Shown in pieces: positions 1-63,822 of a DNA stretch of 63,822 bases. Positions within the stretch are counted from its first letter, which is position 1, and every line of letters begins with the position of its first letter. The DNA is taken from positions 153,421 to 217,242 of the forward strand of contig CALXLG010000001.1 in NCBI GenBank assembly GCA_944389135.1, given 5' to 3'. The position numbers were made by a program, and so were the translations under genes. This DNA is from an uncultured Alphaproteobacteria bacterium (GTDB lineage Bacteria; Pseudomonadota; Alphaproteobacteria; Rs-D84). Under the pieces are notes generated by a model, which was not told where the DNA came from, did no database searches, and saw only the letters and a list, made by a program, of their open reading frames with translations.

Positions 1-1394
1 ACTTTCAAATCATCAAAACGTTTACCGACAACTTGCATACCAAGTGGTAAACCATTTTCTGCTAAACCACATGGTACGCTGCATGCAGGAATTCCTGCCA
101 AATTCATTGCCACAGTAAATAAGTCTAATGCATAGTATTCTAGGGGCGCTAAATCTGAATCAAGTGGCATTGCTGTACCTGCGCCTGATGGACATAATAT
201 TAAATCGCATTCATTAAATGCTTTTGTAAAACTGTCCGCAATCATACGACGCACACGCGCTGCTTGCATAAAATAAACTTCATACGATTCGCTGGATAAT
301 ACCGCCGTACCTACAATCATACGACGTTGTACTTCTTCACCAAAACCTGCAGCGCGTGTTTTTTTATAGGTGTCTATCAAATCTTCACCCTCTACGCGCA
401 GGCCGTATCTCATGCCGTCATAGCGCGCTAAATTAGAAGATGCTTCTGCTGGGGCAATTATATAATAAGCTGCTAAGGCATCTAAAATATTAGGTATCGA
501 TATTTCTACAATTTCAGCCCCAATTGATTGCAAATCTTTTATGCGCGCATTAAATAGACGTTTCATATCTTGTGATATTTCAACATCTGCAAATTCTTTT
601 ATTATACCAACACGCAGCTTTTTACCGTCCCCCAGTATTGCAGATAATGGTTCTGTTACGTTAAAGCCTTTATCACTGCTGGTTGAATCTTTTGGGTCAT
701 GTCCCGCCATTGCTGATAACAATAAAGCTGCATCATCAACTGTGCGTGCAATTGGACCTGGGGTATCTAAACTAGATGCAAAAGCAACGCAACCCCAACG
801 ACTGCATAAACCATATGTTGGTTTCATACCTACTAAACCTGTAATGGCAGACGGAAAACGTATAGAACCACCTGTATCCGTTCCTGTTCCACCCATTGCT
901 AAGCCCCCAGCAATTGCACTGGTTGCACCACCAGATGAACCACCGGCAGTTAGTCTTTTTTCAATTTGCCAAGGATTTACAGGTGCACCAAAATAGCTTG
1001 TCTTGCTAAAAGTACCCATAGCAAATTCGTCTAGATTTGTTTTCCCAAGTAAAACCGTGCCTGCATCAATGAACTTCTGTGATACAGTCGATTCGTATTC
1101 TGGGACAAAATTTTCTAACATTCTTGATGCAGCAGTTGTACGAATCCCGCGGGTCGCAAATAAGTCTTTCATTCCAATCGGAATACCATCCAAGGGCAGG
1201 GTGTTTCCTGCCGCATATCTTGCGTCCGCCGCTGCAGCATCTGCCATAGCACGTTCTGGTGTAATTGTAATATAGCAATTTAATTCTTTACCGTATTTTT
1301 CGATTCTTTCTAAATGTGCTTTTGTTAGTTCTGTTGCACTTATTTCACCAGATTTTAATTTTTCTAATGCTTCTGTAATAGTTAGGTCTATCAT
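1..1394 (-). CDS. gatA: Glu-tRNA(Gln)/Asp-tRNA(Asn) amidotransferase subunit A, C-terminus beyond window
   Basis: Amidase-signature subunit of GatCAB, which converts Glu-tRNA(Gln) (and usually Asp-tRNA(Asn)) to the amidated form in the cytoplasm. Reading leftward from the ATG at 1394 gives MIDLTITEALEKLKSGEIS, followed by the amidase core: the catalytic Lys in GIPIGMKDLF, the Gly/Ser-rich TAGGSSGGATSAIAGGLA and GGTGTDTGGSIRFPS with the Ser-cisSer-Lys triad, and GLVGMKPTYG. About 464 codons are present out of a usual 485-495, so only the last 20-30 residues are missing. It starts 24 nt after gatC, so the two form one operon. Start chosen because it gives the canonical N-terminus. Confidence 0.96.
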   Translation of the reverse strand, partial: MIDLTITEALEKLKSGEISATELTKAHLERIEKYGKELNCYITITPERAMADAAAADARYAAGNTLPLDGIPIGMKDLFATRGIRTTAASRMLENFVPEYESTVSQKFIDAGTVLLGKTNLDEFAMGTFSKTSYFGAPVNPWQIEKRLTAGGSSGGATSAIAGGLAMGGTGTDTGGSIRFPSAITGLVGMKPTYGLCSRWGCVAFASSLDTPGPIARTVDDAALLLSAMAGHDPKDSTSSDKGFNVTEPLSAILGDGKKLRVGIIKEFADVEISQDMKRLFNARIKDLQSIGAEIVEISIPNILDALAAYYIIAPAEASSNLARYDGMRYGLRVEGEDLIDTYKKTRAAGFGEEVQRRMIVGTAVLSSESYEVYFMQAARVRRMIADSFTKAFNECDLILCPSGAGTAMPLDSDLAPLEYYALDLFTVAMNLAGIPACSVPCGLAENGLPLGMQVVGKRFDDLK

Positions 1395-1418
1395 CTTTTT
1401 CACTTTAATTTTGGTTAA

Positions 1419-1712
1419 TTATTCATCCATAACTTTTGGTACTGCAAAATATCCACGTGAAACGCCTGCGTTATCAGGGGTGTTTGCCAAAACCAAATCA
1501 CGAATATTGCCATCTGTTACAATGTCTTTGCGTCTTGGCAATTTATGTTCTGCCGGATTCAACATTGGTTCAACACCAGTTGTGTCTATTTTTTGCAATT
1601 TATCTAACCATTCAATTACAGAATCAATATTCATTTTTTCCAGTTTTTCTTCTGGTATATCGATTCGAATTAAATCGGCAAATTTTTTTAATTGTTGCTT
1701 GCTAAATGCCAT
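1419..1712 (-). CDS. gatC: Glu-tRNA(Gln)/Asp-tRNA(Asn) amidotransferase subunit C
   Basis: The 97-aa small subunit that wraps around GatA and stabilises the GatCAB transamidosome. The N-terminal helix (FADLIRIDIPEEKLEKM), the WLDKLQKIDTTGVEPM segment and the C-terminal PDNAGVSRGYFAVPKVMDE tail are typical, and the length fits the family. It is the first gene of a leftward gatC-gatA operon. Its 5' end faces ruvX (start 1760) across about 47 nt, so a divergent promoter must be very compact or lie within one of the genes. gatB is not in the window. Confidence 0.95.
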   Translation of the reverse strand: MAFSKQQLKKFADLIRIDIPEEKLEKMNIDSVIEWLDKLQKIDTTGVEPMLNPAEHKLPRRKDIVTDGNIRDLVLANTPDNAGVSRGYFAVPKVMDE

Positions 1713-1759
1713 TTCAAATCCTATTCTATGCTATGATTAAAAACAAAAGGAATTATACA

Positions 1760-2209
1760 ATGATTTTGCCAGATTTCAAGGATTTTCCACGCTCTGGACG
1801 TCTTGTTGGTATTGACTGGGGTGCGAAAAGGACAGGGGTTGCTGTGTCCGATGAAACAAGGACTTTTGTTTTTACAAGACCGGTAATAACATTAAGCAAA
1901 GAAGATGTTTCTATGGCAAAGAAAATAGCTGAGATTGCAAAAGCCGAAAATGCAGTTGGAATCGTTTTTGGATTGCCACTTTATGCTGATGGAACGGAGT
2001 CAAAAACAACAGCACTTGTTCGTCTGTGTGCCACAGAAACGTGCACATACATCGATTTGCCTATTGTCTTTATAGAAGAAAATTTTACCAGTATAACTGC
2101 TCAAGAAAATATGGGGAAGGTGCGTCTTGCAGATATAAAGCAAAGATTAGATTCAGAATCTGCAAAAGTTATTCTTGAAAATGCAATTTCTGTTTTGAAC
2201 AGATTGTAA
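1760..2209 (+). CDS. ruvX: Putative pre-16S rRNA nuclease / Holliday junction resolvase, YqgF/RuvX family
   Basis: A 149-aa RNase H-fold nuclease of the YqgF family, implicated in 16S rRNA 5' processing and annotated as a putative Holliday junction resolvase. The first beta-strand motif GIDWGAKRTGVAVSDE carries the catalytic Asp; later come VFGLPLYADG (family GLP-x-DG motif), FIEENFTS (catalytic Glu strand) and a C-terminal ASP-like SESAKVILENAI helix. The frame is open further upstream to 1706, but that start would overlap gatC. The ATG at 1760 has AAAAGG a few bases upstream and gives the family's usual N-terminus and length. Confidence 0.9.
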   Translation: MILPDFKDFPRSGRLVGIDWGAKRTGVAVSDETRTFVFTRPVITLSKEDVSMAKKIAEIAKAENAVGIVFGLPLYADGTESKTTALVRLCATETCTYIDLPIVFIEENFTSITAQENMGKVRLADIKQRLDSESAKVILENAISVLNRL

Positions 2210-2220
2210 AAAAACGCAGA

Positions 2221-2246
2221 AACGGTGCATATAGCACCGTTTTTTA
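2221..2246 (+). terminator. Intrinsic terminator after ruvX
   Basis: An 8-bp perfect stem (2221-2228 with 2234-2241), 5-nt loop and a run of T follow the ruvX stop. It lies between convergent genes; an A-run on the left side could let it also act leftward, for the AI-2E family gene. Confidence 0.85.
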
Positions 2247-2250
2247 TGTC

Positions 2251-3300
2251 TTATTCTTCTTCTTTTTTGTCTGGTATCTTTCCGTCTGCAGATAGTAAAA
2301 TTGCAATCCAACGGGTGGAATCAAATTGTGCAGTTATTATGAATGTCGCAACAAGCAAAGGTACACTGAAAAACATTCCTGCAATTCCCCAAATCATACC
2401 CCAGAATACTAAATTTATTAATATAGCCAATGTTGATAAATTTAATGTTTTTCCGGTGAATTTTGGTTCTAATATATTGCCAAAAAGTATTTGCAGGCCT
2501 ATTAAACCAATCGCTGTGAAAACGGGTTGGTGTAAAGATGGGGCTGTAATTAATGTATATAATATTGGCAGGGCACATGCAACGATTGCACCAATTGTTG
2601 GAATGTAACTAGTTATAAATACTATAAAAGCCCAAACGCCTGCAAAATGAACCCCCAGCATTTCCAACCAGAAATAAGATAATATACCAGTTATGCCAGA
2701 TAGTAATGTTTTCATAAATAAATATTTTTTCATGTTTTCATCAATGCTGTCTATGATATAACGCATTTTTTTAGATTGGGTTTTGTTTGGAAATAAAGCA
2801 GCAAACTTTTTATTAAAAGTGCTTTGCTCAATAAACATAAATAAGATGTAAACCAATATCATTCCGGTAGATGTCAAAAGATTAGCTGCTGATGCACCAA
2901 TGTTTGTAGCAATGTTTGCTATGTTTGGCAGCATGCTGGCGTCAAAACGCATGCCTAAAGATTCTGACATATAATTACCAAAAACTATTAATTTATGTTG
3001 TAGGGCGGGCAGGGCTATTATAAGCTCTTTAAACATAGGTTGTATTTGAGTTACAAATAAATACATAATACCACACATAATTAATACTGCTATTATATTA
3101 GACGCCCAATCAAAAGAGCGCGCAAGAAGTGGACGTGATTTTCTGGTGGAGCCCGAATTATAAGGAAGAATTAATCGGCAATAAGATGCGGTTGCGTTTA
3201 TTAAGTACCATAGAAAAGTCGCAACCAATAAAGGTATTATTATTGACCGACCCAGCCATAAGAAAAAGATAAGAGCTGTAAATAAAATTAAACCGTTCAT
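2251..3300 (-). CDS. AI-2E family (PerM/TqsA-like) membrane transporter
   Basis: A 349-aa polytopic inner-membrane protein of the AI-2E transporter superfamily (PerM, TqsA, YdiK). It shows the family pattern of two N-terminal membrane helices (residues 3-35), a helix near 70-90, a long amphipathic segment (about 95-155) and then a block of closely spaced helices to residue 335. The conserved late motif GNILEPKFTGKTLNLSTLAI is clear (family form G-x-x-LEP). Substrate cannot be assigned: members have been linked to autoinducer-2 export, Na+/H+ exchange and permease roles. It is the last gene of the leftward suf cluster, 43 nt after the preceding ORF. Confidence 0.85.
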   Translation of the reverse strand: MNGLILFTALIFFLWLGRSIIIPLLVATFLWYLINATASYCRLILPYNSGSTRKSRPLLARSFDWASNIIAVLIMCGIMYLFVTQIQPMFKELIIALPALQHKLIVFGNYMSESLGMRFDASMLPNIANIATNIGASAANLLTSTGMILVYILFMFIEQSTFNKKFAALFPNKTQSKKMRYIIDSIDENMKKYLFMKTLLSGITGILSYFWLEMLGVHFAGVWAFIVFITSYIPTIGAIVACALPILYTLITAPSLHQPVFTAIGLIGLQILFGNILEPKFTGKTLNLSTLAILINLVFWGMIWGIAGMFFSVPLLVATFIITAQFDSTRWIAILLSADGKIPDKKEEE

Positions 3301-3343
3301 TAAAACCTCCTATGTCTTGTTTTGCTGTATATAGCACGTTTTT

Positions 3344-4270
3344 TTATTGCGCATGTATCACTTCTGTTGTCTCTATTATATTCATGTTTATATTTTTAGT
3401 TTTGCTGTTTGGCAGATGTATAAATAAGCTTGTTAATAGGGCTATTAATAAGACCACATTTATACCAACTGCAAAGTAAGAATATTTCGTGTTTAAATCT
3501 TTTTGAAAATTTTTCTTTCCAGATTTTTTGTGCCATATAGTAAATATGGCCAACATTACAAATGTTACTAATATATTGCGAAAACCAAAGAAAAATCCAG
3601 ATAACAAAACAATGATGATAAATGTAATATATGTGTTTAGTGGTTTTGATAATATTCGTTTATTAAGCTGATTATACCAGTTGTACATAGATATGTTTGC
3701 TTGCTTTGAACTGCTGTCTGGTAATATATAACCCGGTATCCACAATAAGCTAAAACCAAAAGGCATTGAGCATATAATTTTCCAAGTATCTATACCAATT
3801 GTTTTACAGCGATTATATTTTATTAATACATTTGATAAAAACAGACCGCATAAATAAAGGTAGAATATTGCCGCAGATACAATAATTGTAAAGAATGTTA
3901 TGCTAGAATGCGTTTCTAGCCACAGTAGTTTTAATAATATATTATTCGCGTTTGTTATAAGGAATAGCGTTGAAATAAGAAATGCAACCCCAAGTACTGT
4001 TGTTTGTACATTGGTTAAGGCGACAAAATCATATCTATCGATTTTTTGTGTTGTTTGTTTCTTAAAAGTAAAGAATACGCTTAATATAAAGGCAATCGTT
4101 AATAATATTGATAGTATAATATTGTCGAAATTATTTGTGAACGGAAAGAGTGAAAGAATGAAAGTATAAATAAATCCGGTTAAGATAAACGACAAAAAAG
4201 AAATTAACGAAAATTTTATGGGTAACCAAACCAGCCAAGATAATAAAGTTATCTGTTTTTGTCGTTTCAT
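3344..4270 (-). CDS. Unknown polytopic membrane protein
   Basis: 308 aa, very hydrophobic, with about seven or eight predicted membrane helices (roughly residues 10-35, 45-66, 85-105, 120-150, 170-190, 212-245, 260-285). A short basic N-terminus (MKRQKQ) and Lys/Arg-rich loops such as FKKQTTQK and HKKSGKKNFQKD suggest positive-inside topology. I do not recognise a family; the fold could be Yip1-like, but no diagnostic motif is visible. It sits 25 nt downstream of sufC in the same direction and is probably co-transcribed, which says nothing firm about its job. Confidence 0.75.
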   Translation of the reverse strand: MKRQKQITLLSWLVWLPIKFSLISFLSFILTGFIYTFILSLFPFTNNFDNIILSILLTIAFILSVFFTFKKQTTQKIDRYDFVALTNVQTTVLGVAFLISTLFLITNANNILLKLLWLETHSSITFFTIIVSAAIFYLYLCGLFLSNVLIKYNRCKTIGIDTWKIICSMPFGFSLLWIPGYILPDSSSKQANISMYNWYNQLNKRILSKPLNTYITFIIIVLLSGFFFGFRNILVTFVMLAIFTIWHKKSGKKNFQKDLNTKYSYFAVGINVVLLIALLTSLFIHLPNSKTKNINMNIIETTEVIHAQ

Positions 4271-4295
4271 ATTTTTATCCTTTTGATTTTATTTT

Positions 4296-4973
4296 TTATT
4301 CTATCACAACTTTACCTGATGACAAAGTCGTTATAGCTGTTGGTTTTATCATGTTTGTAAAATCTTTTTGATGGCTGATAAACAAGAAAGTTGTATCGGT
4401 CATTTCATTTATTGTGTCTGCAATTTGTTTTTTTACATCCGAATCTGCACCAGAATCTGGTTCGTCTAATATTGCTAATTTTGGTTTTGTTAATAATAAT
4501 CTTAACAACATTATTCGTTTGCGTTCGCCACCAGAAAACCCGACATTTACACTGCGGTTAAGCCACTCTTTAGGTATGTTTAGCTTTTCGCGCGCACTTT
4601 CCAGTCTTGTTAAAAAGTCCCCCATTGATAAGTCTTTGCCAGTTTGAAAATGTGTGTGTGCAGCAATAGAGTGTTTAAGAAAACTTAAAACAGTTAAACC
4701 CGGTATTTCAGGCACATTTTGTGCGCCTAAAAATATACCCAATAAAGAACGTGTTGTTGCGTTTTCTGCTGTTATATTTTTGTCGTTAAAAATTATTTCA
4801 CCGCTCTTTATTTTATATTCTTGGTTGCCTGCAATTACATTGACTAGCGTAGATTTACCAGAGCCATTATGACCAGATAATAAGTGTCTGGCACCAGATG
4901 CAACAGTCAAGTTTATATCTGTTAATAAAGTTTTTTCATTAAAAGATACGGATAAATTTTTTATTTCTAGCAT
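4296..4973 (-). CDS. sufC: Fe-S cluster assembly ATPase SufC
   Basis: Soluble ABC-type ATPase of 225 aa that drives the SufB scaffold during iron-sulfur cluster assembly. Walker A GHNGSGKST (about residues 35-43), the SufC-type signature FSGGERKR, Walker B LAILDEPDSGAD and the H-loop in LFISHQKDF are present. The D-loop DSGAD variant is characteristic of SufC rather than transport ABC proteins. It starts 17 nt after the sufB stop. At 225 aa it is slightly shorter than the usual 245-260. No sufD, sufS, sufE or sufA gene lies beside it. Confidence 0.95.
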   Translation of the reverse strand: MLEIKNLSVSFNEKTLLTDINLTVASGARHLLSGHNGSGKSTLVNVIAGNQEYKIKSGEIIFNDKNITAENATTRSLLGIFLGAQNVPEIPGLTVLSFLKHSIAAHTHFQTGKDLSMGDFLTRLESAREKLNIPKEWLNRSVNVGFSGGERKRIMLLRLLLTKPKLAILDEPDSGADSDVKKQIADTINEMTDTTFLFISHQKDFTNMIKPTAITTLSSGKVVIE

Positions 4974-4990
4974 GTTTTTCCTTGTTGATT

Positions 4991-6322
4991 TTAATCTTTT
5001 GAAATTGCCATTTGAATTAACTGTTTTGATTCAACCAAAAACTCCATAGGAAGTCTGGATATTATCGGTGAAGCTGCTGCACCAATAATCAAAGCTATTG
5101 CAACATCTTCTGTTAACCCAGATTGCATTAAATATAGTAATTGTTTTTCATCAATAGCACCTGTGCTGGCTTCATGACTTTGTGTGTTATCACCGTTGGT
5201 ATGTATTATAGTTGGCAGGGTATTAGCAATTGCATCGTTGCCAATTATTTTGGTATCACATTTAGATGCATTTTTTGAACCATGACCAGAAAAGCTGACT
5301 AAACTACGAAAAGTTTGTCGTGATTTGTCTAGGGCGACACCATATGAAATTATATTGGATATAGTGTTATTGCCTATATGCAGCATTTTTGTGCCTGTAT
5401 CCGCTTGTTGAATTCCACGTGTTATTGTAAGTGAATAAAAATCGCTTTTTGAACCATCACCAGCCAAGACTGTAGAAGGGTATTTCCAAGTCATAGCGGA
5501 ACCAATTTCAACCTGTGTCCAATCAAGTCTGGCATTTTTATCACAGCGACCGCGCTTGGTAACAAAATTTAGAATACCACCATTGTCTTTTCCTGTTGCA
5601 TTTTTCTCACCTGCATACCAATTTTGCACGGTTGCATATTTAACGGTTGCATTATCGTGAACAATGATTTCAACAACGCCACTGTGTAATTGGTGATTAG
5701 GACGGCGTGGAGCACTGCATCCTTCCATATAGCTTAATGTTGCCCCTTTGTCAGCAATTATAAGAGTGCGCTCAAATTGCCCGATTTTAGCGGTTTCTAT
5801 TCGGAAATAACTTGCTAAATCAATTGGGCATTTTGTGTCTTGAGGAATATATACAAATGTGCCATCAGAAAATACAGCCGCATTTAATGCAGCAAAAAAA
5901 TTGTCGGTTGCAGGTACTACAGAACCTAAGTATTTTTTTACTAAATCTGGATATTGTTTTACTGCATCAGAAAAAGGTAAAAATATTATGCCAAGTTTAT
6001 TTAATTCTTCTGTATATGAAGTATGAACAGATTTGCTGTCTATTACAGTATCTGTTGCCATACCTAGCAGGGCGCGTTGTTCGCTTTCTGGTAAACCCAT
6101 TTTTTCATAGGTTGCTTTTAGGTCTTCGTTATTAATAGATTTTTGTTCGTTGTAATAATTTAAATCATCATAATTTATCGGTGAATAATTAATTTCTGCC
6201 CAGTGTGGTTCTGTCATTTTTTTCCAAGCTTGAAATGCGTTAAGGCGCCATTCTAATAGCCATGATGGTTCTTGGCGTTGCTTAGAAATTTCTTTTATAA
6301 GTTTTTCTGATAGTTTAGGCAT
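4991..6322 (-). CDS. sufB: Fe-S cluster assembly scaffold SufB
   Basis: A 443-aa beta-helix scaffold on which Fe-S clusters are built with SufC. The N-terminal helical part (EPSWLLEWRLNAFQAWKKM) and the C-terminal core are typical. The conserved Cys in KCDTKIIGNDA matches the essential scaffold Cys of E. coli SufB, and SHEASTGAI matches its conserved His-Glu segment. E. coli SufB is about 495 aa, so this is a short form. It lies between an unknown membrane-anchored gene (3 nt upstream) and sufC. With no sufD here, it may act as a SufB homodimer with SufC, or sufD may be elsewhere. Confidence 0.95.
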   Translation of the reverse strand: MPKLSEKLIKEISKQRQEPSWLLEWRLNAFQAWKKMTEPHWAEINYSPINYDDLNYYNEQKSINNEDLKATYEKMGLPESEQRALLGMATDTVIDSKSVHTSYTEELNKLGIIFLPFSDAVKQYPDLVKKYLGSVVPATDNFFAALNAAVFSDGTFVYIPQDTKCPIDLASYFRIETAKIGQFERTLIIADKGATLSYMEGCSAPRRPNHQLHSGVVEIIVHDNATVKYATVQNWYAGEKNATGKDNGGILNFVTKRGRCDKNARLDWTQVEIGSAMTWKYPSTVLAGDGSKSDFYSLTITRGIQQADTGTKMLHIGNNTISNIISYGVALDKSRQTFRSLVSFSGHGSKNASKCDTKIIGNDAIANTLPTIIHTNGDNTQSHEASTGAIDEKQLLYLMQSGLTEDVAIALIIGAAASPIISRLPMEFLVESKQLIQMAISKD

Positions 6323-6325
6323 AAA

Positions 6326-6871
6326 TTATTCGTTTCCTTGTTGCGCCAGTTGCTTTGCCTGGGCAAAAAAGGTTAATGATTGTCCAAGCAGACCGTCAGT
6401 GAATGTTGATGAAAGGATTCCGTCTGGGTCTGTGGTTGTTATATGGTGTAAAAAACTGTCTGCACGATTTATATAATTATCTACGCTGCGTGCAACCTCA
6501 GAATCTAGCTTTATAGCGCGACGTAATTTTTCAAGTGCAAATGGGTTCTTGCTATATTCGTCCATAATTCCACCCAGTGCACGCCATAGTGGATGTTCGG
6601 AAGTATTTCGTGGCATAATGTCTATAGCTGCCATAATAGGTATTAAATTTTGTAATAAATCTTGATAAATCATTTCTGCGTTTTCAGCAACCGCATTCGT
6701 TGCGGTTTTGTTTTTTAATAAAGATTGCAGTTTTACAATTAAGTTATATTGATAGGTCAATGTCTTTGCGTTTTCTTTGGCTTTAACATTTAATGTAATT
6801 ACAAAATATAAAGCACAAACGCAAACGATTAACAAAACGCATAAAAGCACAAATATCAATGTGTTAGACAT
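6326..6871 (-). CDS. Unknown membrane-anchored protein heading the suf operon
   Basis: 181 aa with a single strongly hydrophobic N-terminal segment (residues 4-28) and then a soluble, mainly helical domain with no motif I recognise. The hydrophobic stretch has no obvious cleavage site, so it probably stays as a membrane anchor, with the rest on either face. Its stop lies only 3 nt before the sufB start, so translation is likely coupled. That position suggests a link to Fe-S assembly, but no sequence feature (for example a Cys cluster) supports this. Confidence 0.7.
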   Translation of the reverse strand: MSNTLIFVLLCVLLIVCVCALYFVITLNVKAKENAKTLTYQYNLIVKLQSLLKNKTATNAVAENAEMIYQDLLQNLIPIMAAIDIMPRNTSEHPLWRALGGIMDEYSKNPFALEKLRRAIKLDSEVARSVDNYINRADSFLHHITTTDPDGILSSTFTDGLLGQSLTFFAQAKQLAQQGNE

Positions 6872-6905
6872 AAATTACCCCTGTATTATGACATAAATCA
6901 GAAAT

Positions 6906-6934
6906 AGTATAACATCTTTTGCCGATTCGTGCGA
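6906..6934 (-). promoter_or_regulatory. Probable promoter of the suf operon with GANTC next to the -35
   Basis: Read leftward: TCGCAC (6934-6929), 17-nt spacer, TATACT (6911-6906). A GANTC site (6924-6928) abuts the -35 element. The start point would fall roughly 28 nt upstream of the ATG at 6871. Prediction from consensus only. Confidence 0.5.
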
Positions 6935-6986
6935 TTTTATCTTGTATCTATAAAAAAATTGCGTGTTTTTTTAGTGCGTTTTAGTC

Positions 6987-7015
6987 TTGCACAGATTCGG
7001 TCAAGTTGATATAAT
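6987..7015 (+). promoter_or_regulatory. Sigma70-like promoter of the TcpQ-secretin operon with GANTC in the spacer
   Basis: TTGCAC (6987-6992), exactly 17 nt, TATAAT (7010-7015). The spacer holds GATTC at 6994-6998, one base after the -35 element. It lies 44 nt before the ATG at 7059. Confidence 0.7.
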
Positions 7016-7058
7016 AAATATAATTAAATAAGTAAATTATTCACGAAAGGAAGTTTTT

Positions 7059-7982
7059 ATGTTCCGTAAGATTTTGATTGTAGCAATGTTTGCAACTGCA
7101 GCAGGCTATTGTTTCGCAGCAGAGACTTTACCACAAGTTGTCACATCAGAAGTTTTCTATGTGCAGGATAAATCTGTAAATGAAACGCAAGATGTACAGC
7201 AGTATTCAAATAATCAAGTTGTAGCGCAGCCTGTTGCAGAACCTGTCGCGATTCCAGTATGGCCAATTGCTGGGTCTGATGCAGATGTTGAAATTTCTTG
7301 TGATGATCCTGTCGGGGCAAACAATAACGATAATATTAAAATCGTATCAAAAATTGGTGCAGATTTAGTTGTTGAAAATAATTTTAATTTAGGTGCGTCT
7401 GACGGCGATTTTGGTGGCTGGTCAGGTGGTGCAAATATGTTGCATGGAACGCAGATTCCTGTCGGTTTTGCAAATGAATGTAATACTGGGGCAGAAATGC
7501 CATTGTTGCATCGCGAGATGTTGGAAGATGATGGTGGAACTGTATTAACCGTTTCTCGTAGTGGACGTAATAATTGCAATACTTACAAAGATGAATATGA
7601 AGCCTTTGCTGCAAAGATGGGTATGACTGTTGAAGAAGTTGCAGAAGTAAATGGTGAAGAAAGTTTAGAAGCAGAAATTGCCGTTGATATTTCGGCAGAT
7701 GCAGAACCTGCAGTTAACTTAACAGACCAAGTCCGTTCATGGGTTGTTGCAAATGGTCAGACATTAAGGGAAGTTTTGCAAGATTGGTGTAATAAAGAAG
7801 GTTGGGATTTGGTTTGGGCAACTGCACGTGAATATCCAATAGAAGCAAGCGCGGTATTTAAGGGACGTTTTGTAGATGTTGCATCTGCGCTGGTAAGAAA
7901 TTTTTCGCGCGCGACACCAATCCCTTATGCTAAATTCTATAAGGGCAATAGAGTATTAGTTATTTCTACTTCAGAAGAATAA
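7059..7982 (+). CDS. Secreted protein with C-terminal TcpQ (toxin co-regulated pilus Q) domain
   Basis: 307 aa with a signal peptide (MFRKILIVAMFATAAGYCFA, cleavage near residue 20), a long Asn/Asp/Gly-rich middle region with few predicted helices, and a C-terminal domain of about 80 residues. The last part (SWVVANGQTLREVLQDWC, then GWDLVWATAREYPIEASAVF) matches the TcpQ/PF10671 pattern found in periplasmic partners that help place type IVb pilus secretins in the outer membrane. It is followed 27 nt later by a PilN-type secretin, which fits that role. A good ribosome binding site (AAGGAAG) precedes the ATG. The middle region is probably lineage-specific. Confidence 0.8.
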   Translation: MFRKILIVAMFATAAGYCFAAETLPQVVTSEVFYVQDKSVNETQDVQQYSNNQVVAQPVAEPVAIPVWPIAGSDADVEISCDDPVGANNNDNIKIVSKIGADLVVENNFNLGASDGDFGGWSGGANMLHGTQIPVGFANECNTGAEMPLLHREMLEDDGGTVLTVSRSGRNNCNTYKDEYEAFAAKMGMTVEEVAEVNGEESLEAEIAVDISADAEPAVNLTDQVRSWVVANGQTLREVLQDWCNKEGWDLVWATAREYPIEASAVFKGRFVDVASALVRNFSRATPIPYAKFYKGNRVLVISTSEE

Positions 7983-8009
7983 GTTTACAGGGGACAGAGG
8001 AGAAGATAT

Positions 8010-9638
8010 ATGAAAAGTCCGATAAAATTGTTTGTTATGTGCGCTGCTTTAGCCTCTATGCTGGGCGGATGCGCAAAAGAAGAATCTGCAAAAGTTGCAG
8101 CCTCTGTTGATCAAGACTTTATAAATGCATACGATGCCTTTGAATTAGCCAAAACCCCACGTGCTAAGGTTGCCAGTGGTGATACTGTTTCTATGTCAGA
8201 AGGTGTTTGGTTGGGGGCTTCGTCAACTTTATTAGAACATAGAAATAATTTGCCGGCAAAATTTGAAACGGATACAGGTATAACAATATTATTAAATGAA
8301 CCTGTAACTCTTCAGGTGTTGGCAAATGATATTAATTCTATTACAGGGATACCTGTAAAAATTGATAGCCAAGTTAATTCTGAAAAGCTAAAGAAAACAA
8401 TAAATATTGCATATACTGGTAGACTTTCTGGACTTTTATCTCAGGTTGCAACAGATTTAGATTTGTTGTGGTATTATGATAAGAAGTCAATTGTATTTTA
8501 TGAAACAGAAACCAAGACATTTACGCTTTATGCGCTGGGAACAGATGTTTCTTATCAAACTGCGGTTGAAACAGACGATGGAAATCAAGTTTCTTTGGAA
8601 TCTACTTTAAAAGAATGGGATGAAGTTGAAAGTGCAATTTCTGCAATTGTCGGTGATGCAGATAACGCAAAGTTTACAGTTTCTCGCAGTTTGGGAACGA
8701 TTACTGTTACTGCAGCACCTTCTGTTTTGGCAAGGGTAGGTGAATACATTGAACGTCAAAATAAGCGCTTGTCACAGTTGGTCACAATTGATGTAAAGGT
8801 ATTGCAGGTATCAATATCTAATGATTCGGCATTTGGTTTGAATTTGGCGGCAGCTATTAATTCTGCTTCTGGATTGAATATTGTTGCGAATCCAAAGAAT
8901 AATCTGTCAACAACAGAGGCAAGCTCTATGAATATCGCAGTGCTGTCCAATGCTGTTTCTGCTTTGACAGGGGCAACGCATCTTGAAAATGGTAAAGAAG
9001 TTGCTGGTGCGTATACTCAAGACCAGATACAAAATGGCTCTTTGTCGGGTGTTGCCGGAACAGATGCTTTGATTCAAGCGTTGGCAAAGCAGGGTAAGGT
9101 ATCTTTGGTAACAAATGTTGGTGTTACAACGCGTAATAATCGTGTTGCACCAGTTAATAATACCAAGACAACAGGTTATATAAAACGTTTTGAATCACGT
9201 AACTTTACAACAGTTGAATCTAGTACGGTTGATCAAGACGATTTGGAAACGGGCTTCTCTATGCAGTTGTTGCCTAATATCTTAGAAAATGGCAAGATAT
9301 TATTGCTCTTTAGAATGTCTATTAGAGAATTGTTAAAGATGTCTACGCAGACAATTGGTGAGGTTACATTACAGTTGCCAGAAGTTGAAGAACGTAGCTT
9401 TATGCAAGAAGTAATTATGGAATCTGGTCAAATGTTGGTTGTATCTGGTTTTGAAAAACAAACTAATAACGATACTCGCTATGGCTTAGGTGATCCAGAC
9501 TTTATGGCGTTGTCAGGTTCTAGGGAAACAACCGCAACACGTGATGTGTTGGTTGTTATCTTGACACCACAAGTATTGGTTAGCCCGATGGACGTTGAAA
9601 GAAATATTCAGCAGCGTTGGGGCGCGCCTTTGAATTAG
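8010..9638 (+). CDS. PilN-family type IVb pilus outer-membrane secretin (lipoprotein)
   Basis: 542 aa. The N-terminus is a lipoprotein signal with lipobox LGGC (Cys about residue 21), as in PilN/BfpB secretins. An N-domain region (about 85-250) includes a short secretin/TonB-like STN fold (LNEPVTLQVLANDINSITGI), and the C-terminal secretin pore spans about residues 255-535. The last pore segment (RDVLVVILTPQVLVSPMD) has the typical secretin end V-x-I-T-P. It should form a gated outer-membrane ring. Its partner upstream carries a TcpQ domain. No pilus ATPase, platform protein or prepilin peptidase is in the window. Confidence 0.88.
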   Translation: MKSPIKLFVMCAALASMLGGCAKEESAKVAASVDQDFINAYDAFELAKTPRAKVASGDTVSMSEGVWLGASSTLLEHRNNLPAKFETDTGITILLNEPVTLQVLANDINSITGIPVKIDSQVNSEKLKKTINIAYTGRLSGLLSQVATDLDLLWYYDKKSIVFYETETKTFTLYALGTDVSYQTAVETDDGNQVSLESTLKEWDEVESAISAIVGDADNAKFTVSRSLGTITVTAAPSVLARVGEYIERQNKRLSQLVTIDVKVLQVSISNDSAFGLNLAAAINSASGLNIVANPKNNLSTTEASSMNIAVLSNAVSALTGATHLENGKEVAGAYTQDQIQNGSLSGVAGTDALIQALAKQGKVSLVTNVGVTTRNNRVAPVNNTKTTGYIKRFESRNFTTVESSTVDQDDLETGFSMQLLPNILENGKILLLFRMSIRELLKMSTQTIGEVTLQLPEVEERSFMQEVIMESGQMLVVSGFEKQTNNDTRYGLGDPDFMALSGSRETTATRDVLVVILTPQVLVSPMDVERNIQQRWGAPLN

Positions 9639-9656
9639 TAGAATAAGTGAATTAAA

Positions 9657-9685
9657 AACACCGCTTTAAAAAGCGGTGTTTTTTT
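9657..9685 (+). terminator. Intrinsic terminator after the secretin gene
   Basis: Ten-bp stem (9657-9666 with 9671-9680), 4-nt loop, followed by seven T. Confidence 0.9.
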
Positions 9686-9690
9686 AATGA

Positions 9691-9715
9691 TAAAAAACAT
9701 CGCCAATCGGCGATG
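9691..9715 (-). terminator. Intrinsic terminator of rpsT
   Basis: Seven-bp stem (9698-9704 with 9709-9715), loop of 4; on the minus strand the stem is followed by TTTTTTA. It sits back to back with the secretin terminator. Confidence 0.85.
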
Positions 9716-9740
9716 CTTTTATAAGAATTTTATTTTTTAT

Positions 9741-10001
9741 TTACGCCAACTTTGCAACTTTTTTAGTTAAGCGAGAAACTTTACGTGCAGCACGTTTCTT
9801 TGGCATTACTTTACCAACAGATTTCATAATTTTGCTTTCTGCTGCGCGTACTGCGTTTACTGCAGATGCTTTGTCGCCAGATTCAATTGCAACCAAAGCT
9901 TTCTTTGTCGCTGTTTTTACTGCACTGCGGCGTGATGTATTAACGGCGTTCTTTTTTTCCGTTACTAAAATTCTTTTTTTAGATGACTTATGATTTGCCA
10001 C
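9741..10001 (-). CDS. rpsT: 30S ribosomal protein S20
   Basis: An 86-aa basic protein that binds 16S rRNA and stabilises the 30S body. The start MANHKSSKKRI and the helical body with NTSRRSAVKTATKKA and KVMPKKRAARKVSRLTKKV are diagnostic of S20, and the length is typical. It is a single leftward gene with its own terminator, between the secretin and plsY. Its promoter must lie in the roughly 70-nt divergent gap to plsY. Confidence 0.97.
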   Translation of the reverse strand: MANHKSSKKRILVTEKKNAVNTSRRSAVKTATKKALVAIESGDKASAVNAVRAAESKIMKSVGKVMPKKRAARKVSRLTKKVAKLA

Positions 10002-10074
10002 TTTATTTTCCTTTTATTTAATCAGGTTTTCTGCTATTTTATAAAAAACAAACATAAAATCAAGGAAAAATAAA

Positions 10075-10662
10075 ATGATGTACGTATTTGCAATAATAAT
10101 TTCTTATTTGTTAGGTTCTATACCTATGGGATTGTTGTTGACCCGCTTTATGGGGAAGGGCGATTTGCGTAAGGTTGGCAGCGGAAATATTGGCGCAACC
10201 AATGTTATGCGAGTAGGTGGTCTGCGTATGGCTGCGTTGACCTGGATATTGGATATGACAAAGGCGATAATTTCTGTGTTCTTAGGTATTTATATTGCAG
10301 GGGAGGCTTTTGGAGCATGGTGTGGTTTTGTCGCTATCGTCGGGCATTGCTATCCTGTTTGGTTAAAGTTTCATGGCGGGAAAGGTATTTCATCGCTGTT
10401 TGGCGTGTTGCTTGCCGTGAATCCGCTGGCGTTCGTTGTTTGTGGTATAGAATGGTTGATTGTGGCGTTGTCTTCTGGTTATTCTTCATTGGGGGCTGTT
10501 GTTGCTTTCTGTGTAATGCCAATATTAGGTTTCGCAATGGGGTGGCAAATAGGTTTGCCTTTCTTAGCAATCGCTTTGTTATGCCTGTGGCGTCATCGTG
10601 AAAATATAGGGCGCTTGGTTGGCGGAACCGAATCAAAAGTAGAATGGAAGTGGAAGAAATAA
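10075..10662 (+). CDS. plsY: Acyl-phosphate:glycerol-3-phosphate acyltransferase PlsY
   Basis: 195-aa inner-membrane enzyme that makes lysophosphatidic acid from acyl-phosphate and glycerol-3-phosphate, the first committed step of phospholipid synthesis. The three PlsY cytoplasmic motifs are visible: GSGNIGATNVMRVGG (motif 1), KFHGGKGISSLFGVL (motif 2) and HRENIGRLVGGTESKV (motif 3). At least five membrane helices alternate with them. An ATG lies at 10075 and another at 10078; AAGGAAAAA upstream fits either. The next acylation enzyme, plsC, is at 33.9 kb. plsX is not in the window. Confidence 0.96.
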   Translation: MMYVFAIIISYLLGSIPMGLLLTRFMGKGDLRKVGSGNIGATNVMRVGGLRMAALTWILDMTKAIISVFLGIYIAGEAFGAWCGFVAIVGHCYPVWLKFHGGKGISSLFGVLLAVNPLAFVVCGIEWLIVALSSGYSSLGAVVAFCVMPILGFAMGWQIGLPFLAIALLCLWRHRENIGRLVGGTESKVEWKWKK

Positions 10663-10669
10663 TTGAAAA

Positions 10670-10698
10670 CGCACATATATTTATGTGCGCTTTCTTTT
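10670..10698 (+). terminator. Intrinsic terminator after plsY
   Basis: Eight-bp stem CGCACATA/TATGTGCG (10670-10677 with 10682-10689), 4-nt loop, then a pyrimidine-rich tract (CTTTCTTTT). Confidence 0.75.
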
Positions 10699-10760
10699 GT
10701 GCTTTATTTATATGCTGTTTTATGATATAATAATACGTAAGTATATTGGGGAAGAGAATA

Positions 10761-11591
10761 ATGAAAAATACTGTATTTTCTTTGTTTGTCTTATTAATTG
10801 CTTGTCCTGCTTTTGCAGCAACACCGAATACGCAGGCACGTCGGTCTGTAACATCGCAAATGGTGATGGCGGCGCCACGCGCAACAGCATCTACGAATCA
10901 GATAAGTGCAATGGCCGCAAGTAATGGGGCAACTGTTGATAAGTCCAGTGTTCGTGTAGAAGCCGAACCTGCGCCAGCTAAAACAGATGATACACGTGAA
11001 AAAGAAAAAAATGCATGTATAAATAATAATGTTGGTGTCGGTAATACTTTTGTTTGGGCATCAAGATATAGCAATATTAATAATTACGCTGCTATGATAG
11101 AAGATATTGAAGAACCAGAAAATAATGTTTGTTTTGTAAAGGTCAGTGTAAAATCTAATGACCCTAAAATAAGTGTAGATGATATTGCTGCACGTTATTA
11201 TGAAATGGGTCGTGATATTACTTGCGGTGAATGGGTTGATGAAGAAATGATGCGTCAGCGTATATTAGACGCCAAAAAATCTACTCGTACATGGGCAACA
11301 GTTGGTGGCGTTGTTGGTGGTGCGGGTATTGGTGTCGGCGCAATGGAATTATTCGGAAATAAGTTGATAGGCGGTAAGGTTCAAGGGCAAAAGAACGAAA
11401 ATCTATCTGATAGTGAGGTTTTAAGATCTCAGTTATTAGTATTAAAAGAACAAAAAAGTAAAGATTTTGATGATTTTATTTCTGCTTTGAAAACTTTGAA
11501 AAAAGAATGCGAAAGTGATATATGGAGTGGCGCAACAAAACCAGAAGAATGCGAAAAGTACGATTATGATTACTTATTAAGTGTTCAATAA
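10761..11591 (+). CDS. Unknown secreted protein with a central Gly-rich hydrophobic segment
   Basis: 276 aa. The signal peptide MKNTVFSLFVLLIACPAFA ends in a good AxA cleavage site. A low-complexity Ala/Thr/Ser region (to about residue 80) precedes a domain with four or five Cys (ACINNN, NVCFVKV, DITCGEW), then a Gly-rich hydrophobic stretch (TWATVGGVVGGAGIGVGAMELFG, split here as residues about 178-200) and an acidic, Lys-rich helical tail. I know no family. The second half resembles in layout the secreted protein at 14411, which also has a Gly-rich hydrophobic stretch near the C-terminus. The ATG at 10761, not the in-frame TTG upstream, is used because it follows GGGGAAGAG and begins the signal peptide. 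Confidence 0.75.
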   Translation: MKNTVFSLFVLLIACPAFAATPNTQARRSVTSQMVMAAPRATASTNQISAMAASNGATVDKSSVRVEAEPAPAKTDDTREKEKNACINNNVGVGNTFVWASRYSNINNYAAMIEDIEEPENNVCFVKVSVKSNDPKISVDDIAARYYEMGRDITCGEWVDEEMMRQRILDAKKSTRTWATVGGVVGGAGIGVGAMELFGNKLIGGKVQGQKNENLSDSEVLRSQLLVLKEQKSKDFDDFISALKTLKKECESDIWSGATKPEECEKYDYDYLLSVQ

Positions 11592-11599
11592 AAATATAG

Positions 11600-11619
11600 C
11601 GCCCCGTTGGGGCGTTTTT
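11600..11619 (+). terminator. Intrinsic terminator
   Basis: GC-rich 6-bp stem (11600-11605 with 11609-11614), 3-nt loop, then five T, just after the secreted-protein gene. Confidence 0.85.
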
Positions 11620-11671
11620 ATTTGAAAATAAATCCTGTTTTTATTCTTTGTAAATCTTTATAGTGTAAATC

Positions 11672-12694
11672 ATGTCAGATATATTTAATAAGTTATTAAT
11701 TTTACGTACACCAGGAATTGGGCCTGTTAAATATGCAGATTTAATTCGTAAATTTGGTTCTGCACAGGCTGCTGCCGAAACGCTAAATAATATTAGTGCT
11801 ATTCGTGATGTTGTGTTGCGAGAGATGGAGACAGCGCAAAAAAACAATATATATTATATAAGTGATGAAGATGAAGAATATCCTTGTGCATTAAAAGAAG
11901 TAAAAAATCATCCACCTGTAATAACAGTTCGTGGAAATATAAAAACTTTGCAAAAACCAGTTGTTAGCATTGTTGGAACACGTCATGCAACGGCCGCTGG
12001 TATAAGAATTGCGTCAGAACTAGGTAAGGCTTTTGCGGAAAGTGGTTATGCTGTTGCGTCTGGTATGGCAATAGGAACCGATTCGGCTGCGCATATTGGT
12101 GCATTGCAATCCGATGGCGATTCGCAAACAATAGCAGTTGTTGCAGGTGGGGTTGATTATATATGGCCATTAGAGAACGAATCGCTGTATTGGAAGATAG
12201 TAGAACGGGGCGTGGTAATCAGTGAAATGCCAGTGGGGTTTGTGCCTGTTGCAACTAACTTTGTTCAGCGTAATCGTTGGGTGGCAGGAATCTGCGAAAA
12301 ATTAATATTAGGCGAGGCTGATTTAAAATCAGGCAGTATGACAACAGTCCGATTCGGAATTGATTATGGGCGTGATATTTATGCAATTCCTTCGCATCCT
12401 TTGGATTCACGGGCGTTGGGACCAAATTCATTAATACAATCGGGTGTGGCAAAGTTATGTATGGGGGCAGAAGATTTTTTCAAAAATGAAAAAAATGTGT
12501 CTGATAGGAAAAAAAATTTAGAAAAAAATGAAAAAGAAATTTCATTATTAGATGCACTAGGAACAATTCCCGTATCCGAATCTGTATTGGCACAGATTGT
12601 CAAAAAAAGTATTTCGGAAATTAAAAGTAATTTAGTTGTCTTAGAATTGCAGGGTTTAGTTAAAAAAGTTGACGGCGGGTATATTCGCATTTAA
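11672..12694 (+). CDS. dprA: DNA processing protein DprA (Smf)
   Basis: 340 aa. DprA loads RecA onto incoming single-stranded DNA during transformation. An N-terminal SAM-like region (LRTPGIGPVKYADLIRKFG) is followed by the Rossmann-type core: VSIVGTRHATAAG, SGMAIGTDSAAHIGAL, AVVAGGVDYIWPLEN, SEMPVGFVPVATNFVQRNRWVAGI and the later GRDIYAIPSHPLDSRALGPN. A C-terminal winged-helix domain (LDALGTIPVSESVLAQIVKKS to GYIRI) completes the usual alphaproteobacterial layout. Other competence genes (comEC, comM) are not in the window, although pilus parts are. Confidence 0.95.
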   Translation: MSDIFNKLLILRTPGIGPVKYADLIRKFGSAQAAAETLNNISAIRDVVLREMETAQKNNIYYISDEDEEYPCALKEVKNHPPVITVRGNIKTLQKPVVSIVGTRHATAAGIRIASELGKAFAESGYAVASGMAIGTDSAAHIGALQSDGDSQTIAVVAGGVDYIWPLENESLYWKIVERGVVISEMPVGFVPVATNFVQRNRWVAGICEKLILGEADLKSGSMTTVRFGIDYGRDIYAIPSHPLDSRALGPNSLIQSGVAKLCMGAEDFFKNEKNVSDRKKNLEKNEKEISLLDALGTIPVSESVLAQIVKKSISEIKSNLVVLELQGLVKKVDGGYIRI

Positions 12695-12702
12695 AAGTTT
12701 TT

Positions 12703-12724
12703 GTGTATATACAGTGTATATACA
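12703..12724. repeat. Tandem 11-bp palindromic repeat upstream of dnaA
   Basis: GTGTATATACA occurs twice head to tail (12703-12713, 12714-12724). Its inner 10 bp, TGTATATACA, is itself a perfect palindrome. It lies about 70 bp before the predicted dnaA promoter and could be a protein-binding site or part of an AT-rich unwinding region. No consensus DnaA box (TTATNCACA) was seen nearby. Confidence 0.6.
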
Positions 12725-12792
12725 AAGCGCAGAAAACTGGCAAAAAAACGAATCGTTGTCAAAAAATAAATGTTGAAAAATTGTTTAACAAA

Positions 12793-12821
12793 TTGTTGCA
12801 AACAAGAATTAATCTTATAAC
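12793..12821 (+). promoter_or_regulatory. Predicted dnaA promoter
   Basis: TTGTTG (12793-12798), 17-nt spacer, TATAAC (12816-12821), which would give a dnaA leader of about 185 nt. Consensus match only. A GANTC site lies upstream at 12750-12754. Confidence 0.5.
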
Positions 12822-12841
12822 TTATTTGACGTATCCAAAAC

Positions 12842-12948
12842 GATTGAGAAACACTCAATCACCAAAGCGAGAGAGTAAAAGTAGGGCTAAACATAAACAC
12901 TAAATTTTTATGAAATCTTGATTGATTAGTAAAATTTAGCGTTTATGT
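12842..12948 (+). promoter_or_regulatory. Structured 5' leader of dnaA with two hairpins
   Basis: Two stem-loops lie between the predicted promoter and the dnaA start. The first has a 7-bp stem (12842-12848 with 12854-12860, 5-nt loop). The second is an 18-bp stem with one mismatch (12891-12908 with 12931-12948, 22-nt loop). No T-run follows the second stem, so it is not a simple terminator. The rest of the 12695-13012 gap is AT-rich. A 66-codon open frame across it has no recognisable features and is probably not a gene. Confidence 0.6.
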
Positions 12949-13012
12949 GCAGGTGATTTTTATACTCTTGTGCTGGCAGGAAACTCTTTTAAGAAAGGAA
13001 AGGAGAAACGAC

Positions 13013-14296
13013 ATGCAGGTAGCGGTGAAAAAAACAATGACTAACTTGGAACAAATCAAGGAGGCCGTCGCCGCGAAAATGGATTCTGCAAGTTTTACTT
13101 CTTGGATTTCCCCGCTGCAGTTTGATGTTTCCGAAGATACTTTGGTTTTAACAGCACAAAATCAGTTCTCAGCAGATTTTATCGGCAGTGTACATGCAAA
13201 TGTATTAACATCTGTCGCAGCTGAATTTGGTTTGGGTTTGAAAATTTGCGTTCGTGGTGCATCTGTTGCTGCGGCACCTGTTGCAAATGATAATAATGTT
13301 CAAGTATATGCACCAGTTGCACAACCTGCGGTAGAAGCGGATAAAAATGCTTTTGATGCATTTATATCTTGTGAAGAAAATGCGTTTGTTTTGTCAGCAT
13401 GTAAAAAAATAGCGGCGGGTCAGGTTTCTTTTTCCCCGCTGTTTATTTATGGACCAGCTGGATGTGGTAAATCTTTGTTGGCAGATTGTATTGAGGCAGG
13501 GGCAAATGGTCGCACAATTAAAATGTCTGGTGGACAGTTCGTTGCAGAATTTACACGTAGCTTGCACGATAAATCAATCTTTGCTTTTAAAGACTTCTGC
13601 CGTAATTGTGATACTTTTATTTTAGATGATGTTCAGACCTTGGCGGGTAAACGCGCAACGTGTGAAGAATTTATGCAACTGATTGTAGATTTGCGTGCAG
13701 CAGGAAAAAATGTTGTTTTAACTGCAAACGCGGCCCCAAGCAACTTATCTGGTTTTGATCGTCGTATGCAGTCTTTGTTGGCATCTGGTTTGGTTGCAGA
13801 TGTTGTTGCACCAACTGCAAATGTAAAACGTGTGATGTTAACACGTGCAGGTGTTGCAGAAGATGTTGCGTTGTCTTTATCTACTCGTATTGCAGGGGAC
13901 GGTCATTTGTTGTCTGGTGTTGCAACAAAAATCAAAGCTTATTCTGAATTGATGGGTGAAAAAGTAACATTAGAAATTGCGCAGCGTTTATTGGCTGATA
14001 CTTTACAGAAAGCAAAAACACCAATTGCAATGGTTAAAGCAATGTCTGAAAAGTTAGGTGTATCATATGATGCTGTATGTGGTAAAGGACGTAGCCGTGG
14101 TGTTGTATTAGCACGTCAGATGATGATGGCTGTATTAAAAGTTGCAACAAATATGTCTTTGACAGAAATTGGTCGCGTGTGTGGTGATCGTGATCATGCA
14201 ACAGTTTTGTATGCGATATCACAAGTTGAAAAAATGAAACAAACAGATTTGGTATTGGTTGCTCAGATAAATCAGTTAGTAGAAGAATGCAGATAA
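13013..14296 (+). CDS. dnaA: Chromosomal replication initiator DnaA (divergent)
   Basis: 427 aa. Domain I (residues about 8-75, with FTSWISPLQF and NQFSADFI) recruits helicase. Domain II is a short Ala/Val/Pro linker. Domain III is AAA+ with Walker A GPAGCGKS (from 147) and Walker B ILDDVQ (about 202-207). Domain IV carries the DnaA-box binding signature GDRDHATVLYA (391-401), which separates it from HdaA. The box VII segment that normally holds the arginine finger (SRFGWGL in E. coli) reads SLLASGL at 254-260, and the sensor II Arg appears to be Lys. The ATG at 13013 follows AAAGGAGAAACGAC; the open frame further upstream starts with GTG and lacks a site. Confidence 0.92.
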   Translation: MQVAVKKTMTNLEQIKEAVAAKMDSASFTSWISPLQFDVSEDTLVLTAQNQFSADFIGSVHANVLTSVAAEFGLGLKICVRGASVAAAPVANDNNVQVYAPVAQPAVEADKNAFDAFISCEENAFVLSACKKIAAGQVSFSPLFIYGPAGCGKSLLADCIEAGANGRTIKMSGGQFVAEFTRSLHDKSIFAFKDFCRNCDTFILDDVQTLAGKRATCEEFMQLIVDLRAAGKNVVLTANAAPSNLSGFDRRMQSLLASGLVADVVAPTANVKRVMLTRAGVAEDVALSLSTRIAGDGHLLSGVATKIKAYSELMGEKVTLEIAQRLLADTLQKAKTPIAMVKAMSEKLGVSYDAVCGKGRSRGVVLARQMMMAVLKVATNMSLTEIGRVCGDRDHATVLYAISQVEKMKQTDLVLVAQINQLVEECR

Positions 14297-14346
14297 GTTG
14301 ATTTTTGTATTTAGTTATTGGCAGCTCCCGCAAAATATGATAAAAT

Positions 14347-14402
14347 AAAGAAAAATAGTGTAAGCGTATTCGCTTAATCAAATGGCTGAAAATAGCCAAA
14401 TG
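14347..14402 (+). other. Two small hairpins in the leader of the secreted Cys-rich protein
   Basis: TAAGCG-TATT-CGCTTA and TGGCT-6 nt-AGCCA stems lie in tandem directly before the GGGGG-containing ribosome binding region of the gene at 14411. The first may serve as a weak dnaA terminator, but no T-run follows. Confidence 0.35.
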
Positions 14403-14410
14403 GGGGAGAA

Positions 14411-15769
14411 ATGAAAAAGTTTTTATTGTTTCCGTTATTTGTTTGTAGTTTGCTTGCAGTTCCTGAAATAAGTTTTGCTGGTTGTAATTCTCCTGTTGTG
14501 TTGGGGTTTGATGGTAATCAAGCGCCTGCTGATGATGAGTTTTTATATGAAACTAAAGAACAGTTTCTGCTTACCAAACAAGGATTTACAAATACGGGGA
14601 AACAGAGTTCTGGTTCTGGTCGTGGATATGAATGCGATGAGATAAATAGTCCAAGTTGTACAATTGATGATGTTATAGAGATGCCCGCAGGACATGTATT
14701 CAAAGGTGAAGTAATACCAAACGCAAGAAGATATCAATGTCAGATTGGTAGTATATGGGGTGACGATAAATGGGTTGTGGTAGATGATAATACTTGTTCT
14801 ACAAAAGGTTTTGGGGATATCCTTGTTGGAAAATGTGTTTCAGATGGAAATGGTTGTAGATCTTTGACAGCGATTGATTGTAGTGGGTATGAACTAACTG
14901 ATGTTAATGGAACTGTTTTTATCGGTATTTGTAGGGATGGTCCAAAATTTGTTTGCAAGGCAATTGAATGCCGTGAAGGAATGCGTGCTGATAATGGTAT
15001 TTGTGTGATTGATAATGCCAAACAAGACGAGCAGGAAGAGGAACAAGAAAAAACGGCTACTACTCCTGCGCCTGTTACTAAAGTTTCATGTACTCAACGT
15101 TATGGATGCTATAATTTGCCGGCAGATAAGCAAAAAGCTTGTGTTGCGTGCTGCTCCGTTAGCGCAAGTGTTGCAAATTGGAATCAGAATACACAAATTT
15201 GTGAGTGTGTAAATAAATCACAAACGTTTAACCCTGATACAAAAGTTTGTTCTGGTGGTGATACAGTTTCTGCACCAGTTGTGATAGCACCTACAGAACC
15301 GGAAAAGTATGATTGTGATATAAGTAAATTGTTGGAATTAAGAGCAAAGCATTCAACAAATAGTGAGATAGTTAGTTTAATAGATGAACTTATTGAAAAG
15401 TGTGAAGAAGGAATTACAGAAACGGAATATAATAGTTTGTATATTAATATAACGGTTGTGATTACTAATATACGAGATGCGGGGCTGTCTTCTTCTAGAA
15501 CCAATATTTTAAACGCAATTAGTAAGCTGGATAATTTATCATCTGGTTTCAAAGAAAGTGTCTGGAAAAACGAAGAAGGTGAGTTTAATACGTCTCGTTT
15601 AATATCTGATTCTGTTGCAGGTGTTGTTTTGGGAACGGCAGGTGGTTTAATAACCAGTAGCGTCGTAAAGAAAAATCAGGTAGAAAACGGATTCGAAGAT
15701 ATCCAATGCACTGTTGGCGGACAAGTCGTCGCAGGGTGGGGTGACCAGTTCCAAGTCGGTATCCAATAA
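14411..15769 (+). CDS. Secreted Cys-rich protein with Gly-rich C-terminal hydrophobic segment, unknown function
   Basis: 452 aa. Signal peptide MKKFLLFPLFVCSLLAVPEISFA, then a Cys-rich N-terminal half (about 20 Cys up to residue 285, often in C-x(3-6)-C spacing such as CVACCSV and CECVNKS), suggesting several disulfides in the periplasm or on the surface. A Glu/Gln/Lys linker (QDEQEEEQEK) and Thr/Pro spacer separate two Cys modules. A helical domain follows (about 295-385), then a Gly/Ala-rich hydrophobic stretch (SVAGVVLGTAGGLITSSVV) and a terminal domain with GFEDIQCTVGGQVVAG. I recall this last block from other uncultured gut alphaproteobacterial surface proteins but know no function. GGGGGAGAA precedes the ATG. 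Confidence 0.78.
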   Translation: MKKFLLFPLFVCSLLAVPEISFAGCNSPVVLGFDGNQAPADDEFLYETKEQFLLTKQGFTNTGKQSSGSGRGYECDEINSPSCTIDDVIEMPAGHVFKGEVIPNARRYQCQIGSIWGDDKWVVVDDNTCSTKGFGDILVGKCVSDGNGCRSLTAIDCSGYELTDVNGTVFIGICRDGPKFVCKAIECREGMRADNGICVIDNAKQDEQEEEQEKTATTPAPVTKVSCTQRYGCYNLPADKQKACVACCSVSASVANWNQNTQICECVNKSQTFNPDTKVCSGGDTVSAPVVIAPTEPEKYDCDISKLLELRAKHSTNSEIVSLIDELIEKCEEGITETEYNSLYINITVVITNIRDAGLSSSRTNILNAISKLDNLSSGFKESVWKNEEGEFNTSRLISDSVAGVVLGTAGGLITSSVVKKNQVENGFEDIQCTVGGQVVAGWGDQFQVGIQ

Positions 15770-15790
15770 AACTAGATGAGGAAAACAAAA

Positions 15791-15816
15791 AACACCGGTT
15801 CCCCGGTGTTTTTTAT
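15791..15816. terminator. Bidirectional intrinsic terminator
   Basis: Eight-bp stem (15791-15798 with 15803-15810), 4-nt loop, T-run on the right and A-run on the left, between convergent genes. Confidence 0.88.
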
Positions 15817-15817
15817 T

Positions 15818-16246
15818 TTATTTCTGATTTTGGTTCAGTCTTTCTAAAAATCTTTGGCGGATTTCTAATTGATATTTTAAATCTTTACGACTTGCGTGAT
15901 TTAAACGACTTAGATAGTCTTTTTGGTTCGCTTTATATGATATGTGATTCGTAGGATATAATAAAACAACAGGTTCGTTTGTTTCTTTGTCCAGATATTC
16001 TACAATTGTACTAGCCAATCTTTCACCCATTATATCTTTTAATGTGTCAAATTTTTGGGACATAATAGATGCGCCAGGATTAGGAAATTCTGTGCATTTT
16101 AACCAACCTGTTTTATTTTGAACAGGTTGACCATTAATTTCAATAACCGCCAAAGGTGTGTTTTTGCAAAATTCAAAGAACTTATTTGTTCCAAAGTCAG
16201 AAATTTTGACAATATAATTATTTTTCTTCTTTTTTGTTGGTTTCAT
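15818..16246 (-). CDS. Unknown 142-aa protein, tandem paralog 1
   Basis: Basic cytoplasmic-looking protein with no signal peptide. It aligns over nearly its full length with the 142-aa product of the next gene: shared blocks are I-E-x-NGxP, FPNP, TIVEYLDKETNEPV/TIIEYLDKDTNETV, LxxPTNxI and the C-terminal RLNHASRKDLxYQ. The pair is a recent local duplication with divergence mainly in the first 60 residues. No family or catalytic motif recognised. The conserved LNHASRKDL and FPNP segments are the best handles for a search. Confidence 0.72.
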   Translation of the reverse strand: MKPTKKKKNNYIVKISDFGTNKFFEFCKNTPLAVIEINGQPVQNKTGWLKCTEFPNPGASIMSQKFDTLKDIMGERLASTIVEYLDKETNEPVVLLYPTNHISYKANQKDYLSRLNHASRKDLKYQLEIRQRFLERLNQNQK

Positions 16247-16318
16247 TTTTTTACCTTTTTATTTCAGATAAAATATAATACAAAATAATTGTTTGTCAAT
16301 ATAAAGTATGCAAATTTT

Positions 16319-16747
16319 TTATCTTACTTTTATTCGCTTTAAATATTTTTCACGAAGTTTCATTTGATATTGTAAATCTTTGCGACTTGCATGGTTTAAT
16401 CTTTTTTCAAAATCTGGATAATCTTCGCGACACATAATTTCGTTTGTAGGAAATAATATTGCCACAGTTTCATTAGTGTCTTTATCTAGATATTCAATAA
16501 TTGTTTGTGCAAGTTTCCCCATTATAGGTGCAAAATCTTTGTATTGGCTTGTCATTTCATATGCGCATGGGTTTGGAAACTGTAAAGAAGGTGTATTTTT
16601 GCTCGTTCCAAACTCACTAATAGGTTTCCCATTCTTTTCAATAATAATTAGTGGTGTTATTGGCTGTTCACTAAATAAAAGGTAGTTAAAATTTGAACAA
16701 TCAATAACATACGTGTTCTTTTTTGCTGCTTTATTTAAAGTCTTCAT
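16319..16747 (-). CDS. Unknown 142-aa protein, tandem paralog 2
   Basis: Upstream copy of the tandem pair, exactly the same length as its neighbour and sharing NGKPIS, FPNPCAYEMTSQ, TIIEYLDKDTNETVAILFPTN and RLNHASRKDLQYQ. The 72-nt gap between the copies is AT-rich with no terminator, so both may be co-transcribed. The first 30 residues contain a short hydrophobic run (YLLFSEQPITPLIII), probably a buried strand rather than a membrane helix. Function unknown. Confidence 0.72.
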   Translation of the reverse strand: MKTLNKAAKKNTYVIDCSNFNYLLFSEQPITPLIIIEKNGKPISEFGTSKNTPSLQFPNPCAYEMTSQYKDFAPIMGKLAQTIIEYLDKDTNETVAILFPTNEIMCREDYPDFEKRLNHASRKDLQYQMKLREKYLKRIKVR

Positions 16748-16854
16748 GCTTAACCTTTTTTTGTGAATGTTAATATATTACAAAAAGTAGGGTTGTCAAT
16801 ATTAAGGTTCCGAAAAACTTATACTTACATTTTAAATATGAAATAGTTTTTTAT

Positions 16855-18834
16855 TTATACGAACAAATCTTTTACAAACTGGGCATGTTCCGTTATGAAC
16901 TTAAATCTAAATTCTGGTTTTTTACCCATTAATTCAGAAACAATTGTCCGAGTTTTTTCTGTGTCTTCGGCGCCTTCGTCTGTACGTGGTGGCAACTCTA
17001 CGCGAATTAGTCTGCGTGTCTTTGGTGACATTGTTGTTTCTTTCAGTTGATTAGGCATCATTTCACCCAGTCCCTTAAAGCGTGATATCTCAATTTTTTT
17101 GTTTTTGTATTTATTGTTCTTTAGCTCTTCTAATTCTTCATCAGTATCAACGTAAATTGATTCTGTACCGCATGTTAATTTATACAGTGGGGGGCAAGAC
17201 AAATAAAGATGACCACCATAAATTAATTGTGGCATATGTTGATAAAAGAATGCCATTAATAAAGAAGCAATATGACTGCCGTCAACGTCAGCATCGGTCA
17301 TAACTATGATTTTTTCGTATCTTAACTTACTGTCATCCCAATCTTTTGCTGTACCTGCACCGATGATATCAATTAATTCATTTAATTCTTTATTCGCCCC
17401 AAAGCGTTCATCGGAATTAGATATTACATTTAATACCTTACCACGCAATGGCATAATTGCTTGGGTCGCTCTATCACGAGCTTGTTTTGCAGTACCACCA
17501 GCAGATTCACCCTCTACGATAAATAATTCTGTTCCTTCTACGCCGTGCTTAGAACAATCTGCTAATTTTGCAGGCATTCTTATTCTTTTCGTGGGTGTTT
17601 TTCTGGCAATATCTTTTACTTGTTTTGTTTTTATTCTGGCGTTTGCAAGATTTATTACAAAATCTAATAACGCATTTGCGGTCTTTGGGTCAGATGCCAA
17701 GAATATATCCCATGGGTCACGAAGTGCGTTTTCTGTATATCTTGCAATTTCTGGGTTGGATAACTTTTCTTTGGTTTGTCCCAAGAATTGCGGTGTTTTA
17801 TAAAATACAGATACTATTGCAGCAACAGAATCAAAAACGTCATCACCAATAATAGAAGCTGCTGCTTTGTTATTTACTTTTTCGCCATATGCTTTTATGC
17901 CTTTGGTTATTGCGGACTTAAAACCTGTTTCGTGTGTACCGCCGTCAATAGTCGCAATTGTATTGCAATAAGACGAGAAGAAGCCGTCGTCTGATGCAGC
18001 ACCATTTTCATCAGTTAAAAATGTTAATGCCCATTCAACGCGACCCATGTCATCTGGAAAATCAACGCTCCCACTAAATATTCTTGGCAATATACGCGGT
18101 TTATCTTTTGTTTTTTCTTCTAAGAAATCTGCAACGCCGTTCGGATAATAAAAAGTAGTATCCGCCGGTATATTCATGTCTTCGGTTAATAATTCTGGAT
18201 TACAATGCCATTCAACGCGTACACCTTTGGAAAGAAAAGATTTTGCGCGTGCCATGCGATAAATTTTAATTGGCTTAAATACAGCAGATGTCCCAAAAAT
18301 TTCATCGTCTATGGTGAATCTGATTTTAGTTCCGTGATTTTTGGTCGCAGCACCACGGGTAATAGTACTTGTTGGTTTACCACGTGAAAATGTTTGGGTC
18401 CATTCATACCCATCACGAGAAATCGTCACAATCATTTCTGATGTTAAAGCGTTTACAACCGCGCTACCAACGCCGTGTAAACCACCACTGGTCTTGTAAA
18501 CATTATTGTTAAATTTACCACCAGAGTGAAGCGTAGTTAAAATAACCTCTAATGCAGATTTACCTGGGTATTTTGGATGTTCATCCACGGGAATTCCACG
18601 GCCGTCGTCTGTAATTTCTATTGTCTTGGCATCAATTAAACTTACGATAATTTTTTTTGCAAAACCAGCAACCGCCTCGTCAATAGAGTTGTCCATAATT
18701 TCAACTGGCAGGTGATGCCATGCTTTCTCATCTGTTCCACCAATATACATGCCTGGACGCAGACGAACTGGCTCTAGACCCTCTAAAACTTGAATGTCTG
18801 ATGCGTCATAAGAATGGTTTGTTTGTTCTGTCAT
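16855..18834 (-). CDS. parE: DNA topoisomerase IV subunit B
   Basis: 659 aa. GHKL ATPase domain: EIMDNSIDEAVAG, TDDGRGIPVDEHP, TSGGLHGVGSAVVNAL. The transducer follows, and the TOPRIM domain has ELFIVEGESAGGTAKQARDRATQAIMPL (split motif, about residues 440-467) and the metal-binding MTDADVDGSHIASLL. The order SAGGTAKQARDR-QAIMPLRGK and the lack of the GyrB-specific insert favour ParE over GyrB. The enzyme decatenates daughter chromosomes with ParC, which is not in the window. It is monocistronic and leftward, divergent from dnaJ. Confidence 0.9.
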   Translation of the reverse strand: MTEQTNHSYDASDIQVLEGLEPVRLRPGMYIGGTDEKAWHHLPVEIMDNSIDEAVAGFAKKIIVSLIDAKTIEITDDGRGIPVDEHPKYPGKSALEVILTTLHSGGKFNNNVYKTSGGLHGVGSAVVNALTSEMIVTISRDGYEWTQTFSRGKPTSTITRGAATKNHGTKIRFTIDDEIFGTSAVFKPIKIYRMARAKSFLSKGVRVEWHCNPELLTEDMNIPADTTFYYPNGVADFLEEKTKDKPRILPRIFSGSVDFPDDMGRVEWALTFLTDENGAASDDGFFSSYCNTIATIDGGTHETGFKSAITKGIKAYGEKVNNKAAASIIGDDVFDSVAAIVSVFYKTPQFLGQTKEKLSNPEIARYTENALRDPWDIFLASDPKTANALLDFVINLANARIKTKQVKDIARKTPTKRIRMPAKLADCSKHGVEGTELFIVEGESAGGTAKQARDRATQAIMPLRGKVLNVISNSDERFGANKELNELIDIIGAGTAKDWDDSKLRYEKIIVMTDADVDGSHIASLLMAFFYQHMPQLIYGGHLYLSCPPLYKLTCGTESIYVDTDEELEELKNNKYKNKKIEISRFKGLGEMMPNQLKETTMSPKTRRLIRVELPPRTDEGAEDTEKTRTIVSELMGKKPEFRFKFITEHAQFVKDLFV

Positions 18835-18970
18835 AATACCCTATTATTATAACATTATTTGATTTCTTGCAAGCGAAACAATTCATATATAAATGATTAT
18901 TTTATAGGCTTGATTTTTTTAATAAAGAAACTATATATTTCAAGAAATAACTTATTACGGAAGTAGAAAA

Positions 18971-20104
18971 ATGAATAAAAATCCATATGAAGTTCTTGGG
19001 GTTGCACGTGATGCATCAGATGCTGATATCAAAAAGGCATACCATAAATTGGTCTTGAAGTATCATCCCGATAAAAACCCTGGGGACAAAGAAGCAGAAG
19101 AAAAATTTAAAGAAGTTAATAATGCGTTTGATATATTAAAAGATCCACAAAAGCGTGCTGCATATGACAGATTTGGTGATGCGGCGTTCGCTGGTGGAAA
19201 TGCATCGGGGGCTAATCCGTTCGGGGCCGGTGGTAATCCGTTTGGAAATGGGGCGTTCCATTTTAATATGGGGGGCGGTGCAGGTATGGAAGATATCTTG
19301 CGTGAAGCTATGCGTGGGTTTGGTTTTGATGGCTTTGGTGGCGCAACCTCTCGTGGTGAAAGCAGACGTGCAGGGCGTGATTTGTTAGATGAAGTTGTTA
19401 TTGACTTGAAAGACGCATATTTTGGTAAAACACATACAGTGAAGTTTTCTAGTGAAGTTCAATGCGAAAAATGTCATGGCTTTGGTACTGCTGATGGAAA
19501 GCAAGCGCCCACTTGTAAGAGATGTGGTGGTACGGGGTATGTACAAACTTCGCGTGGTTTTTTCGCCATGGAAACACCGTGCCCAGAATGTAACGGACTT
19601 GGACATAAGATAGATAAAAAATGTTCAGAGTGTGATGGTGCAGGTACTGTTCGTAAAAATCGTACGTTGGAAGTAAATATTCCCGCTGGTGTTGAAGACG
19701 GTACTAGACTACGTTTGGCAGGTCAGGGTGAAGCCGGTCAAAATGGTGCACCTGCTGGGGACTTTTTCTTAGATGTTCATATTAGACCAGATAAAAAGTT
19801 TGAACGCCAAGGAAGTGATTTAATTATAAAAGTAGATGTTCCTTTTACAACACTGGCGCTTGGTGGTGAAATAGAAATTGAGACTATTGATGATAAGAAG
19901 TTATCTGTAAAAGTTCCCGCTGGAACACAAATTGGTGAAAAATTGAGGGTGCGTGGTCATGGTATGCCAGGACGTCGCGCAGGTAGCTTTGGTGATTTAT
20001 ATATAGACATAAATATGAAAGTCCCAACCAAACTTACTGAAAAGCAAAAGAAGTTATTAAATGAATTTGCTGGAACCAAGCAAGAAAAGAAAGGTTGGTT
20101 TTAA
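18971..20104 (+). CDS. dnaJ: Chaperone DnaJ
   Basis: 377 aa, type I J-protein that stimulates DnaK. J domain with HPD in [20 protein letters not shown] (residues about 30-50), Gly/Phe-rich region (75-125), four zinc-finger CxxCxGxG-type repeats ([32 protein letters not shown], about 155-220) and the C-terminal substrate-binding domain. A sigma70-like TTGATT-16 nt-TATATA lies in the gap upstream. dnaK and grpE are not adjacent here, unlike the common dnaK-dnaJ order. Confidence 0.97.
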
Positions 20105-20115
20105 CCAAATAAAAA

Positions 20116-20140
20116 AACCGGCATTTGCCGGTTTTTTATT
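20116..20140. terminator. Bidirectional terminator between dnaJ and pgsA
   Basis: Seven-bp GC-rich stem (20116-20122 with 20127-20133) flanked by A7 on the left and T6 on the right. Confidence 0.88.
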
Positions 20141-20148
20141 TAATTGTA

Positions 20149-20748
20149 TTATTTTATCTTTTTCAATTTTTCTGCGAATGTAAATGTATATTGTGTTGCG
20201 GACCAAACGGACGCAATTAATGATAACCAGATGCCCCACATACCGATTTGTGGTAATGCATAAATCAAGAACATTAATGTACGACTGTCAGAAGTAGGTG
20301 TAATCATTGTGCCAATCGCAAGGAACAACAATAATGTAGCAATTGAAATCATTTGTAATGTTGTTTTAATTTTGCCCATAGAAAAACGTGCTTTTGGTAC
20401 AGGCATTTCTATTTTTTGTGTTCCTAAGAATTCACGCAAACCGCTTATATAAAGTTCGCGTGCAATCATTATAATAATAGGAACAACAATAAACCATACT
20501 GGCATCATCAGCGCAAGCATAATAAATGTATTAACTACTAATAATTTATCACCAATGTGGTCCATAACACCACCTAGTTTTGAGCATGCGTTATATTTAC
20601 GGGCCAAGAAACCGTCAAACCAATCTGATAAAGCTGCAAGTACATATAAAATAAATGTTGTCCAATATAAGCCAAACATTAGAGTGGGGATAATCGCAAA
20701 AGCGGCAGCTATACGGAAAGCAGATAAAAAGTTAACAAAGAATTTCAT
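20149..20748 (-). CDS. pgsA: CDP-diacylglycerol-glycerol-3-phosphate 3-phosphatidyltransferase
   Basis: 199-aa inner-membrane CDP-alcohol phosphatidyltransferase that makes phosphatidylglycerophosphate. The signature D-x2-DG-x2-AR-x8-G-x3-D-x3-D is complete, running from SDWFDGFLARKY through LGGVMDHIGDK (about residues 42-70). Four to six membrane helices follow. It lies 46 nt downstream of uvrC in the same direction; uvrC-pgsA is a conserved proteobacterial pair, which supports PgsA over other family members. Confidence 0.92.
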   Translation of the reverse strand: MKFFVNFLSAFRIAAAFAIIPTLMFGLYWTTFILYVLAALSDWFDGFLARKYNACSKLGGVMDHIGDKLLVVNTFIMLALMMPVWFIVVPIIIMIARELYISGLREFLGTQKIEMPVPKARFSMGKIKTTLQMISIATLLLFLAIGTMITPTSDSRTLMFLIYALPQIGMWGIWLSLIASVWSATQYTFTFAEKLKKIK

Positions 20749-20794
20749 AGTTTTCTCCTTTTTAATATCATTAATGCTTATATTATATCACTTC

Positions 20795-22207
20795 TTAGTG
20801 AAAATGGGCATAAATTTTTTCTGCGGCATTATTGCCAAGTCCTGGTACTTTTTTTAACGCGTCCAGCGATGCGTCTGATATCTCTCTGACAGAACCAAAG
20901 TGCGTTAATAACATCTTTTTTCTTGTTGGACCGATACCTTCAATCTCGTCTAAAACAGAAGACGTCATTTGTTTGGCGCGTACTGTTCTGTGAAATGTTA
21001 TTACAAATCTGTGAGCCTCGTCACGAACAGCGCGCAAAAGTAAAAACAATTTTGAATCTTTTGGAATGTCTCTTGATATTGTTCCGTCTGGCATTATAAA
21101 GTGTTCATCACCATTTCGCACTTCGCCTTTTGTTACACCCAGTATTGGTATGTTAGGGGCTGTTTTGTGTGCGATATTCCATTGTGCTTGTCCGCCGTCA
21201 ACTATTATTAAATCTAGTTTTGGACCACGTTCTGTTGCCCGAGATACAAATTCTTGCATCATGGCAATATCGTTACCTGCGCGTGCTGCATCGCGTAATT
21301 TAAAATGTCTGTATCCTGATTTAATAAAACCGTTATGACCAAATGTTATCATTGCCCCAACAGGATTTTTACCAAATAAGTGCGAGTTATCAAATACACC
21401 TGCGCAGTCAATTTTTATGTTCAGCCATTGTTCTAAATTTTTTACACTTTCCTGCCAATCGAAATTCGCGCTATGTGCACGATTCCGCTGTATACCGCGA
21501 TTTGATGTATGTGTTAATGCAACAATTTTATCGCGACAAATTGCAGCAGATTCAAAGTCCATTTTTTCAGAATATTTTTTCATCTCTTTTGTTAAATCGG
21601 CAATAATTGGTTCGCTGTCTCCGGTTAAAATTTTGCGTGCTAACTGTACGTTTTCAGAATAATTTTTTTGTGTGATAACGCATGGTGCGCTGCATCTGCC
21701 GATTTGATAAAGAAGACATGGTCTGGTTCTGTTATGCATAAATGTGTCTGTGCAAGTACGAAGCTTGCATACTTTTTGAATTGTCTTGATTGTTTCGTTT
21801 AATGCATAAACAGAAGGGTAGGGACCGTATACATCTCGCTTTTGTGATATTTTACCACGAAATTTTAGTAGCCGTGGAAATTCATGTTTTGTCAGTGTCA
21901 ACATAGGATACATTTTTCCATCGGTCAGCATTATATTGTATTTAGGTTTAAGAGTCTTTATTAGTTTTTGCTCTAAAATCAATGCATCCGATTCGGTTGC
22001 GGTTATTTCCCAATCAACACGTGTAACCAAAGTCCGCATAACTTGTTTATGTGGTTCTAGTTTAGATATGTCTAAATATTGGCGCAATCTGTTAAATAAA
22101 TTCTTTGCTTTGCCAACGTACAGCAAGTTACCCTCGGCGTCATACATTTTATATACACCAGGGGCATTGGGACTATTTTCAATTAAATCAGAAAATTGAA
22201 TATTCAT
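20795..22207 (-). CDS. uvrC: Excinuclease ABC subunit C, compact form
   Basis: 470 aa; the usual length is about 590-630. UvrC makes both incisions in nucleotide excision repair. Domains in order: GIY-YIG nuclease (NAPGVYKMYDAEGNLLYVGKAKNLFNRLRQY split, residues 14-45), Cys-rich segment (CKLRTC, CLLYQIGRCSAPC), UVR/UvrB-binding helix (about 200-235), RNase H-like nuclease (GVFDNSHLFGKNPVGAM; LDLIIVDGGQAQW) and C-terminal helix-hairpin-helix (IEGIGPTRKKMLLTHFG; KVPGLGNNAAEKIY). The catalytic domains are all present; the shortening lies between the UVR helix and the second nuclease, so the gene is probably functional rather than truncated. Confidence 0.93.
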   Translation of the reverse strand: MNIQFSDLIENSPNAPGVYKMYDAEGNLLYVGKAKNLFNRLRQYLDISKLEPHKQVMRTLVTRVDWEITATESDALILEQKLIKTLKPKYNIMLTDGKMYPMLTLTKHEFPRLLKFRGKISQKRDVYGPYPSVYALNETIKTIQKVCKLRTCTDTFMHNRTRPCLLYQIGRCSAPCVITQKNYSENVQLARKILTGDSEPIIADLTKEMKKYSEKMDFESAAICRDKIVALTHTSNRGIQRNRAHSANFDWQESVKNLEQWLNIKIDCAGVFDNSHLFGKNPVGAMITFGHNGFIKSGYRHFKLRDAARAGNDIAMMQEFVSRATERGPKLDLIIVDGGQAQWNIAHKTAPNIPILGVTKGEVRNGDEHFIMPDGTISRDIPKDSKLFLLLRAVRDEAHRFVITFHRTVRAKQMTSSVLDEIEGIGPTRKKMLLTHFGSVREISDASLDALKKVPGLGNNAAEKIYAHFH

Positions 22208-22257
22208 ACTGAATATGATAGAATATTAAAAGTTAAATAGCAAATGGGAGAAACTTT

Positions 22258-22722
22258 ATGAAACAAGAATCTGGTCGTTCGATGATTGAAATGATGGGTG
22301 TACTTGCAATTATGGGGGTTATAACTGTTGGGGCTATTGCCGCAATTTCTAGCGCAATGCGCTTGCAGAAAAGAAATACTGTAAATGACGAAGTGTTACA
22401 GATGGTAACGCAAGTGCGTAATCTTTTTGGCGAGTATGATGATTATTCTAATATAAATAATGCAACTATATTTGGGGCAATAGGTATGTCTAATAAAAAT
22501 CCTTATGGGGGAATGTATGAAATTTCTGTTAACCCGTCTAATACAAGACAATTTATTGTTTCTATAAATGGGTTGTCGCAATCTGATTGTGAATATTTTA
22601 TTACAAAAGGTTGGGAAGGCTCTATTGGTTATGAAATGTCAGGACGTACCCAAAGCGGCGCATCTGGTAATTGTAATAATGCAAATGGTCAGAATATTGT
22701 ACAAATAATATATGGGGAATAA
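22258..22722 (+). CDS. Type IV pilin-like protein
   Basis: 154 aa. A short basic leader (MKQESG) precedes the class III prepilin-type cleavage and hydrophobic helix RSMIEMMGVLAIMGVITVG, with the conserved Glu five residues into the mature form. The C-terminal part has two Cys (SDCEYF and GNCNN) that could form the pilin D-loop disulfide, and an NPYGG segment common in type IVb pilins of the PilS/Bfp group. It may build, or be a minor subunit of, the pilus served by the secretin at 8010. Alternatively it is a pseudopilin. RBS GGGAG precedes the ATG; it lies 14 nt before an RluA-family gene. Confidence 0.82.
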   Translation: MKQESGRSMIEMMGVLAIMGVITVGAIAAISSAMRLQKRNTVNDEVLQMVTQVRNLFGEYDDYSNINNATIFGAIGMSNKNPYGGMYEISVNPSNTRQFIVSINGLSQSDCEYFITKGWEGSIGYEMSGRTQSGASGNCNNANGQNIVQIIYGE

Positions 22723-22736
22723 ACAGGCTTTTTTGT

Positions 22737-23711
22737 ATGGCAGAGCTAATTGAGATTTCTAAGGTTGAAGACGGTACACGACTGTTGCGATGGTTCTTGC
22801 GCAGGTTTCCTGCTATGCCTCAACGTGAATTTTATAAACTATGTCGTGGTGGTCAGATACGCGTAAATTCTTCGAGATCGCGTGGACAAGAAATTTTGCG
22901 TGCGGGTGATGTTGTCAGAATTCCACCAACGTTGAATAGTTATAAAAAGAACGAAATTAAAAAAACAGAAAATGGTGAAAAGTTTTCTTTGGCTGATTTA
23001 GAAGTTTTGCGGAAGGCCATTATTCATAATGACGAAGATATTGTTGTGTTTAATAAGCCTGCTGGGCTTGCTGTGCAAGGGGGAACAGGAATTCGTAAAT
23101 CTGTTGATAAAATGGCGGCGGCTCTTTTCCCTTATGATAAAATATCGCTGGTTCATCGGTTGGACAAAGAAACAAGTGGACTTTTAGTGGTCGCAAAAAA
23201 TCAGCGGGCTGCTCAAATTCTGGCAGACGAATTTCAAAATAAAAAAGCTCATAAAGAATATCTGGCTTTGTTAAATGGTACTGTAAAACCTTTAAGTGGT
23301 GTAATTGATAATTATATGATAAAAGGACGCGTCTTTGATAGTCCTTCTCGTGTTAATGACGGAACAGGGCAACGCCCGCAAAGAGCTATTACCGAATATA
23401 AAGTATTAACGCAGGCTGGTGGGCATCTTTCATGGGTTTTGTTTTTCCCGAAAACCGGGCGTACACATCAGTTGCGTATTCATAGTGCATTATCTTTGCA
23501 TGCACCAATAGTTGGGGATACTTTATACGGTACAAATAAAAAACTGGATGATATGTTAAGGTCTGTCGTTGCGACTAATAATTTGTTTTTATTGGCATAT
23601 AAGCTGACTTTGCAACATCCAAGTACGGGAAAAATGTTGACTTTTAAAGCAGAAATACCAGAATTTATGAAACCTGTTATAGATTTTTTGGAGTTTAAGT
23701 TGCCACAATAA
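22737..23711 (+). CDS. RluA-family 23S rRNA pseudouridine synthase (RluC/RluD type)
   Basis: 324 aa. An N-terminal S4 RNA-binding domain (FYKLCRGGQIRVNSSRSRG, about residues 32-80) precedes the RluA catalytic domain with the motif HRLDKETSGLLVVAK, whose Asp is the nucleophile. Later motifs RTHQLRIHSA and PIVGDTLYG are conserved. RluC modifies helix 70-80 region uridines 955/2504/2580 in E. coli 23S rRNA, and RluD the H69 uridines; the long linker and S4 domain favour RluC, but I would not fix the site. It starts 14 nt after the pilin-like gene. Confidence 0.88.
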   Translation: MAELIEISKVEDGTRLLRWFLRRFPAMPQREFYKLCRGGQIRVNSSRSRGQEILRAGDVVRIPPTLNSYKKNEIKKTENGEKFSLADLEVLRKAIIHNDEDIVVFNKPAGLAVQGGTGIRKSVDKMAAALFPYDKISLVHRLDKETSGLLVVAKNQRAAQILADEFQNKKAHKEYLALLNGTVKPLSGVIDNYMIKGRVFDSPSRVNDGTGQRPQRAITEYKVLTQAGGHLSWVLFFPKTGRTHQLRIHSALSLHAPIVGDTLYGTNKKLDDMLRSVVATNNLFLLAYKLTLQHPSTGKMLTFKAEIPEFMKPVIDFLEFKLPQ

Positions 23712-23713
23712 AA

Positions 23714-25789
23714 ATGGTTAAGAAAAAGAAAAAAAATATTTTTTTATCTGTCACAAGAGTTGTTGTCCTTTTCTTTGCAGGGCTGATTGCCGCTTTTATT
23801 ATCGCTTTATCGCAATTAAATCTTGAAAGTTTGCGTGGAGATGTTTTGGCAATATTACAAGATGCAACTGGTCTACCAGTTGAGATAGACGGGGGGGTGT
23901 CATGGAAATTATCTTTGCGCCCCAGAATTGAACTAAATGATGTTAGGGTACCTAATGCAGATTGGGCAAAACATAAAAATGCTTTCAATGCTAAAAGAAT
24001 AGATGTTACATTAGATTTAATTTCTTTGTTCCAAGATAGGCCTACAATACAAAATGTAAAAATTTATGATGCGGATGTTTGTGTAGAACAAAATGATAAA
24101 GGTGAGTTTTCAGTAGTATCAACTAAGAAAAATATAAAAGAAACAACAGATGTTAAAACTGATTATCCTTTTGAAGATTTAGGTTTAGGAAGCGTAGAAG
24201 TTAAAAATGTTGATTTAGATGTTTTGGGGAATATGTATTCATTCGCCGGTCTAAATGTTCGCTTTATTCCACGTGACGATACTTGGGAATATAGCGGTTG
24301 GATAAAACCAGAAAAAGATGTTTTGCCGTTTATCGTTTCTTTCTCTAAATATAATGCGGAAAGAAAAGTTTATCCTGTTAGAATTGCGTTGGCAACAGGT
24401 GGTGATGCTTTAATTGCTAATGTTGCTTTAGAAGGGACTAGTAAACAACCAATAGATTTTATAATTAAAGGCGATGTGCCAGAAATAAACTCAATTGCAG
24501 CTATGTTTAATGTTAATTTGCCAGAGTTGTCAGGAGTTAAAGTTAATATTACAGGTGGGTGGGACAGAAATAAGTTATCTTTTAGAAATTCTTCTGTTGT
24601 AATTAATGACGATAAATTTGCTTTTTCTGGGCTTGTTGATTGGTCTAAAAATGTGCCTTATGTAAAACTTTCTATTGATTCAGAGTATGTGTCTTTGATG
24701 GATTTATTTCCTGATTTGTACGGTAAAGAATGGATAAGACCTAATCGAGAATTAAATGTTTTTCAAAATATACCATTGTTTGGTAAAGAATTAAAAAGCA
24801 CTAATTTTGATATACATGCAGTAATTGATGATTTTGTAATATATAGAGATTTTAATATTAAAGATTTTGATTTAACGGCAGAGTTATCTTATGGACTTGG
24901 ACGCTTAGAGGCGAATGGAAGTATTGCAGGTGGTACTGTTGATATAGCCAGCGATATAGAAATAGATGATAATGGTGTATATTATGTGAAAACTGCGGCT
25001 GTTGGTCGTGGGGTATATGTTGGGGAAATATTATCTCAGGTTCGTATTAGTGATTTAATATCAGATTTACCAGTTAACTTAGATATGTATGTTGAAACAA
25101 GTGGGGCAAATTTATCAGATTGGATGAAAAATTTAAATGGTCCTGTTCAATTATATGCCGTAGATAAAGGTTATGCCCATTCTGCGCTGGTTGCAAATAT
25201 GTATGGTACAGATTTTCTGACGACTTTGCGTCATAGTATTCAAGATTTATTCAGAACAGAAAAAAAATATAATCAGATGACTATTTCTTGTGTGGCGTTA
25301 AATGCTAAAATTAGAAACGGTGTTTTTGAAACGCAACATGGTGTTGCCGTAGAGACAAATGCAATAAATGTTCGTCTGGCGGGCAGTTTAGATTTAGGCG
25401 ATGAAAATATGAAACTGGCTTTAACAACTGTGCCTGTGCGTGGGTTAAAATTATCTTTAACTGGTAATGTTGTAAACTCTATAGAGTTTACCGGAAATTT
25501 AGCAGAACCTGATATAAAGATAAGTGGTATGGCTGTTGCTAGTAAAGTTGCATCTGCAACAGGTATTGGGTTGTTGCTAGCACCGTTTACAGGGGGAATA
25601 GGCTTGGTTGCAGGGGCAGGTGTTGGTTGGTTGGCTGGCGATTTGCTAGAAAACTGGTTGGCAGATGATGAGCCTTGTAAAACAGCTATGGAAAAAGGGG
25701 CGCCTGCAAGGCGGGATGACCCAGAATGGCTAAATGTACCTGTAACTTATTTGATAAACGGAATTATGAATAATAAAATAGTTGAGTGA
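23714..25789 (+). CDS. AsmA-like (AsmA/TamB superfamily) envelope protein
   Basis: 691 aa. One N-terminal membrane helix (residues about 10-33 after the basic MVKKKKKN start) anchors a large periplasmic domain built of beta-strands. The N-terminal chorein-like segment with LPVEIDGGVSWKLSLRPRIE and VRVPNADWAKHKNAFNAKRI is the AsmA pattern, and the C-terminal AsmA_2-like part has LDLGDENMKLALTTVPVRG. AsmA proteins are thought to move phospholipid toward the outer membrane. A Gly-rich hydrophobic stretch (about 615-640) precedes the tail. It starts 2 nt after the RluA-family stop and is probably translationally coupled. Confidence 0.88.
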   Translation: MVKKKKKNIFLSVTRVVVLFFAGLIAAFIIALSQLNLESLRGDVLAILQDATGLPVEIDGGVSWKLSLRPRIELNDVRVPNADWAKHKNAFNAKRIDVTLDLISLFQDRPTIQNVKIYDADVCVEQNDKGEFSVVSTKKNIKETTDVKTDYPFEDLGLGSVEVKNVDLDVLGNMYSFAGLNVRFIPRDDTWEYSGWIKPEKDVLPFIVSFSKYNAERKVYPVRIALATGGDALIANVALEGTSKQPIDFIIKGDVPEINSIAAMFNVNLPELSGVKVNITGGWDRNKLSFRNSSVVINDDKFAFSGLVDWSKNVPYVKLSIDSEYVSLMDLFPDLYGKEWIRPNRELNVFQNIPLFGKELKSTNFDIHAVIDDFVIYRDFNIKDFDLTAELSYGLGRLEANGSIAGGTVDIASDIEIDDNGVYYVKTAAVGRGVYVGEILSQVRISDLISDLPVNLDMYVETSGANLSDWMKNLNGPVQLYAVDKGYAHSALVANMYGTDFLTTLRHSIQDLFRTEKKYNQMTISCVALNAKIRNGVFETQHGVAVETNAINVRLAGSLDLGDENMKLALTTVPVRGLKLSLTGNVVNSIEFTGNLAEPDIKISGMAVASKVASATGIGLLLAPFTGGIGLVAGAGVGWLAGDLLENWLADDEPCKTAMEKGAPARRDDPEWLNVPVTYLINGIMNNKIVE

Positions 25790-25844
25790 TTAATTCCAGT
25801 TTTGTGTTTAAAAAAGTGTAAGTATATTTTTGGTACTTTAACGC

Positions 25845-25874
25845 TTGCGCCGAATCGGCATTTTTTGTTAAAAT
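25845..25874 (+). promoter_or_regulatory. Probable dnaN promoter with GANTC beside the -35
   Basis: TTGCGC (25845-25850), 18-nt spacer, TAAAAT (25869-25874). GAATC at 25852-25856 follows the -35 by one base, the same arrangement as at 6987. The GCCG-AAT-CGGC element with a T-run (25850-25866) could instead be a short terminator of the asmA-like gene; the two readings are not exclusive. Confidence 0.5.
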
Positions 25875-25927
25875 TCTTATCAAAGAATGTAGGAAAAAAT
25901 TTTTTTAGAATAAACAGGAGCGTATAG

Positions 25928-27046
25928 ATGGAATTCTCGGTATTTCGTCAGGTTTTGATTCGGGCGTTAGGACATATGCAGTCTATTGTTGAAAAACGCG
26001 CGACTTTACCGATATTGATGAACGTAAAGATAGAAGTTGCAGATGATTTAATCCTGTCTGCGACAAATGTTGATTTGGAATTGGTGGAGCATGTCGCAGC
26101 AGATATTACTTTAGGTGGTAAAACAACTGTTCCTGTACAAATGTTGTATGACATTGTTCGTAAATTACCAGACGATTCAGAAATTTCTTTTAAGCAAGTC
26201 GGTGACCAACTGGTTGTTTCAAGTGGGCGTGCAGTATTTCGTTTGCCTACATTGTTGGCGGAAAATTTCCCTGCAATGGCAGGTAGCAATTTGACTACAA
26301 AGTTCCAGATGACGACAGGGGATTTAGCGCACCTGATAAATCAGACAAAGTTTGCAATCCCAACAGATGATGTTCGTTATCATCTTGGGGGAATTTATTT
26401 CCATATTTCTGATGAAGGTAAAGAAAAAATGCTGACTGCGGTTGCAACTGATGCGCAGCGTATGGCTTTGTGTGCAATGCCTGCACCTGTAGATAGTACA
26501 GAAATGCCTGCTGTAATTTTACCTCGTCGTGTTATTGGTGAATTGTCTAAATTATTAGAAGATGCAACAGTAGACGATGTTCAGGTTGAATTGTCTGATA
26601 CAAAAGCACGCTTTACTGTTGGGGCGGCGACATTGACAAGTAAGTTAGTTGATGCACAGTATCCTAACTATCGCGTTGTTATACCAAAAGGTAATGATAA
26701 AATTGCAATCTTGGACAGAAAGCAATTTATAAGTGCGGTTGATTTGGTATCTGTTGCAAGTGTGGATAAGACGAAGTCTGTACAATTAACTTTCTCTATG
26801 AATAAGTTGGTTATAAATGCATCTAGTCCAGATGCAGGAACCGCAACGCAAGAATTAGATATTGAATATAATAGTGATGCATCGTTTACTGTTACGTTTA
26901 ACGTAAAGTTCTTGATGGATGTTGCAGGGCAAGTAGAAGGAGACAAGTTCCAGATGGAAATGCAAGATCCGCTGTCGCCAACTATTATTAAATCAACGGA
27001 CAAAAAAACGGATTCTTTGTTTATTTTGATGCCTATGAGAATGTAA
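25928..27046 (+). CDS. dnaN: DNA polymerase III subunit beta (sliding clamp)
   Basis: 372 aa, the usual length. The dimeric clamp tethers DNA polymerase III. The start MEFSVFRQVLIRALGHMQSIVEKRATLPILMNVKIEV and the end SLFILMPMRM (typical P-M-R/P-V-R terminus) are diagnostic, and three repeated clamp domains are evident. AGGAG lies 8 nt upstream of the ATG. It is not next to dnaA (13.0 kb) or recF, so the classic dnaA-dnaN operon is split here. Confidence 0.97.
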   Translation: MEFSVFRQVLIRALGHMQSIVEKRATLPILMNVKIEVADDLILSATNVDLELVEHVAADITLGGKTTVPVQMLYDIVRKLPDDSEISFKQVGDQLVVSSGRAVFRLPTLLAENFPAMAGSNLTTKFQMTTGDLAHLINQTKFAIPTDDVRYHLGGIYFHISDEGKEKMLTAVATDAQRMALCAMPAPVDSTEMPAVILPRRVIGELSKLLEDATVDDVQVELSDTKARFTVGAATLTSKLVDAQYPNYRVVIPKGNDKIAILDRKQFISAVDLVSVASVDKTKSVQLTFSMNKLVINASSPDAGTATQELDIEYNSDASFTVTFNVKFLMDVAGQVEGDKFQMEMQDPLSPTIIKSTDKKTDSLFILMPMRM

Positions 27047-27047
27047 A

Positions 27048-27074
27048 AAAAACTGCCGAAAGGCAGTTTTTTAT
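27048..27074 (+). terminator. Intrinsic terminator after dnaN
   Basis: Seven-bp stem (27051-27057 with 27062-27068) with GAAA loop and T-run. Confidence 0.9.
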
Positions 27075-27129
27075 TTATTGAATTTGAAATTTTTTTTGTT
27101 AGTATTGCACGCGCAAAAAAGGATAGTAG

Positions 27130-27672
27130 ATGACATTAGAAGAAATTCCAGCAGGTAAAATGCCGCCAAAAAAGATGAATGCTATAATAGAAGTTCCAGA
27201 AAATGGCTTTGTTAAATATGAACTTGATAAAGAAACAGGTTTACCGCGTGTTGACCGTATATTGCATACGCCAATGGCATATCCTGCAAACTATGGTTAT
27301 TTCCCTGGTACCCTTGGAGATGACGGAGACCCGCTAGATTGTGTTGTTGTTTGTAATGCGCCATTGAGGCCAGGGGTTTTAATTGAGGTTAGACCAATTG
27401 GGGCGTTGATTATGGAAGACCAAGCTGGTGGCGATGAAAAAATAATATGTGTTCCACGTGATAAAATTGACCCGTTCTATACAAATACAGAATATATAGA
27501 ACAACTGCCTGCAATTTTACGGTCAAAAATAGAATATTTCTTTCAACATTATAAAGACCTGCAGCCAAATTCTTGGTCAAAGGTTAAGGGCTGGGCAGAT
27601 AGAGAAGCGGCTGATAAGATTATTATGGAAAGCATAGATAGATATTGGGCGCATAAACGCGAAGCGCAATAA
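27130..27672 (+). CDS. ppa: Inorganic pyrophosphatase (family I)
   Basis: 180 aa. Soluble Mg-dependent hydrolysis of pyrophosphate, pulling biosynthetic reactions forward. Family I motifs: IEVPENGFVKYELDKETG (start of core), YPANYGYFPGTLGDDGDPLDCVV (split; metal-binding Asp in D-G-D-P-L-D), DQAGGDEKIICVP and the C-terminal SKVKGWADREAA. Length fits the bacterial hexameric enzyme. It lies 62 nt upstream of efp and may share transcripts with it. Confidence 0.97.
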   Translation: MTLEEIPAGKMPPKKMNAIIEVPENGFVKYELDKETGLPRVDRILHTPMAYPANYGYFPGTLGDDGDPLDCVVVCNAPLRPGVLIEVRPIGALIMEDQAGGDEKIICVPRDKIDPFYTNTEYIEQLPAILRSKIEYFFQHYKDLQPNSWSKVKGWADREAADKIIMESIDRYWAHKREAQ

Positions 27673-27734
27673 TATTCTTGCGTTGACGAATAAAATTCTT
27701 ATAATCTAACACGAAAAAACAAGAGGTAAAAACA

Positions 27735-28304
27735 ATGGCATCATATATTGCAAATGATATGCGTGTTGGTTGGGTTATTGCTCATAACGGCAAGCGTTAT
27801 TCTGTTATGTCCATTACAAAAGTAAAACCAGGTAAGGGTGGTGCTTTTGTTCAGGCTGATTTACGTGATATTGATTCTGGTAATAAGGGTGGCGACCGTT
27901 GGCGCGCGGAAGATAAAGTTGAAAAGTTGATGGTTGAAGATTTTGATTGTCAATATTTGTATTCAGATGCTGAAAATGCTTACTTTATGAATTTGTCTGA
28001 TTACGAACAGTTTACAATGCCTGTTGATTCTTTGGGTGAACAAATGAAATTCTTGGCACCAGAAATGCAGGTAAAAGCAAATTTTGTTGAAGGTCAACCT
28101 GTATCAATTTCTTTGCCAAAGACAGTTATTGCAACTGTTGAAGAAACAGAACCTGCTTTAAAAGGGCAGACTGTTTCAAGCAGTGGTGGAAAACCTGCAA
28201 TATTAGATAATGGTGTTCGTGTACAAGTTCCGTTGTTTATCGAACAAGGTGAAAAAATCGTTGTTAATACAGAAACTTTGGAATATGTAGAACGTGCAAA
28301 ATAA
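27735..28304 (+). CDS. efp: Translation elongation factor P
   Basis: 189 aa. EF-P relieves stalling at consecutive prolines. The KOW-like first domain has the loop VKPGKGGAFVQADLRDI, whose Lys in PGKG is the expected modification site, and domain III carries VRVPLFIEQGEKIVVNTETLEYVERA. AAGAGG lies upstream of the ATG. No epmA/epmB or earP gene is in the window, so the type of modification cannot be judged here. Confidence 0.96.
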   Translation: MASYIANDMRVGWVIAHNGKRYSVMSITKVKPGKGGAFVQADLRDIDSGNKGGDRWRAEDKVEKLMVEDFDCQYLYSDAENAYFMNLSDYEQFTMPVDSLGEQMKFLAPEMQVKANFVEGQPVSISLPKTVIATVEETEPALKGQTVSSSGGKPAILDNGVRVQVPLFIEQGEKIVVNTETLEYVERAK

Positions 28305-28323
28305 TTTATTGTTATTTTGGTAA

Positions 28324-28355
28324 TAAAAAATTCCACAATTTGTGGAATTTTTTAT
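28324..28355. terminator. Bidirectional terminator between efp and fba
   Basis: Ten-bp stem (28328-28337 with 28341-28350), 3-nt loop, A-run left and T-run right. Confidence 0.88.
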
Positions 28356-29299
28356 TTTATTTTGTTTTCAGAATTCATAATTGTACGAATTTCTGAAATG
28401 CAATTATTATAAATATTTTGCATGCCTGCGTTCAAATAATCGCGTGGATTAAAAATTTCTGGTTTTGTTGCCAGTGTTTCACGAATGCCTGCGGTAAAAG
28501 CAAGTCTTGAATCGCTGTCTACGTTTATTTTACAAATATTTTTTTCAACAGCGGTGCGAAGTTGGTCTGCAGGAATTCCGCGCGCATTGGATAGATTGCC
28601 ACCAAATTTGTTAATGGTGTTTACAAATTCTTGCGGTATGCTGGATGCACCATGTAGTACCAATGGGAAATCAGGCAGGGCAGATGCAATTTTTTCCAGA
28701 ATATCAAAACGCAGTTTTTCATTATCAGATTTTCTTTTGTATGCCCCATGACTTGTTCCAATCGCAATTGCCAAAGAATCAATGTTTGTTATATTTACAA
28801 AGTTTACAACGTCATCAGGGTTTGTATAGCTGGAATATTCGCTGTGTGTGTTTTCGTCTTCTATGCCGGAAAGAGTTCCGAGTTCTGCCTCTACTGAAAC
28901 ATCAAACTGGTGGGCAAAATTTGAAACAGTCTTTGCCAGTTCTGCGTTTTCCTCAAATGGTAGTTTTGAACCGTCAATCATTACGCTTGAAAACCCAAGC
29001 TTTATTGCTTTGACGCAAGCTTCAAAAGAAGAGCCGTGGTCCAGATGCAAGGCAATTTTTTCTTCTGGTTTTATATTCATACCTTGTATCATACCCATTA
29101 ATAAATCTTCGCCCATGTATTTAAGTGCGGATTCAGATACTGCCAGCATAACAGGGCTTTGGGTTTCGCGCGCTGCCATGACGATAGCTTTTAGGGTTTC
29201 CATATTATAAAAGTTAAATGCAGGGACTGCATAGTGGCGCGATAAAGCGTCAGAAAAAACTTCTTTTGTATTTACCAGTCCAAAATCTTTATAATCCAT
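28352..29299 (-). CDS. fba: Class II fructose-bisphosphate aldolase
   Basis: 315 aa. Zinc-dependent aldolase that cleaves fructose-1,6-bisphosphate in glycolysis. Motifs: VPAFNFYNMETLKA, zinc His in LHLDHGSSFEA (split), SVMIDGSKLPFEEN, EAELGTLSG, AIGTSHGAYK, LVLHGASSIP and KINVDSDSRLAFT. Class IIB features (GTSHGAYK, HGASSIP) fit. Tagatose-bisphosphate aldolases share these motifs, but the single-copy context suggests the glycolytic enzyme. Monocistronic and leftward; AAAGGAAT precedes the ATG. Confidence 0.92.
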   Translation of the reverse strand: MDYKDFGLVNTKEVFSDALSRHYAVPAFNFYNMETLKAIVMAARETQSPVMLAVSESALKYMGEDLLMGMIQGMNIKPEEKIALHLDHGSSFEACVKAIKLGFSSVMIDGSKLPFEENAELAKTVSNFAHQFDVSVEAELGTLSGIEDENTHSEYSSYTNPDDVVNFVNITNIDSLAIAIGTSHGAYKRKSDNEKLRFDILEKIASALPDFPLVLHGASSIPQEFVNTINKFGGNLSNARGIPADQLRTAVEKNICKINVDSDSRLAFTAGIRETLATKPEIFNPRDYLNAGMQNIYNNCISEIRTIMNSENKIK

Positions 29300-29372
29300 T
29301 TCGATTCCTTTCTGTTTGCTACGATTATAACATAAATTATTGTTATAAATTAGATAAAATGTAGTTAATTTC

Positions 29373-29400
29373 TTGACAATAGGTATTTTTGTGCAAAAAT
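29373..29400 (+). promoter_or_regulatory. Probable promoter of the 130-aa lipoprotein gene
   Basis: A perfect -35 TTGACA (29373-29378) with a weak -10 AAAAAT (29395-29400) 16 nt later. A GANTC site (29409-29413) falls near the start point. Consensus call only. Confidence 0.4.
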
Positions 29401-29457
29401 AATTATACGAATCGGGGAGATAGTAGAGAGCGGCAGAATTTTGAAAAAGGTATTGCT

Positions 29458-29850
29458 ATGAAAAAAATGTTAGTTTCTGCAGTTGCTTTGGCTTCTTTGG
29501 CAGGTTGTGGTGGTTATTATTTTGATTACTACAAAGGTGGTGTAAGATACACTCAAGACGGTCAAGATTGTATTTATTATTCTGGTGAATATGGCCGTAA
29601 TTTCTCTCGTTATGTAGACGGTTTGGATAACAGCAAGAAGATTGTATATCGCAATACTCGTTGTGAAGATTTGTATGCTCGTGATACATTCGGTCAAGCA
29701 CCACGTCAAGAACGCAAAATTTTGGCACCTGCAGCACAGGAAGTACCTTGTGACACATGTGCAGCAAAAGTTGAAAAAGTAAACTTAGGTTGCAATACAT
29801 GCAGTCAGCCAGTTTTGAAACGTAAATATGTTATCGTTTCAGCTATGTAA
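29458..29850 (+). CDS. Unknown small lipoprotein with Cys motifs
   Basis: 130 aa. The lipoprotein signal MKKMLVSAVALASLAGC has a clear LAGC lipobox, leaving a mature N-terminal Cys followed by GGYYFDYYKGG. A C-terminal pair of CxxC motifs (CDTCAAK and GCNTCSQP) could bind metal or form disulfides. Tyr- and Arg-rich in the middle. No family recognised. The ATG at 29458 is chosen over an in-frame upstream GTG because it begins the signal peptide and follows AAAAAGG. It ends in a strong terminator and stands alone. Confidence 0.78.
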   Translation: MKKMLVSAVALASLAGCGGYYFDYYKGGVRYTQDGQDCIYYSGEYGRNFSRYVDGLDNSKKIVYRNTRCEDLYARDTFGQAPRQERKILAPAAQEVPCDTCAAKVEKVNLGCNTCSQPVLKRKYVIVSAM

Positions 29851-29870
29851 TTGGTTTTAAGATAATGTAA

Positions 29871-29899
29871 AAGCGTTGCAAGTTTTGCAACGCTTTTTT
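29871..29899 (+). terminator. Intrinsic terminator
   Basis: Perfect 11-bp stem (29871-29881 with 29885-29895), 3-nt loop, then six T. Confidence 0.92.
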
Positions 29900-29965
29900 G
29901 TTTTTATCTTGCTTGAATGAAGGTTGTTTTTATGATAAAATTATAGAAAAGAAAAGGGGATTTAT

Positions 29966-30343
29966 ATGAAAAATATATTGAAAAAAATTGGTTTTGCCAG
30001 TGTTGTTGTTTTGTCTGGTGCGGCTGCTGCTGTTGCGGCACCTGCAGCGGGGGTCAGCAATGATGGCTTGTGTGTGTTGATTAGTCAGATGTATGGCGTG
30101 TTTAAAATTCTGCGTACTTTGGCGTTTGTTGGTGCCGCATTTATTATAGCAGGTTGGGCCTGGGGGTATATCAAAGACGGTAAGGGTGTTGATATGGAAG
30201 ACCTGAGAAAAAAGGGTACCGGTATGTTAGTTGGTTTTATTTTACTGTTTGGTATCGGTATAGTATTGTCTTTCTTCTTAAGTTCTACTGGTTTGGATGC
30301 CATTGGTTGTCGGGAAGTTATATTGAGTTGGGGACAAATGTAA
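29966..30343 (+). CDS. TrbC/VirB2-like pilin protein
   Basis: 125 aa. A signal-like N-terminus (SVVVLSGAAAAVAAPAAG) is followed by two membrane helices (about residues 45-66 and 82-103) separated by a short basic/acidic loop (YIKDGKGVDMEDLRKKG), the VirB2/TrbC layout. VirB2 forms the type IV secretion pilus. Two Cys flank the helices (GLCVLIS and IGCREV). No other virB or trb gene is in the window, so it is an orphan here. GGGG lies 8 nt upstream of the ATG and a terminator follows. Confidence 0.75.
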   Translation: MKNILKKIGFASVVVLSGAAAAVAAPAAGVSNDGLCVLISQMYGVFKILRTLAFVGAAFIIAGWAWGYIKDGKGVDMEDLRKKGTGMLVGFILLFGIGIVLSFFLSSTGLDAIGCREVILSWGQM

Positions 30344-30352
30344 TAAACAAAA

Positions 30353-30376
30353 AAGCGACCGTTTGGTCGCTTTTTT
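30353..30376. terminator. Terminator between the VirB2-like and DinD-like genes
   Basis: Eight-bp stem (30353-30360 with 30365-30372), GTTT loop, T-run right, A-run left; lies between convergent genes. Confidence 0.88.
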
Positions 30377-30384
30377 ATTTGGTT

Positions 30385-31335
30385 TTATCTGATTGATTGA
30401 AATGCGAATTTGTTTATGAATTCGCGTTCTTTTTTGTTTAGTTCTGTTTGTATTTGTTGTACTGGCGTTTTATAAATATCTTGTTCTGGATATATACCAG
30501 TCGTTCTTATCATGTTTATGCGTTGTCTTGTTAATTCTTGGTGTAGAATATCTGTAAATTCTTCTATTCGCATAAGTGGTTTTTTATCGTGTTCCGCAAT
30601 CGCACAAGAAAATGCCCGTTGGCGTGCGTCTAAAGATGTGCTGCCCATATAATTTAATATGGAGTCATTAGGTCTTATTTTTATTCCGTGCATATTTTTT
30701 ACGGTTTGTGTATCTATGCCATAAAAGAAAGTTTGGTGTAATAAATGATTAAAAGTATTTAATGGTTGTCTGTTTTGGTATGCGATGCTGTTAGCAATTC
30801 TTTCTGACTTTGACATATATTTACGTAAATAAATTCGTGAATATTTATATGCTTCTGAATAAAGTTCTTCATAACTTGCGTTTGGCATCAAGAAGTATAA
30901 TTGGGTAAATATCATGTTTGGATATTTGGACATTATTTTCCAGCAAGCAAATCTACTTAGTTTTAAATCTTGTCCGTCTTCTTGGTAATATATTGTTTTT
31001 GTGTTAAAGATAGAATAGCTGTTGGTGATTTTGGTTATGTGGTTGTTTAATAATTCTTCAAAGTTTTCAGGACGTGGAACATTTAATGCGTTCTTTTTAG
31101 GAAGCTTATCAAATATATCAATAGTGATTGCGCTGTTGCAGGTTTCTATTTTATTTTTATGTAATCCCATATATTCTGAACTGAATAAATTATATAAATC
31201 AGAAAATAGCCAGTATTCGTCAGCAAAATAATTATCTTTTAATATTTTTGGGGTGGCGGTTAAAGAATTTTCGTCTGTATAATGACGATATCTTTGTAGG
31301 TAGTCATATACAATTTTTGGTTTTGGGCGGGGCAT
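30385..31335 (-). CDS. DinD-like protein paired with an RHH repressor
   Basis: 316 aa. Two blocks resemble E. coli DNA-damage-inducible protein D as I remember it: KLSRFACWKIMSKYP (residues about 125-139, DinD has LSRYACYLV) and, further on, FYGIDTQTVKNMHGI (204-218; DinD GLYGGLDQKAIHQRKG) followed by ILNYMGSTSLDA (226-237; DinD ILDHMGSTELAA). The N-terminal 120 residues look different from the usual BRO-N-like region. DinD is an SOS-induced protein that inhibits RecA filaments. No signal peptide. GGAG lies 8 nt upstream of the ATG, and the start follows the RHH gene by 14 nt, so both are in one operon. Confidence 0.68.
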   Translation of the reverse strand: MPRPKPKIVYDYLQRYRHYTDENSLTATPKILKDNYFADEYWLFSDLYNLFSSEYMGLHKNKIETCNSAITIDIFDKLPKKNALNVPRPENFEELLNNHITKITNSYSIFNTKTIYYQEDGQDLKLSRFACWKIMSKYPNMIFTQLYFLMPNASYEELYSEAYKYSRIYLRKYMSKSERIANSIAYQNRQPLNTFNHLLHQTFFYGIDTQTVKNMHGIKIRPNDSILNYMGSTSLDARQRAFSCAIAEHDKKPLMRIEEFTDILHQELTRQRINMIRTTGIYPEQDIYKTPVQQIQTELNKKEREFINKFAFQSIR

Positions 31336-31349
31336 TTAGACTCCATTTT

Positions 31350-31577
31350 TTATTGTTTGTTTTCTTCAATGTTTGCCAAAGAAAATAATACAGACGATAT
31401 TAATGATTGATAGGGGACATGTTGTTGTTCTGCTAACTTTTTTATGCTGTCTAGAACCGGACGTGGAATTCGCATATTTATAACGCAATCTGACTTGTTA
31501 AATGTTTTATAAGCCGCATATTCTTTAAGCAATGCTTCTATATTCATTATAAATAATTGTTGCATAACGTTTGGCAT
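31350..31577 (-). CDS. Ribbon-helix-helix (CopG/BrnA-like) DNA-binding protein
   Basis: 75 aa. After a 30-residue N-terminal extension, the sequence CVINMRIPRPVLDSIKKLA followed by QHVPYQSLISSVL is a classic RHH fold: a beta strand (INMRI) then two helices with the YQSLI turn typical of antitoxin-type CopG/BrnA repressors. The ATG at 31577 has AGGAGA 6 nt upstream. Its own promoter contains two palindromes suited to RHH dimers, so autorepression is likely. It is the upstream partner of the DinD-like gene, the order usual for antitoxin then effector. Confidence 0.8.
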   Translation of the reverse strand: MPNVMQQLFIMNIEALLKEYAAYKTFNKSDCVINMRIPRPVLDSIKKLAEQQHVPYQSLISSVLFSLANIEENKQ

Positions 31578-31622
31578 ACACAGTCTCCTATACAGAACAC
31601 AATACTTAAGTCTTTACAACTG

Positions 31623-31650
31623 ACTATATCATTGTATTGGCAATTGTCAA
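31623..31650 (-). promoter_or_regulatory. Promoter of the RHH/DinD-like operon
   Basis: On the minus strand: TTGACA (31650-31645), 16-nt spacer, TATAGT (31628-31623). The -35 and spacer lie inside the first operator palindrome. Confidence 0.75.
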
Positions 31651-31677
31651 TACATTTGTAATTGCAATTGTAATTAC
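31633..31677. promoter_or_regulatory. Two adjacent operator-like palindromes
   Basis: A 22-bp palindrome (31633-31654, 20 of 22 positions symmetric) and a 20-bp palindrome (31658-31677, 18 of 20), both centred on CAATTG, with centres 24 bp apart. They cover and adjoin the promoter of the RHH gene, the usual place for autoregulation by an RHH dimer or tetramer. Confidence 0.7.
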
Positions 31678-31814
31678 TTTTGTAAGGTCGGGTGTGTTGA
31701 TTGGTGTCTTGCAGTAATTGCGGTGCTTGTGGTGAATAATCTTTGTCTGCCTTGCTTTTTTATAAATATGCATATAAAATTACAGCAAATTACTTGATGG
31801 AAAGGATGCTTATT

Positions 31815-33134
31815 ATGTTTAAAAAAGTTTTAGCCATGTTTATGTTGGCGGTGTTTTTTTCTGTGCCAGCACGTGCTGAATTAAAAGTTGATATTATTGC
31901 TGGGGCGACAGAACCGATTTCTATTGCAGTTCAAAAATTTGAAACTGTTGGGGATGTGTCTTCTAAAGATAGTGCAATGATACGCGATGTGGTAGAAGCT
32001 GACTTAAAATCTACAGGATTATTTAGAATAGTATCTCGTGATGCTTTGCCTGAATTTGTAGAAATGGGAAGTATGCCAGATTTTAATTTATGGTCTGCTA
32101 TAAAAGCACAAGTTTTGGTTCAAGCAAAATTGACTGCAAAATCTGGTGGGCAATATGATTTAGAATTTTATGTTTGGGATGTTAATGGTAAAGAACAGAT
32201 AGAGGCGCAAAGCTTAATTGCGTCAAAAAAGTCTGCCCGTCGTTTGGCGCATATCATGGCAGATGCAATTTATGAAAGGTTAACTGGCGAGATTGGTTAT
32301 TTTGATACTCAGATTGTATTTATTGCGGAAACAGGACCTATTAGTAATCGTGTTAAACGTATGGCGATTATGGATCAAGATGGGTATGGTATGAGATATT
32401 TGTCAGATAAAGATACTTTTGTTATGTCTCCTCACTTTTCTCCAAATATGCAAACAATAGTATTCTTGTCTTATTATAATGATGACCCTATGGTTTGGAC
32501 ATTGGACTTAGAAACTGGTGAACAACGTCGTTTGGGGCAGTTTGGTGGTATGAATTTTGCACCAAGATTTTCACCGGACGGGACAAAGGTGGCTTTGTCT
32601 TTGGTAAAAAATGGTATTACTCATATTTATGAATATGACATTGAATCTAAGGCTTTGAAGCAATTAACTTTTGGGAATTCGTTAAATACCAGCCCGTCTT
32701 ATTCGCCAGACGGTAAAAAAATGGCGTTCAATTCTGACCGCAGCGGTAACCAGCAGATTTATGTTTTAGATTTAGAAACAGGAAAAGTTAATAGAATAAC
32801 TTATGGGGCAGGGCGTTATGCTACGCCTGCATGGTCGCCAGATGGACAGTTTATCGCATTTACAAAAATGGCAGACGATACTTTTTATATAGGTATTATG
32901 GACCCACGTGGTAGGAACGAGAAAATTCTTGCAGGTGGCTGGTATATGGAAGCGCCGTCTTGGGCACCTGGTTCACGTAGACTGGTTTATTATGAAACAG
33001 AAAAAGCATTGGACGGTATTGAACGTATTAGCCATATACGTAGTGTAGATATAACTGGTCAAAATATCTACGATATACCATTGCCTGATGATGTAAATGG
33101 GGTAGAGCCTACGTGGTCGCCAAAATTGCCATAA
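31815..33134 (+). CDS. tolB: Tol-Pal system beta-propeller protein TolB
   Basis: 439 aa, the normal length. A signal peptide (MFKKVLAMFMLAVFFSVPARA) leads to the periplasmic N-terminal TolB domain (to about residue 165) and a six-bladed propeller of TolB-type repeats, seen as FSPDGTKVALS, YSPDGKKMAFNSDRSGNQQIYV and WSPDGQFIAFTK. TolB links Pal and the inner-membrane TolA during cell division. The ATG at 31815 begins the signal peptide and has AAAGG 9 nt upstream; in-frame starts further upstream lack both. pal, tolQ, tolR and tolA are not in the window. Confidence 0.95.
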   Translation: MFKKVLAMFMLAVFFSVPARAELKVDIIAGATEPISIAVQKFETVGDVSSKDSAMIRDVVEADLKSTGLFRIVSRDALPEFVEMGSMPDFNLWSAIKAQVLVQAKLTAKSGGQYDLEFYVWDVNGKEQIEAQSLIASKKSARRLAHIMADAIYERLTGEIGYFDTQIVFIAETGPISNRVKRMAIMDQDGYGMRYLSDKDTFVMSPHFSPNMQTIVFLSYYNDDPMVWTLDLETGEQRRLGQFGGMNFAPRFSPDGTKVALSLVKNGITHIYEYDIESKALKQLTFGNSLNTSPSYSPDGKKMAFNSDRSGNQQIYVLDLETGKVNRITYGAGRYATPAWSPDGQFIAFTKMADDTFYIGIMDPRGRNEKILAGGWYMEAPSWAPGSRRLVYYETEKALDGIERISHIRSVDITGQNIYDIPLPDDVNGVEPTWSPKLP

Positions 33135-33138
33135 TATA

Positions 33139-33552
33139 ATGAAACAATTTCTTTTATCGTTATTCTTTGTACTTTGTGTTTTGAAATCTGCCGTTGCGGT
33201 TCCTGCAACGGTAGATTATATTTTTGACGGTGATACCTTTGCCGCAATAGTTCATTTAGAAGATGAAATAGATATATCTGTCAGAGTCAGACTAATCAAT
33301 GTTGATACGCCAGAAATTCACGGTATGTGTGAAAAAGAGATTTCTGATGCGTTACGTGCCAAAGATAGATTGGCTGAATTAATACCTGTCGGAAGTGTTA
33401 TTGATTTAAAGAATATAAAAGATGATAAATATTTAGGTCGAATTGATGCAAATGTTATTCTTTCTGATGGACGTGATGTCGGGGAAGTCTTGATTAAAGA
33501 AAATTTAGGGCGGGCTTATAGCGGCGGACGCAGGCAAAATTGGTGCAATTAG
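33139..33552 (+). CDS. Secreted thermonuclease-like (SNase) protein
   Basis: 137 aa. Signal peptide MKQFLLSLFFVLCVLKSAVA, then an SNase OB-fold: FDGDTFAA, catalytic-site strand VRVRLINVDTPEIHG (Arg, Asp and Glu of the nuclease site), and DKYLGRIDANVIL with the second Arg, then VGEVLIKENLGRAY. It should cleave nucleic acid in the periplasm or outside the cell with Ca2+. Short for the family but all active-site residues seem present. It starts 4 nt after tolB, so it is probably co-transcribed. Only two Cys, in EIHGMCEK and the C-terminal NWCN. Confidence 0.88.
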   Translation: MKQFLLSLFFVLCVLKSAVAVPATVDYIFDGDTFAAIVHLEDEIDISVRVRLINVDTPEIHGMCEKEISDALRAKDRLAELIPVGSVIDLKNIKDDKYLGRIDANVILSDGRDVGEVLIKENLGRAYSGGRRQNWCN

Positions 33553-33647
33553 GAATTTTAACTTGTAAAACTTAATTGAGTTTATTTATAAATTCTATTA
33601 TAATAAGAATCAAATCTTGGAAAACTAGGCTTTATAAAGGTTTTGTT

Positions 33648-33896
33648 ATGACACATGAAGGTATTTGGCAAGCAATAGATATGCTTGCGCGTAAAAACAA
33701 GATGTCTTGTTCTAAGTTAGCTGTTAGAAGCGGGTTAGATGCAACTACTTTCAATAAAAGTAAACGCTTTTCAACATTTGGGCAACCGCGTTGGCCTTCT
33801 ATGCAAAGTATTTCTAAAATTCTGGCGGCAACTTCTACCACCCCGGCAGAGTTCGGCAGTTTTTTAGAGCAATGTGAAAAGCAAAAACAAAAATAA
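33648..33896 (+). CDS. Small HTH (XRE-like) DNA-binding protein
   Basis: 82 aa. A helix-turn-helix is visible in KMSCSKLAVRSGLDATTFNKSKRF (about residues 18-41), followed by WPSMQSISKILAATSTTPAEF, as at the N-terminus of alphaproteobacterial S24/LexA-like repressors. The peptidase half is absent, and the ORF ends soon after, so it is either a natural stand-alone HTH protein or the remnant of a longer repressor. The ATG at 33648 follows AAAGG by 7 nt. It overlaps nothing and its stop is 2 nt from the convergent plsC stop. Confidence 0.72.
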   Translation: MTHEGIWQAIDMLARKNKMSCSKLAVRSGLDATTFNKSKRFSTFGQPRWPSMQSISKILAATSTTPAEFGSFLEQCEKQKQK

Positions 33897-33898
33897 TT

Positions 33899-34606
33899 TT
33901 ATGCACTGTGGCGATTTATGGCTTCGCCGATTTCTTCTAAAGATGCATTACATGGTAATAAGGGCTCAAACCAAACGTTTGCGGTACCACTGTGCATTCT
34001 GCCACGTTTTGGCCAATATAAACCAGCGTCTGTTCCAACTGGTAAAATAGGCAGTTTTAACTGGTGGGCTAAAAACAATAAACCGCGTTTAAGGGGAACT
34101 CTTTTGCCAGGTTTGACGCGTGTTCCTTCTGGAAATATTATCAATATTTTCCCGTCTAATATTTTTTTTGCAACAGCATTTGTTAATTTTTGCATATTTG
34201 TTGCCCCGCGGGCTCTATTAACAGGTTGCAAACCCATACGCCAAAATGCCCAACCATAAATAGGAATCCACAGTAATTCTCTTTTTATTATAAAAAATGC
34301 GTTTGGAACAACTTTTGAAAGAACGGCTATTTCTAAAATTGACATATGTTTTGCTGCGATAATAGCTTTGCCATCTAGGCGAAGATTTTCATTTGGGGCG
34401 GCCGGTATCCCATTCTCTTCAAGAGGAGGATAATGAACTTCGTACTTTATCCCCGCAATAATTCTTGCCAATACCAATACACCTGCTGCGCATGTTAGAA
34501 CAAAAAAGTCATTCATTGGTTTCCATAAAAGACCAATTAAAAGTACCGGTGACCATAATATAAAATATAACCCAAGTATTAATTTAAACGCAATTGTTCT
34601 TAACAT
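33899..34606 (-). CDS. plsC: 1-acyl-sn-glycerol-3-phosphate acyltransferase PlsC
   Basis: 235 aa. Makes phosphatidic acid from lysophosphatidic acid at the inner membrane. One or two N-terminal membrane helices, then motif I AAKHMSILEIAVL (H-x4-E rather than the common H-x4-D, a known alphaproteobacterial variant), GLQPVNR region (motif II), motif III IIFPEGTRVKPG and motif IV LPILPVGTDAGLYWP. Last gene of the ftsE-ftsX-ydcF-plsC operon, an arrangement common in Alphaproteobacteria. It starts 11 nt after the DUF218 gene. Confidence 0.93.
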   Translation of the reverse strand: MLRTIAFKLILGLYFILWSPVLLIGLLWKPMNDFFVLTCAAGVLVLARIIAGIKYEVHYPPLEENGIPAAPNENLRLDGKAIIAAKHMSILEIAVLSKVVPNAFFIIKRELLWIPIYGWAFWRMGLQPVNRARGATNMQKLTNAVAKKILDGKILIIFPEGTRVKPGKRVPLKRGLLFLAHQLKLPILPVGTDAGLYWPKRGRMHSGTANVWFEPLLPCNASLEEIGEAINRHSA

Positions 34607-34617
34607 TTTTTATCCTA

Positions 34618-35127
34618 TTATCCTTCTTTTATTCCAAACATTGTAGCGATGTATTTTACATATTCTATTAACCATCTTTCAAGTCTTTTTGTTACAGGCA
34701 TTCCAGTTAGAGGAACTGTGCACGCTATAACTTCAGACTGGGGAATTTCTTGCTTTATTAAATATAAAGCTCTGTTCATATGATCTTCGGTTGTTATTAT
34801 TACTATCCTGTCTAATCCTGCACGTTTTACGATTTCTTTTATTGCTAATGCATTTTCGTATGTTGATTTTGATTCCGATTCGATTTTTACTTTTTTGGCC
34901 ATTTCATAAGAACCTTGCACGCCAGCGCCTATTATATATAAATCAGCGTCTGGATATTGCCTCAGCTTGCGCATGGCAAAAGGTATTCTTCGAACATCAC
35001 CAGTTAATACAAATATACTATCATCGGATAATAAAGTAGGACATTGTGTCGGTGCCATTGATTTAAACATCATTCCACCAAGCACAAAACAACTTAGTAA
35101 TAATAAAGAAGGTGTTAAGATTCTCAT
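34618..35127 (-). CDS. YdcF-like DUF218 family protein
   Basis: 169 aa. One N-terminal membrane segment (residues 4-22) or uncleaved signal, then a DUF218 domain: IFVLTGDVRRIPFAMRKL, LYIIGAGVQGSYEM, ESESKSTYENALAIKEIV (conserved S-x-x-T-x-x-N) and RIVIITTEDHMNRALYLI. DUF218 proteins (SanA, YdcF, ElyC) act in envelope polysaccharide or peptidoglycan metabolism. Its ATG overlaps the ftsX stop, so it is translationally coupled. Position within the ftsEX-plsC operon is conserved in Alphaproteobacteria. Confidence 0.88.
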   Translation of the reverse strand: MRILTPSLLLLSCFVLGGMMFKSMAPTQCPTLLSDDSIFVLTGDVRRIPFAMRKLRQYPDADLYIIGAGVQGSYEMAKKVKIESESKSTYENALAIKEIVKRAGLDRIVIITTEDHMNRALYLIKQEIPQSEVIACTVPLTGMPVTKRLERWLIEYVKYIATMFGIKEG

Positions 35128-35969
35128 CAGCTATTTTTTAAAATATTTATAGTTGTGCGTTTTGTTATCCATATAGAGAATACAATTATACAAATTGGTA
35201 ATAAAAATAATAATAACCATCCAAAACCATTTATGCCAAGCATTGCCATTAACCCAACACGTGCACTGTGAGCTGCAGACAATATTAATAACAATACAGG
35301 GACTGCAACCAGAAAACCAGCAGATGCTGCAACTGAACAAATTTTAAATATTATTATTTGCATTTGCTTGGCGATAAACGAATCGCGTGCACCAATTTGA
35401 TTTAATATTTCTAATTCCCTACGATGTAGTAATGCAATATTTCTGGCAATATAAGATATACAAATAGCTATTGCGCCCAACGTTAAAATTAACACAAAGC
35501 TAGATATTAATATCATTTTCCAACCTGCGGATGTTGAATGTTTTAACGCGTCAGCATGAGTTAAAAAGCGTGCATGTTTAGATATCTGTTCCCCGATTTT
35601 TTCTAAATCTTTGTTATCTTTAAATTCTAACTCATACATTTTTGGAAGATAATTTTCTAATACTGTGCCACCACCAGATAACCAAGGGCGCATTAAATCT
35701 TTCATTTGGTCAGAAGATATTTCTTTAACTGAAGATATTTTTTCTTTGTTGTCTTTTATGATTTTTTGTACAGCTTGATTATTGTCTGATTTCATAACTT
35801 GTACGGTTGCAAATAAATCCCATTGGGTATTCCAACGAATTACACCTGTACCAATAGATAAAGCAATTCCAAGAGCAATTACCGACAAAAAGGTTAATAA
35901 TGCCATTATCGCAGTCATAAAAATTGACTGGTCTTTAATTAGTGAAAAAACAATCGGTCTTTTTGTCAT
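35127..35969 (-). CDS. ftsX: Cell division protein FtsX
   Basis: 280 aa. Permease-like partner of FtsE that couples division to peptidoglycan hydrolase activation. Four membrane helices are seen: one near residues 18-42, then a periplasmic domain with FATVQVMKSDNNQAV-type sequence, and three helices in the C-terminal half (about 155-180, 205-230, 245-270). The conserved cytoplasmic RRELEILNQIGARDSFI segment is typical of FtsX. Start overlaps the ftsE end by 4 nt. Confidence 0.92.
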   Translation of the reverse strand: MTKRPIVFSLIKDQSIFMTAIMALLTFLSVIALGIALSIGTGVIRWNTQWDLFATVQVMKSDNNQAVQKIIKDNKEKISSVKEISSDQMKDLMRPWLSGGGTVLENYLPKMYELEFKDNKDLEKIGEQISKHARFLTHADALKHSTSAGWKMILISSFVLILTLGAIAICISYIARNIALLHRRELEILNQIGARDSFIAKQMQIIIFKICSVAASAGFLVAVPVLLLILSAAHSARVGLMAMLGINGFGWLLLFLLPICIIVFSIWITKRTTINILKNS

Positions 35970-36754
35970 GCGTTTCCAATATCTTCAAATTGTTTAGATA
36001 ATTCTGAAAAATAGTTTTGTGGTTTGGGACCTTTCCAAATTTTTTTTGTTTCTGTTTCTTCTTTCTTAGTTTTATTATCACCTAAAAAACTGACTTTATG
36101 ATTTTCTACATGAATTATTGGAAATTTGTATGTTTCCATTAGTTTTGTGCTGTGGGTTGCCAAAATAATAGTTGTCCCAAATATCTTATTCATTTGAATG
36201 AATAATTCCATAAGTCTTGATGCGTTTTCATCGTCAAGATTACCGGTTGGTTCGTCAGCCAGAAGTATCGCAGGTTGAATAATTATTGCACGTGCAACAG
36301 ATACGCGTTGTTGCTGACCCCCAGATAAAGATTTAGGGTTTGCATCGGCATATTTACCAAGCCCCACCCATTCTAATGTTTTAGAGACTAATTTTTTTAT
36401 TTTAGCTTCCGGAATTCCACGAACACGTAAAGGCAAGGCAATGTTATCAAAAACGGACATATGCGAAAGTAAAGAATATTCTTGAAAAACAATGGCCATT
36501 TTATGACGTAAATTTGCAATATCATCGCGAGTCATGTCGTTTGTAATATGACCGAATAATTTTATCTGCCCCCGGGATGGTTTATGAAGTTGATAAATTA
36601 ACCGTAATAATGTTGTTTTACCTGCACCAGATGCACCAGATAAAAAATAAAAAGAACCATTGCTTATATTAAATGACACGTCAGAAAGAACTTCGCGAGA
36701 TTTATCGTATCGTGCACCAACATTTGCAAAAGATATAGCTGTATTGTCTTCCAT
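35966..36754 (-). CDS. ftsE: Cell division ATP-binding protein FtsE with C-terminal extension
   Basis: 262 aa; typical FtsE is about 220. ABC ATPase with Walker A SGASGAGKTTLL (residues about 37-48), Q-loop IVFQEYSLL, signature LSGGQQQRVSVARA, Walker B AILLADEPTGNLD and H-loop LATHSTKLM. The last 35-40 residues, KKEETETKKIWKGPKPQNY onward, form a charged extension beyond the usual end. First gene of the leftward ftsE-ftsX-DUF218-plsC operon. FtsE with FtsX acts at the divisome. Confidence 0.92.
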   Translation of the reverse strand: MEDNTAISFANVGARYDKSREVLSDVSFNISNGSFYFLSGASGAGKTTLLRLIYQLHKPSRGQIKLFGHITNDMTRDDIANLRHKMAIVFQEYSLLSHMSVFDNIALPLRVRGIPEAKIKKLVSKTLEWVGLGKYADANPKSLSGGQQQRVSVARAIIIQPAILLADEPTGNLDDENASRLMELFIQMNKIFGTTIILATHSTKLMETYKFPIIHVENHKVSFLGDNKTKKEETETKKIWKGPKPQNYFSELSKQFEDIGNA

Positions 36755-36930
36755 AGTAAAATTATATTATTAAAAAAAGCTATAGCGGTCAAGTTTTCAA
36801 ATATTTTATAAAAAAATGTTTTTTGGTTTTATTTTTTGTGTTGTTTGTGATATTATTTTATACAAGTTATAATATATCGAATTGCTTATTAATGTAAAAA
36901 GCAGTATCATATTATGGTAGAGAGAAGCAT

Positions 36931-38727
36931 ATGATGCAGAGGGGCATTTTTTTTGCAGGCATTTTATACGCCGTTTGTGGCGTATTGAATGCGTATGCTG
37001 CATCTTCTGTTCGTAATCTTGGTGTTGGTAATACTTATTCAAGTGCATCTGTTGCTGCAGATGCGGCTGCTTCAAATGCGTCTTCGACAACGACAAGCGC
37101 AAATTTACGTGGTGGATCCGTCCGTGTAACTGCGGGGACCAGTCAAACTGGAACCGCTACGAATGTGAATAATTCTACACGTGTTATAACAACCCCACGT
37201 TTATCTCTTGGACAATATTTAGGTGGCGGAACGTCTGTTAGTGGTGGCAGTTCTATTAGGCCACAAACGCCAAGTGCAGGGACATCTGGTTCTGGTGGTG
37301 GTTCTTTAGAACCAGGAACGGCTGCAGGAATTCGCGAAGAAATAGAAAAACTGCGCGAAGAAATGTATGCGGAAACAGATGCTTTGCGTGAAGCAGATAA
37401 AAATTTGGAAGAAGAAAAACAAAACAATTTGGTGCCGGTTGAAGGTGGATACATCATTTTAGACGATAGAACAAATGAAATTTCTATTGATGTTGACAGT
37501 TTAAAAGATGCTATTGGCAGTGTAATTGGAAAAGACGGACGAGAAATAGAACTGGGTATTCAGGGTGATTATATTGCTTGGCGTTATGTTGGTGATGATG
37601 CATGGACTGCGCTGATTGCTATTGCGGATATAACAGGACCACAAGGACCTCAAGGTGAGATGGGGCCACAAGGACCACAAGGAGAACCTGGAGACCCTGC
37701 AGATGTTGATTTATCTAATTATCCAACATTTGATGAAATGAATGCCACAATTGCTGGGGCTGTTGCAGGAATTGCGGATTTATATGCAACTAAAGAATTT
37801 GTTACAACCACAGTATCAGAAGCAACAGCAGGATTGGCAACAAGTAAAGATTTAACACGTGGTTTGGCAGGAAAGTTAGGGACTACGGATACCGCACTGC
37901 GTGCAACTGGTGATGCGGCGGGAAATGTAATTACAGAAACTTATGCTACTAAAACAGAGTTGGCAGAAAAAGCGAATGTATCAGATGTTTATACAAAAAC
38001 GGAAGTGTATAACAAGCAAGAAGTAGACGATAAAATTCAAAATGAAATACAAGATGTTGTAACTGGTGATATAGGAACGGTTTTGCAAGATTATGCAACA
38101 AAAGAGTATGTTGATACAGGCTTGGCAGAAAAGGCAAATGTTTCTGATTTAGATAAATACGCAACTAAAGAAGAACTTGAGTTAAAGGCAGATAAATCAT
38201 CTGTTTCTGCACTAGAATCACAGGTAAGCACAGCTCAACAGACTGCAGAAGCAGCAGGTGTTGTTGCAGCTAACGCTGCAAATACAGCTAGTGCGGCACA
38301 AACGATTGCGAATGAGGTCAAGTCCGCATTAGATTCAAAAGCCGATAAAGCAACGACTCTTGCCGGTTATGGAATAACAGATGCGTATACCAAAACAGAA
38401 GTTGACGAAAAGTTGTCTGGCTTAGAAGCAGTGGATTTAACGGAGATAGAAAATCAGTTAAATCAGAAAGCAGATATAACTTATGTTGATGAACAGTTAG
38501 CAGGTAAGGTTAACTCAGAAGATTTAGGTGCGTTAGCAACTAAAAATCAAATTACGAACGAGGACGTTGTGGACGGCGCAGGAATAGTTCGTGAAAAACT
38601 GTCGCAAGACGTTCAAGAGTCGCTAGAAAAAGCGGATAACGCGGTAAGTATGGTTGGTGCCGGTAGCAATATGGTGCTTGGCACAGATGCTGCCGGACAA
38701 AAAGTTTGGTATGAAATAGCACTTTAA
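36931..38727 (+). CDS. Secreted fibre-like protein with collagen-like and tail-fibre-type repeats
   Basis: 598 aa. Signal peptide (cleavage near residue 24, NAYA). A Ser/Thr/Gly-rich region (25-130), a coiled-coil (EEIEKLREEMYAETDALRE region), a compact beta domain (about 170-230) ending in WRYVGDDAWTALIAIADI, then a collagen-like run of six Gly-x-y triplets starting GPQGPQGEMG (about 235-253). The rest is coiled-coil with repeats of the phage tail-fibre kind: YATKTELAEKANVSD, YTKTEVYNKQEVDDK, and KADKATTLAGYGITDAYTK. The C-terminus MVLGTDAAGQKVWYEIAL resembles the end of the next two proteins. Probably a trimeric surface fibre; no membrane anchor domain is visible. It starts a run of four such genes. 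Confidence 0.78.
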   Translation: MMQRGIFFAGILYAVCGVLNAYAASSVRNLGVGNTYSSASVAADAAASNASSTTTSANLRGGSVRVTAGTSQTGTATNVNNSTRVITTPRLSLGQYLGGGTSVSGGSSIRPQTPSAGTSGSGGGSLEPGTAAGIREEIEKLREEMYAETDALREADKNLEEEKQNNLVPVEGGYIILDDRTNEISIDVDSLKDAIGSVIGKDGREIELGIQGDYIAWRYVGDDAWTALIAIADITGPQGPQGEMGPQGPQGEPGDPADVDLSNYPTFDEMNATIAGAVAGIADLYATKEFVTTTVSEATAGLATSKDLTRGLAGKLGTTDTALRATGDAAGNVITETYATKTELAEKANVSDVYTKTEVYNKQEVDDKIQNEIQDVVTGDIGTVLQDYATKEYVDTGLAEKANVSDLDKYATKEELELKADKSSVSALESQVSTAQQTAEAAGVVAANAANTASAAQTIANEVKSALDSKADKATTLAGYGITDAYTKTEVDEKLSGLEAVDLTEIENQLNQKADITYVDEQLAGKVNSEDLGALATKNQITNEDVVDGAGIVREKLSQDVQESLEKADNAVSMVGAGSNMVLGTDAAGQKVWYEIAL

Positions 38728-38737
38728 GGGGTGAAAA

Positions 38738-39733
38738 ATGAAAACGAAAAAAGTAGCACTATTAGGAATTTTGGCAGCTATGTTTACAGGTGTTGGGGCG
38801 GCAGATGCTGCAACAACTCAGATTGCTAGTAAGCAGTATGTAGATAACAGTTTGTCTGGTAAGCTTGATGCAAATGCAAGTATTGTTGCAGGAACTGGCA
38901 CAAAGATAACTTATGATGAAAAAGGTTTAGTAACAGGTAGTGCTAATTTAGAAGTTGGCGACTTGCCAGATGCAATACCGACCTCAAAGATTGATGGATT
39001 GGATACTGCGTTGGCTGGTAAAGCGGAAACTAGTGCTTTGGATGCGAAAGAAAATTCTATTAACAAGGCAAATACATCAACAGCAACAACAGAATTGAAC
39101 AAGACAAGTGAAACATTGTTCCCAACAGTTGCGGCAACTTATAAGATTGCTCAAGATGAAGCTGCTGCTGCAACAGCAGAAATTGATACTGATATTTCTG
39201 CTTTAGAAGGGCGTGTAACAACAGCCGAAGGTGAAATTGATGCGCTGGAAGCAGGAATGGCAGATAAGGCTTCTCAGGCAGATGTTACTGCGTTGACTGG
39301 TCGTGTTACTGCAAACGAAACAAGTATTGGCAAAATAAACACAAGTATTGGTGCAATCAATACAAAAATAGGTGAGGATGATTTACAAACGACAGCAAAG
39401 ACAATTGTTTCAGCGATTAATGAGTTGAAAACAAAAACAGATGGTGCGCCAACAGAGGGGAACTTACAAGAAATTAATAATAAGATAACAACAATTGAAG
39501 GTAATATAACGAATATTACGGCAGATGTTGAAAAAAAGGCTGATAAAGCGACAACGTTGGCAGGTTATGGAATTGGGGACGCTTATACAAAAACAGAAAC
39601 AGAAGGAAAAATCGTAGAATTGGCGGTTCCGCAACCGACAGAAGATTGTATTGCTGAATCTGGTTTGTGTGTGTTATCTGTTGGAACGGATGGGCAATTC
39701 AAATGGGTGAATGTCACAAGCCCAATAGAATAA
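38738..39733 (+). CDS. Secreted coiled-coil fibre-like protein, paralog 2
   Basis: 331 aa. Signal peptide (MKTKKVALLGILAAMFTGVGAADA), then the motif QIASKQYVDNSLSGKL, which also opens the next two proteins (IASQGYVDDI, VASKGYVDDI). A block with TELNKTSETLFPTVAATYKI (about 118-137) is shared nearly verbatim with paralog 3. Long heptad-like stretches (ISALEGRVTTAEGEIDALEAG) predict trimeric coiled coil, and KADKATTLAGYGIGDAYTK repeats the block in the first gene. C-terminus CVLSVGTDGQFKWVNV. AGGGGTG lies just upstream of the ATG, 10 nt after the previous stop. Function unknown; surface adhesin likely. Confidence 0.75.
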   Translation: MKTKKVALLGILAAMFTGVGAADAATTQIASKQYVDNSLSGKLDANASIVAGTGTKITYDEKGLVTGSANLEVGDLPDAIPTSKIDGLDTALAGKAETSALDAKENSINKANTSTATTELNKTSETLFPTVAATYKIAQDEAAAATAEIDTDISALEGRVTTAEGEIDALEAGMADKASQADVTALTGRVTANETSIGKINTSIGAINTKIGEDDLQTTAKTIVSAINELKTKTDGAPTEGNLQEINNKITTIEGNITNITADVEKKADKATTLAGYGIGDAYTKTETEGKIVELAVPQPTEDCIAESGLCVLSVGTDGQFKWVNVTSPIE

Positions 39734-39812
39734 TAACTGAAAAAAATAAAAAAGTTATTACAATAAAAAAGAAAAAAATATAAAATAAAACTAAACAAAA
39801 AAGGAAGGGAAA

Positions 39813-41006
39813 ATGAAAAAACTTACAGCAGGCATATTTGCCACATTACTGACGGTTGTGACCGTTGGCGCCGCGAATGCGAACATCGCATCACAAGGCT
39901 ATGTTGATGATATTAAAACTGCGTTAGAAGCAGATATTGATGCCAAGGCAGATTCTGCAACAACATTGGCAGGCTATGGGATCACAGATGCTTATACTAA
40001 AACAGAAGTAGATAGCGCTGTTAATCTAAAAGAAAATTCTGCAAATAAAGCCGATACAACAACAGCAACAACAGAATTGAACAAGACAAGTGAAACTTTA
40101 TTCCCAACAGTTGCAGCGACTTATAAAATTGCTGCGGATGCAGTTGCTGGCGTTACAACAGATGTAGAAGGCAAAGTTGATATTGATCAAACGGCTGCCA
40201 ATGCAAACAAAGCGATGATTACAGATGAAACTGGTAATGTAACGCCAGGAACAATCGCAACTGGTATGATTGATGCAAATGCAGTTACAAATGCAAAATT
40301 GGCAGATAGTGCAGTTACAACAACAAAGATCGTTGATGCAAATGTAACAGAAGCAAAATTGGCAACAGATGCAGTTACGACAGCAAAGATTAAAGATGCA
40401 AATGTAACAAAGGCAAAATTAGAATCTTCTGTTCAAACAACGTTGGATGATGTTGCAAAAAAAGAAAATACAGCTAATAAGGCGACCACAGCAACTGCGA
40501 CAACTTCGGAAAATCGGAGCAGTGAAACATTATTCCCAACAGTTGCGGCAACTTATAAAATCGCAGCGGATGCAGTTGCTGGCGTTACAACAGATGTAGA
40601 AGGTAAAGTTGATATAGATCAGGGCGCGGAAGATGCGAACAAAGCTGTTATTACGGATGGTACTGGTCAGGTAACAGTTGGCCAAGTTGCTTCTGGAATG
40701 ATTGCAGACGGTGCAATAATAGAGGCTAAAATTGGTACCGGTGCAGTTACAACAACTAAACTTGCTGCAGATGCAGTAACAAATGAAAAATTGGCAGATA
40801 ATGCCGTTCAAACAGCAAATATCGCGAACGGTGCAGTTACAGAAGCAAAATTAGATACAGCACTTGTAAACAAGATGAATAGCTTGATTGCAAATCCTGG
40901 TGAATGCGCGAACCCTGCAAATAAGTGTGTTTTGACATATAGTGGTACAGACTTTGCATGGGAAGTAATTGCCAGAGGTACATCAGAAGGCGAAGCACAG
41001 CCTTAA
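39813..41006 (+). CDS. Secreted repeat protein, paralog 3, with an internal duplication
   Basis: 397 aa. Signal peptide (MKKLTAGIFATLLTVVTVGAANA), then IASQGYVDDIKTALEAD. The segment with SETLFPTVAATYKIAADAVA followed by GVTTDVEGKVDIDQ occurs twice, near residues 98-150 and 240-292, and the DNA of the two copies is nearly identical. Between and after them are pentapeptide-like strings AVTTTKIVDANVTEAKL, repeated at least six times with variation, resembling phage tail-fibre beta-helix repeats. C-terminus CVLTYSGTDFAWEVIARG parallels paralog 2. AAGGAAGGG precedes the ATG. No anchor domain seen. Confidence 0.75.
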   Translation: MKKLTAGIFATLLTVVTVGAANANIASQGYVDDIKTALEADIDAKADSATTLAGYGITDAYTKTEVDSAVNLKENSANKADTTTATTELNKTSETLFPTVAATYKIAADAVAGVTTDVEGKVDIDQTAANANKAMITDETGNVTPGTIATGMIDANAVTNAKLADSAVTTTKIVDANVTEAKLATDAVTTAKIKDANVTKAKLESSVQTTLDDVAKKENTANKATTATATTSENRSSETLFPTVAATYKIAADAVAGVTTDVEGKVDIDQGAEDANKAVITDGTGQVTVGQVASGMIADGAIIEAKIGTGAVTTTKLAADAVTNEKLADNAVQTANIANGAVTEAKLDTALVNKMNSLIANPGECANPANKCVLTYSGTDFAWEVIARGTSEGEAQP

Positions 41007-41022
41007 TCGTAAAAAGTAAAAT

Positions 41023-41051
41023 CTTATGTGATGAGAAAATCATCACATAAG
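41023..41051. repeat. Perfect 12-bp inverted repeat between fibre genes
   Basis: Perfect 12-bp stem (41023-41034 with 41040-41051) with a GAAAA loop and no T-run on the plus strand. It may cap the upstream mRNA or act as a processing or stabilising stem rather than a standard terminator. Confidence 0.6.
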
Positions 41052-41089
41052 TAAAATTAGTTAATGTAAGTTTCTTTGATAAGCGAGTA

Positions 41090-41932
41090 ATGATAAAATC
41101 AAAGTTCATTTTTGCTGTTTCCTTAATATCTATGTTGGCGGTTGTACAAACCGCCAACGCAGATGTTGCGTCCAAGGGATATGTTGACGACATTGTTGGT
41201 GCTATTTCAACAGATGTTTCTGCGTCTGTTAGTGGAACAGGTAATGTCATAACAAATGTCGGTGCAGATGGTGATACAATAACAGCGACAAAGGGTATAA
41301 CAGCCGAAGAAACAAAAAACAAAGTTACGACAATTCGTGATACAGCAACCGCAACGGATACCGCATATCCATCAGAAAAGGCAGTTGCAACAGCTTTGGA
41401 AGGGAAACAAGATAAGCTTGATGGCGAAGTTCTAACTAATACTGCAACTGGTACAGGCTCTTTAAGCACCGGTGGCGCAGAAGCAACAGCAGCTAGTTCT
41501 GCGATTGCTATTGGAACCGATGCAACTGCTTCTGGTAATAATAGCGTAGCTGTTGGTAATATTTCTTCTGCTTCTGGTAATTATTCTGTGGCTTTGGGAA
41601 ATGTAGCTATGGGAACTAAGGAGTACGGAACTGCTGTCGGGGCTTTTGCTTATGCTATGGGTGATAACTCCTCTGCTTTGGGAGGAAATGCACATGCTTA
41701 TGCTAATAACAGTTCAGCTTTTGGTGCTGGGGCGGTGGCCAATTCTGAGTATTCTATACAATTAGGGCGTGGAACAAATTCAGAAGCGAATACATTAAGT
41801 GTCGGGCTTAGTGATAATAAGAATTACAAATTACTTGGTTCAGATGGTAAAATTCCGTCAGAACGTATGCCTAATACTATCCCTGTTGGCAGTGTAACCG
41901 CTACTACTTATGCGACTATGTGGGTTGAATAA
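41090..41932 (+). CDS. Secreted protein with YadA-head-type repeats, paralog 4
   Basis: 280 aa. Signal peptide (MIKSKFIFAVSLISMLAVVQTANA), then VASKGYVDDIVGAI as in its neighbours. Residues about 140-225 are left-handed beta-roll repeats of the YadA-head/Hep_Hag kind with the S-x-A-x-G pattern: NNSVAVGNISSASGN, NYSVALGNVA, DNSSALGGNAHAYAN, NSSAFGAGAVANS. The final ~50 residues include KNYKLLGSDGKIPSERMP and end MWVE. The C-terminal YadA anchor barrel is absent, so it is not a self-sufficient type Vc autotransporter. Weak ribosome binding site (AAGCGAG). A terminator follows. Confidence 0.75.
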   Translation: MIKSKFIFAVSLISMLAVVQTANADVASKGYVDDIVGAISTDVSASVSGTGNVITNVGADGDTITATKGITAEETKNKVTTIRDTATATDTAYPSEKAVATALEGKQDKLDGEVLTNTATGTGSLSTGGAEATAASSAIAIGTDATASGNNSVAVGNISSASGNYSVALGNVAMGTKEYGTAVGAFAYAMGDNSSALGGNAHAYANNSSAFGAGAVANSEYSIQLGRGTNSEANTLSVGLSDNKNYKLLGSDGKIPSERMPNTIPVGSVTATTYATMWVE

Positions 41933-41933
41933 A

Positions 41934-41955
41934 AAACGCATTCTGCGTTTTTTTT
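41934..41955 (+). terminator. Intrinsic terminator ending the fibre-gene cluster
   Basis: Seven-bp stem AAACGCA/TGCGTTT (41934-41940 with 41944-41950), TTC loop, then T-run. Confidence 0.85.
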
Positions 41956-41961
41956 AATAAC

Positions 41962-41990
41962 TTGATTTAGAACTTTTCATAAAATATAAT
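41962..41990 (+). promoter_or_regulatory. Sigma70 promoter of the PAP2 leader RNA, copy A
   Basis: TTGATT (41962-41967), exactly 17 nt, TATAAT (41985-41990). Transcription would start near 41997, at the foot of the first leader hairpin. Confidence 0.8.
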
Positions 41991-41996
41991 CGTCTT

Positions 41997-42201
41997 GCTT
42001 TTAAGTGTTCTTAAAAGTGGACCATGTTAGTAGACGGGTTTAGTCACCCGAATATAACATTTTGAACTAACTTGTTTGTCCCGACTTCTCAGTCGGGAAG
42101 TCGTTGCTATACAATAACTGCTGTGCGGTAAAGGCAACGAATTCATCGTTATATTTGAATGACTAACTTCCCGGCACCTACTTTCATAGGTGTCTTTTTT
42201 T
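41997..42201 (+). ncRNA. Structured leader RNA upstream of PAP2 gene, copy A (candidate riboswitch-like attenuator)
   Basis: Stems seen in order: 5' hairpin (41998-42005 with 42010-42017); small hairpin CGGG/CCCG (42035-42038 with 42047-42050) whose loop bases 42040-42046 pair with 42160-42166 as a pseudoknot; long-range stem 42051-42058 with 42148-42155; hairpin 42079-42085 with 42092-42098; hairpin 42102-42107 with 42134-42139 enclosing the conserved TATACAATA. Copy B (54431) has the same set with compensating changes. An intrinsic terminator (42173-42201) lies 25 nt before the PAP2 ATG. A competing helix 42092-42100 with 42167-42175 overlaps the terminator arm. Not a class I recognise. Confidence 0.8.
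42173..42201 (+). terminator. Attenuator-type terminator of copy A
   Basis: Eight-bp stem with one G-U pair (42173-42180 with 42187-42194), 6-nt loop, seven T. Only 24 nt separate it from the PAP2 start codon, too little for a separate promoter, so PAP2 expression should depend on read-through. Confidence 0.85.
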
Positions 42202-42225
42202 ACGTTTTACATTAAGGATAAAAAA

Positions 42226-42777
42226 ATGAAAGTACTATTGTCGGGAATAGTCGGTTTCAGTCTATTTTTCTCTTCTGTGGCATATGCCGGTAATTTTATC
42301 GAAGATTTAGGTGATGTAATTTCTTTTAAAGTTCTGCCTGTGTATTCTTTTGCGGCAACGGTATATAATTCAGATTGGAATACCTGGTATGACTATGATT
42401 GGAACGGATTAAAACAACTGATTGTCGTTAATTTAGTTAAATCTACGGTTACAGATACACTGAAAGAAAATATATCTGAACAAAGACCGAATAAACTTGG
42501 CTTTGATAGTTTCCCATCAGGGCATACTGCCAATGCATTCGCAAATGCTGCTTTTATCCACAGAAGATATGGAATTAGACAAGCGGTTGTGCCTTATGTT
42601 CTTGCGTCTTTTGTTGGGTATTCTAGGGTTCAATCACGCTGGCATTATACACATGATGTACTAGCAGGTGCTGCGGTTGGTTTTTTGTCTGCGTGGATTT
42701 TTGCCGATAAAAAGCAAAATGTTTTTATTGCGGCTGATACAGAAAGTGTTGCTTTTAGGTTTAGCACTGTTTTTTAA
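42226..42777 (+). CDS. Secreted PAP2-family phosphatase A
   Basis: 183 aa. Signal peptide MKVLLSGIVGFSLFFSSVAYA. The PAP2 active site is complete: K-x6-RP-like LKENISEQRPNK, FPSGHTANAFANA (catalytic His) and SRVQSRWHYTHDVLAGAAVG (nucleophilic His and Asp). Few membrane helices besides a C-terminal one (AAVGFLSAWIF), so it is a periplasm-facing phosphatase acting on lipid phosphates or small phosphoesters. The C-terminus ADTESVAFRFSTVF ends in alternating aromatics and a terminal Phe, like an outer-membrane strand. The ATG at 42226 follows AAGGA and begins the signal peptide. Its mRNA starts with the structured leader at 41997. Its paralog is at 54679. Confidence 0.87.
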   Translation: MKVLLSGIVGFSLFFSSVAYAGNFIEDLGDVISFKVLPVYSFAATVYNSDWNTWYDYDWNGLKQLIVVNLVKSTVTDTLKENISEQRPNKLGFDSFPSGHTANAFANAAFIHRRYGIRQAVVPYVLASFVGYSRVQSRWHYTHDVLAGAAVGFLSAWIFADKKQNVFIAADTESVAFRFSTVF

Positions 42778-43349
42778 AATAGTGATATTAAGCACACCCC
42801 AAGACCAGCTGCAATTATTGCGCCAATTGTTAGTGGCCAGAAGTATTTCTTTACAATCGCGTTGGCGCGTTCTTGAAAGAAGTATAACAAGGCTGCAATT
42901 ATTGCGAATCTGCCTGTGCGGAATATTGCAGATACCGCTACAAATATCCAAATAGGGTACCCGATAAAGCCCAACCATATTGCCAGCAGTTTATATGGTA
43001 TCGGTGTTACTGCAGTTAAAACTATTATTAATATCCCATATTTCGTAAACATTGGCTTTATCGCCGTTTCTATTAATTCTGGATTTGAAAATGTATTTAT
43101 CAACCACAGACCAACAGAATCCCACAACCATGCACCAATCATATATGCAATTGCACCACCAACAATAGAACCCAAAGATGCTGCAATCGCAATCGGAACA
43201 GCACGCTTTTTGTTCGCAATTATTGCAGGGGTCATAAATACTTCTGGTGGAATAAAAAGAAAAATAGATTCACATATTGTTAAGATAAATACAATCCATG
43301 AATATGCACGGCTCTCTGATTTGTTTAGTATATAGTCTGCAAATTTCAT
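42774..43349 (-). CDS. DedA/YqaA-type (VTT domain) membrane protein
   Basis: 191 aa. Polytopic protein with the DedA/VTT signature: SIFLFIPPEVFMTPAIIA, GSIVGGAIAYMIGAWLWD (Gly-rich helix pair), KYGILIIVLTAVTPIPYKLLAI (split; the F/TPxP(Y/F)K motif) and GRFAIIAALLYFF. DedA-family members act as lipid flippases or scramblases, for example for undecaprenyl phosphate. Its 3' end overlaps the convergent PAP2 gene by 4 nt. A function in lipid carrier recycling alongside PAP2 is possible but is inference. Confidence 0.86.
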   Translation of the reverse strand: MKFADYILNKSESRAYSWIVFILTICESIFLFIPPEVFMTPAIIANKKRAVPIAIAASLGSIVGGAIAYMIGAWLWDSVGLWLINTFSNPELIETAIKPMFTKYGILIIVLTAVTPIPYKLLAIWLGFIGYPIWIFVAVSAIFRTGRFAIIAALLYFFQERANAIVKKYFWPLTIGAIIAAGLGVCLISLF

Positions 43350-43438
43350 TGTTTTATTTCCTTTCCAAAAAAATTTACTTGATTGTAAATTAATATTTTA
43401 TAATTTACAATTACTAATATACATTACAGGAATATAAA

Positions 43439-43798
43439 ATGATAAGAAAGCAGAATAATTCTAATCGTGGTGCACGTGTGGCCAGTAAAGTTCAAACGCT
43501 GGTTGCTGAAATTTTGCGCGATAATTTTAGTGATGATAAATTGTTGTCGGGTATCTCTTTAGTTGGTGCCGAAGCTCATGGTGGATTGCAATTTGTAAAA
43601 TTATTTTATTATTCTCGTAGTGAAGATATAAAAGCGGTACAGAAAAGGTTGAATGACGAAACTAAAACGATTCGTTATGAATTAGCTGCACGTATGAATC
43701 AAAAGTATGTGCCCGATATTAGATTTGAGTATGATGATACTTTAGATAAAGCTGCACGAATTGATGAAATTTTAGATAATTTAAAAATTTCTGATTAA
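43439..43798 (+). CDS. rbfA: Ribosome-binding factor A
   Basis: 119 aa. Small KH-fold factor for 30S maturation, acting on the 16S rRNA 5' helix. Motifs SNRGARVASKVQTLVAEIL (N-terminus), ISLVGAEAHGGLQFVKLFY and RYELAARMNQKYVPDIRFEYDDTLDKAARIDEIL (split) are diagnostic. It lies 64 nt before lepA. Its usual neighbours infB, truB and rpsO are not here, so the nusA-infB-rbfA cluster is broken in this genome. Confidence 0.94.
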   Translation: MIRKQNNSNRGARVASKVQTLVAEILRDNFSDDKLLSGISLVGAEAHGGLQFVKLFYYSRSEDIKAVQKRLNDETKTIRYELAARMNQKYVPDIRFEYDDTLDKAARIDEILDNLKISD

Positions 43799-43862
43799 GT
43801 AAAAATTGTTTGCAAAATAAGATATACTGGTTTATCATTGCCGCATAAACTTGGGGTTTTGT

Positions 43863-45659
43863 ATGAATCAAAAAAATATCAGAAATTTTGCAATAGTTGC
43901 GCATATTGACCATGGCAAATCAACATTATCAGATAGGTTGATTGAATTTACAGGTGGTTTAGAATCGCGTGAAATGAAATCTCAGGTTTTAGATTCTATG
44001 GACATTGAACGCGAACGTGGTATTACTATCAAGGCGCAAACTGTTCGCTTAAATTATAAAGCTAAAGACGGGCAAGTATATCAATTAAATTTAATGGACA
44101 CTCCTGGACATGTTGACTTCTCTTATGAAGTATCGCGAAGCTTGGCTGCGTGTGAGGGGGCGTTAATTTTAGTTGATGCAACACAAGGGGTTCAAGCACA
44201 GACGCTGGCGAATGCTTATCTTGCACTGGATAATGATTTAGAAATGTTGCCTGTGTTAAATAAAATTGATTTGCCGTCTAGTGATGTTGAAGCAACGCGT
44301 AATCAAATAGCTGATGTTATTGGTTTGGATGCCAAAGATGCGATATGTGTTTCTGGTAAAACTGGGGCAGGGGTTCCAGATTTGTTAGAAGAGATTGTTC
44401 ATAAATTGCCGTGCCCGCATGGTGATGAAAGTGCTTCAACACGTGCGCTGTTAGTGGATTCTTGGTATGATTCTTATTTGGGTGTTGTGATTTTAGTTCG
44501 TGTTGTTGACGGGCAATTACAACGTGGTCAGAAAATAAGATTTATGGCAACAGGGGCAGAGTATACTGTTGAAAAAATTGGATACTTTACACCTAAAATG
44601 GTAGATGCGGATAAATTATCTACTGGTGAAATTGGCTTTATAATTACAGGGATGAAAACAATTCATGACTGTAAAGTAGGGGATACAATTATTGATACCA
44701 AATGCACTTCGTGTGATGCGTTACCTGGGTTTAAGCCTTCCGTTCCTGTTGTGTTTTCTTCTTTCTTCCCAGTAGAAGCAGATGATTATCCTGATTTGCG
44801 CGATGGGGCAGAAAAATTGGCGTTAAATGATGCGTCTTTTATGTTTACGACTGAAAAATCTTCTGCGCTGGGATTTGGCTTGCGCTGTGGTTTCTTGGGG
44901 CTTTTACATATGGAAATTATTAGCGAACGTTTGCGTCGTGAATTTAATCTAAGTTTAATAAATACTGTTCCAAGCGTATTATATAAAGTGTATTTGCGTG
45001 ATGGTAGTGTTGTTGACCTTGAAAACCCCGCTGATATGCCAGATTTAACTAAAATTGCATCAATAGAAGAACCGTGGGTCAGGGCAACAATTATGATGCC
45101 AGATAAGTATATGGGCGGAATAATGTCGCTATGTTCTGAACGCAGAGGTGTGCAAGAAAATATCTCTTATGTTGGTAATAGAGCTGTTTTGGTATATTTA
45201 CTGCCGTTGGCAGAAATTGTATTTGATTTTTATGATAGGGTAAAATCTTTGTCATCAGGCTATGCCTCTTTTGATTATGTTTTGCATGGTTATCAAGCAT
45301 CTGATTTGGTAAAAGTTTCAATACTTGTTAACGAAGAGAATGTTGAACCCTTATCGTTTATGTGTCATCGCAGTGTCGCAGAAAAACGTGGAAGACAAAT
45401 TGTAGAAAAATTAAAAGATTTAATTCCAAGACATCAGTTCAAAATACCTTTGCAGGCTGCTATTGGGGGAAAAATTATCGCACGTGAAACAATTGCTGCG
45501 TATCGCAAAGATGTTACTGCAAAGTGTTATGGTGGCGATATTACGCGAAAAAGAAAATTGTTGGAAAAGCAGAAGGAGGGGAAAAAGCGTATGCGGACAT
45601 TTGGTAATGTAGAAATACCACAGTCTGCGTTTATAAATGCATTGAAGGTTAATTCTTAA
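43863..45659 (+). CDS. lepA: Elongation factor 4 (LepA)
   Basis: 598 aa, typical length. Ribosome-dependent GTPase that aids translation under stress and initiation-complex assembly. GTP motifs: AHIDHGKST (G1), [10 protein letters not shown] (G2), MDTPGHVDF (G3), NKIDLP (G4) and SGKTGAG (G5). C-terminal LepA domain present, with [19 protein letters not shown] and [17 protein letters not shown]. The ATG at 43863 ([12 protein letters not shown]) is preceded by TTGGGG; the open frame reaches a TTG 12 nt upstream, which is less likely. Confidence 0.96.
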
Positions 45660-45670
45660 AAAGGAAAAAA

Positions 45671-46051
45671 ATGTTAAAAGCTACTTTTGTATATTTGAAT
45701 AATGTATCTTTTGGGGATTTAAAAAAAGACCTACAAGAATATTTTCTTGTTAAAAAAGATATTAGAAAATTAGAAAGAATATACAAAACAGCTATGGCAA
45801 GTATTACCGAGTTTAAGCATGGGCACCAAAAAGTTAAGTCATGTATTCGGGTTAGTTTGAATGTTTACTCTGAAAATGAGCTTCGCGTTAAAAGAATAAA
45901 GTATTGTCCAAATATAAATCAAGGTTGTTATAAGGTTTCCTGTCAATATTATGAAAGTATGCGACATTATAAGTTTGTAAAAGACAAATTAGAAAAAGCA
46001 GTCGCAAAAAAACAAAACTTTTGGCAGAAAAAAATTCAAAAGGCAAAATAA
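45671..46051 (+). CDS. Unknown small Cys-containing protein, paralog 1 of 3
   Basis: 126 aa, basic, no signal peptide. It shares an outline with the next two genes: an N-terminal GDLKKDLQEYFLVKKD segment (cf. NDLKDFILAKQ, NDVKQYVALHG), a C-x6-C-x4-C-[YF] motif (KYCPNINQGCYKVSCQYYES) and a C-terminal FWQKKIQKAK. The three Cys are spaced so that they could bind one metal ion or form a local disulfide. No family recognised. AAAAAGGAAAAAA precedes the ATG; it starts 11 nt after lepA. First of a likely operon of three paralogs plus an integrase-like gene. Confidence 0.7.
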   Translation: MLKATFVYLNNVSFGDLKKDLQEYFLVKKDIRKLERIYKTAMASITEFKHGHQKVKSCIRVSLNVYSENELRVKRIKYCPNINQGCYKVSCQYYESMRHYKFVKDKLEKAVAKKQNFWQKKIQKAK

Positions 46052-46064
46052 AAAGGTGTTTTTT

Positions 46065-46454
46065 ATGAGCGCAATTAAATATTTTATGACGGTTCCCTAT
46101 GAGTGTATTTTTAATGATGTAAAGCAGTATGTTGCTTTACATGGGCAATGCTTAAAATTAAAAAAACAATATCGTCAAAGACGTAAAGATTTTGATGCTT
46201 TATTAGATAGCTGGGACAATATCTCTGATAAAGAAAAAAAGTGTTGCGACGAGGTTTTTACAGAAATGTTTGGCAATAAGAAGACTAAAACTATCTCTTG
46301 TTGTCTGTTTTTAGATTCTTTAGGGCTTTGTCAAGATAAGGTTTGTAAATTTTCAATGCTTAATAAAAATTATCAAGATTTGGTGCATGCGTATTATAAG
46401 CTAAAAAACACAAGACAAGATTTTTGGACACAAAAATTTGAAAAAGTTAAATAA
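46065..46454 (+). CDS. Unknown small Cys-containing protein, paralog 2 of 3
   Basis: 129 aa. N-terminus MSAIKYFMTVPYECIFNDVKQY resembles the third paralog's MGFIKYLFCTSYKTKENDLKDF over the positions IKYx(F/L)x(T)xxY, and the C-terminus FWTQKFEKVK matches FWKRKFELVK. The Cys group SCCLFLDSLGLCQDKVC corresponds to the shared C-x(5-7)-C-x4-C motif. The central helices carry the longest divergence. The ATG at 46065 has AAAAAGG 9 nt upstream and is preferred to the GTG at 46056. Function unknown. Confidence 0.7.
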   Translation: MSAIKYFMTVPYECIFNDVKQYVALHGQCLKLKKQYRQRRKDFDALLDSWDNISDKEKKCCDEVFTEMFGNKKTKTISCCLFLDSLGLCQDKVCKFSMLNKNYQDLVHAYYKLKNTRQDFWTQKFEKVK

Positions 46455-46473
46455 AACTTAAAGGAGATTATAA

Positions 46474-46878
46474 ATGGGATTTATAAAATATTTGTTTTGT
46501 ACTTCTTATAAAACCAAGGAAAATGATTTAAAAGATTTTATCTTGGCAAAGCAAATTTGCAGTGCTGCAAAACGCTCTTATTATGCTAGCTATAATAATA
46601 TCACTTTTAAAGGTAAAGAATACCCATGGGGAACAGAGCCTGTAGATGGTTGTGTTAAGATATATGTTTATATTGCAAATGTTGGCTCTGAACATGACCC
46701 GGTAGTATCTCCGCAGATGAGTAAATGTACAAAATTTTCAGAAGAACACTTGTGTAATAATAATAAATGCAGATATTATGAAAGGTATAAAGAATATTTA
46801 GAAGCAAAATCTGCGTATGAAGAACAAAGAAAACGTAAAAAGCATTTCTGGAAACGAAAATTCGAATTAGTAAAATAA
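46474..46878 (+). CDS. Unknown small Cys-containing protein, paralog 3 of 3
   Basis: 134 aa. MGFIKYLFCTSYKTKENDLKDF start, central EPVDGCVKIYVYIANVGSE (cf. SCIRVSLNVYSENE in paralog 1), Cys group KCTKFSEEHLCNNNKCRYYE and C-terminal helix rich in Lys/Arg/Glu ending FWKRKFELVK. AAAGGAGA lies 11 nt upstream of the ATG, the best ribosome binding site of the three. The integrase-like gene starts 9 nt after its stop. No known family. Confidence 0.7.
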   Translation: MGFIKYLFCTSYKTKENDLKDFILAKQICSAAKRSYYASYNNITFKGKEYPWGTEPVDGCVKIYVYIANVGSEHDPVVSPQMSKCTKFSEEHLCNNNKCRYYERYKEYLEAKSAYEEQRKRKKHFWKRKFELVK

Positions 46879-46887
46879 AAGACGAAA

Positions 46888-47886
46888 ATGGCACATCAAT
46901 TCTTCTTTAACCCTTATATTTTAGATAACTTGCCTGCGCCAAGTACAGGGTTTGATGTGGTGCAAGATTTGTCTGAACCAAATTTGCGTTTGTATATCAC
47001 AAGCCATGGTGTCAAAAGCTTTTTTGTTAGAAAACGTATTCATGGTAAAGATAAAAGAATTATAATTGGTAATTACCCAGATATGGATATAGAGACAGCC
47101 AGGGATAAGGTATCAGTCGTTTTAGAAAACGCAAAAATAAAACGAGTTGTAAGACATAAGAAAATAAATTTTAAAAAATTTGTTAACTTATATATAGTAA
47201 ATAGGGTGCGACGTAGTGGAACTTCTTTAGACAAGTTAGAGCGTTCTATTAATAGACATTTGTCATCGTTGTTTGATAAAAATGTATCAGATATATCGGA
47301 AAGGGACTTAATAGATGTTGTTGCAAGCATAGATGGACAGACAATAGCAGGCCGAATGCAAGAGTTATTACAAAGCATGTTTAATTATGCTGTAGAAAAC
47401 GGATATGCAAAAAACAATCCAATTATAAATTTGCCAAAAATAAAACCCGTTCGTCGTTTAAGACCCTTGAATAAAACAGGTCTGCAGAAGTTGGTTACTG
47501 TTATCAAAAAAGAAGAAAATGAAGTGATAAGAACCGCTTTTTTAATGTTGGTGTATGGTTTTGCACCAAAGTCAAAGATATTTTCTATGCAATGGTCTGA
47601 TTTAGATTTTAATCATTATATGTGGTGTGATAGACCTTTGACTGATGCTGCGGTTGTTGCTTTACAAGATTTACCACAAGATGGGCGATGGGTATTTCCA
47701 GGTAGAGGCAGAGGACATTTGACCGACCCCAGATTAGCGTGGCAACGTGTCGCGAAGAGAGCTGGAATATCAAACCTTACAATGGATGATGTTTATAAAT
47801 TTTTGTCTAGACAATTAATATGGACGTCAGATAAAGAAGACTTTAGAACAAATATGAATAAGGTTTTAGAAGATTTAATGTTGTGA
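46888..47886 (+). CDS. Integrase-like tyrosine recombinase homolog lacking catalytic residues
   Basis: 332 aa. Layout of P4-type integrases: an N-terminal Arm (DUF4102-like) domain with LRLYITSHGVKSFFVRKRI and IIIGNYPDMDIETARDKV (residues about 30-75), a core-binding SAM-like domain with MQELLQSMFNYAVENGYAKNNP (about 155-180), and a C-terminal fold. The catalytic positions are altered: the first Arg region (normally TGxRxxE) reads YGFAPKSKIFSMQW (223-236), the H-x-x-R box reads LTMDDVYKFLSRQ (297-309), and the protein ends about 23 residues later without the Tyr segment. It is probably a DNA-binding protein without recombinase activity, or a decayed integrase. No att site was seen. Confidence 0.7.
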   Translation: MAHQFFFNPYILDNLPAPSTGFDVVQDLSEPNLRLYITSHGVKSFFVRKRIHGKDKRIIIGNYPDMDIETARDKVSVVLENAKIKRVVRHKKINFKKFVNLYIVNRVRRSGTSLDKLERSINRHLSSLFDKNVSDISERDLIDVVASIDGQTIAGRMQELLQSMFNYAVENGYAKNNPIINLPKIKPVRRLRPLNKTGLQKLVTVIKKEENEVIRTAFLMLVYGFAPKSKIFSMQWSDLDFNHYMWCDRPLTDAAVVALQDLPQDGRWVFPGRGRGHLTDPRLAWQRVAKRAGISNLTMDDVYKFLSRQLIWTSDKEDFRTNMNKVLEDLML

Positions 47887-47903
47887 TATAAAATATTTTT
47901 GCT

Positions 47904-47933
47904 TTGTCAACTTTTGTTATTGTTTGTTATAAT
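47904..47933 (+). promoter_or_regulatory. Probable acpP promoter
   Basis: TTGTCA (47904-47909), 18-nt spacer, TATAAT (47928-47933), about 80 nt before the acpP ATG. A second -35-like TTGACA lies at 47937. Confidence 0.6.
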
Positions 47934-48019
47934 TTCTTGACAGTGTTAGGATAAAATGATAGTTTTTAATAATGACGCCCGTGTTGGGCCACAAAATTAA
48001 CTTAAACAAAGGAAAAAAA

Positions 48020-48253
48020 ATGACAACTTTTGAAAAAGTAAAAAAAATCGTAATTGAAAAATTGGGGGTATCAGAAGCGAAAGTTACAGAAGAAGCTTCT
48101 TTCGTTAACGATTTGGGCGCAGATTCTTTGGACGTTGTTGAATTCGTTATGGAAGTTGAAAAAGAATTTAATATCACAATTCCAGATGAAGAAGCTGCAA
48201 AATTGGCAACGGTTGGTGATGCTGTTAAATATATTGAAGCACATCAGAAATAA
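48020..48253 (+). CDS. acpP: Acyl carrier protein
   Basis: 77 aa. Carrier of fatty-acid intermediates; the phosphopantetheine-attachment Ser is in [15 protein letters not shown] (DSL motif). Acidic and helical as expected, starting [17 protein letters not shown]. The ATG at 48020 follows AAAGGAAAAAA; the open frame upstream is not used. Followed by a terminator and fabF, so acpP has its own transcript end with likely partial read-through. Confidence 0.97.
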
Positions 48254-48280
48254 TTACTGGCTAATAAAGTTTGTAAATGT

Positions 48281-48320
48281 AAATCCGTCGTGGTAGTATG
48301 TTTATACGGCGGATTTTTTT
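48281..48320 (+). terminator. Intrinsic terminator between acpP and fabF
   Basis: Ten-bp stem with one G-U pair (48281-48290 with 48307-48316), 16-nt loop, then T-run. Confidence 0.78.
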
Positions 48321-48387
48321 CTGTACGTTTTATTTTAAAAAAGCTATTATAATAAGGTTAAGTGAAACCTTATAAAAGGGAAAAGAT

Positions 48388-49638
48388 ATGAAAAGAGTTG
48401 TTATTACAGGTATGGGTATAGTGTCTCCGGTTGGAACAGGTATTGAATATGCGTGGAAAAATATTGTCAATGGTGTTTCTGGCGTGCGAAAGATTGATAC
48501 GTTTGATGCTTCTGATTTGAATTCTCAGATTGCAGGGTTGCCTGTTGTAGGAACAGAACCAGGACAATATAATCCAGATAGTGTTGTTGATGCGCGTGAA
48601 CAGCGTAAAATGGATAAATCAATTGTTTATGGTGTTGTTGCTGCAGATGAGGCGCTTCGTGATGCAGGGCTGATTGACTATGATGGCGATAAAAATAGAT
48701 TTGGTGTGTCTGTTGGTGCCGGTATCGGTGGTTTAAATACAATATATGATAATTGTGTTGAATTGTATACTGGGGGACCACGACGCATAAGCCCTTTCTT
48801 TATTCCTAAGGCAATTATAAATATGACTGCAGGACATATTTCTATTAAATACGGATTAAAGGGACCAAATTTATCTGTTGTTACTGCTTGCGCGTCTGCG
48901 GCGCATTCTATTGGTGAGGCGGTTCGCTTAATTCAGCATGGTGATGCGGATATTATGGTCGCAGGTGGTGCAGAAGGGGCCGTTGGTAAAATTGGTGTTG
49001 CCGGTTTCTGCGCAATGAAAGCATTAAGTACACGTAATGACGATCCAGAGGGTGCATCAAGACCATGGGATAAAAATCGTGATGGTTTTGTTATGGCAGA
49101 AGGTGCGGGCATCTTAATTCTTGAAGAGTATGAACACGCTGTTGCGCGTGGTGCTAAAATTTATGCAGAAGTTGCAGGGTATGGTTTGTCGGGTGATGCA
49201 TATCATATTACGGCACCAGCGCCTGGGGGTGAAGGTGGTATGCGTGCAATGCAGGCGGCATTAAAAGATGCGGGGTTGCAACCAGCCGATGTCGATTATA
49301 TTAATGCGCATGGAACATCTACTGGTTTGGGCGATATAGGAGAGTTAACAGCGGTAAAAACATTGTTTAATGGTACAAACACCTGTATGTCTTCAACAAA
49401 ATCTATGACAGGACATTTGCTGGGGGCTGCCGGCGCCGTTGAAGCCATTTTCTGTGTTTTGGCAATTCGTGATGGAATTGTTCCACCAACTATTAATTTG
49501 CAAGACCCAGAAGATGAGGTTGGTGATTTCAACTTAGTACCAAACAAAGCCCAAAAGCGCGATGTAAATGTTGCGTTGAGTAATTCTTTCGGTTTTGGTG
49601 GTACAAACGCAAGTTTGCTTTTAAAGAAAGTTAAATAA
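48388..49638 (+). CDS. fabF: 3-oxoacyl-ACP synthase II
   Basis: 416 aa. Condensing enzyme of fatty-acid elongation. Catalytic Cys in SVVTACASAAHSIGEA, first His in INAHGTSTGLGD, second His in STKSMTGHLLGAAGAVEA, and the Gly-rich end SFGFGGTNASLLLKK. The acpP-fabF order is widely conserved. fabD, fabG and fabH are not in the window. Length and start (MKRVVITGMGIVSPVG) are typical. Confidence 0.97.
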   Translation: MKRVVITGMGIVSPVGTGIEYAWKNIVNGVSGVRKIDTFDASDLNSQIAGLPVVGTEPGQYNPDSVVDAREQRKMDKSIVYGVVAADEALRDAGLIDYDGDKNRFGVSVGAGIGGLNTIYDNCVELYTGGPRRISPFFIPKAIINMTAGHISIKYGLKGPNLSVVTACASAAHSIGEAVRLIQHGDADIMVAGGAEGAVGKIGVAGFCAMKALSTRNDDPEGASRPWDKNRDGFVMAEGAGILILEEYEHAVARGAKIYAEVAGYGLSGDAYHITAPAPGGEGGMRAMQAALKDAGLQPADVDYINAHGTSTGLGDIGELTAVKTLFNGTNTCMSSTKSMTGHLLGAAGAVEAIFCVLAIRDGIVPPTINLQDPEDEVGDFNLVPNKAQKRDVNVALSNSFGFGGTNASLLLKKVK

Positions 49639-49660
49639 CAACGCTTTAAAAGTTTCCTTT

Positions 49661-49688
49661 AAAACGCGGTAAATAAGCCGCGTTTTTA
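49661..49688 (+). terminator. Intrinsic terminator after fabF
   Basis: Nine-bp stem AAAACGCGG/CCGCGTTTT (49661-49669 with 49678-49686), 8-nt loop, short T-run. Confidence 0.75.
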
Positions 49689-49784
49689 TATTGAAAAATA
49701 TTATTGACAAAATATGTTTTTGTGGTACCATTTTTATGAAATCGGGCAATTAATTTTGTGTCTGTTTATAAATAAGGAAAAAAA

Positions 49785-50315
49785 ATGAAAAAAGAAATTT
49801 TAACAGATTCTAAAATGATGGATTTGTTTAATGGTAATGAACGTGCCTTGGTGTATTATAATTATGATGCGAATAGTTGGGGTTGTTCGCAATATGTAAG
49901 TTTTGATAAAGAAAATAAAGCAAAACTAGAGAGTTTAAGGGAAAGTGCAGTTAAGTTTAAAGATGTTTTATTATCAACACCTGCATATAATGCTAATTAT
50001 GAATTAGTTGCTTATGTTCAGACAGAAGTTTTGGTCCATGACGGCAGAAATTGTGGCAGTTTAATTGCTAATCCTTTTTATAGAAAATATCCATTATCTA
50101 ATGACGATTTGGAAATCTTTTCTCGTAATTGGGTAAGGGCGGCAAATAAAATATTATCACGTGATATAAAGACTGGTAAAATAATTGCGCCTAGTGATTT
50201 GTGGATGGTAAGTAATGCAAAAGGAATTAATTTAGATGAAGTAAAAGCTGCATTACAAATGGGGACGATACTAAAAAATTATCGTGCTGCGTTTTTAAGA
50301 ACAGGTGATAGATAA
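49785..50315 (+). CDS. Unknown 176-aa protein
   Basis: No signal peptide or membrane helix. Mixed alpha/beta composition with a Tyr/Asn-rich N-terminal part (YYNYDANSWGCSQYVSF) and helices near LESLRESAVKFKDVLL and LDEVKAALQMGTILKNY. I recognise no motif. It has its own promoter-like TTGACA (49705) with TACCAT 16 nt later, AAGGAAAAAA before the ATG and a strong terminator, so it is a free-standing transcription unit between fabF and a convergent acyl-CoA synthetase gene. Confidence 0.7.
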   Translation: MKKEILTDSKMMDLFNGNERALVYYNYDANSWGCSQYVSFDKENKAKLESLRESAVKFKDVLLSTPAYNANYELVAYVQTEVLVHDGRNCGSLIANPFYRKYPLSNDDLEIFSRNWVRAANKILSRDIKTGKIIAPSDLWMVSNAKGINLDEVKAALQMGTILKNYRAAFLRTGDR

Positions 50316-50317
50316 AA

Positions 50318-50346
50318 AAACGCGGTTATTAACCGCGTTTTTTATT
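50318..50346. terminator. Bidirectional terminator
   Basis: Ten-bp stem (50318-50327 with 50331-50340), ATT loop, A-run left, T-run right, between convergent genes. Confidence 0.9.
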
Positions 50347-52024
50347 TTTCTTCTTCTTTACCAAGACCGATTGTGCTTTTGATTGGTTCTATAATTGTAT
50401 TCTTTGCACTATCTAATGTTCTAATTAAAGCACGTCTTATTTTTCCACTAATTGTCATAGGAAGACTATCTACGAATTCAATTACGCGCGGATATTTATA
50501 TGACGCTGTACGACTGCGTACATGGTCTTGAAGTTGTCTGACTAAAATGTCAGTTGGTTGGAAGTATTTATTTAATACAATTGTTGCTTTTACCGCCATG
50601 CCCCGTGATGGGTCTGGAATCCCTGTTACTGCAACTTCGCGAACGGCAGGATGCTCTAATAGAACGCTTTCTACTTCAAATGGGCTAACACGATAACCAG
50701 ATGTTTTTATCAAATCATCATTTCTACCAACAAACCAATAGTATCCGTCCGAATCGCGATAAGCTACATCGCCTGTGTGATAATAACCATCACGAAATAC
50801 TTGGGTCGTAAGTTTTTCGTTTTTGTGATAACCTTGAAATAAACCAGTCGGACGACCGCCTTTTAATGAAACGCATATTTCACCAACTGTACCGTCGGAA
50901 ACAGGTTTCCCACTTTCGTCTAATAATTGGACGTCCCAACCTGCAGATGGCATACCCATGCTTCCTGGTTTAGGTTCAATCCACTCATTGCAGAATAACA
51001 TTACGCAAGTTTCTGTTTGACCAAAGCCTTCACGTAATTTTATACCAGTTAATTCTAAGAATCTTTCAAAGACTTCTGGGTTTAGTGCTTCACCGGCAAT
51101 ATCTGCTTTTTTCAAAGAAGACAAATCATATTTACTAAAGTCTGCATGTATTAACATTTTGTATACTGTAGGTGGTGCACAGAAAGATGTTATATGATGC
51201 TCAGATATTGCAGTTAATAAATCATGTGCAGTTGCAATACCGGAAAAGTCAAACACAAATACTGTTGCACCTGCCAACCATTGACCATACATCTTTCCCC
51301 AAGAACATTTTGCCCAACCAGATTCGGATAATGTGAAGTGTATATCTCCATCGCGTAAGCGTTGCCAAAATACCGCAGTGTTTATATGCCCCAAGGGGTA
51401 TGCAAAGTTATGTGCAACCATTTTTGGCATATCTGTTGTTCCGCTGGTAAAATAAATAACCATAGTATCAGTATTTTCATTGCTAATGCGTGAAAGTGTA
51501 TCTGGAAATTTAGACAAAGAATCGGCTACTTCATCATTAGATATTAGTTGTATGCCTTTCTCGCCGATAGCATTTTTTATTTCGTTTAATATATGCCCGT
51601 CATCAAAAGCGATTATTGCTTTTACATCTGCTTGTTGAATGCGATATTCAATATCTTCGGTCTTTAATTGGTTTGTTGAAGGAATTGGTATCACGCCAAG
51701 TTTATGCATGGCAAGCATCAAAATCCAATATTCCCAACGACGGCGCATAAAAAGTAAAACAGTGTCGCCTTTTACAAGTCCTTTTGATGCCAGAAAATTG
51801 GCAACCGAATTGGACATCTTTGATAAATCTTTAAAAGTAAAAGATTTAGTTTCTTTATCATCATTTGTCCATAGTAGTGCGACTTTTTCTGGCGTTTCTT
51901 TTGCTAATTCATCAATTACATCATAAGAGAAATTAAAATTATCTGGAACTTGTGGTGCAGCGTTTTGTTTGTAGTCTTCATAATTTTCAAATATATTTTT
52001 TTTCAAAAATTTAAGTGCAAACAT
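50342..52024 (-). CDS. Acyl-CoA synthetase (AMP-forming, ACSM/medium-chain type)
   Basis: 560 aa. Adenylate-forming ligase that activates a carboxylic acid to its CoA thioester. P-loop-like motif IYFTSGTTDMPKMVAHN, LSESGWAKCSWGKMYGQW region, A5 motif REGFGQTETC, A7 YHTGDVAYRD and hinge/C-terminal GRNDDLIKTSGYRVSPFEVES with the catalytic Lys in SLPMTISGKIRRALIR. The W-A-K and GYRV pattern fits medium-chain acyl-CoA or acetyl/propionyl-type synthetases of the ACSM group; the exact acid cannot be told. A 25-residue amphipathic C-terminal tail (NTIIEPIKSTIGLGKEEEK) is unusual and may bind membrane. Confidence 0.88.
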   Translation of the reverse strand: MFALKFLKKNIFENYEDYKQNAAPQVPDNFNFSYDVIDELAKETPEKVALLWTNDDKETKSFTFKDLSKMSNSVANFLASKGLVKGDTVLLFMRRRWEYWILMLAMHKLGVIPIPSTNQLKTEDIEYRIQQADVKAIIAFDDGHILNEIKNAIGEKGIQLISNDEVADSLSKFPDTLSRISNENTDTMVIYFTSGTTDMPKMVAHNFAYPLGHINTAVFWQRLRDGDIHFTLSESGWAKCSWGKMYGQWLAGATVFVFDFSGIATAHDLLTAISEHHITSFCAPPTVYKMLIHADFSKYDLSSLKKADIAGEALNPEVFERFLELTGIKLREGFGQTETCVMLFCNEWIEPKPGSMGMPSAGWDVQLLDESGKPVSDGTVGEICVSLKGGRPTGLFQGYHKNEKLTTQVFRDGYYHTGDVAYRDSDGYYWFVGRNDDLIKTSGYRVSPFEVESVLLEHPAVREVAVTGIPDPSRGMAVKATIVLNKYFQPTDILVRQLQDHVRSRTASYKYPRVIEFVDSLPMTISGKIRRALIRTLDSAKNTIIEPIKSTIGLGKEEEK

Positions 52025-52158
52025 TTTATAACCTTTTAACTAACGTAATTGTGAGTATTGCAGATAATTTTTATAAGTAAAAGAAAATAATTCATAAAAC
52101 AGTTGATTTTTGAAGTATGCGGTTGCATAATCCGGCTAGTTCTTAAGCTAAGAAAAAC

Positions 52159-52235
<77 letters not shown>

Positions 52236-52307
52236 AAAATTTAAATTTTATGACTTATAAATTTTTAACTTTTACATTTATTTTTTATCTGTAATAATTA
52301 CCACACA

Positions 52308-53321
52308 ATGAAAAGAAAAAAAATTTCCAGAAATAAATTTATTCAGTTTTTATGCGCGTTTTTGGCGTTGTTTTTATTAGTGTTTGTTTTTGTGTTCGGA
52401 GTGTCTTCACCTATAAAAAAAGATACATCTTTTGAAATTGCTAAAGGTACTACTGTAACAGCAATCGCCAAACAGTTATATGACAATGGTTTAATCGATT
52501 CGGAGCTGTCTTTTAAGTTGGCTGTTCGTGGAAATGGTGGAAGGGTTCAAACTGGGTTATACGATGTTCCTGCTGGGGCAAGTGTTTGGCGAATCGCACG
52601 TATGTTCGCCAAAGGAGATATCGCAACAGTTACAGTTGTCGTCCCAGAAGGTTTGACGGTATTGCAAATAAAAAGATTATTGTTAGAAAACCCTTATTTA
52701 ACAGGGGGCACAGAATGTGGCAGGGGTACAGATTTACCAGTTTGTGATTTGCAAGATGGTGATTTATTCCCCGATACGTATCGTGTAGCAAAGGGAACAT
52801 CCAGACTTGCTTTCTTAGATTTAATGCGCAAGAAAATGGAAGATATTAAAAACAATTGGAAGCGGGCAGGGCGAGTAGCACCAGAACCACTAAAAAATTG
52901 GAATGATGTTATAACTTTGGCTTCTATTGTCCAAAAGGAAACACCAAAAGCATCGGAAATGCCGGTTGTTGCTAGTGTTTATCTTAATCGCTTGCGTAAA
53001 AAAATGCGCCTGCAGGCAGATCCAACTGTTGTTTATGCGTTGACTAATAAGTGGGGTGATATGCGGGGGGCACCATTATTGCGCGGACATCTAAAAATAG
53101 AAAGTCCATATAATACTTATATTAATTATGGTTTACCACCCGCGCCAATTGCAAATGTTGGTATGGATGCGATACGTTCGGTCTTACAACCGGCGGATAC
53201 AAATTATTTGTTTTTTGTGGCAGATGGGCATGGCGGACATAAATTTTCAAGAACTTATGAAGAGCATTTAAAGAACCATGCTGACTGGCGCGAGATAAAA
53301 AAAATTAAAAATAAAAATTAA
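52308..53321 (+). CDS. mltG: Endolytic murein transglycosylase MltG
   Basis: 337 aa. Membrane-anchored YceG-like enzyme that cuts nascent glycan strands. One N-terminal membrane helix (about residues 12-32), a LysM-like domain (VPEGLTVLQIKRLLLEN), then the catalytic domain with the Glu in LASIVQKETPKASEMP, VASVYLNRLRKKMRLQADPTVVY, INYGLPPAPIANVG and YLFFVADGHGGHKFSRTYEEH (all family-conserved). The gene starts 72 nt after tRNA-Pro with only a weak ribosome binding site. fabF-pabC-mltG linkage seen elsewhere is partly kept (fabF 3 kb upstream). Confidence 0.94.
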   Translation: MKRKKISRNKFIQFLCAFLALFLLVFVFVFGVSSPIKKDTSFEIAKGTTVTAIAKQLYDNGLIDSELSFKLAVRGNGGRVQTGLYDVPAGASVWRIARMFAKGDIATVTVVVPEGLTVLQIKRLLLENPYLTGGTECGRGTDLPVCDLQDGDLFPDTYRVAKGTSRLAFLDLMRKKMEDIKNNWKRAGRVAPEPLKNWNDVITLASIVQKETPKASEMPVVASVYLNRLRKKMRLQADPTVVYALTNKWGDMRGAPLLRGHLKIESPYNTYINYGLPPAPIANVGMDAIRSVLQPADTNYLFFVADGHGGHKFSRTYEEHLKNHADWREIKKIKNKN

Positions 53322-53388
53322 AAATCGTCATTCGTTAATTTTTTTAATAATTAAAAAATTCAATAGGTTTATATTCAGTATTAAAAAA

Positions 53389-53417
53389 GCCTAGTTAATC
53401 AAGTGCTAGGCGATTTT
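53389..53417 (+). terminator. Probable intrinsic terminator after mltG
   Basis: Six-bp stem GCCTAG/CTAGGC (53389-53394 with 53406-53411), 11-nt loop, then GATTTTT. Confidence 0.65.
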
Positions 53418-53525
53418 TATGCGAATTTTATCCGATTCGACAACTGTCGCAATATAGCATATTTTTTGGCTTTTTGCAAAAATCTTTAATCTTGCAGGCA
53501 GGTTTTATTGCGGGTTAAAATATTA

Positions 53526-53549
53526 TTAACTAGACAAAAAGCTAGTTAA
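53526..53549 (+). promoter_or_regulatory. Leader hairpin of the outer-membrane protein gene
   Basis: Perfect 8-bp stem TTAACTAG/CTAGTTAA with an 8-nt loop, 24 nt before the ATG and just before the AAGGATGG ribosome binding site. Leader stems of this kind often stabilise abundant OMP mRNAs. The 53322-53573 gap also holds a GANTC site (53434-53438); nothing else is evident. Confidence 0.5.
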
Positions 53550-53573
53550 AAAACAAAACCATAAGGATGGAAA

Positions 53574-54344
53574 ATGAAAAAATTAGTTTTAACTTCTTTG
53601 GCAGCAGTATTTGCGGTATCCGCGGCACAGGCGGCAAATGTTATAAATGATAATCCATTGTATCGCCCAGACCAGGGAAATTTTTATAGCATGACAGGAT
53701 TGTCTTCTAATACAAATTCTACAACAACTGTTGGTTTGTCAGAAGAGTTCGGTTATGGTATTACAGACAGATTGGCGGTTGGTATCGCAACGTCTATGAC
53801 TGAAAATAATTGGTTTGACCAATCAGATTGGGATACTTTCGGAATTGGCGTAAATTATCGTTTGCTGGATATGAATAACTGGAAAGCAGATGTTTATGGT
53901 AGTTATGGGTTAGGATATGTTTGGGCATATGGCGCAAGTTTTATGGATGAAGATCTGACCCAGTATGCTTGGAATATCGGTATGCGTGCTGGTTATATAA
54001 CAGAAGCATGGACCGTTGCAGGACATGTAGAATTTGATTATGTTAATTCAGAATCTTTCAATTGGGGTGATGATGGTCTTCATTTAATTAGCATGGGCTT
54101 AGATGCGTTCTTTGATTTGAACGATAGTTGGTCTTTATTGGCAGGTGCTGAATATACTGGCATTATGGACGATAGAGTAGAAAATGCAGGTACATGGGAA
54201 GGTAAGTTAGGTGCCAATTATAATATGGACGATAACAAATTCCTTGGCATTTATATGACAAAAGAAATGGCGCATACTGGCGCAGGTCAGTGGACAATTG
54301 CTGATGGTTTCGGTTTTGGTGCTAAATTTGGTATCCAATTCTAA
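53574..54344 (+). CDS. Outer-membrane beta-barrel protein
   Basis: 256 aa. Signal peptide MKKLVLTSLAAVFAVSAAQA, then many short alternating strands with aromatic belts (FGIGVNYRLLDMNNWKADV, YGSYGLGYVWAYG) and a C-terminal strand FGFGAKFGIQF ending in Phe, the OMP assembly signature. Consistent with an 8-12 strand barrel. No named family is clear; it resembles generic alphaproteobacterial OMP_b-brl proteins. It has a good AAGGATGG site and a strong terminator, so it is probably well expressed on its own. Confidence 0.85.
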   Translation: MKKLVLTSLAAVFAVSAAQAANVINDNPLYRPDQGNFYSMTGLSSNTNSTTTVGLSEEFGYGITDRLAVGIATSMTENNWFDQSDWDTFGIGVNYRLLDMNNWKADVYGSYGLGYVWAYGASFMDEDLTQYAWNIGMRAGYITEAWTVAGHVEFDYVNSESFNWGDDGLHLISMGLDAFFDLNDSWSLLAGAEYTGIMDDRVENAGTWEGKLGANYNMDDNKFLGIYMTKEMAHTGAGQWTIADGFGFGAKFGIQF

Positions 54345-54364
54345 GTTTGTATGATAAAAAAGAA

Positions 54365-54396
54365 AATAATCTGGTCAAATGACCAGATTATTTTTA
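54365..54396 (+). terminator. Intrinsic terminator after the OMP gene
   Basis: Twelve to thirteen-bp stem (54365-54377 with 54380-54392) and a T-run. It isolates the downstream leader RNA from upstream transcription. Confidence 0.9.
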
Positions 54397-54424
54397 TAGA
54401 CAAAATTTACTTGCTTGTTATTAT
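54397..54424 (+). promoter_or_regulatory. Promoter of the PAP2 leader RNA, copy B
   Basis: TAGACA (54397-54402), 16-nt spacer, TATTAT (54419-54424). The start would be near 54431, at the foot of the first hairpin, as in copy A. Confidence 0.6.
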
Positions 54425-54430
54425 TAGAAA

Positions 54431-54641
54431 CGTACGTTCGGGTGGATTCCGAATGTACTTTTAAAAGACAATAGTTAGTAAGGAAGGGCTTGAACACCCG
54501 AATATACTAAACGAACTGACTTATGTCCCGATTCTGGTCGGGATGTTGTTGCTATACAATAGGTACTTATTCCAAAGGCAACAAGGTCATCGTATATTTG
54601 ACTGTTCAACTCCCGACCACCAATTTTATTTGGTGGTTTTT
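54431..54641 (+). ncRNA. Structured leader RNA upstream of PAP2 gene, copy B
   Basis: Same plan as copy A: 5' hairpin (54432-54441 with 54449-54458); GGG/CCC hairpin (54486-54488 with 54497-54499) whose loop 54490-54496 (TTGAACA) pairs with 54603-54609 (TGTTCAA); in copy A these strands are TTAGTCA and TGACTAA, so both sides changed together. Long stem 54501-54507 with 54592-54598; hairpin 54526-54531 with 54538-54543; hairpin 54547-54552 with 54578-54583 enclosing the invariant TATACAATA and AAAG. Terminator at 54616-54641. A competing helix 54536-54543 with 54611-54618 overlaps its 5' arm. Class not recognised. Confidence 0.8.
54616..54641 (+). terminator. Attenuator-type terminator of copy B
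   Basis: Eight-bp stem ACCACCAA/TTGGTGGT (54616-54623 with 54630-54637), 6-nt loop, T-run. It lies 37 nt upstream of the PAP2 ATG. Confidence 0.85.
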
Positions 54642-54678
54642 CTTGCTGCGTTTTTTTGGCAGAAAAAGGGAAAACAGA

Positions 54679-55215
54679 ATGAATAAAAAATTATTTGTGT
54701 TATCGGTTATTCCGATATCCTTATGTCCGACAATTTCTTTTGCAGGACCTTTTACAGATATTAACAGGTTAGGGGATTTGTTTATGGTTATGACACCGGC
54801 TTATGCGCTGGGGATGACTGTTCAGGCAAAAGATTTCAAAGGAACTTTGCAATTAGCCGAAAATATTGCTGCGGTTCAAGTTGCAACAGAAGGTCTTAAA
54901 AGAATTGTGCGCGAAGAAAGACCAAATGGTGCAGATAACTTATCTTTCCCAAGTGGGCATTCGGCGGGTGCTTTTTCAGGTGCAATGTTCGTGCATAAGA
55001 GATATGGGCTAAAACCTGCGCTGTTGCCGTATGCTATGGCCGCAATTACAGGTTGGACAAGAGTCTATGTAAAAGCGCATTATTGGCACGATGTTATTGC
55101 AGGAGCAGCATTGAGCGCTTTATTTACCTGGGTGATAGTGGAACCTTATGATACAAAAATAAGTGTTTCTGCAGATACAACCGGGTTTAATTTTTCCTTT
55201 AAGACGGTTTTTTAA
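54679..55215 (+). CDS. Secreted PAP2-family phosphatase B
   Basis: 178 aa, paralog of the protein at 42226. Signal peptide MNKKLFVLSVIPISLCPTISFA. Active site: LKRIVREERPNG, LSFPSGHSAGAFSGA and TRVYVKAHYWHDVIAGAALS. The C-terminus SADTTGFNFSFKTVF again ends in an OMP-like amphipathic strand with terminal Phe, matching ADTESVAFRFSTVF in paralog A. Paralog B keeps the same relation to a structured leader RNA. The ATG at 54679 follows AAAAAGGG and begins the signal peptide; the frame is open further upstream through the leader. Substrate not known; lipid A or isoprenoid phosphates are possible for periplasmic PAP2 enzymes. Confidence 0.87.
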   Translation: MNKKLFVLSVIPISLCPTISFAGPFTDINRLGDLFMVMTPAYALGMTVQAKDFKGTLQLAENIAAVQVATEGLKRIVREERPNGADNLSFPSGHSAGAFSGAMFVHKRYGLKPALLPYAMAAITGWTRVYVKAHYWHDVIAGAALSALFTWVIVEPYDTKISVSADTTGFNFSFKTVF

Positions 55216-55284
55216 TTAAGACTTGCTTCCTGTAGAAACAGACTTAGCTATTATGGCAATATTTTATCGGATAAATGTAAATTA

Positions 55285-56043
55285 ATGTTTAGAAAACATA
55301 TTGCCATAATGTCTTTGCTTATCTTTGTCCCCGCTACAGTAAATGCGGGTATATTTGATGTTAGCCGATTAACAGAAGATGGTGAGTTTTCTGCAACATT
55401 TGGTGCGGAATTTAAAACTGGTAAAAATAAAGAAGCGGATGCAAATGATGATTTTGCCTCTGGTACTGTTGATGAACTGGGGCTTGAAATAGATTACACG
55501 TTTTTAAATGATTGGACGGTTTCTTTTAGTACTGGTAATGATTATTCAGATTCTCAGGTTGGGCTTAGTTATAAAATATTAACAGATAAGGGGTTCAAAT
55601 TAGATTTTTCAACAGACTATGGAATTGCTTGGACAAAAAATGCAGAGACTGATGAAAGAATAGGTAATAACAACATTGATGCGGCATTTCGTATACATGG
55701 TATAATTGGTGATGCTTGGCAATGGGCAGCAAAAGTTAGCGGACAATTTGTTTTCGCAGAACCAAAAAATTTCTGGAATATCGGATTTACTTTTGAAGGT
55801 ATGTATTATTTTGCTGTAAATATGGCTGTTAAAACGGAATTAAATTTTTCTTTTAAAGAAATAGAAAATCCTGTGACATTATATGACCGTTCTATAAAAT
55901 TAGGTGCTGTATATAATATGTCCGATACATCTGCAATACATCCTTTTATAAAATATCATTTTAAAACAAAGAACAGTGAACATAGTTATATATTGCCTGA
56001 TGATCATTGGAGTATAGGTGCTGAATTTTCTGTTTCATTCTAG
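55285..56043 (+). CDS. Outer-membrane beta-barrel-like protein
   Basis: 252 aa. Signal peptide MFRKHIAIMSLLIFVPATVNA, then alternating hydrophobic/polar strands with Gly, Tyr, Trp and Phe girdles and the C-terminal strand WSIGAEFSVSF ending in Phe. Asp/Glu/Asn-rich turns (KNKEADANDDF, TDERIGNNNID) look like extracellular loops. No family recognised. It lies 69 nt after PAP2 phosphatase B without a clear terminator between, so it may be part of the same read-through transcript. Weak ribosome binding site. Confidence 0.78.
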   Translation: MFRKHIAIMSLLIFVPATVNAGIFDVSRLTEDGEFSATFGAEFKTGKNKEADANDDFASGTVDELGLEIDYTFLNDWTVSFSTGNDYSDSQVGLSYKILTDKGFKLDFSTDYGIAWTKNAETDERIGNNNIDAAFRIHGIIGDAWQWAAKVSGQFVFAEPKNFWNIGFTFEGMYYFAVNMAVKTELNFSFKEIENPVTLYDRSIKLGAVYNMSDTSAIHPFIKYHFKTKNSEHSYILPDDHWSIGAEFSVSF

Positions 56044-56156
56044 TTTTTTTGATAAGTTAAGCACGAATATTTTTTTTGTCATGTTATGTTTGGTTTTTAT
56101 TCCCAGATTTGTGGGCTTTTCAAGACATAAAATTGATTAAAAATCCTAGTTTTTTC

Positions 56157-56185
56157 TTGACAATGTAAAGGTTCGTGGTTATAGT
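56157..56185 (+). promoter_or_regulatory. Strong sigma70-like promoter of the str operon
   Basis: TTGACA (56157-56162), exactly 17 nt, TATAGT (56180-56185). It gives a leader of about 145 nt before rpsL. The 56044-56156 part of the gap shows no other feature. Confidence 0.85.
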
Positions 56186-56335
56186 ATATTCGCTTTCCGT
56201 GTAAATAAGGAAAGAAAAAAACACAGAAATCTGCACCTTTTGACAGATTTATAATCACGGGCTACCGTTGAAATAAGTCTGGTGGGCGGTTTTTGTGCAG
56301 GTAAAAAAAGTATATAAAAAACAAAGAGATTTTGA

Positions 56336-56707
56336 ATGCCAACAGTAAATCAACTGATTCGGAAACCACGTAAAAAGGTTGCTGTAAAAAGTACGGCACC
56401 GGATATGGTGGAATGTCCGCAAAAGCGTGGTGTTTGCACACGTGTGTATACAACTACGCCTAAGAAACCTAACTCAGCTCAACGTAAAGTTGCGCGTGTA
56501 AAGCTGGCTAATGGTCGTGAAGTTACGGCTTATATTCCAGGTGAAGGTCATAACTTGCAAGAACACAGTGTTGTTATGATACGTGGCGGTCGTGTAAAGG
56601 ACTTGCCTGGTGTTAAGTATCATATCATTCGTGGTGTTTTAGATACAAAGGGTGTTGAAAGCAGAAAGCAAGGACGTTCTTTGTATGGTGCAAAAGCAGG
56701 TAAATAA
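56336..56707 (+). CDS. rpsL: 30S ribosomal protein S12
   Basis: 123 aa. Decoding-centre protein. [15 protein letters not shown] start, then [26 protein letters not shown] (split; Lys42-region KKPNSA where streptomycin-resistance changes occur, here the wild-type Lys) and [13 protein letters not shown] with the second such Lys region [17 protein letters not shown]. First gene of the str operon. Confidence 0.98.
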
Positions 56708-56791
56708 TAAATTAATATAAATAACACGCAGATTTGTTCTGTGTGAGTAATTTGGGGTAATCCCAGATGAAGAAAATAAAAAGGAAATAAA

Positions 56792-57265
56792 ATGTCAAGA
56801 CGTAAAAGTGCAGCAAAACGTGAAATTTTACCAGATTCCAAATATAATAATCTGGTTGTTGCAAAATGTATTAATGTTGTGATGTGGGATGGCAAGAAAG
56901 AAGTTGCCGAAAATATCGTTTATGGTGCATTAGATAAACTGAAAAAGATAGCAAAAGACGGGGATGAATTAGCTGCTTTCTTAGAAGCGGTTGATGCATT
57001 AAAACCTTCTGTTGAAGTAAGAGGTCGTCGTGTTGGCGGTGCTACTTATCAGGTTCCGGTTGAAATTAGACCGGCACGTCAGCAGACATTGGCTTTGCGT
57101 TGGTTAATTATGTTTGCACGTAAACGTGGTGAACGTTCTATGGAAGATAGACTTTTTGGTGAATTACGTGATGCTTTGAATGGTCAAGGTGGTGCTTTCA
57201 AAAAGAAGATTGATACACATAAGATGGCAGAAGCGAATAAGGCGTTTGCACACTTCCGTTGGTAA
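56792..57265 (+). CDS. rpsG: 30S ribosomal protein S7
   Basis: 157 aa. Binds the 3' major domain of 16S rRNA and starts head assembly. [18 protein letters not shown] start, [24 protein letters not shown] (split) core and [15 protein letters not shown] end are diagnostic. AAAGGAAA precedes the ATG; second gene of the str operon, 84 nt after rpsL. Confidence 0.98.
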
Positions 57266-57316
57266 GGTGATGAACATAAGTAACTAATATAAAACACAAA
57301 AAATAAGGAATATAAT

Positions 57317-59398
57317 ATGTCAGTTGGAAAAACCGCACCTTTAAATATGTATCGCAATATTGGTATTATGGCCCATATTGACGCTGGTAAAACAACTACG
57401 TCAGAACGTATTCTTTTCTATACAGGTAAAACCTACAAAATAGGTGAAGTGCACGATGGTGGTGCAACTATGGACTGGATGGAACAAGAACAAGAACGTG
57501 GTATTACAATTACTTCTGCAGCAACAACTTGCTTTTGGCGCGATCATCGTATTAATTTGATTGATACCCCAGGGCACGTTGACTTTACTATGGAAGTAGA
57601 ACGTTCTTTGCGTGTATTAGACGGTGCTGTTGCGGTTTTTGAATCTGTATCTGGTGTACAACCTCAGACAGAAACTGTATGGCGTCAGGCTGACCGCTAC
57701 AATGTTCCTCGTATTTGCTTTGTAAATAAAATGGATCGTATTGGTGGTAATTTCTTCCGCTGTGTAGATATGATTCGTGAACGTTTGGGTGCAAATCCAT
57801 TGGTTGTTAATTTCCCAATTGGTGCAGAATCTGATTTCCGTGGCGTTGTTGATGTTGTTGAAATGCGTGGAATTGTTTGGGAAGATGACTTGGGTAAAGA
57901 TCCTCATATTATTGAAATTCCAGACGATTTAAAAGAAAAAGCAGAAGAATTGCATAATAAGCTGATTGAAGAAGTTGTTACATTAGATGACGATATCATG
58001 GAAGCTTATATGGAAGGTAAAAAACCTGACGTTGCAACAATTAAGCAATTAATTCGTAAAGGCACAATAAATCAGAACTTTAATCCTGTATTGTGTGGTA
58101 CTGCATTTAAGAACAAGGGTGTTCAGCCATTATTGGATGCGATTGTTGATTATTTGCCATCACCATTGGATATTCCTGCAATTAAGGGTACAAAAATGGA
58201 CGGTGAAACTGTTACAGAACGTCACCCAAGCCCATCAGAACCTTTCTCTGCATTGGCGTTTAAGGTTGCAAACGACCCATTTGTTGGAAATTTGATGTTC
58301 ATCCGTATTTATTCTGGTAAGTTGACATCAGGTTCTTATATTTATAACTCAAACCGTAACAAACGTGAACGCGTTGGTCGTATGTTGTTGATGCATTCTA
58401 ATCAACGTGAAGAAATTAAAGAAGCTTCAGCTGGTGATATTGTTACTTTGGTTGGTATGAAAGAAACAATTACTGGTGATACATTATGTGATGAAGCTAA
58501 TCCAATTATCTTGGAAAACATTCACGTTCCAGAACCAGTTATGAGCATTGCTGTTGAACCAAAGACGAAAGCAGATATTGAAAAGATGGCATTAGGTTTG
58601 CAAGCATTAGCAAAAGAAGACCCTTCTTTCCGTGTATCTGTTGATGAAGAATCTGGTCAGACAATTTTGGCTGGTGTTGGTGAACTACATTTGGAAATTT
58701 TGGTTGATCGTTTGTTGCGTGAATTTAAGGTAGAAGTAAATGTTGGGGAACCACGTATTGCATATCGTGAAACGTTCAGCAAACCAGTTACAGAAGAATA
58801 TACACATAAGAAACAGTCTGGTGGTTCTGGTCAGTACGCTCAGGTAAAGATTGAATTTGAACCTTTGGAACCTGGTAAAGGGTATGAATTTGAGAACAAG
58901 ATTGTTGGTGGGGCTATTCCAAAAGAATATATCCCTGGTGTAGAAAAAGGTTTGAAGATAGCGCAGCAGACAGGTGTTCTGATTGGCTATCCGACAGTAG
59001 ATTTCAAAGCAACATTGGTAGATGGTAAATATCATGAAGTTGACTCTAATGTATTGTGCTTTGAAATTGCGGCGCGTGCTTGCTTCCGTGAAGCAATGAA
59101 GAAGTCTGCGCCAAAATTGCTGGAACCGATTATGAAGCTTTCGGTTAATACACCGGAAGAATATGTCGGTGATATCATCGGGGACCTGAACAGTCGTCGT
59201 GGTCAAATTAACGGAATTGAAACACAGTTTGGTAATCAGTTGATTTCTGCTTATGTACCATTGGCAAACTTGTTCGGTTATGTAAAAACGTTGCGTTCTT
59301 TGTCGCAGGGGCGTGCAAATCCTTATATGGAATTGTCCCACTATGACGAAGTTCCAAAGAACGTTGCAGATGAAGTAATAAAGAAGTTAACAAAATAA
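57317..59398 (+). CDS. fusA: Elongation factor G
   Basis: 693 aa. Translocase GTPase. G1 [16 protein letters not shown]2 [13 protein letters not shown]3 [20 protein letters not shown] (split), G4 NKMDRIGG. Domains II-V follow with the EF-G-type [21 protein letters not shown] and [12 protein letters not shown] segments. Third gene in the str operon. Single copy in the window. Ribosome binding site AAGGAA. Confidence 0.98.
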
Positions 59399-59410
59399 AA
59401 TAAAAAAAGA

Positions 59411-59438
59411 TTGTGATTTTTGATTTCTGGTTTATGAT
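59411..59438 (+). promoter_or_regulatory. Possible internal promoter for tuf
   Basis: TTGTGA (59411-59416), 16-nt spacer, TATGAT (59433-59438) in the 113-nt fusA-tuf gap. A GANTC site lies just downstream (59455-59459). Weak consensus match. Confidence 0.4.
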
Positions 59439-59511
59439 AGCATGCAGAAAGTATGAATCGGAAATCGGATATCAGAAATCAAATTAACAAGCAAAGCCTA
59501 AGGAGAAAACT

Positions 59512-60699
59512 ATGGCAAAAGAAAAATATGTAAGAACCAAGCCGCACGTTAATATTGGTACTATTGGTCACGTTGACCATGGTAAAACAACATTGACAGC
59601 TGCTATCGTTCATTACTATGGTGTTGGTGCTGATCAGGCAAAAGGTGTTGATCAGATTGATAATGCACCAGAAGAACGTGCACGTGGTATAACAATTAAT
59701 ACTGCACACGTAGAATATGAAACAGAACATCGTCATTATGCTCACGTTGACTGCCCAGGACACGCGGACTATGTTAAAAATATGATTACAGGTGCTGCGC
59801 AGATGGACGGTGCTATCTTGGTTGTTGCTGCAACAGATGGTCCTATGCCACAGACACGTGAACACATTTTGTTGGCTCGTCAGGTAGGTATTCCAAAAAT
59901 CGTTGTTTATTTGAACAAATGCGATTTGGCTAATGATCCAGAATTATTGGAATTGGTTGAAATGGAAATTCGTGAATTGTTGTCAGCAAATGATTTTGAC
60001 GGTGACAATGCACCTATCATTCGTGGTTCTGCAGTTTCTGCATTGGAAGGCAAAAACGATGGTTTGGGTAAAGAATCAATTGATGCTTTGTTGAAAGCTT
60101 GCGATGAATACATCCCATTACCAGAACGTCCAGTTGATAAACCATTCTTGATGCCAATTGAAGACGTGTTCTCTATCACAGGTCGTGGTACTGTTGTAAC
60201 AGGTCGTATTGAATCTGGTGTTATCAAAGTTGGTGACGAATGTGAAATCGTTGGTTTGCGTCCTACACAGAAAACAACAGTTACAGGCGTTGAAATGTTC
60301 CGTAAATTGTTGGATCAGGGTGAAGCCGGTGATAACGTAGGTTTGTTGCTGCGTGGTACAAAGAAAGAAGATGTAGAACGTGGTCAGATTATCTGCAAAC
60401 CAGGTTCCATCACACCACATACAGAATTTGAAGCTGAAGTTTATATCTTGACGAAAGAAGAAGGCGGTCGTCATACACCATTCTTCTCTAACTATCGTCC
60501 ACAGTTCTACTTCAGCACAACAGACGTAACAGGTACAATTACATTACCAGCAGACAAAGAAATGGTTCTGCCAGGTGATAACGTTCGTATCACAGTGCAA
60601 TTGATTGCACCTATTGCTATGGACGAAGGTCGTCGCTTTGCTATCCGTGAAGGCGGTCGCACAGTTGGCGCTGGGGTTGTATCCAAAATAATTAAATAA
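59512..60699 (+). CDS. tuf: Elongation factor Tu
   Basis: 395 aa. Delivers aminoacyl-tRNA to the ribosome. GTP motifs [52 protein letters not shown] and GSAVSALEG; domains II and III typical, ending [11 protein letters not shown]. Codon use is strongly biased toward a few codons (GGT, CGT, GAA, ACA), as expected for a highly expressed gene. AAGGAGA lies upstream of the ATG. Confidence 0.99.
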
Positions 60700-60709
60700 T
60701 GAAAATAAG

Positions 60710-60752
60710 CGGGTCGGTGTAACTGGATGAAACGCCAGTGATTACCGGCCCG
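60710..60752 (+). promoter_or_regulatory. Strong hairpin in the leader of rpsJ (S10 operon)
   Basis: An outer 9-bp stem with one G-U pair (60710-60718 with 60744-60752) encloses an inner 5-bp stem (60722-60726 with 60735-60739). It lies 25 nt before the rpsJ ATG with no T-run. The position recalls the L4-responsive S10 leader of E. coli, but a role is inference. Confidence 0.6.
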
Positions 60753-60776
60753 GGTAACGATAAGGAAAACGAACAA

Positions 60777-61088
60777 ATGGTACCAGCATCTAAAATTCGT
60801 ATCAAATTGACAGCGTTTGACCACAGAGTCTTGATGGAATCAGTGGAAGAAATTGTAAAAACTGCAAAGCGCACAGGCGCAGATGTAGTTGGCCCAGTTC
60901 GCTTGCCAACATTGATTAAGAAATTTACTGTTAATCGTTCTCCACACGTTGATAAAAAATCACGTGAACAATTCGAAATCCGCAATCATAAAGCGGTTGT
61001 AGATATTGTTAATCCAACCCCTCAGACAGTAGATGCCTTGATGAAGTTGGATTTGGCGTCCGGTGTAGATGTAAAAATTAAATTATAA
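60777..61088 (+). CDS. rpsJ: 30S ribosomal protein S10
   Basis: 103 aa. Ribosomal head protein, also Nus[40 protein letters not shown] region (split here) and [38 protein letters not shown] end are diagnostic. The ATG at 60777 follows AAGGAAAACGAACAA and gives the standard 103-residue length; the longer open frame upstream runs through the leader hairpin and is not used. Confidence 0.98.
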
Positions 61089-61096
61089 TTGTTTGT

Positions 61097-61131
61097 GTTA
61101 GTATACAAAAAGAGTGTGTACAAATACTAAC
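61097..61131 (+). repeat. Inverted repeat between rpsJ and rplC
   Basis: Perfect 8-bp stem GTTAGTAT/ATACTAAC (61097-61104 with 61124-61131), 19-nt loop, no T-run. It may be an mRNA processing or regulatory stem. Confidence 0.45.
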
Positions 61132-61159
61132 CTACTAACAAAGGAAAAGGCATAAAAAA

Positions 61160-61897
61160 ATGAAACGTAGCGGATTAATTACAACAAAAATAGGAATGAC
61201 GCGTCTGTATGATGATGGCGGTGTTGCGCATCCAGTAACAGTATTATCTGTTGGTGATTGCACGGTCATCGGAAATCGTACGCAAGAAAAAAATGGTTAT
61301 GTCGCGAATATCTTAGGTATGCGCGAAGCAAAAGCAAAACACGTGGCAAAACCGCAGGCGGTTGCTGCTGAAAAAGCAGGAGTAAAACCGTATCGCAAGG
61401 TTGTTGAATTCCGTGTATCTGATGATTGTGTTATCCCAGCAGGGACTCAATTGTCTGCGTCTCATTTTGTTGTCGGTCAATTTGTTGATGTTCAAGCGAC
61501 AAGTAAAGGTAAAGGCTTCCAAGGGGCTATGAAACGTCATAACTTTGGTGGTAAGGAAGCAACACATGGTGTATTAAAAGCGCATCGTTCTTTGGGTGGT
61601 ACAGGTATGCGTGAATGGCCAGGTCGTGTTTTGAAAGGTAAAAAAATGGCTGGTCAGATGGGAAATGAAACTGTAACAGTGCAAAATTTAAAAGTTTTTG
61701 GTGTTGATGAAGCAGAAAACTTAATTTTTGTAGAAGGTGCAGTTCCAGGTTCTAATGGTACATTCGTATTAGTCGTTGATGCAGTAAAGAAAGAACAGAA
61801 AGATTTGCCAGTTCCAACAAAAGCAGCGGCAGCCGCAGTTGAATCTGGTGCGGAACAAGTAACAGAAGCAACCGAAACAGAAACTGTTGCGGAATAA
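61160..61897 (+). CDS. rplC: 50S ribosomal protein L3 with C-terminal extension
   Basis: 245 aa; usual bacterial length is about 205-220. Early assembly protein near the peptidyl-transferase centre. MKRSGLITTKIGMTRLYDD start, ATSKGKGFQGAMKRHNFGG, HGVLKAHRSLGGTGMREWPGRV (split) and KKMAGQMGNETVTVQNL are typical; the core ends near residue 212. The remaining tail (VKKEQKDLPVPTKAAAAAV, then Glu/Thr-rich to the end) is an Ala- and acid-rich extension that is probably disordered. Confidence 0.97.
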   Translation: MKRSGLITTKIGMTRLYDDGGVAHPVTVLSVGDCTVIGNRTQEKNGYVANILGMREAKAKHVAKPQAVAAEKAGVKPYRKVVEFRVSDDCVIPAGTQLSASHFVVGQFVDVQATSKGKGFQGAMKRHNFGGKEATHGVLKAHRSLGGTGMREWPGRVLKGKKMAGQMGNETVTVQNLKVFGVDEAENLIFVEGAVPGSNGTFVLVVDAVKKEQKDLPVPTKAAAAAVESGAEQVTEATETETVAE

Positions 61898-61931
61898 TTA
61901 AGTAGGGCGACAGAAGAGTAAGGTGAAAAAA

Positions 61932-62552
61932 ATGCAAGTAGATATTATAAATTTTGATGGTAAAGCGGTCGGTAAAGTAGAATTGGCTGACCAGATATTT
62001 GGCTTGGACCCTCGTGCGGATATTTTGCATCGCGTTGTTACTTGGCAACGTGCAAAATCTCGTGCTGGGACACATGCTGTTAAAACCGTTTCTGATGTAG
62101 AAGGAAGTGGTAAAAAAGCTTTCAAACAGAAGAAAACAGGTAACGCACGTCAAGGTGAAAAATACAATGTTCATATGCGTGGTGGTGGTGTAGTTCATGG
62201 ACCAGTCGTTCGTGATCATTCTATTGACTTACCAAAGAAAGTTCGCGCATTAGGTTTGAAAATGGCATTGTCTTCAAAAGCTAAAGACGGTAGTTTGGTT
62301 GTTATTGATTCTGAAAAGTTATCAGCAGCAAAAACAGGGGCTTTTGCAAAACAGTTAAAGAAGTTAGGTATTTCTTCTGCATTGTTTGTTGCAGCAACTG
62401 AAATAGATGAAAACTTTAAGAAATCATCTGCAAATATCGCAAACGTTGATGTTTTACCAACAATTGGTTTGAACGTTTTGGATATTTTGAAACATGAAAA
62501 GTTAGTTTTGACAGCAGATGCAGTCAAAGCGGTGGAAGCGCGCTTGGCATAA
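61932..62552 (+). CDS. rplD: 50S ribosomal protein L4
   Basis: 206 aa. Lines the exit tunnel and, in E. coli, represses the S10 operon. HRVVTWQRAKSRAGTHAVKTVSDVEGSGKKAFKQKKTGNARQG (split; the long tunnel loop) and VRALGLKMALSSKAKDGSL are diagnostic. The ATG at 61932 is preferred: AAGGTG at 61920-61925 is then a ribosome binding site at normal distance, whereas starting at the GTG inside it would leave none. Confidence 0.97.
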   Translation: MQVDIINFDGKAVGKVELADQIFGLDPRADILHRVVTWQRAKSRAGTHAVKTVSDVEGSGKKAFKQKKTGNARQGEKYNVHMRGGGVVHGPVVRDHSIDLPKKVRALGLKMALSSKAKDGSLVVIDSEKLSAAKTGAFAKQLKKLGISSALFVAATEIDENFKKSSANIANVDVLPTIGLNVLDILKHEKLVLTADAVKAVEARLA

Positions 62553-62587
62553 TAATAAAGTTAAGTGCATGACGAAAAGGTTCAGAA

Positions 62588-62920
62588 ATGGCAGAAAAGA
62601 AAACTAATACAGAGAAAAAAATCGTTGCGACCGCCGGTATTTATGATATACTGCGTCGTCCGATAATCTCGGAAAAGGCAGCAAAATTGTCTGAAAGCAA
62701 TGGTGTTGCTTTTGAAGTTGCAGCAAATGCTACAAAAGAAGACGTTGCACGTGCAGTTCAGGCAATATACAATGTAAAACCAACAAAGGTTAACATTGTT
62801 GTTGTAAAAGGTAAGGTTAAATCTTTCCGTGGACGTGGTACAGGTACACAACGTTTGGTAAAGAAAGCGTATGTATCTTTGCCGGAAGATGCAAAATTGG
62901 ATTTGTCGGCAAATATATAA
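62588..62920 (+). CDS. rplW: 50S ribosomal protein L23
   Basis: 110 aa. Exit-tunnel protein that docks trigger factor and SRP. After a 15-residue charged N-terminal extension (MAEKKTNTEKKIVAT), the core YDILRRPIISEKAAKLSE, VARAVQAIYNVKPTKVNIVVVKGKVKSFRGRGTGTQRL (split) and KKAYVSLPEDAKLD are typical. In order between rplD and rplB. Confidence 0.97.
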   Translation: MAEKKTNTEKKIVATAGIYDILRRPIISEKAAKLSESNGVAFEVAANATKEDVARAVQAIYNVKPTKVNIVVVKGKVKSFRGRGTGTQRLVKKAYVSLPEDAKLDLSANI

Positions 62921-62927
62921 AATAACA

Positions 62928-62972
62928 GTTTTGGCAGAGAAATCCGAAGCTTAAGGACGTTATTGCTAAAAC
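62928..62972 (+). repeat. Imperfect inverted repeat between rplW and rplB
   Basis: Nine-bp stem with one G-U pair, GTTTTGGCA/TGCTAAAAC (62928-62936 with 62964-62972), 27-nt loop, ending 20 nt before the rplB ATG. Possible regulatory or processing stem. Confidence 0.4.
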
Positions 62973-62992
62973 ATAAACAAAGGTAAGAAAAA

Positions 62993-63822
62993 ATGGCATT
63001 GAAACATTATAAGCCAACAACAGCTGGTACACGCGGTTTGATTTTGGTTGATCGCAGTGATTTGCATCGTGGTGCACCAGAAAAATCTTTGACAGTTGGT
63101 TTAAAGTCTAAAGGTGGACGTAATAATTTTGGACATGTCACTGTTATGCATCAAGGTGGCGGTCATAAACGTAAATATCGTTTAATTGATTTTGCGCGTA
63201 AGAAAAAGGGGATTCCTGCAACTGTTGTTCGTTTGGAATATGACCCAAATCGTACAGCTTTCATTGCATTAATTGAATATAAAGATGGTGCACGTTCTTA
63301 TATCTTGGCACCACGTGATTTGAAAGCAGGTGATGTTGTTATATCTGGTGAACGTGAAGATATTAAACCAGGTAATGCAATGCCATTAAAGAATATGCCA
63401 ATTGGTACAATTGTACATAACGTTGAATTAAAACCAGGTGCTGGTGGTCAGTTGGCACGTAGTGCCGGTTGCTATGCTCAGTTAATGGGTAAAGACGGCG
63501 TTTATGCACAGATTAAAATGAACAGCGGTGAGTTGCGTAAAGTTCATTCAGACTGCTTGGCAACAGTTGGCAGTGTATCAAATCCTGACCAACGTAATGT
63601 AAGCTTGGGTAAAGCAGGTCGTGCACGCTGGTTGGGCGTTCGCCCATCAGTTCGTGGTATGGCTATGAACCCAGTTGATCACCCAATGGGTGGTGGTAAT
63701 GGTCATTCAAAGGGCCACGAACCAGTATCACGTACAGGTATTCCAGCCAAGGGATATCGTACCCGTAGCAATAAACGTACTGCTAAGATGATTATCCGCA
63801 GCAGACATTTGGCAAAGAAGAA
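62993..63822 (+). CDS. rplB: 50S ribosomal protein L2, last residues beyond window
   Basis: 276 codons present to the window edge. Essential for peptidyl transfer and subunit joining. [19 protein letters not shown] start, [27 protein letters not shown] (split), [15 protein letters not shown], and the catalytic-site loop [29 protein letters not shown] (split; His of the conserved [10 protein letters not shown]) are all there. Translation at the edge reads [11 protein letters not shown], so only a few residues are missing. Ribosome binding site AAAGGTAAG. Confidence 0.98.

Follow-up and report, generated by a model that had tools for sequence, protein, structure and literature searches.

In plasmid antisense attenuators such as pT181, the antisense pairing decides the terminator, and the antisense RNA is made from the opposite strand. 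In the record of phage P1 the annotated order is a1, b1, C4 RNA, a2, b2 and then icd/ant, and an H1-like hairpin is seen by eye ahead of C4. RNase P accepts the C4 precursor as a substrate (Hartmann 1995, as cited in PMC11143913), and PMC4825925, citing earlier work, describes how the immunity RNA CI of satellite phage P4 ends transcription prematurely by pairing with seqA on its upstream side and seqC on its downstream side. The P4 region scores 74.9 bits with the C4 model (RF01695) and 60.8 bits with isrK, with c4-a1b1 just under the cut-off. The upstream target RNA of IsrK has a terminator of its own (PMC4825925). sRNA-Xcc1 (RF02221) has been detected as an 88-nt RNA (PMC2996969) and is described as a trans-acting virulence sRNA, located upstream of symE or having plant targets (PMC2996969, PMC12444791, PMC12189769). 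In Rfam, RF02221 belongs to no clan and C4 is in CL00128; a link between sRNA-Xcc1 and C4 was not found in the open-access literature, an absence that is no proof of novelty.

The window, which is the whole stretch of 63,822 nucleotides analysed here, contains two leaders, copy A and copy B, each ahead of a gene for a PAP2 phosphatase. A sequence-only reading had proposed that in both leaders an aptamer-like hairpin and an alternative helix, which overlaps the terminator, exclude each other and decide between termination and read-through.

Architecture of the two leaders

The helices described by this reading are present in both copies (Table 1). The helix of copy A joins 42092-42100 (GTCGGGAAG) to 42167-42175 (CTTCCCGGC) through eight Watson-Crick pairs and one G-U, and in copy B the eight pairs between 54536-54543 and 54611-54618 are found as described. 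The helix of copy A has three bases in common with the terminator, as had been claimed, the terminator scan giving 42173-42194; for copy B the overlap also holds, but the scan places the terminator start at 54615, one base earlier than the reading did. The 5' strand of the helix is indeed also part of an upstream hairpin, H1, in both leaders, and in copy A it is the H1 3' arm that coincides with it. The helix is conserved in homologs, being kept in the PAP2 orthologs of other species and overlapped by a terminator in 158 of 162 homologous leaders, and the exclusivity of the alternatives is conserved with it. It is the aptamer part of the proposal that is not supported, as the upstream elements form a target pair, a1/b1, that is variable in sequence and matched to its own a' and b', with no ligand pocket.

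Table 1. Positions of the elements of the two leaders and of the genes that follow them
Copy	Element	Position	Strand	Sequence or remark
A	Promoter TTGATT-17-TATAAT	41962-41990	+	
A	5' hairpin	41998-42017	+	From sequence; position matches first hairpin of c4-a1b1
A	Hairpin Ha GGG...CCC	42036-42049	+	a1 in loop
A	a1 TTAGTCA	42040-42046	+	Pairs with a' 42160-42166
A	b1	42049-42058	+	CGAATATAAC; pairs with b' 42148-42157
A	H1 hairpin (anti-P1)	42079-42098	+	TCCCGACT/AGTCGGGA; in MFE and centroid folds
A	Stem P1, 5' strand	42092-42100	+	GTCGGGAAG; sRNA-Xcc1 match 42092-42183, R1 match 42092-42176
A	P2	42102-42139	+	42102-42107/42134-42139; conserved ATACAATA internal loop
A	P3	42141-42160	+	42141-42145/42156-42160; b' (42148-42157) in loop region
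A	a' TGACTAA	42160-42166	+	Immediately 5' of stem P1 3' strand
A	Stem P1, 3' strand (alternative helix)	42167-42175	+	CTTCCCGGC
A	Intrinsic terminator and T tract	42173-42201	+	Stem GGCACCTA/TAGGTGTC 42173-42194, then T7
A	PAP2 phosphatase gene	42226-42777	+	183 aa, signal-peptide-like start; Pfam PF01569, E 3e-17
B	Promoter-like site	54397-54424	+	
B	a1 TTGAACA	54490-54496	+	GGG 54486-54488 ahead; pairs with a' 54603-54609
B	b1	54499-54507	+	CGAATATAC; pairs with b' 54592-54600
B	H1 hairpin	54526-54543	+	
B	C4-like core	54536-54618	+	sRNA-Xcc1 match 54536-54626, R1 match 54537-54618
B	Stem P1	54536-54543/54611-54618	+	GGTCGGGA/TCCCGACC, 8 pairs
B	P2	54546-54552/54578-54584	+	
B	P3	54586-54589/54599-54602	+	
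B	Intrinsic terminator	54615-54638	+	Terminator scan; overlaps stem P1 3' strand
B	PAP2 phosphatase gene	54679-55215	+	39% identical to protein A over residues 7-183

The predicted folding of both leaders is much stronger than that of their shuffled versions (z of -5.7 for copy A and -6.3 for copy B). The GGG of hairpin Ha in copy A has an alternative partner in the CCC of the stem P1 3' strand. Among the homologous leaders the core ends about 49-50 nt before a start codon, a ribosome-site match of at least four bases is found in 120 of 161, and a -10-like hexamer lies about 32-40 nt 5' of a1 in most. The architecture, the exclusivity of H1, stem P1 and terminator, the promoter spacing and the gene context can be read from the sequence itself.

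The 158 usable downstream proteins fall into 73 clusters, and a crude signal-peptide pattern is found in 113 of them; the Pfam families include PAP2, outer-membrane barrels, glycosyltransferases, LicD, sulfatase, YadA anchor, ankyrin repeats and DNA methylase. One leader (L045) stands ahead of a C5 cytosine DNA methylase and three (L006, L054, L068) ahead of a conserved protein with a nuclease-like appearance; it is possible that these are defence genes. A compact core of 64-66 nt, which does not have the ATACAAYA loop (L249, L250, L260, L263-L265, L268), is seen ahead of another PAP2 paralog group, and these leaders share the address (T)TAGAACA / AAACATTGA(T).

Relationship to sRNA-Xcc1 and distribution

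Both leaders align with the sRNA-Xcc1 model over its full length (model positions 1-87 of 87), with 37.7 bits (E 2.5e-5) for copy A and 36.9 bits (E 3.8e-5) for copy B, neither of which reaches the cut-off of 53 bits, and the outer stem of the model is exactly the alternative helix, referred to here as stem P1. The sequence-only reading had missed that its helix closes an RNA of a known kind, and also the size of the family. When the whole window is searched with Rfam at the gathering threshold, one tRNA is found and nothing else. With the C4 model (cut-off 45 bits), neither copy gives a match at E-values up to 10 and none of 20 homologous loci gives one up to 0.5; none of the Rfam riboswitch families matches either leader.

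Searching with RF02221 gave more copies in the genome of the window and matches in 27 of 59 related genomes. The covariance model R1, made from 27 copies found in this way, scores copy A at 64.9 bits and copy B at 61.8 bits; its calibration was short and its E-values are therefore rough. With R1, eight copies are found in the genome of the window; within the genus the model matches 100 of 113 genomes (from one to at least 40 times in a genome of about 1 Mb), and across the order matches are present in 144 of 163 genomes. The genus is Candidatus Enterousia, gut Alphaproteobacteria whose genomes are reduced and which the literature assigns to the order Rs-D84 (PMC12306168). When named genomes were scanned with a pattern, the only hits were metagenome-assembled genomes labelled Alphaproteobacteria, Candidatus Enterousia or, once, proteobacterium. 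A consensus leader from several homologs gave only short chance matches in a BLAST search of plasmids and phages, and the search of viral contigs with the PAP2 protein found no relative; the sole match in a viral collection is an IMG/VR contig (L072), in which the next gene encodes a secreted-looking protein.

In the genome with at least 40 copies (G014), many leaders lie near contig ends (C3, C4, C6, C13, C32), which suggests that they are repeats at which the assembly breaks. Divergent pairs of leaders about 1 kb apart occur in several genomes (G071:C2:161718-/162714+, G062:C4:79642-/80639+, G073:C42:3226-/4222+).

In a model-fitted alignment of 100 sequences, 98.9% of the stem P1 cells pair, and for the whole structure of P1 and P2 the covariation score of the same 100 sequences is higher than in all 500 shuffles. 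Covariation counts on helices that had been picked for their pairing are circular and were discarded as evidence. The leaders are real and conserved, and they are part of a large C4-type family.

Address pairing

The order of the elements was found by reading 33 homologs, in which two segments 5' of the core pair with two segments inside it, the partner of a1 being a', just 5' of the stem P1 3' strand, and the partner of b1 being b', in the P3 loop. The pairing was scored with a1 and b1 required to be adjacent, a rule that replaced a version without adjacency, which was too noisy. In 162 leaders the own pairing scores 34.9, compared with 26.0+-2.9 for swapped pairings, and GGG stands directly 5' of a1 in 151 of 162 own pairings vs 30 of 162 swapped ones; in a sample of 60 leaders, none of 5000 permutations reaches the observed mean pairing. 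The addresses are diverse, the 162 leaders having 72 different sequences for a1 and 134 for b1, and no address is common to two copies sampled from one genome. Within a genome, cross-pairing is avoided slightly, without demonstrated significance.

The PAP2 orthologs of other species retain both leader and address. The address TAGTCACC/CGAATATAAC is common to five loci (copy A and four relatives), which show one T-for-C change in b1 and, at one locus, one drifted base in a'; for the third PAP2 copy, the orthologs have a compensated change from C-G to T-A in b. Stable a/b pairs in cis are by themselves no proof of action in trans. A second target, a2/b2, is absent from the Enterousia leaders, where own and swapped scores are 24.3 and 24.1 and 1193 of 5000 permutations reach the observed value. 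That the pairing is specific to each copy and that the second target is missing both follow from these comparisons of sequence.

Swapping H1 within the genus does not discriminate between own and swapped arms, because stem P1 is nearly constant; in 44 divergent loci the own pairing of H1 is modestly better (16.4 vs 14.3). The RCC expected for RNase P follows stem P1 in only 92 of 162 leaders. The spacer from b1 to H1 contains an additional terminator-like hairpin in 61 of 155 cases, compared with five in shuffles. Where it occurs (L110-L209 spacers), this hairpin has the form GGCGC...GCGCC with a T run, as in IsrK and phages P1/P4, and a short RNA with a1/b1 could be released by it. Copies A and B do not have this spacer hairpin.

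The terminator and the alternative folds

A terminator is present in 136 of 162 Enterousia leaders and in none of 30 true members of sRNA-Xcc1, and it overlaps the stem P1 3' strand by 2-8 nt in 158 of the 162 homologous leaders. Similar terminators are seen by eye in L023, L024 and L026, loci that belong to a different family of the order or lie elsewhere in the class, which places the variant beyond the genus.

The energies of two folds were compared, Fold I with a1:a', b1:b', H1 and a free terminator, and Fold II with stem P1, by nested energy models in which pseudoknots and proteins are ignored. Fold I lies below Fold II in 96% of the 162 leaders, by about 12 kcal/mol on average in these models, and is thus computed to be the ground state; the terminator is complete in 81% of the Fold I structures vs 1% of the Fold II structures. 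With a complete terminator in the computed ground state, it is likely that termination is the default and that the gene is off. The mutual exclusivity expected by the sequence-only reading was borne out when the alternatives were folded, and that the fold favoured in energy is the terminating one had gone unnoticed. These data support mutually exclusive helices, in which H1 or the long-range a/b pairing competes with stem P1 and stem P1 with the terminator.

When a1 and b1 are occupied, stem P1 is predicted to be best in 76% of the leaders before the terminator is made, and afterwards in only 24%; once the whole terminator is present, H1 together with the terminator beats stem P1 in about three quarters. 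Copy A follows the majority pattern, and copy B has no stem P1 either before or after the terminator. As stem P1 loses once the terminator is complete, read-through would need kinetic timing. Read-through driven by stem P1 is the weakest step of the model, most of all for copy B. On structural grounds, a switch that either terminates or reads through is well supported; its direction and an action in trans are what we infer.

True members of sRNA-Xcc1

From 398 genomes of the phylum, 30 true RF02221 members were collected (L210-L239, from several families of Pseudomonadota). As a set, they have a significant upstream a1/b1 (0 of 5000 permutations) and a significant a2/b2 within 65 nt downstream (0 of 5000 permutations), and several single members show no clear a/b pair. 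In the clear cases a2/b2 lies over the ribosome site or just 5' of the start codon. Nine downstream proteins were tested, SymE, Bro-N, KilA-N, P22_AR_N and Rha among them; these genes are mostly SymE or phage antirepressors. A phage-type copy is also seen in the genus (L011), before a Rha gene, and by eye its a2/b2 is still there. sRNA-Xcc1 thus has the look of a C4-type RNA whose target is the gene that it precedes.

Proposed mechanism and alternatives

We propose, with a probability of roughly 0.7, that the leaders are C4-type self-antisense RNA leaders which have been turned into transcription attenuators. The transcript would begin with the target pair a1/b1, followed by a compact RNA (P1, P2, P3) bearing a' and b'. 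In Fold I, a1:a' and b1:b' would form in cis, with the 5' GGG also binding the stem P1 3' strand, and H1 would sequester the 5' strand of stem P1, such that the terminator is free and transcription stops by default. Fold II would be triggered if a1/b1 is unavailable to a'/b', for example when a protein or a further copy of the same RNA is bound to it; stem P1 would then form ahead of terminator synthesis, the base of the terminator would be lost and the polymerase would enter the gene. Fold II would thus be the on state, the released RNA may act in trans and RNase P may trim it.

There is a real, if lesser, chance that the attenuator works purely in cis, with Folds I and II alternating on one molecule in answer to a protein, a chaperone or the speed of transcription, and with no RNA acting in trans. 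This is the attenuator part of the proposal above, from which it differs only in the trigger, and it agrees with the lack of a2/b2, with the strong preference for Fold I in cis and with the conservation of addresses in orthologs, which is expected for cis helices. Against it, the whole C4 design is kept, including accessible a' and b', copies sampled from one genome share no address, and 61 of 155 spacers contain the additional hairpin that resembles a terminator and is also a feature of IsrK and phages P1/P4.

A ligand-binding riboswitch, in which an aptamer of P2 and P3 (ATACAAYA/GAAAG) governs stem P1 and the terminator, would be in agreement with the conserved internal loop of P2 and with the presence of a terminator switch. 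This is improbable, however, as no riboswitch family of Rfam matches, as the same core is found in sRNA-Xcc1 members, where it precedes SymE and phage antirepressors whose start codons hold antisense targets, as the downstream genes have no pathway in common and as antisense pairing accounts for the variable a/b segments.

It is similarly improbable that a small RNA repressing other genes in trans is the main product and the downstream gene incidental: the detection of sRNA-Xcc1 as an RNA of 88 nt (PMC2996969) speaks for it, but in most of 161 cases the core ends some 50 nt ahead of a gene that has a ribosome site, the PAP2 orthologs retain the leader, and in the true sRNA-Xcc1 members the start of the own gene is a significant target. 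Chance or relatedness, with two recently duplicated PAP2 genes having ordinary terminators behind leaders that are alike, would agree with the observed similarity of the leaders of A and B and with their position before PAP2 genes, but can be dismissed, as copy-specific pairing is found in 162 diverse leaders before 73 protein clusters and the homolog data contradict it.

If the leaders are self-antisense attenuators, as preferred here, each of them might further be an independent, self-addressed RNA memory switch, although this is unlikely. The RNA from an active copy would then bind a1/b1 of its own next transcript and block Fold I, such that an active gene stays on and silent copies remain off; a gut symbiont with a reduced genome would have dozens of orthogonal switches for surface proteins, constructed in the manner of phage immunity RNAs, with its DNA unchanged.

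C4-type RNAs are known from phages and satellites. The design is here chromosomal and multi-copy, before surface and accessory genes, in bacteria of only about 900 genes, and the terminator replaces the usual translational target at the ribosome site. The comparison also offers a testable mechanism for sRNA-Xcc1, whose members as a set target the start of their own downstream gene.

Comparison with known systems

When compared with sRNA-Xcc1, the window leaders have the same core, including ATACAATA, and a1/b1 is also upstream in the true members as a set, whereas the latter have a2/b2 at the gene start and no terminator. When compared with C4 of phages P1 and P7 (RF01695; c4-a1b1, RF03163), the promoter, the 5' hairpin, a1 in a hairpin loop, b1, the spacer, the H1-like hairpin, P1-P2-P3, b' in the P3 loop and a' before the stem P1 3' strand are all in common. 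In contrast to C4, the window leaders have no a2/b2 at the start codon, their terminator lies over stem P1, they are present in many copies per genome, and the genes are those of surface and accessory proteins (PAP2 in copies A and B) and not antirepressors.

The layout is also that of the phage P4 immunity RNA CI with seqA and seqC, but P4 retains a downstream target near the start codon and controls phage replication genes, whereas the window leaders have a single intrinsic terminator on stem P1. The Gifsy-1 IsrK (RF01394) is alike in its upstream target RNA and in having alternative structures in common with the downstream RNA (PMC4825925); the window copies differ from it in having neither a spacer terminator nor an antirepressor. 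Compared with pT181, the antisense of the window leaders is part of the same transcript. The leaders of the window thus have the build of C4-type RNAs, despite failing the C4 sequence model.

Follow-up and report, generated by a model that had tools for sequence, protein, structure and literature searches.

The P4-type integrase-like protein encoded between lepA and acpP in a Candidatus Enterousia-type alphaproteobacterium has lost every catalytic position of its family, and the explanation that we favor, with reasonable rather than high confidence, is that a domesticated, inactive recombinase is kept there as a DNA-binding protein and borders an accessory-gene hotspot with independently turning-over four-cysteine (4-Cys) genes. 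Recombinases turned DNA-binding proteins are already known from phages, and our searches of libraries and open-access literature, as far as they reached, turned up no description of one that is chromosomal, present family-wide, equipped with an arm domain and accompanied by a cargo hotspot. If this explanation is true, a chromosomal dead recombinase has been fixed family-wide and the route to a regulator that is seen in a few phages would also be open to cell genomes. None of the libraries searched contains a described relative of the 4-Cys family, and the exchange of its members at a single site reveals an accessory-gene hotspot in supposedly stripped-down organisms. The availability of orthologues from 13 genera and of a high-confidence small-protein model makes both the DNA target and any partnership directly testable in vitro.

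Genetic organization of the locus

The window is the whole stretch of DNA analyzed here, with a length of 63,822 nucleotides. Comparison with a genome collection identified the host as a Candidatus Enterousia-type alphaproteobacterium of the order Rs-D84, and the genome carrying the locus (G000) is about 1 Mb in size (986,597 bases). Enterousia belongs to this order, within an animal-gut group with reduced genomes (PMC12306168). Three small genes, the integrase-like gene, acpP (48020) and fabF (48388) follow lepA in a head-to-tail run, and the locus is AT-richer than its surroundings (GC content of 29–33% vs mostly 36–44%). The features are listed below with their coordinates in the window, strand and the evidence used for each assignment.

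43863..45659, + strand: lepA (elongation factor 4), which borders the variable interval on its upstream side (ORF list; order in 87/87 genus contigs)
45671..46051, + strand: 4-Cys small protein 1, 126 aa (leave-out profile, E 5e-20)
46065..46454, + strand: 4-Cys small protein 2, 129 aa, with a GTG at 46056 as an alternative start (leave-out profile, E 3e-19)
46474..46878, + strand: 4-Cys small protein 3, 134 aa (leave-out profile, E 2e-29; AF2 model)
46888..47886, + strand: catalytically dead P4-type integrase-like protein, 332 aa (Pfam, orthologues, catalytic columns, AF2, fold search)
46888..47142, + strand: arm-type DNA-binding domain, residues 1–85, the best-conserved domain (PF13356; 3jtz; dN/dS 0.11)
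47143..47472, + strand: core-binding (SAM-like) domain, residues 86–195 (PF22022; 2kj9)
47473..47883, + strand: shortened remnant of the catalytic domain, residues 196–332 (catalytic-column alignments)
47913..47932, + strand: tandem box TTTGTTAT-N2-TTTGTTATAA, just 5' of the −35 element of the acpP promoter (conservation across the genus)
48020..48253, + strand: acpP, downstream border (ORF list; gene-order survey)

The original prediction, made from the window alone, had described intact and tightly spaced ORFs placed between lepA and acpP, with neither a tRNA nor visible att repeats, and these points were all borne out. The four frames are unbroken, with a gap of 9 nt between small gene 3 and the integrase-like gene, and the order lepA–integrase-like gene–acpP–fabF was found in 87 of the 87 genus contigs holding all four genes. 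Within the genus contigs, the distances from the integrase-like gene to acpP (124–141 nt) and from acpP to fabF (123–148 nt, both as 10–90% ranges) are nearly constant, and the interval between lepA and the integrase-like gene varies from 14 to 2282 nt. The sole tRNA of the window, tRNA-Pro at 52158, lies 4.3 kb off; no tRNA or att target was detected at the end of the locus, and the repeats seen in the window were short and AT-rich, none of them convincing as att sites. One 14-nt AT-rich repeat, TTAAAAGATTTAAT (93%), occurs at 45411–45424 within lepA, at 46528–46541 within small gene 3 and at 47866–47879 at the end of the integrase-like gene, and its recurrence within the window is probably due to chance. 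Further upstream, the ORF list contains two secreted-looking repetitive proteins that resemble trimeric adhesins (39813–41006 and 41090–41932).

Domain architecture and fold of the integrase-like protein

Pfam analysis of the 332-aa protein identified the arm domain (PF13356, 32.5 bits) and the core-binding domain (PF22022, 29.9 bits) above the cut-off of 27 that applies to each, and the score for the catalytic domain (PF00589, 14.3) remained below its cut-off of 27.1. The protein is not a XerC or XerD by the NCBIfam equivalogs, with 15.1 bits for XerD against a cut-off of 329.6 and 13.1 bits for XerC against 335.15. The AF2 model (pLDDT 86, pTM 0.54) matched lambda Int (Z 13.3) and the Tn1549 integrase in the fold search. 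Residues 1–85 could be superimposed on the arm domain of the HPI integrase (3jtz) over 77 residues with Z 12.0 and an rmsd of 2.2 Å, and the core-binding domain matched 2kj9 with Z 14.0. The integrase-fold repressors SroF (9rd5, Z 8.7) and MrpR (8a0a, Z 8.1) were also among the matches of the model, other recombinases being in the same range. Intact integrases encoded in related genomes (G037 and G027) share 31–33% sequence identity with the protein, and no close relatives were found in a scan of viral contigs.

Loss of the catalytic centre

Five intact Rs-D84 integrases, among them one encoded by the window's own genome (G000:C3, L066), were aligned with the protein to read off the catalytic columns. 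The positions of Arg I, His II, Arg II and Tyr are occupied by P227, D300, Y303 and I311, the HDLRR of the intact integrases is replaced by DDVYK, and both the 10-residue beta hairpin bearing the catalytic Lys and a 24-residue segment with the GH motif are deleted. All catalytic positions are substituted or deleted in 96/96 genus copies, as expected from the earlier suggestion that the catalytic Arg, the H-x-x-R box and the Tyr segment had been replaced. Among these copies, Arg I is replaced by P, T, S, H or Q, His II always by D, and Arg II by Y, H or N. In genus g22, two genomes have an Arg in the Arg I column. All copies of the other genera of the family lack the HxxR, GH and Tyr elements wherever they cover these parts, indicating that the loss of catalysis preceded the radiation of the family.

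It is highly improbable that the protein still recombines DNA by means of an atypical active site. This possibility would be consistent with the invariance of D300, D301, K304 and W312, which lie in the former HxxR/Tyr region of all 96 genus copies, but ten different residues, Tyr never among them, occupy the former Tyr position, and the segments carrying the Lys and the His/Trp are both deleted. An alternative active site was rejected, since no conserved nucleophile replaces the Tyr in the genus or in the deeper genera copies that cover the region.

Maintenance and distribution of the integrase-like gene

The length of 332–339 aa is kept without truncation or break in 96/96 genus copies. The dN/dS values, calculated by the Nei–Gojobori method for pairs with dS < 1.5 and with dS partly near saturation, are mostly between 0.05 and 0.2 with a median of 0.18, indicating purifying selection. 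By part, the median for genus pairs is lowest in the arm domain (0.11), followed by the catalytic remnant (0.16) and the core-binding domain (0.23). The loss of the catalytic residues and the shortened C-terminal part could suggest a pseudogene, that is, an integrase that recently decayed or suffered a frameshift, the alternative named in the original prediction; this has next to no chance of being true, as it is refuted by intact orthologues with an unbroken frame, low dN/dS and the same losses throughout the family. The reading put forward instead, a kept function and probably DNA binding rather than decay, agrees with the intact frame and the strong purifying selection.

A 43-row profile (E<=1e-50) matched in 174/201 genomes of the order Rs-D84. 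The matches comprise 173 from the window's family (173/183 genomes) and one intact integrase of another family (G037). In the other genera of the family, the gene is present in 12/12 genera sampled and in 25/27 genomes, and most of these genera also keep its placement in the order lepA–integrase-like gene–acpP–fabF. The remaining 10/183 family genomes gave no profile match, and three of them are at least 93% complete (G116, G145 and G152, with 99% for G145), which indicates that the gene is not universal. These three fairly complete genomes belong to the genus and may represent true losses. In genus g26 (G197), the gene is unbroken and sits beside dnaN (named by inspection), indicating that its upkeep is independent of lepA and of the small genes. 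Furthermore, long retention of a useless gene is unlikely in view of the reduced genomes of the host group (PMC12306168). Judged from its sequence and distribution, the integrase-like gene is an old, vertically inherited and domesticated gene rather than a decaying integrase. The idea of a domesticated relic of a mobile island was thus half right: domestication is borne out and the guess at the origin of the gene was fair, but there is no remaining att site, tRNA or island to document it.

Putative role and comparison with known systems

The favored explanation would start with a P4-type tyrosine recombinase that became fixed in the ancestor of one Rs-D84 family. Its arm and core-binding domains are retained and its catalytic domain is reduced to a scaffold, so that DNA would be neither cut nor rejoined. 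The protein most likely occupies DNA and thereby influences transcription or DNA architecture, in analogy to MrpR. The Enterousia hotspot contains 0–5 fast-evolving 4-Cys proteins, and their gain and loss do not depend on the integrase-like gene. The DNA-occupying role is suggested because the DNA-binding parts are kept with the arm as the most constrained part, the cutting part is dismantled alike everywhere, and MrpR provides a precedent. By this analogy, the integrase-like protein probably binds DNA and has a regulatory role.

MrpR of phage SPbeta has a tyrosine-recombinase fold, has lost recombination and represses by binding to a repeated DNA element (PMC10516654). MrpR/YopR and SroF of Bacillus SPbeta-type phages share with the 332-aa protein a tyrosine-recombinase fold in which catalytic residues are lost. 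However, they are phage proteins of a distant lineage, whereas the 332-aa protein is chromosomal and family-wide, and the likeness seen is that of recombinase folds in general. In addition, MrpR is described as made up of a core-binding and a catalytic domain alone, and it retains the Lys and Tyr; the 332-aa protein has lost both and carries an arm domain. The P4-type integrases (PF13356, PF22022 and PF00589) have the same domain order and arm structure, but the 332-aa protein differs from them in the loss of the catalytic positions in the genus, the lack of a tRNA/att context and vertical inheritance.

The streptococcal XerD-like protein is another chromosomal, vertically kept relative of tyrosine recombinases without active-site residues. 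It differs from the 332-aa protein in being from another phylum, Xer-type rather than P4-type, and devoid of an arm domain.

The 4-Cys protein family

A leave-out profile, from which the window copies were excluded, found all three small genes at the E values listed above, with a next best value of 0.07 among the 170 window ORFs and 300 shuffled copies; the three genes had been predicted to be paralogues, and they are. The predicted three-Cys motif, C-x(5-7)-C-x4-C, proved to be real as a Cys motif, but the conserved cysteines are four and the motif ends in C-x(6-8)-C-x4-C. They are located at positions 58/79/86/91 in protein 1, 60 or 61/80/89/94 in protein 2 and 60/85/94/99 in protein 3. The four columns are invariant in a 76-row alignment and occupied by Cys at 99–100% in 153 distinct family members with a mean column identity of about 22%. 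Weak motifs are found at the start (D-x-x-E-Y-x-x-L) and at the end (K/R-x-x-F-W-x-x-K-F) of the proteins. The best hit of reversed and shuffled controls in the family search had an E value of 0.024.

The AF2 model of small protein 3, built on the 76-row alignment (pLDDT 93.7, pTM 0.82), shows a pair of long helices, a beta hairpin and a loop rich in Cys. No match over cut-off was obtained for the 4-Cys proteins in Pfam, PHROGs, NCBIfam or PADLOC, and the best matches of the model among solved and viral structures were a Foldseek E of 0.41 and a Z of 6.8, the latter to helical hairpins. None of these hairpin matches, which include V-ATPase subunit D and BAR domains, was clear, which is no proof of a new fold; matches of the family profile to gp32 and zinc fingers were rejected as chance level. 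The four invariant Cys, in small proteins that lack an obvious export signal, suggest a bound metal, and the 4-Cys proteins are probably metal-binding helical hairpins.

The family is present in 29/35 genus genomes, the window's own included, and in 0/24 genomes of other families. Restriction to a single genus was rejected, since distant members were detected in two other genera of the same family (2/27 genomes). A few genus genomes also have solo 4-Cys copies away from the locus. A near-identical solo gene is found in two species (G025:C2:10800-11144, L179, and G029:C2:200721-201065, L180), and the differing neighbour genes suggest a recent transfer. In some Enterousia, ACP-like genes occur among the small genes and in few cases are fused to a 4-Cys domain (L101 4277–4915; L102 3858–4487, a tandem ACP; L105 4326–4943; L116 5319–5975; G012, L032; G029, L036).

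Accessory-gene turnover between lepA and the integrase-like gene

The interval between lepA and the integrase-like gene is an accessory-gene hotspot and not the fixed four-gene cassette that had been predicted. In the 93 genomes surveyed that keep the integrase-like gene, the number of 4-Cys copies is 0 in 9, 1 in 39, 2 in 20, 3 in 18, 4 in 6 and 5 in 1, and nearly all ORFs of the interval in the genus belong to this family. For L071 and L072, which encode integrase-like proteins of 94% identity, a two-gene block is cleanly present in one locus and absent from the other; their alignment breaks just behind lepA and restarts at the start codon of the integrase-like gene. In sister genera, the interval contains a RhuM-Fic protein (PADLOC candidate PDC-S23) in g19 and a similar protein in g22 (by inspection), or else a 23S rRNA IVP, a beta-lactamase-family protein, a NUDIX protein, a peptidase S51 or nothing; the second IVP and second NUDIX copies were identified by inspection. 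Extra genes are also found between rbfA and lepA in 34/84 genus genomes, indicating that the whole neighbourhood is permissive. By eye, the extra ORFs upstream of lepA are acetyltransferase-like or four-helix-bundle-like. Interspecies transfer had been considered on the basis of a very low dS of some small genes relative to the integrase-like gene, and was rejected for L101/L102, where the tract includes lepA and homologous recombination in the flank suffices.

The 4-Cys proteins and the dead integrase could instead form one module, either a repressor with partners or antagonists or a defence unit in which hypervariable proteins serve in recognition, which we regard as possible but unlikely. 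All 164 of the 164 4-Cys members of the genus loci are located between lepA and the integrase-like gene on the same strand, the last one at a median of 21 nt before it, and the small genes evolve faster in the same genome pairs (median dN/dS of 0.28 vs 0.08; median dN ratio of 2.6). Such a module would also be in line with the RhuM-Fic candidate in the same interval of g19 and with phi3T, where SroF has a small protein antagonist, Sar; a repressor–antirepressor complex of this integrase-fold protein has been solved, according to the title of entry 9rgl. However, the integrase-like gene remains at low dN/dS where one genome of a pair is without the small gene (L071/L072 and L111/L137), it is kept in genera with unrelated interval cargo or none, and small-family copies occur alone elsewhere. 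That a fixed chromosomal regulator derived from the dead integrase and hypervariable, exchanged 4-Cys partners together make up a locus for sensing or defence of a new type is a long shot. Independent turnover next to a kept, probably DNA-binding protein is the reading that we retain.

Tandem box upstream of acpP

No DNA target of the integrase-like protein was found, and the nearest conserved site is the tandem box, which adjoins the integrase-like gene and is conserved in nearly all genus genomes. In Enterousia, the 10-bp tandem box TTTGTTAT-N2-TTTGTTATA is found before acpP–fabF, lpxA–lpxB and an outer-membrane protein gene. Occurrences are at 47913–47932 in the window, at 2568–2584 of L250, in L217–L219, L221 and L227, and in L269, L270, L272–L275, L278 and L282. 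Related boxes, TTTGTAAT-N2-TTTGTAAT, lie upstream of lpxA in sister families without the integrase-like gene, and the set has the appearance of an envelope regulon shared across the order. Tandem repeats of 10 bp located 5' of the −35 element are typical of OmpR-family regulators, e.g., CenR (PMC9275681).

A reader of the acpP and lpxA–lpxB box could be the integrase-like protein, which would then replace an older response regulator in the control of envelope genes. The box next to its gene, the recurrence of the box before lpxA–lpxB and the outer-membrane protein gene, and the shortened, diverged winged helix of the sole response regulator of the genus would fit this proposal, which is nevertheless improbable because of the boxes in families without the gene, the OmpR-family form of the repeat and the one such regulator that remains. 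The tandem box was therefore rejected as the operator of the integrase-like protein. A complete loss of OmpR-type regulators, suggested by the lack of PF00486 matches in the genus, was likewise rejected, since each genus genome encodes one response regulator with a shortened and diverged OmpR-type winged-helix domain, and with this finding the idea of a replacement by the integrase-like protein was dropped. The predicted reader of the box is more likely this single OmpR-type response regulator. In the window's genome, it is encoded at G000:C5:18175-18504 (L298; compare L302), and its winged helix is without about 14 residues in the region of helix 2. The regulator may have changed together with the box, from GTAAT to GTTAT.
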